This document shows, piece by piece, positions 1-11,956 of a stretch of DNA of 11,956 bases. This stretch comes from Bacteroidales bacterium (lineage in GTDB: Bacteria > Bacteroidota > Bacteroidia > Bacteroidales > VadinHA17). The DNA lies in the NCBI GenBank assembly GCA_025455505.1, contig JALOMK010000127.1, forward strand, positions 1 through 11,956, written 5' to 3'. Both the position numbers and the translations under genes were made by a program. Positions within the stretch are counted from its first letter, which is position 1. Each line of letters begins with the position of its first letter. The notes below the pieces were generated by a model, which saw only the letters and a program-made list of their open reading frames with translations, was not told the origin of the DNA and made no database searches.

Positions 1-500
1 AGCTGATCGCGCGGCAGAAAGTGCTCGGCAAAGCGATTACCTCTGTTACCCTCGGCCTTGCACCCGACAGTTCAGCCAGGGCCGCAATTGCCGGAAGTGC
101 CGGTGAACTGATTTCGATGAAGTCTTCACTGCAGGGATTGAAGGATGATGATTTTCTCAGGATGAGGGAGAGCATCACCGGGAAAAGCAGGATGCTTGCT
201 GACAGGCTGGCTCAGTTCACAGGAATTGAAAGCGGCACAATTGAATCATCAATACTTGTAAGTACTCTTTTGCCTGACTTTTCAGGATCTGTTACCGGGG
301 AGGAGTTCGTGGGCCTGGATGCAATGATGAAACTTTATCTCACCCATAACCAGTCGGTTTTAACCGACACCAGGTTCCTTGGATTTCCCTTTCATTACTT
401 CTACACTGCATTTTTCCTGCTGGTGCTGTTCGTCTTCCTTTGCATTTTGTACAATCTGCGCATGGAGATGCATCTGAAAAAGGAAGGAATTGTTGAATGA
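1..500 (+). CDS. Sodium:solute symporter small subunit, DUF4212-like, enlarged (5' partial)
   Basis: The frame is open to the left edge (codons from base 3) and stops at TGA 498-500, so 165 residues are visible and the true start lies outside the window. The GTG at 21 is internal and is probably not the start. The last ~42 residues (LGFPFHYFYT, a hydrophobic membrane helix, then NLRMEMHLKKEGIVE) look like the second half of DUF4212 small subunits (TIGR03647 type): a short GFP motif, a TM helix and a charged tail. Those proteins are normally about 80-100 aa with two TM helices. Here some 120 mostly helical, soluble-looking residues precede the final TM, so there is probably a large extracytoplasmic insert between TM1 (outside the window) and TM2. 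The symporter large subunit starts 3 nt downstream, the standard family pairing. The family call rests mainly on the C-terminus and on context; the insert has no function I recognise. Confidence 0.7.
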   Translation, partial: LIARQKVLGKAITSVTLGLAPDSSARAAIAGSAGELISMKSSLQGLKDDDFLRMRESITGKSRMLADRLAQFTGIESGTIESSILVSTLLPDFSGSVTGEEFVGLDAMMKLYLTHNQSVLTDTRFLGFPFHYFYTAFFLLVLFVFLCILYNLRMEMHLKKEGIVE

Positions 501-503
501 TTT

Positions 504-2195
504 ATGCTTATGAATATGAAAAAGACACTTATATTTTTAGTTCTTTCCCTGCTTGCATTTTTGCCCCTCAATGCTCAGAACCTGACTCAGCTTGAAGGCA
601 GTTTTAAGGCCGGACCGGCGATTATTCTGATTGCCACGCTTGTAACCTTCGTTCTTGTAGGTATCTTCTTCAGGGCCAAGGATCCGGCGGACTATTACGC
701 AGCAGGCCGGAAAATCTCGAGAGTCGGATCGGGTATGGCAATTGCTTCAAACTGGATGAGCGCGGCATCTGTTCTTGGGATGGCCGGCATGATGTATGGT
801 TTTGGCTACAATGGTCTTGCCTATGTTGTTGGCTGGACGGGCGGATACGTGCTGCTGCTTATACTGATGGCCGCACAGATAAGGAAATATGGCAAATACA
901 CCGCACCCGATTTTATTGGCGACCGCTATTATTCGCGCGACCTGAGAATTTTGAGCGCAATCTTCACAATACTCATATCATTTGCATATTGTGTCGGACA
1001 GTTTGGAGGCATAGGGCTGATGTTCAAATGGATCCTCGGCCTTAATTACACCTGGGCCGTAATAATCGGTTCGTCTGTGGTCCTGGTCTACACACTGATT
1101 TCAGGCATGATAGGAGCCACCAAGAACATGCAGATCCAGTATGTAATTATTGTTGTCTCATTCATTATCCCGGTGTTCATAATGGCCTTCAAGTTCGATT
1201 ATTTCTGGCTTGTCCCACAGTTAGGATACGGCGCAGCGGTTACTGATGTGATCCAGGGGATACAGGCGCCGAATATCTCAGGAGGTGCGGCTCTGCTGAA
1301 TGCATACGGGCAGGATCTTGCAATAGTTCCGAGTCCTGAGTATGCAATGCCCTGGGATCCGTCGACCGGCACAACCTTCTTCCAGTGGATGGCAATATGC
1401 TTCTCACTCATGGTAGGAACGGCAGGATTGCCCCATGTAATTCAGCGCTTCTATGTGGTACCCAAGGTATCTGATGCAAGGTGGTCAGTTGTCTGGGGTT
1501 TGTTCTTTATCTGCCTTGTTTACTGGACGGCACCTGCTTATTCAACCTTCGGAAAGCTTTTGTCCTCGCATCCCGACGTGGGTTCGCTTGCAAAGGACGC
1601 GATTGTCGTTTACACCGCCCAGTTAGGGGGTGTTAACTCGCTTGTTGTGGGCCTTCTGGCCGCAGGGGCAATATCGGCTGCATTTTCAACTGTGTCAGGA
1701 CTGCTTGTTGCAGGAGCTTCGGCTTTTTCGCACGACCTCTATGTCAAGGTCATCAATCCCTCCTCTACACCCCAGGTGCAGCTGAGGATTGCCAGGATAG
1801 GAACAATAATAATGGCTGTGGCCGTGACTGTAGTGGCCCTGCTAAAGCTCGGGCTCATAGCGCAGCTTGTTTCGGTAGCCTTCTCGATGGCTGCCTGCAC
1901 AATTTTTCCCCTGTTCCTGCTGGGTATATGGTGGAGCGGCTCCAACAGGTCAGGGGCCAAGGCAGGCCTGCTTACCGGCATCATAGTCACGGCCATATCG
2001 ATAACATACTTCCTTGTAGGTCTTGCGGGTGGCAGGCTGCCGGGGCAGGAGTTCGTGTCGTACTGGCTTAACGTATGGTATTTTGCCTGGATCGGAGCCC
2101 CGCTTGCAATTATAGCAAACATTGTTGTTTCAAAATTCACCGAGCCAACTCCGCAGGAAATCAAGAAATTCCTTGCAGAGCAGGTGCATAACTGA
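504..2195 (+). CDS. Sodium:solute symporter, VC_2705/ActP-like (SSS family)
   Basis: This 563-residue polytopic inner-membrane protein belongs to the solute:sodium symporter family (TC 2.A.21), which couples Na+ influx to uptake of a small organic solute. Family marks include DYYAAGR (63-69), ASNWMSAASVLG (81-92), the KYTAPDFIGDRY region (131-142) and GTAGLPHVIQRF (305-316), all typical of the acetate permease ActP/VC_2705 branch. A large non-membrane loop (about 232-290) is present, as in this branch. The N-terminus looks like a cleavable signal peptide ending LNAQ (residue 25), a feature also found in ActP. ATG 504 gives the longest frame; ATG 516 (MKKTLIF) makes a more canonical signal peptide and is equally plausible. 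The purine-rich AAAAAGGAAGG at 477-487 is rather distant. The gene follows its small subunit by 3 nt and shares one base with the next gene (TGATG). The substrate is not determinable from sequence; acetate or another short carboxylate is inferred from the ActP relationship. Confidence 0.92.
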   Translation: MLMNMKKTLIFLVLSLLAFLPLNAQNLTQLEGSFKAGPAIILIATLVTFVLVGIFFRAKDPADYYAAGRKISRVGSGMAIASNWMSAASVLGMAGMMYGFGYNGLAYVVGWTGGYVLLLILMAAQIRKYGKYTAPDFIGDRYYSRDLRILSAIFTILISFAYCVGQFGGIGLMFKWILGLNYTWAVIIGSSVVLVYTLISGMIGATKNMQIQYVIIVVSFIIPVFIMAFKFDYFWLVPQLGYGAAVTDVIQGIQAPNISGGAALLNAYGQDLAIVPSPEYAMPWDPSTGTTFFQWMAICFSLMVGTAGLPHVIQRFYVVPKVSDARWSVVWGLFFICLVYWTAPAYSTFGKLLSSHPDVGSLAKDAIVVYTAQLGGVNSLVVGLLAAGAISAAFSTVSGLLVAGASAFSHDLYVKVINPSSTPQVQLRIARIGTIIMAVAVTVVALLKLGLIAQLVSVAFSMAACTIFPLFLLGIWWSGSNRSGAKAGLLTGIIVTAISITYFLVGLAGGRLPGQEFVSYWLNVWYFAWIGAPLAIIANIVVSKFTEPTPQEIKKFLAEQVHN

Positions 2196-2974
2196 TGAAA
2201 ATCAGCGATTTAGTAGTGGTTACACGTGGAACCAGGGTTGTATTTCTTATAACCCTGGTTGTTTCGCTGCTTGCAGTGCTTGCGGCAGCGATTTATTACA
2301 GACAGCTCAACAGGGCTGAGGATCCGCGTATCCTTGAAGCCCGCCGGATACTGAACGAAAGCAGTGAACTGCGTGCTGACGAGCCTGTTACAGCTGTCTT
2401 TGCCCGTCTCGACAGCGCAGCTGCAATCTTCAGGAGTCTGCCGGACTACTGTGACTCATTTGAGCCTGGGATAATCCAGAACAACAAATGCTCGATGCTT
2501 CTCCTCTCAGCAATCTATGATACAACTTTATCGGAAAGCGGCAGGGAGATTATGTTGAATATGGCCATGCAATATTGCGACAGCAGCATAAGTGTTTACG
2601 AAAGATGGATAATGGCCTGGGGCGGACAGGATGAGGTTCAGCTCAGGGCCGCCATTGAGCCTTACATGAAAAAAGACGATCCTGCATTTTCAGGACTCAA
2701 CTACGACAGGATTCTGGGAAGAAGGGTAAAGTCGCTTGCAGCTGCACAGATTGAAACTAAAAGAAGGCTTTCGGTGAGTTTTACAAACAAGGCGGCAATT
2801 TACAGGCACCTTGGGGATGTCGATTCCTCGCTTATATTTCTGAACAGGGCGCTGGAGCTCTGGGCCGGCAACAGGACCGCGAAAAGCAATCTGAGCGTTT
2901 TGATGGGTGGCAAACCTGAAAAACCTTCGCTCGTGGAATCCCTTTTCCCGCCGGAGCGGCTGAAAAAGGAATGA
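2195..2974 (+). CDS. Membrane-anchored TPR-like protein of unknown function
   Basis: This 259-residue protein has one TM helix near the N-terminus (about 14-34), preceded by a short basic cytoplasmic segment, so most of the chain should be periplasmic. Residues about 40-135 look helical. The segment at about 192-229 (TNKAAIYRHLGDVDSSLIFL then NRALELW) has the A/G/A spacing of a tetratricopeptide repeat. No enzymatic motif is visible. The start ATG shares its A with the symporter's TGA stop (TGATG), so translational coupling is likely. The gene sits between the inner-membrane symporter and the outer-membrane porin, so a periplasmic scaffold or accessory role in the same uptake system is possible, but that is inference from position only. 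A perfect 10-bp inverted repeat lies within codons 12-22. I do not recognise the family. Confidence 0.75.
   Translation: MKISDLVVVTRGTRVVFLITLVVSLLAVLAAAIYYRQLNRAEDPRILEARRILNESSELRADEPVTAVFARLDSAAAIFRSLPDYCDSFEPGIIQNNKCSMLLLSAIYDTTLSESGREIMLNMAMQYCDSSISVYERWIMAWGGQDEVQLRAAIEPYMKKDDPAFSGLNYDRILGRRVKSLAAAQIETKRRLSVSFTNKAAIYRHLGDVDSSLIFLNRALELWAGNRTAKSNLSVLMGGKPEKPSLVESLFPPERLKKE
2230..2260. repeat. Perfect 10-bp inverted repeat (stem-loop) just inside the gene after the symporter
   Basis: Arms AACCAGGGTT (2230-2239) and AACCCTGGTT (2251-2260) are exact reverse complements with an 11-nt A/T-rich loop (2240-2250). The RNA stem starts 35 nt after the symporter stop. No U-tract follows, so it is not a standard intrinsic terminator. 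It could be an RNA processing or stabilising hairpin that sets different levels of the symporter and downstream messages, or a chance result of the coding sequence. Confidence 0.55.
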
Positions 2975-3029
2975 ATAATAACTAATATTGCCTTTGGAAC
3001 AGACAGGCATTAATAACAAGATCGATATC

Positions 3030-4268
3030 ATGAAGAAAAGCATTTTCCTTCTCCTGCTCACAGGGGCGGGATTTTTAAGCCTGCACTCGCAGACACCTGA
3101 CCCTTCATGGGGAATAAAGTTTTCGGGTTTCGTCAAGAATGACATCTTTTACGACACCCGGCAGTCGGGAGCATCGAACGGCATCAGGGAGGGCCATTTC
3201 TATCTTTATCCTGACAATGTTCTTAACGACAGTGAGGGAAATGACCTGAATGCCAATCCCTCGTTTCACATGCTGAGCATACAGACCCGCCTGAAAGGTG
3301 ACATAAGCGGGCCGGATGCCTTCGGTGCAAAGACATCGGGTGTGATTGAAGCAGAGTTCTTCGGCACTTCCGAATCGGATATCAATGGATTCAGGCTCAG
3401 GCATGCCTATGTGAAACTTGACTGGGCGAAGAGTTCGCTTCTTGCCGGCCAGTACTGGCACCCCCTTTTCCCCACTGAATCATTCCCGGGGACAGTCAGC
3501 TTCAACACGGGAGCGCCTTTTACTCCTTTCAGCAGGAATCCACAGGTAAGGTTCACGGCCGTTTTTGGTAAAGTTTCGGCAATTGCGACTGCTTATGCGC
3601 AGCGTGATTTTGTATCTTCCGGTCCCGACGGAGGCAGCAACAAATATATGAGGAACAGCGGATTGCCGGGGTTTAACGGGCAGGTCAGGGTGGCAGCGGG
3701 TGAAAAGGTAACCGCCTGGGCGGGTTTCGATTATAAGAACCTGAGGCCTGAACTGCGCACATCGCTTAATGTTGAAACAAATGAAAGGATAGGAAGCATT
3801 GCTGCCTTTGCGAATGTTAAGTTTAAAACCACGCCGTTTACATTATCAGTTATGGGAATATGGGCTCAGAATGCCAGCGACCTTGTTATGATAGGCGGAT
3901 ATGCGGTTACAGGGACAGCCGATCCCGTCAGCGGGGCACGTGAGTACACAAATTACAGCACTCTCAACGGCTGGGCCGATATTTCGACAAACGCAAAGAA
4001 AGTGAATGCGGGTTTATTTGCAGGTTACAGCAGGAACCTGGGTGCCTCTGACGATGTCACAGGTTCATTTTACGGTCGCGGCAATAACATAAGTCATATT
4101 TTCAGGATTTCGCCCAGGGTTACAGTTACAGAGGGGCGCTTTACAGTGTCGGCCGAAATTGAAAGCACGACTGCTGCTTACGGTACCGCCGGTAGCGACG
4201 GCCTTGTTACCAATGCGGAAGGAGTATCGAACCTGAGAATACTCCTGGCTACGATCTTCAGGTTTTAG
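3030..4268 (+). CDS. DcaP-like outer-membrane porin
   Basis: From ATG 3030 this is a 412-residue protein with a signal peptide (residues 1-21: MKKS, a Leu-rich core, ending LHSQ). A longer frame from TTG 2988 would bury the signal peptide, so 3030 is preferred. The mature chain alternates short amphipathic strands, starts with a FSGFVKNDIFYDTR strand and ends ILLATIFRF with a terminal Phe, as in outer-membrane beta-barrels. A stretch with IEAEFFG, RLRHAY (122-127), LLAGQYW (137-143) and NPQVRF (170-175) resembles DcaP-family porins, which carry dicarboxylates and other anionic solutes in Acinetobacter. It lies 55 nt downstream of the TPR-like gene, last in the transport operon. It would supply the outer-membrane step for the symporter's substrate. 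The barrel call is firm; DcaP membership is from recalled motif pattern. Its TAG stop overlaps the stop codon of the convergent gene. Confidence 0.82.
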   Translation: MKKSIFLLLLTGAGFLSLHSQTPDPSWGIKFSGFVKNDIFYDTRQSGASNGIREGHFYLYPDNVLNDSEGNDLNANPSFHMLSIQTRLKGDISGPDAFGAKTSGVIEAEFFGTSESDINGFRLRHAYVKLDWAKSSLLAGQYWHPLFPTESFPGTVSFNTGAPFTPFSRNPQVRFTAVFGKVSAIATAYAQRDFVSSGPDGGSNKYMRNSGLPGFNGQVRVAAGEKVTAWAGFDYKNLRPELRTSLNVETNERIGSIAAFANVKFKTTPFTLSVMGIWAQNASDLVMIGGYAVTGTADPVSGAREYTNYSTLNGWADISTNAKKVNAGLFAGYSRNLGASDDVTGSFYGRGNNISHIFRISPRVTVTEGRFTVSAEIESTTAAYGTAGSDGLVTNAEGVSNLRILLATIFRF

Positions 4269-6406
4269 ATTTCTGAAGTATAGAAATCAGCATCAGCCTG
4301 CAGCATCAGATCCCTGACGGCTGACAGCGCCTGTTCAGCAAGGGGGAAGAGTTCCGGGTGCCCGCTTGCAAAATCAATCAGGTTGTCAGCGGTTTCTCCC
4401 CTGGCAATGCACTCAGCCTGGTGACGGAGGCGGAGCATAGTAAGATCACGGGCAGCTTTCAGCGAGCTTCTGAGAAGTTTCAGGGGCAGGGTGCCTGCCG
4501 AATGAAGGTCAGCAATCCTGTCGCCTGTGGCTGTTGAGGCAACTGAGTTTTTCAGCGCATAAAGCCTTACAAGGCCGGTAAGGGGCATCATTATCTTCTT
4601 GATGTCGGTCTTTCTGTCAGGTGACAGGTGAACAGCCCTGAGATACTCCTTCCAGCCCAAAGCCATGTGGTGAAAAAAAATGTCGGTAGCCACGAGGTCC
4701 CTGCCTATGAAATCTTTAAGTTCAGCAGTTAAGCTGCTGTCACCATAGCAGTGCCTGATATCGAAGAAGATGCTTATGTCGAGCAGTTCCGCAGGGCCGG
4801 GGGCCTTTATCCATCCCGAAAAATATGCTTTCCAGTCATCGAGGGGGCGGCACCACTTAGGATTGCTAGCCATATTGCCTCCCTTGCATGACGCATAACC
4901 GGCTTCTTCAAGCATCCTGTTTATCCGCACGGCAAGTTCAGTGAAATAAGCAACTGAAGTCTCAATATCATCCGCGCCGGCATTGCTTATAATAATACCG
5001 TTATCCTGGTCGGTGCAGAGTGTCTGTTCCATCCTTCCGGCGCTTCCTGTCTGGATAAAGGCGAAGCTGCAGGGAGGCCGGGACGATTCGGAGAGGCATA
5101 TTTCTATTACTCTTTTGCAGATGGAGTCGGCAATGCGCGATACGAAACCGCTGACGGCAACCGGATCGGCCCCGTCAAGGATCATTGATGCTGAAAGCAT
5201 CCTGCAGCCCTTAAAAACAGCAGACAATTCAGTTGCAGTGACTGCCTTTGCAATTTCGTTTTCAAACAGCCCGGGTGCAATGCGGAAAAATCCTTTTTCG
5301 GATCGATCAGCCGATGACAGCTGAATAATTGTTGAGCCGGCTTCCTTCGGAACCGGCACCGGAGTGAGTACGGCAATTACAGCTTTTCTTCCGCCTATCT
5401 CAATCCGCGAGAAGTCGGCATGAGCATTTATAAGCGACCCTGTTTTCGTCATGATCTGAGCACCGGTATACCTTGCAGAATCCAGGTTGTCGTAGAGGCT
5501 GTCAGAGTTTTCGGGGAAAACGAAATCGAGCTTTTCAAGCACAAGCGACGGGTGAAGGTCACGCAGTTCGTCCCCTGTGAGGTCAAGCCACGAAAGCAGC
5601 ACTTTATTTGCCTGAAGTCCGGCGGATGACCAGATGAGCACACCCTCCCTTGATGCTTCGGCAAGGGCTTTGTATAATTCGCGCGACCGGTGGAGCTCAG
5701 TCTCGGCGACTGCCCTTTTATTTTCAATCTGATGACTCTGGATTGAGATTACTGTGAGCAGGGCAATAATCACGACGGCAATTATTGCCGATATTATCAA
5801 GGCCCTGAACTCTATGCGCCGTATTTCGGTCTTTACATCGTCGATGTAAATGCCTGTTCCGATTACCCAGCCCCACGGTTCGAAGAGCCTCACATACGAC
5901 AGTTTGGGCACAGTGCGGGTTGAATCATCGTTCCATTGCCACATATAGCTTACGTAACCTTCGCCGCCATTACCTGCAGACCTTACAAAATCAACGAAGA
6001 CCCTTTTCCCTGATGCATCCTCGAAGTCAGTAAGGTCCTTTCCATTCAGTTCGGGCCTGTAGGGATGGACTATCATTACTGGATGAAGGTCAGTGATCCA
6101 GAAATAGTCCTTCATGGATTCTCCATACCTTATCCGCCCGATGGCTGCCGAGGCCTCCTGCCTGGCTTCCTCACTGCCCAGTTCTGAAGCGAGTTCCCGG
6201 GAATGGTAGTAAACCAGCATTGAGTAGGCTGTTGATGTGACTTCCTTTATCATCTCTCTTTTCCGGTCCATTATTGCCTTTTCAAAACCGGGTATGAGGT
6301 ATATGAAGATGAGTCCTGCGAATAACATAAAGGCTATCACTGCCGGGATGTCAATTCTCAGTATGAAGTTCTTTCCGTATTTTATTCCTCTTTTCATTTC
6401 CGGCAT
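4265..6406 (-). CDS. sCache-PAS-DUF294 membrane sensor nucleotidyltransferase
   Basis: I chose ATG 6406 (MPEMKRG), which follows the upstream gene's stop by one base and gives 713 aa. The frame runs up to 6457 (730 aa), and ATG 6397 is also possible. Numbering from 6457: TM1 is 35-57 and an extracytoplasmic Cache domain (sCache_2 type) is 60-215, with YFWITD (118-123), HPYRPELNGKDL (131-142), YVSYMWQW (168-175), KLSYVRLFEPWGWVIGTGIY (185-204) and DD (206-207). TM2 is 219-239, followed by a short linker helix and a PAS-like domain (about 260-370). The DUF294 nucleotidyltransferase domain (about 393-535) carries GSAGRMEQ (471-478) and TDQDN (482-486), the GlnD-like metal/nucleotide-binding motif, plus GGNMASNPKWC (526-536). 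DUF294_C is about 560-715, with DIKKIMMPLTGLVRLYAL (618-635). The likely action is transfer of a nucleotide to a partner in response to an extracellular ligand; the target is unknown. DUF294 proteins often accompany VC_2705-type symporters, as here. The domain calls are strong; the activity is inferred. Confidence 0.88.
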   Translation of the reverse strand: MPEMKRGIKYGKNFILRIDIPAVIAFMLFAGLIFIYLIPGFEKAIMDRKREMIKEVTSTAYSMLVYYHSRELASELGSEEARQEASAAIGRIRYGESMKDYFWITDLHPVMIVHPYRPELNGKDLTDFEDASGKRVFVDFVRSAGNGGEGYVSYMWQWNDDSTRTVPKLSYVRLFEPWGWVIGTGIYIDDVKTEIRRIEFRALIISAIIAVVIIALLTVISIQSHQIENKRAVAETELHRSRELYKALAEASREGVLIWSSAGLQANKVLLSWLDLTGDELRDLHPSLVLEKLDFVFPENSDSLYDNLDSARYTGAQIMTKTGSLINAHADFSRIEIGGRKAVIAVLTPVPVPKEAGSTIIQLSSADRSEKGFFRIAPGLFENEIAKAVTATELSAVFKGCRMLSASMILDGADPVAVSGFVSRIADSICKRVIEICLSESSRPPCSFAFIQTGSAGRMEQTLCTDQDNGIIISNAGADDIETSVAYFTELAVRINRMLEEAGYASCKGGNMASNPKWCRPLDDWKAYFSGWIKAPGPAELLDISIFFDIRHCYGDSSLTAELKDFIGRDLVATDIFFHHMALGWKEYLRAVHLSPDRKTDIKKIMMPLTGLVRLYALKNSVASTATGDRIADLHSAGTLPLKLLRSSLKAARDLTMLRLRHQAECIARGETADNLIDFASGHPELFPLAEQALSAVRDLMLQADADFYTSEI

Positions 6407-6407
6407 T

Positions 6408-7047
6408 TCATGATATCCTGAGGGGTATGACACTGAGCTGGAGGCTGCCTGTGTCAAATACCGAAAAACATGCCCTCCCCTCGTCGCCTGTAAGGGCAGG
6501 CAATACAGAAAGCATCATGCCGGTGCCAAGGGTGTAGCTGTCGTGCGGGAGCGAGTGCACCGCCTTCATAAAAGGGAGAATGAGGGAGCTGTTATGCCTG
6601 TATGCGAAGCCTGTAAAGGCAGCATGGGAGTGGCCCGTGAATGCATATACTGACCCGATTTCGTCCATGAATTTCCAGAGGTCCCGGAGCTGGGAATTCT
6701 TCTCTACATAACGGGTAGTCGATCCTGTGCAGTCGGGGAAAATGTAATGCGAAAACAGGCAGTCGGCTCCTTCGGCAGAAACGTTTATATATTCAGGGAG
6801 GTTGTTTAAAAATTCGAGCCGCGGCAAGATCGTGGTTTCCTGCAACTATCCACCTGCAGTTCGCCCTGATAAGAGAAAGGCAGGCGCTGGCGCTCCGCTT
6901 TAGTTCATGCCTGTAAAAACGCCTGTCGAAGCCTGCAATGTCGCCAAGGCATGCAATTTCATGACAGGCCCAGGCATCTGCAGCCCTGAGGGCCTCCTGG
7001 AGCATTCCTGCGTTCTCATGAATATCGGTTATGATTCCAATTTTCAC
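6408..7047 (-). pseudogene. Calcineurin-like metallophosphoesterase, split by a one-base frameshift
   Basis: Two overlapping frames together make one protein of about 212 aa of the YfcE/MJ0936-like metallophosphoesterase type (Metallophos_2). The first frame, from GTG 7047 (VKIGIITDIHEN, the normal N-terminus for the family), carries D8/H10, LGDIAGFD (34-41) and AGNHD (69-73). It then runs out at a stop at 6793-6795. The second frame, picked up at about 6807, carries FSHYIFPD, GHSH and a family-like C-terminal beta segment, ending at TGA 6408-6410. The break is at the A5 tract 6808-6812 (T5 on the coding strand): removing one T gives AARILNNLPEYI and joins the frames exactly. All metal-ligand motifs are intact, so the lesion is recent, a sequencing or assembly error, or a genuine recoding site. 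A TTG at 7104 would give a longer start but adds a non-family extension. The gene is immediately upstream of, and probably cotranscribed with, the Cache-DUF294 gene. Confidence 0.8.
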
Positions 7048-7189
7048 GGTATATAGTCGCTGATCGGGTTTGTGCCAAGCATGTCTGTTTATAAAGGTAA
7101 TCAAATTTTAATAAAGAGACAGGGCCAGGGTGCTGAGCATTCCTTTGTTACAAGAGCGCCGCAAAAAAATTGTTTTTCCCTTGAATAGT

Positions 7190-7220
7190 TTTGTTCAGAT
7201 TTGCAAATTGTTTAATTTTG
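7190..7220 (+). promoter_or_regulatory. Bacteroidota-type promoter of the marR-efflux operon
   Basis: TTTG at 7190-7193 and TAATTTTG at 7213-7220 match the Bacteroidota -33 (TTTG) and -7 (TAnnTTTG) elements exactly, with a 19-nt spacer. Transcription would start near 7225-7227, giving a leader of about 16-18 nt before ATG 7243. There is no Shine-Dalgarno sequence, as is common in this phylum. On the opposite strand, the spacer upstream of the metallophosphoesterase has only a one-mismatch -7 candidate (AAAATTTG, 7110-7103), too weak to list separately. Confidence 0.7.
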
Positions 7221-7238
7221 TTTAGCTGCTAAACAAAA
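7216..7238. promoter_or_regulatory. 23-bp perfect palindrome, probable MarR operator
   Basis: Arms TTTTGTTTAGC (7216-7226) and GCTAAACAAAA (7228-7238) are exact reverse complements around a single T at 7227. The site overlaps the last five bases of the -7 element, covers the predicted start of transcription and ends 4 nt before the marR ATG. MarR dimers bind palindromes of about this length, usually next to their own gene, so autorepression of the marR-adaptor-RND operon is the natural reading. It might also act on the divergent metallophosphoesterase unit. Confidence 0.75.
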
Positions 7239-7242
7239 AGCC

Positions 7243-7704
7243 ATGAACCAGGAACTGCAGGATCTTGTAGACCAGTTTCACAAGATACTTTACCTCTACT
7301 CTGTAATCGGGAGAAAGCCAAAGGATTACGGAACGGGTGATCTGCTGTATTTCTCAGAAATACACACAATTGCGATGATAGACAGGAACAGGGAGATCAA
7401 CATAACCCGCCTCGCAGATGTAATGGGTGTGACTAAGGGAGCAATATCGCAGACAATTTCAAAGCTGGTCGCAAAGAAGCTGATTATAAGGAAGAACATC
7501 AGGAATTTAAAGGAAGTCAACCTGATGCTGTCAGCGAAAGGCCGGAAGGTGCTAAAAGCCCAGGAAGCATTTCAGAATGAGATATTTACATTTGCCGCCT
7601 CGTTGTATGAAAAGGCAGGCAGCACCGACAGGGAGCTTGTAGGCAGGTTATTCAGGGCGATTACCGCAAACATGGAAGAGAGGGTAAGGGGAGCGCAAGC
7701 CTGA
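7243..7704 (+). CDS. MarR-family transcriptional regulator
   Basis: This 153-residue protein has the usual MarR length and layout. An N-terminal dimerisation helix (about 3-20) is followed by a winged helix-turn-helix at about 36-96. Within it, INITRLADVMGVTKGAISQT (52-71) contains the HTH and recognition helix, SKLVAKKLI completes it, and the basic wing IIRKNIRNLKEVNL (81-94) follows. Helical dimerisation segments fill the C-terminus (100-150). It presumably represses its own operon through the palindrome directly upstream and releases on binding a toxic ligand or inducer, as in other MarR-efflux loci. It is first in the operon, 28 nt before the adaptor gene. The ATG at 7243 is the only start compatible with the predicted promoter. 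The inducer is unknown. Confidence 0.9.
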   Translation: MNQELQDLVDQFHKILYLYSVIGRKPKDYGTGDLLYFSEIHTIAMIDRNREINITRLADVMGVTKGAISQTISKLVAKKLIIRKNIRNLKEVNLMLSAKGRKVLKAQEAFQNEIFTFAASLYEKAGSTDRELVGRLFRAITANMEERVRGAQA

Positions 7705-7732
7705 ATGCGAAGCCTGCCAAAACGATGATAAG

Positions 7733-8794
7733 ATGAGCAAAATTCAATACGGCATGAAAATGAGATACCTTGCATTATTAATTCTGTCATTTTCAATACT
7801 TGCTTTCTCCTGCAGAAGGGGAGAAGTCAGGGAGAATGCACCGGAAGGGCTCATTCCCGTTAAGACAGCGCCTGTTGCCCAGGCTAAGACAGGTATCCCG
7901 GTCCGGGCGGCCGGGATCCTGGCAACTTCCGACGAGGTAAAGCTGTCATTCAAGACCGGAGGCATAATCAGTGCAATACATGTTGAAGAAGGCAGGCGGG
8001 TGCAGAAGGGACAAGTCCTTGCATCGCTTGACCTGACTGAAATTAATGCAAATGCAGGTATAGCTCGTGAAGGACTTGAGAAGGCTGAAAGAGATTATGA
8101 AAGGGCTGAAAGCCTTTACAGGGACAGTGTGGGAACTCTCGAAAGGAAACAAAACGCATTCACTGCCCTGAGTGCTGCAAGGCTGAATTATGAGATCGCC
8201 CTGTATAACCGCTCACGTTCTGTCATTACAGCCCCTGAGAACGGGATTATACTTCGCAGGCTCGTCGGGCCAGGTGAGATGGTTGCTCCCGGCTACCCGG
8301 TTTTCCTTTTCGGTGTCACCGGGAAGTTGTGGAAGGTAAAGGCAGGCCTGTCTGAGAGGGATATTGTAAAAATCAGCAGGGGCGATTCGGTTAGTGTGTC
8401 CTTCGATGCATGGCCCGGCATTAGGTTCCCCGGGGAGATTGACATTACAGGTGAGATTGCAAATCCCCTTACAGGGACATTCGGCGTTGAGATACTGCTT
8501 GAGGGTACTGCTTACAGGCTTGCCTCTGGCTTCATTGCAACTATCGAAATATTCCCTTCCGGAGGGAGTACTTATTCACTTATCCCCGTTGAGTCGCTTG
8601 TTGAGTCTGATGGCAATACGGGTTTTGTATTTTACTTAAACGGCAGCGGAGAAACAATGAAAGCAAAAGTTGAAATAATTGCCCTTGCAGGCGCCAGTGC
8701 TGCAGTAAGCGGACTCCCTGCCGGAGTGAGGGAGGTGATCTCCACAGGAGCACCCTACATCAGGGAAGGCATGAAAGTTAAGGTTGTGAAATGA
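7733..8794 (+). CDS. RND efflux periplasmic adaptor (membrane-fusion protein), lipoprotein
   Basis: This 353-residue HlyD/AcrA-type adaptor bridges the RND pump and an outer-membrane channel. The N-terminus is a lipoprotein-type signal (MRYLALLILSF then SILAFSC), with Cys27 as the probable lipidated residue if the start is 7733. ATG 7754 (MKMRYLAL) is an equally good or better start. The order after that is a first barrel-sandwich half (about 68-100, with KTGGIISAIHVEEGRRVQKG), a short alpha-hairpin (about 101-152, rich in Glu/Arg/Ala), a second half (SVITAPENGIILRRLVGPGE, 163-182), and beta-barrel and membrane-proximal domains to the end. The hairpin is short for the family. The stop codon overlaps the pump's start (ATGA), so the two are translationally coupled. 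Confidence 0.9.
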   Translation: MSKIQYGMKMRYLALLILSFSILAFSCRRGEVRENAPEGLIPVKTAPVAQAKTGIPVRAAGILATSDEVKLSFKTGGIISAIHVEEGRRVQKGQVLASLDLTEINANAGIAREGLEKAERDYERAESLYRDSVGTLERKQNAFTALSAARLNYEIALYNRSRSVITAPENGIILRRLVGPGEMVAPGYPVFLFGVTGKLWKVKAGLSERDIVKISRGDSVSVSFDAWPGIRFPGEIDITGEIANPLTGTFGVEILLEGTAYRLASGFIATIEIFPSGGSTYSLIPVESLVESDGNTGFVFYLNGSGETMKAKVEIIALAGASAAVSGLPAGVREVISTGAPYIREGMKVKVVK

Positions 8795-11700
8795 AAATAT
8801 CGGAATCAGCAGTCAGGAACTACCAGTTCACAATAGTGGCCTTCCTGCTCCTTGTGGCCCTGGGAATATATTCCATGCTTAACATTCCACAGGCCGAGGA
8901 CCCCGAATTCCCGATTTCGATCTTCCCGGTGATAGCAATTTACCCGGGTGCCTCTCCTGCCGATATTGAGCAGCTTGTCGTAGACAGGATTGAGGAGAGC
9001 ATGAATGAGCTCGAGGACATTCTCAGGATCAAGTCTGAAATAAAGGATGGCGTTGCTGTAATTGTAGTTGAGTTCAGCCCTGAAACCGATCCCGATAAAA
9101 AGTATGATGAAATCCTCAGGCAGATAAATACAATAAGTGACGAGTTGCCGTCAGACCTTTACAGCGTTGAGGTTTTAAAAATACAGGCCGGCAACACGAA
9201 TATTGTCCAGAGCGCGCTTGTATCGGACACTGCTGGTTACATGGAACTGGGGCGTTATGCAGAGCGCCTGCGCGACCAGCTGGCGGCAGTGGAAGGAGTC
9301 AGGAAAGCTGAAGCTGTAGCATATCCGGTTAGGGAGATTGAAGTTGCCGTCGACCTGGCCAGGATGGCCGAGCTCAACCTGTCGTTGACCCGCATTATAA
9401 GCGCAATACAGAGTGAGAATGCAAACATTCCCGGCGGAAGCATAGAGGCAGGTCCCCGGAAATTCAACGTGAAGACGAGCGGATCCTATTCAAGCCTCGA
9501 AGAAGTGCAGAGGACGATAGTGGCTTCCGACAAAGGTCATATTGTGATGCTTCGCGATGTAGCAGATGTAAGCTGGACCGACGGAGAGCCTGTTTATACC
9601 GGGCGCTTCAATGGCCGAAGGGCGGTATTCCTTATTGCAAGCATGAAGAAGGGCCAGAATATTCATGAGGTCAGGGACAGGATTTACAGGGTTTATGACA
9701 GGTTTGGTGAAACACTGCCGCCGGCAGTAGCTATTGAAAGAGGATTCGACCAGTCGGAAAATGTGAAGAACAAGCTTGGACGGCTCCGGAACGATTTTCT
9801 TTTTGCTTTTCTGCTTGTGCTGATCACCCTTATGCCCCTGGGGCTCAGGGCATCGGCAATTGTGATGGTTTCAATTCCGCTGTCACTTCTTATAGGAGTC
9901 ACAGGTCTGTACCTGTCGGGGCTGAGCATTAACCAGCTTAGCATAGTTGGAGCAGTGATATCGCTCGGTCTTCTTGTAGATGATTCAATAGTTGTTGTCG
10001 AGAACATTTCTCGCTGGGTGAGGGCCGGAAAGACTCCACGCGAGGCGGCAATAGGCGCTACCCGGCAGATTGGCACAGCCGTGGCAGGATGCACCGCCAC
10101 CCTGATACTTGCCTTTCTTCCGCTGATGTTCCTTCCGGGCATGGCCGGCAAGTACATGCGGTCGTTACCTGCTTCGGTCACATTCATTGTAATTGGATCT
10201 TTGCTGGTTGCTCTCACTCTTATTCCCTTCATAGCCAGCAATGTCTTCAGGTCGGGTGTCGATCCTGAGGGCAACCGGGTTCTGAAGGCGCTTAACAGGG
10301 GGATAGACTTCACTTACGGGAGGGCCCTGGGCTGGTCGCTCCGCAATCCTCTGAAGACTGTTGCCGCGGCATCACTGCTTTTCTTCTCCTCACTTTTCCT
10401 TATTAACCTGATCGGATTCAGCCTTTTTCCGAAAGCAGGGCTGCCGCAGTTCCTGATCACTGTTGAGACACCAAGGGGAAGCAATATCGGAGAGACCGAC
10501 AGGGTTGTGCGTTACGTTGAATCAATCCTGGAGCAGAGGCCTGAGATCAGGTATTACATGTCAAATATCGGTAAGGGCAATCCCCAGGTCTTCTATAATG
10601 TCTTTCAGAAGAGTGAACAGTCGACACTGGGGGAAATACTATGTGAAATCCGATCAGATGCACAGCCCCTGATATCCGGGGTTATCGAAGAGCTTCGCGA
10701 CACGCTTGAGACTTACCCTGGAGCGAGGATCTATGTTTACGAGTTTGAGAACGGAATGCCCGTCGATGCCCCGATAGCCCTGAGGCTTGTAGGGGAAGAC
10801 CTTGACACGATAAGGACATACTCCGAGAAGATAGAACATATTCTCCGTTCGAATCCCGCCTGCACTTATATCAAGAATCCTCTCAGCCAGTCGCTTACTG
10901 ACATCAGGATAAATGTAAACAGACAGAAGGCAGGCATCCTCGGAGTGCCGGCTGTTGAAATCGACCGCACGGTCCGCATTGCACTGGCCGGAATGGAAGC
11001 CGGTAAATTCCGGGACAATGACGGGAGGGACTATCCGATAATTGTAGGGCTGCCTCCGGAACAGGGCAAAAGCATTGAGGCCCTGAACAGCATTTATGTT
11101 TCTTCGCTCTCAGGTGCCCAGGTGCCTCTTTCACAGCTTGCAACAACTGAATTTGAGAACTCGGCCACCCTTATTCAGCATTACAATTCCGGGAGGTCGA
11201 TGACAGTGTCGGCATCGGTGAAAAGCGGCTACAACACTGATCGGGTAACAAAGGAAATACTCGACGAAACTGACAAGCTCAGGCTGCCACCGGGCTACAG
11301 GATAATTCCGGCCGGAGAGATTGAAAGCAGGAAGCAGAGTTTCAGCGGCATAGGAACTGCGATCCTCATTGCAATTTTCGGCATCTTTGCAGTCCTTATA
11401 CTCGAATTCCGGACCTTCAGGAGCACCCTTATTGTAATCTCAGTGATCCCGCTCGGCATTATCGGAGGCCTGCTTATGCTTTACCTTACCGGCTACACCC
11501 TTTCCTTTGCCGCTGCAATTGGATTTGTTGCCCTCATAGGCATCGAGATCAAGAACTCAATTCTACTCGTTGATTTTACAAACCAGATGAGGCAGCAGGG
11601 TACCCCGCTTGATGAAGCAATACTCAGGGCCGGGGAAATACGTTTCCTACCTGTCCTGCTGACAACGCTGACAGCAATCGGCGGCCTGATGCCAATAGCC

Positions 11701-11835
11701 CTCGGTCATTCAAACCTTTACAGTCCGCTCGCATGGGTCATAATCGGAGGGCTTGTAACATCAACACTCTTCGCAAGGCTTGTAACACCTGTAATGTATA
11801 AGCTTCTTCCCCCTTCCGTCGAAGTGCCGGATTAA
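8791..11835 (+). CDS. RND-family efflux pump, inner-membrane transporter (AcrB/HAE1-like)
   Basis: This 1014-residue proton-driven exporter has the full RND duplication: TM1 at 11-31, a first periplasmic loop to about 330, TM2-6, TM7 near 520-540, a second periplasmic loop, then TM8-12 at about 850-1005. The proton relay is intact: Asp397-Asp398 in LGLLVDDSIVVVENI (TM4) and Lys921 in GIEIKNSILLVDF (TM10), equivalent to AcrB D407/D408/K940. The early GASPADIEQLVVDRIEESMN segment is the family's porter-domain start. It is slightly shorter than AcrB (1049 aa), as in many Bacteroidota pumps. It is coupled to the adaptor by an ATGA overlap. Hydrophobic toxic compounds are the usual substrates; heavy-metal CusA-type marks are not evident. 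Actual specificity cannot be read from the sequence. No TolC-like gene follows in the ~120 bases remaining. Confidence 0.95.
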   Translation: MKISESAVRNYQFTIVAFLLLVALGIYSMLNIPQAEDPEFPISIFPVIAIYPGASPADIEQLVVDRIEESMNELEDILRIKSEIKDGVAVIVVEFSPETDPDKKYDEILRQINTISDELPSDLYSVEVLKIQAGNTNIVQSALVSDTAGYMELGRYAERLRDQLAAVEGVRKAEAVAYPVREIEVAVDLARMAELNLSLTRIISAIQSENANIPGGSIEAGPRKFNVKTSGSYSSLEEVQRTIVASDKGHIVMLRDVADVSWTDGEPVYTGRFNGRRAVFLIASMKKGQNIHEVRDRIYRVYDRFGETLPPAVAIERGFDQSENVKNKLGRLRNDFLFAFLLVLITLMPLGLRASAIVMVSIPLSLLIGVTGLYLSGLSINQLSIVGAVISLGLLVDDSIVVVENISRWVRAGKTPREAAIGATRQIGTAVAGCTATLILAFLPLMFLPGMAGKYMRSLPASVTFIVIGSLLVALTLIPFIASNVFRSGVDPEGNRVLKALNRGIDFTYGRALGWSLRNPLKTVAAASLLFFSSLFLINLIGFSLFPKAGLPQFLITVETPRGSNIGETDRVVRYVESILEQRPEIRYYMSNIGKGNPQVFYNVFQKSEQSTLGEILCEIRSDAQPLISGVIEELRDTLETYPGARIYVYEFENGMPVDAPIALRLVGEDLDTIRTYSEKIEHILRSNPACTYIKNPLSQSLTDIRINVNRQKAGILGVPAVEIDRTVRIALAGMEAGKFRDNDGRDYPIIVGLPPEQGKSIEALNSIYVSSLSGAQVPLSQLATTEFENSATLIQHYNSGRSMTVSASVKSGYNTDRVTKEILDETDKLRLPPGYRIIPAGEIESRKQSFSGIGTAILIAIFGIFAVLILEFRTFRSTLIVISVIPLGIIGGLLMLYLTGYTLSFAAAIGFVALIGIEIKNSILLVDFTNQMRQQGTPLDEAILRAGEIRFLPVLLTTLTAIGGLMPIALGHSNLYSPLAWVIIGGLVTSTLFARLVTPVMYKLLPPSVEVPD

Positions 11836-11870
11836 AAATCCTTCCCGCTTGACTCGTATTTAAAAAAGTC

Positions 11871-11886
11871 CTAACTTGTTGGTTAG
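11871..11886. repeat. Short inverted repeat downstream of the RND gene
   Basis: CTAAC (11871-11875) and GTTAG (11882-11886) pair around a 6-nt spacer. A five-base stem without a following T-tract is too weak for a terminator. It could be a regulator half-site pair for the gene that may start at 11920. The rest of 11836-11919 shows nothing I can name. Confidence 0.25.
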
Positions 11887-11919
11887 AAACCTGACAATTA
11901 ATACTAATCTTCTGAAAAA

Positions 11920-11956
11920 ATGAGAATCCACATTACTGGATTTGTAATCTGGGTAA
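11920..11956 (+). CDS. Possible start of another CDS (3' partial)
   Basis: ATG 11920 opens a frame with no stop to the window edge, reading MRIHITGFVIWV. A basic residue followed by a hydrophobic run fits the start of a signal peptide or TM helix. The purine-rich GAAAAAA just before it could aid initiation. Only 12 codons are visible, so the product cannot be named and chance openness is quite possible. Confidence 0.35.
   Translation, partial: MRIHITGFVIWV

Follow-up and report, generated by a model that had tools for sequence, protein, structure and literature searches.

Bacterial membrane receptors signal mostly via phosphotransfer, chemotaxis arrays or cyclic (di)nucleotides. The locus described here raises the question of whether a receptor facing the outside of the cell can act through a different output, a nucleotidyltransferase (NTase) resembling that of GlnD, an enzyme in which a transferase is united with a phosphohydrolase that reverses the transfer. 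The gene lies in a stretch of 11,956 nucleotides from a Bacteroidales bacterium (GCA_025455505.1, contig JALOMK010000127.1), referred to below as the window. Our preferred answer, held with confidence just short of even, is that it encodes a transmembrane protein which senses short monocarboxylates and responds through a GlnD-like NTase.

Results

The sensor gene and its neighborhood

The features of the locus are as follows.

3..500 (+), open at the window start: DUF4212-type small symporter subunit with an N-terminal extension; 31 bits (cut-off 30), TIGR03647 just under cut-off
504..2195 (+): SSS symporter, VC_2705 family above cut-off; ActP and MctC models match under their cut-offs
2195..2974 (+): protein with weak TPR matches (under cut-off), kept in the Bacteroidales cluster
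2988..4268 (+): protein without a Pfam family, porin-like by eye; kept in the cluster, convergent with the sensor gene
4265..6397 (-): sensor gene, TM-sCache_2-TM-PAS-DUF294-DUF294_C; 710 aa from ATG 6397, 713 aa from ATG 6406
6293..6349 (-): TM helix 1, hydropathy peak at residues 37-55 of the 730-aa ORF
5813..6271 (-): sCache_2 domain (Pfam), containing seven predicted C2/C3-carboxylate contacts
5747..5803 (-): TM helix 2, hydropathy peak at residues 219-237 of the 730-aa ORF
5363..5680 (-), end approximate: PAS domain (PAS1 of the family), from residue 260 of the 730-aa ORF by a homologue-built profile
5278..5279 (-): junction at which relatives carry a block of about 241 residues, PAS2 plus a CBS pair (homologue alignment and profiles)
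4793..5197 (-): DUF294 NTase domain (Pfam)
5003-5047 (-): GSAGR...DQD signature, in the DUF294 domain
4760-4762 (-): third acid, D546, just beyond the Pfam DUF294 match
4367..4666 (-): DUF294_C domain (Pfam); the GlnD C-domain is in the same Pfam clan
6408..7104 (-): calcineurin-like metallophosphoesterase gene, broken, directly upstream of the sensor gene (family profile)

The initial annotation, made from the DNA letters and their translations, had placed the gene at 4265-6457 on the minus strand. This 730-aa ORF is real, but its first TTG (6457) falls within the upstream ORF, and the likely start of the gene is ATG 6397, which gives the 710-aa database form, or ATG 6406. Three of the domains that the annotation had named were recovered by Pfam search, each above its cut-off. 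In the 730-aa ORF, Pfam places sCache_2 at residues 63-215 (131.3 bits, cut-off 25; E 3.8e-38), between the two TM helices, DUF294 (PF03445) at residues 421-555 (139.7 bits, cut-off 21; E 7.2e-41) and DUF294_C (PF10335) at residues 598-697 (59.2 bits, cut-off 22.5; E 5e-16). The PAS-like domain was confirmed by the PAS1 profile, whose match between TM2 and the NTase reaches 126 bits; the window protein is itself one of the profile's 120 rows. Homologues match PAS_8, PAS_9 and PAS, and no PAS model of Pfam is listed for the window protein itself at E<=10. At the same threshold Pfam gave no match to the cNMP-binding domain (PF00027), to HD or to ACT. The protein lacks both the cNMP-binding domain and the CBS pair of the COG2905-type cNMP-CBS-NTase proteins. 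Its output is, as the annotation held, neither His-Asp phosphotransfer nor GGDEF, and a DUF294 NTase module stands in their place.

The SSS symporter pointed out as a neighbor is also present. Among 46 homologous loci with full flanks, an SSS gene lies at most four genes away in 37 and is not nearby in nine; in a second sample, drawn by DUF294 alone, no more than 9 of 38 loci have one within three genes. Members of an acetate--CoA ligase family were found in 4 of 85 loci (one member is named), and those of a CRP-type regulator family in 16 of 85.

The Cache domain and its predicted ligand

The best PDB matches of the Cache domain are the chemoreceptors Adeh_3718 (4k08) and PscD (5g4y); matches to T-complex structures, at E 0.056 or worse, were taken as chance. 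In PscD, Y90, H103, Y143 and K156 hold propionate between W92 and W145, with F126 facing it (PMC5062169). These residues (Y90, W92, H103, F126, Y143, W145 and K156) align with Y98, W100, H111, F134, Y151, W153 and K165 of the window protein (710-aa numbering), so that all seven contacts are present. The seven are identical in 120 of 120 best-listed homologues, in 119 of 119 best relatives of the L098 protein and in 81 of 83 locus sequences; in the remaining two, F replaces W100. The loci were sampled with Cache patterns that included four pocket residues (Y98, W100, Y151 and W153), so that in this set the independent evidence comes from H, F and K only; the homologues and the L098 relatives are less biased in this respect. 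In Adeh_3718 an equivalent residue set holds acetate, in crystals which were grown in acetate (PMC3831638), and the ligand in that structure may come from the crystallization buffer.

The Cache-TM part alone also matches two whole-protein models in NCBIfam, each under its cut-off, those of the MctS histidine kinase (96.3 bits, cut-off 700) and the CtpM chemoreceptor (73.8 bits, cut-off 900). MctS is described as a Cache histidine kinase controlling a pyruvate/lactate/alanine permease (PMC9100948). The prediction that the signal is an acetate-class acid sensed outside the cell is well supported, because the pocket set is complete, an SSS gene is a neighbor, an acetate--CoA ligase family occurs nearby and the domain is MctS-like.

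The output domain resembles GlnD

The annotation's statement that the GSAGR...DQD signature and DUF294_C are intact holds: the signature and D546 are identical in all 120 best-listed homologues, the window protein included. The six catalytic positions (G451, S452, R455, D463, D465 and D546) are kept in 120 of 120 homologues, 119 of 120 L098 relatives and 86 of 86 locus sequences, that is, in 325 of 326 sequences, a set that counts the window protein twice (as P0001 and WIN); the exception, P0233, has a gap at D546.

E. coli GlnD itself matches PF03445 (26.3 bits, cut-off 21; E 7.4e-6). When a DUF294 plus DUF294_C profile of eight sequences was aligned by hhalign with the UTase and C-domain of GlnD, the two were colinear over 215 columns at E 0.0048, with a probability of only 7%. 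DUF294_C has been grouped with the C-domains of GlnD and GlnE (PMC3710099). The output appears to be GlnD-like, and its intact residues support nucleotide transfer. By sequence, no relative of DUF294 was found in the PDB, where the best hit (E 0.19) is unrelated; the 60 of 148 matches that were listed contain only CBS and cNMP matches.

A common family from which the window protein has lost a block

The architecture had been presented as unusual, and Cache input had been contrasted with CBS input. Neither view survived the comparison with homologues. Among 7999 candidates scored, 1543 are homologues at E<=1e-10, and Cache-type genes were found in 287 encoding stretches of genome contigs, of which 80 loci were kept; rarity is thereby ruled out. 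In the best 120 of the 1543 (window protein included), profiles cut from their own alignment find Cache, PAS1, NTase and C-domain in 120, PAS2 in 119 and the CBS pair in 118, and the precomputed PF00571 match finds CBS in 116. Replacement of CBS by Cache input in the close family is thus ruled out, since 118 of 120 carry both.

The typical member is about 953 aa long and reads Cache-PAS-PAS-CBS-CBS-NTase-C. The window protein lacks a single block, PAS2 plus the CBS pair, after residue 373, a loss that the annotation had overlooked although nearly all close relatives carry the block. It measures 241 residues in 99 of the 119 other best-listed homologues (range 136 to 244). On a tree of 88 proteins the window protein is nested among Bacteroidales long forms, as sister to P0002 and P0003 (98/93), and therefore the loss is local. 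A search of the genome, 69% complete, ruled out the presence of the block elsewhere, its matches being the two flanking parts only.

CBS state changed at least five times on this tree, a recount made after L035, L056 and L059, scored as CBS-positive by a spacing rule, gave no Pfam match or a sub-threshold one. Other members without CBS are L029 and L033 (by Pfam), L037 and L041 (by our own profiles), P0029, and L035, which retains PAS2; a further group is the clade with an N-terminal extension described below. Between Cache and NTase the window protein has 205 aa and most CBS-less members have 202-231 aa; outside this range fall L061 (183), L067 (239), L059 (286), L056 (289) and L035 (341).

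The window copy may be decaying

The metallophosphoesterase gene next to the sensor gene is broken. Positions 2-79 of its family profile lie in ORF 6793-7104 and positions 125-254 in ORF 6408-6845; about 45 profile positions are missing and the frame changes near 6811-6818. Two internal deletions thus lie about 1.5 kb apart, one in the sensor and one breaking the adjacent phosphoesterase, so the window copy may be decayed or misassembled. With its CBS pair gone and its phosphoesterase broken, it would be a stripped-down or decaying version of the family; the choice is between true decay of the locus and local errors in the MAG.

It is accordingly quite possible, if on balance doubtful, that the window copy is a mere remnant and that its CBS deletion is without biology, a reading that is compatible with the receptor explanation for the family. 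Besides the two deletions, the terminal branch of the window sensor is long (0.51, against 0.13 and 0.21 in its sisters), the protein differs at 5 of 158 near-invariant columns, against a mean of 1.25 in other homologues, two of which reach 8, and the MAG is incomplete, as noted, and in 377 contigs. Against decay, the other 153 near-invariant columns are kept, including all catalytic and pocket residues, the reading frame is open throughout, no piece of PAS2 or CBS lies elsewhere in the incomplete genome, and catalytic residues are also kept in other lineages without CBS. The annotation's view that the enzyme should be active stands as far as its residues go, which are its basis; the two deletions and the broken partner gene weaken it.

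Phosphodiesterase genes accompany the NTase

Partner genes were counted in 81 loci, 78 of them with Cache (L020, L021 and L101, which have DUF294 without Cache, were dropped for the 78-locus tally); L045, L047, L057 and L071, with the sensor gene cut or split, were excluded from the locus comparisons. Metallophosphoesterases of four separate families account for 37 of the 158 neighbors at rank 1, for 3 of 139 and 3 of 128 at ranks 2 and 3, and for none of the 528 neighbors farther out. These counts inform on distance only, the profiles having been built from recurrent neighbors, and they treat the two phosphoesterase fragments in the window and in L090 separately. One member of each family was checked with Pfam and confirmed. 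Genes of F3, the main family, sit immediately upstream of the sensor gene in the same orientation, overlapping it or separated from it by at most 20 bases in 23 of 26 cases.

Within three genes of the sensor, the 78 Cache-type loci have a metallophosphoesterase in 40, a DUF6915-like N-terminal extension of the sensor in 21, PHP in 3 and none of these in 13; L063, beyond these 21 extension-only loci, has the extension together with an exonuclease. Extension and metallophosphoesterase never occur together in these loci. On the 88-protein tree, 20 extension members form one clade, and therefore their mutual exclusion with the metallophosphoesterase counts as one event. The extension of L049 matches DUF6915 under the cut-off (25.1 against 27), and we regard it as a candidate hydrolase. 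An AP_endonuc_2 neighbor (F27) occurs in four of the 13 loci without a recognized phosphoesterase.

The second sample was drawn from 296 Bacteroidota genomes, 97 of which matched DUF294, some of them through weak matches only, perhaps to GlnD or GlnE. From the strong matches, 40 loci were hand-picked rather than randomly drawn, spread over families and with neighbors unseen beforehand; L157 and L173, with no DUF294 ORF above 40 bits, were dropped, leaving 38. Three annotated plasmid proteins seeded the search for exonucleases. A phosphodiesterase adjoins the DUF294 gene in 25 of the 38 loci, on the same strand in 24 of the 25, and none does in 13; farther out the counts are 0 of 150 at ranks 2-3 and 1 of 179 at ranks 4 and up. 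All 21 DEDDh exonucleases adjoin the 33 genes without Cache and all four metallophosphoesterases (F3) adjoin the five Cache-type genes, in lineages that are not independent, the five Cache loci coming from three families. Pfam confirmed PF00929 in three of three exonucleases tested and the cNMP-CBS-DUF294 architecture in one member.

Five plasmid loci were also compared. In Limimaricola (soluble type) the order is acs-adk-DUF4212-SSS-DUF294-x-exonuclease, and Tateyamaria has the same order from adk on. In Hymenobacter the exonuclease gene overlaps DUF294, and in Paracoccus it lies four genes on, behind two signaling genes. The Halomonas plasmid locus is without annotation.

In relatives from other phyla the candidate partner may be fused. 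By our own profile, a PHP domain stands at the N-terminus of 118 of the 120 closest relatives of L098, and precomputed PF02811 gives 115; the few named members are from Aminicenantes, Acidobacteria, Sumerlaeaceae and Armatimonadota or are unclassified. L061 (Spirochaetaceae) also has a fused PHP domain, and in L033 a PHP-Cache-PAS protein is encoded three ORFs from the Cache-PAS-DUF294 gene, on the opposite strand. The best NCBIfam models for the PHP domain are 3',5'-nucleoside bisphosphate phosphatase and RNase RNM, both under cut-off, and one metallophosphoesterase has a sub-threshold match to the YfcE phosphodiesterase. Nucleotides or RNA would be equally plausible substrates for the DEDDh, PHP and metallophosphoesterase partners.

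DUF294 genes are thus often accompanied by a phosphodiesterase, and its fold varies with the subfamily: metallophosphoesterase with Cache, DEDDh without Cache, and PHP fused in the same chain. A constant transferase, an exchangeable phosphodiesterase and a context-dependent sensor fit the writer/eraser logic of GlnD, and the analogy suggests a pair like its UTase and UR with erasers that can be exchanged. From gene order and fusion we infer that the partner would reverse nucleotidyl transfer.

Discussion

In the receptor that we propose, an acetate-class acid would bind the Cache domain in the periplasm, and the signal would pass through TM2 and PAS to the NTase, which would attach a nucleotide reversibly to a cytoplasmic target. 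The target would most likely be a protein of acetate uptake or activation, such as the symporter, its small subunit or an acetyl-CoA-forming enzyme. The neighboring phosphoesterase would remove the nucleotide, as the UR (HD) part of GlnD undoes the action of the UTase, and the CBS pair of most close relatives would supply a second input, probably a nucleotide.

Several known systems resemble parts of this scheme. GlnD, the bifunctional PII uridylyltransferase/uridylyl-removing enzyme, agrees with the window protein in NTase motif, third acid, C-domain and the succession of these elements, and couples writer to eraser as proposed here, but carries its HD eraser and two ACT domains in one soluble chain, whereas the window protein has neither. 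PscD, Adeh_3718 and MctS have the same type of Cache domain, the first two with the full carboxylate pocket, but their output is an MCP or a histidine kinase in place of an NTase. The PHP-Cache-PAS-(CBS)-DUF294 fusions of other phyla (e.g., P0121, Aminicenantes) have the same Cache/NTase core, mostly keep the CBS pair, and hold the candidate eraser, a phosphoesterase domain, within the chain.

The soluble cNMP-CBS-DUF294 proteins (COG2905, e.g., Pflu5625 of P. fluorescens) have DUF294 and DUF294_C in common with the Cache type, as well as the link to acetate uptake and, in many loci, a phosphodiesterase neighbor. They differ in having cNMP and CBS inputs of their own without TM or Cache (L139, L104), and their partner is a DEDDh exonuclease instead of a metallophosphoesterase. 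The single functional lead in the literature searched is Pflu5625, which belongs to the CrbS/R acetate regulon and whose deletion had a negligible effect on growth on acetate; the same paper cites Aravind and Koonin (1999) for predicted nucleotidylation (PMC5715377). The main text of a Cache census (PMC4822843) contains no word starting with DUF294 or nucleotidyl. The literature searched, which left most subscription papers outside its scope, held no description of Cache-DUF294 proteins or their phosphodiesterase partners, no body of characterized proteins with this architecture and a known output, and no report of enzymatic activity for any DUF294 protein. The Cache-DUF294 family is thus common but little studied.

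Three other explanations concern the output itself. The NTase might make a small di- or oligonucleotide in response to a periplasmic carboxylate, with the partner phosphodiesterase hydrolyzing the product. We consider such a second-messenger synthase unlikely: the partners do show similarity to nucleotide- or short-RNA-cleaving enzymes (DEDDh, and the under-cut-off PHP and YfcE matches), but GlnD, the closest characterized module found, modifies a protein, and the clusters contain no constant receptor for a messenger, even though a CRP-type family recurs in the minority of loci given above.

CCA-adding or MenA-type enzymes add nucleotides at RNA 3' ends, and an NTase that tails RNA while an exonuclease trims it would account for the DEDDh 3'-5' exonucleases that adjoin the NTase gene in 21 of the 33 Cache-less loci. 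This explanation is improbable in view of the GlnD-like colinearity, C-domain included, and metallophosphoesterases of the kind found with Cache are not known to trim RNA 3' ends. That the NTase domain is a pseudo-enzyme serving as a nucleotide sensor would agree with the lack of reported DUF294 activity in the literature searched, but is very improbable given the near-complete retention of its six catalytic positions.

Returning to the receptor with a transferase output, we suggest, still more tentatively than for the window gene, a wider reading in which Cache-DUF294 proteins would be one-component transmembrane receptors with reversible nucleotidylation as output, tuned to acetate-class acids. 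The DUF294 superfamily would then consist of writer/eraser modules in which the writer is constant and the eraser is swapped among unrelated phosphodiesterase folds: a metallophosphoesterase, a DEDDh exonuclease, a fused PHP domain and perhaps, as a new hydrolase, the DUF6915-like domain. If this is true, a carboxylate receptor driving a GlnD-like transferase would extend the range of receptor outputs, and the DUF294 proteins, among them some with a link to acetate use, would gain a possible function. The phosphodiesterase partner provides a concrete handle for finding the modified target.

Genes around the sensor

The metallophosphoesterase gene beside the sensor gene (6408-7104, minus strand) is broken by an internal deletion of about 45 profile positions and a frame change; at the fetched locus L090, the metallophosphoesterase copy consists of two separate ORFs. 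Other genes in the window, and a Bacteroidales counterpart of the symporter subunit, were as follows.

Window 3-500, plus strand: small symporter subunit of the DUF4212 type, carrying a long extension at its N-terminus (Bacteroidales)
L030:16698-17468, minus strand: the same type, likewise extended (Bacteroidales)
Window 7243-11835, plus strand: MarR-type regulator (by Pfam), then two genes, MFP-like and RND efflux-like (by eye)

No link between the MarR/MFP/RND-like genes and the sensor cluster was seen.

Other candidate partners and N-terminal domains

An AP_endonuc_2 TIM-barrel gene lies one or two ORFs from Cache-DUF294 at L074, L084, L088 and L096, loci at which no metallophosphoesterase was found. 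A DEDDh exonuclease adjoins a DUF294 gene lacking Cache in 21 of the 33 scored Bacteroidota loci (sample L138-L177). At 22 Cache-DUF294 loci (L039, L042, L043, L046, L048-L050, L052-L056, L058-L060, L062-L067, L069), the protein carries an N-terminal domain of about 135 residues with conserved His/Asp and a weak match to DUF6915; within three genes, none of the 22 has a metallophosphoesterase or PHP gene, and L063 alone has an exonuclease. L063 and L065, from two Desulfobacter genomes, each hold three Cache-DUF294 genes in the region retrieved, and close to these is a gene that by eye resembles a sigma-54-type regulator; L063 has an additional CBS-DUF294 gene without Cache.

PHP domain proteins

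An N-terminal PHP phosphoesterase domain is fused to Cache-PAS-(CBS)-DUF294 in a large group, comprising 118/120 of the listed best relatives of the L098 protein (P0121-P0240) by our own profile.

L061:2730-5507: PHP-Cache-PAS-(CBS)-DUF294 fusion
L098:9197-12532: PHP-Cache-PAS-(CBS)-DUF294 fusion
L033:351-2186, minus strand: PHP-TM-Cache-TM-PAS protein without the nucleotidyltransferase

At L033, a Cache-PAS-DUF294 gene lies three ORFs from the PHP-TM-Cache-TM-PAS gene on the opposite strand, and the latter's product is possibly a ligand-controlled eraser.
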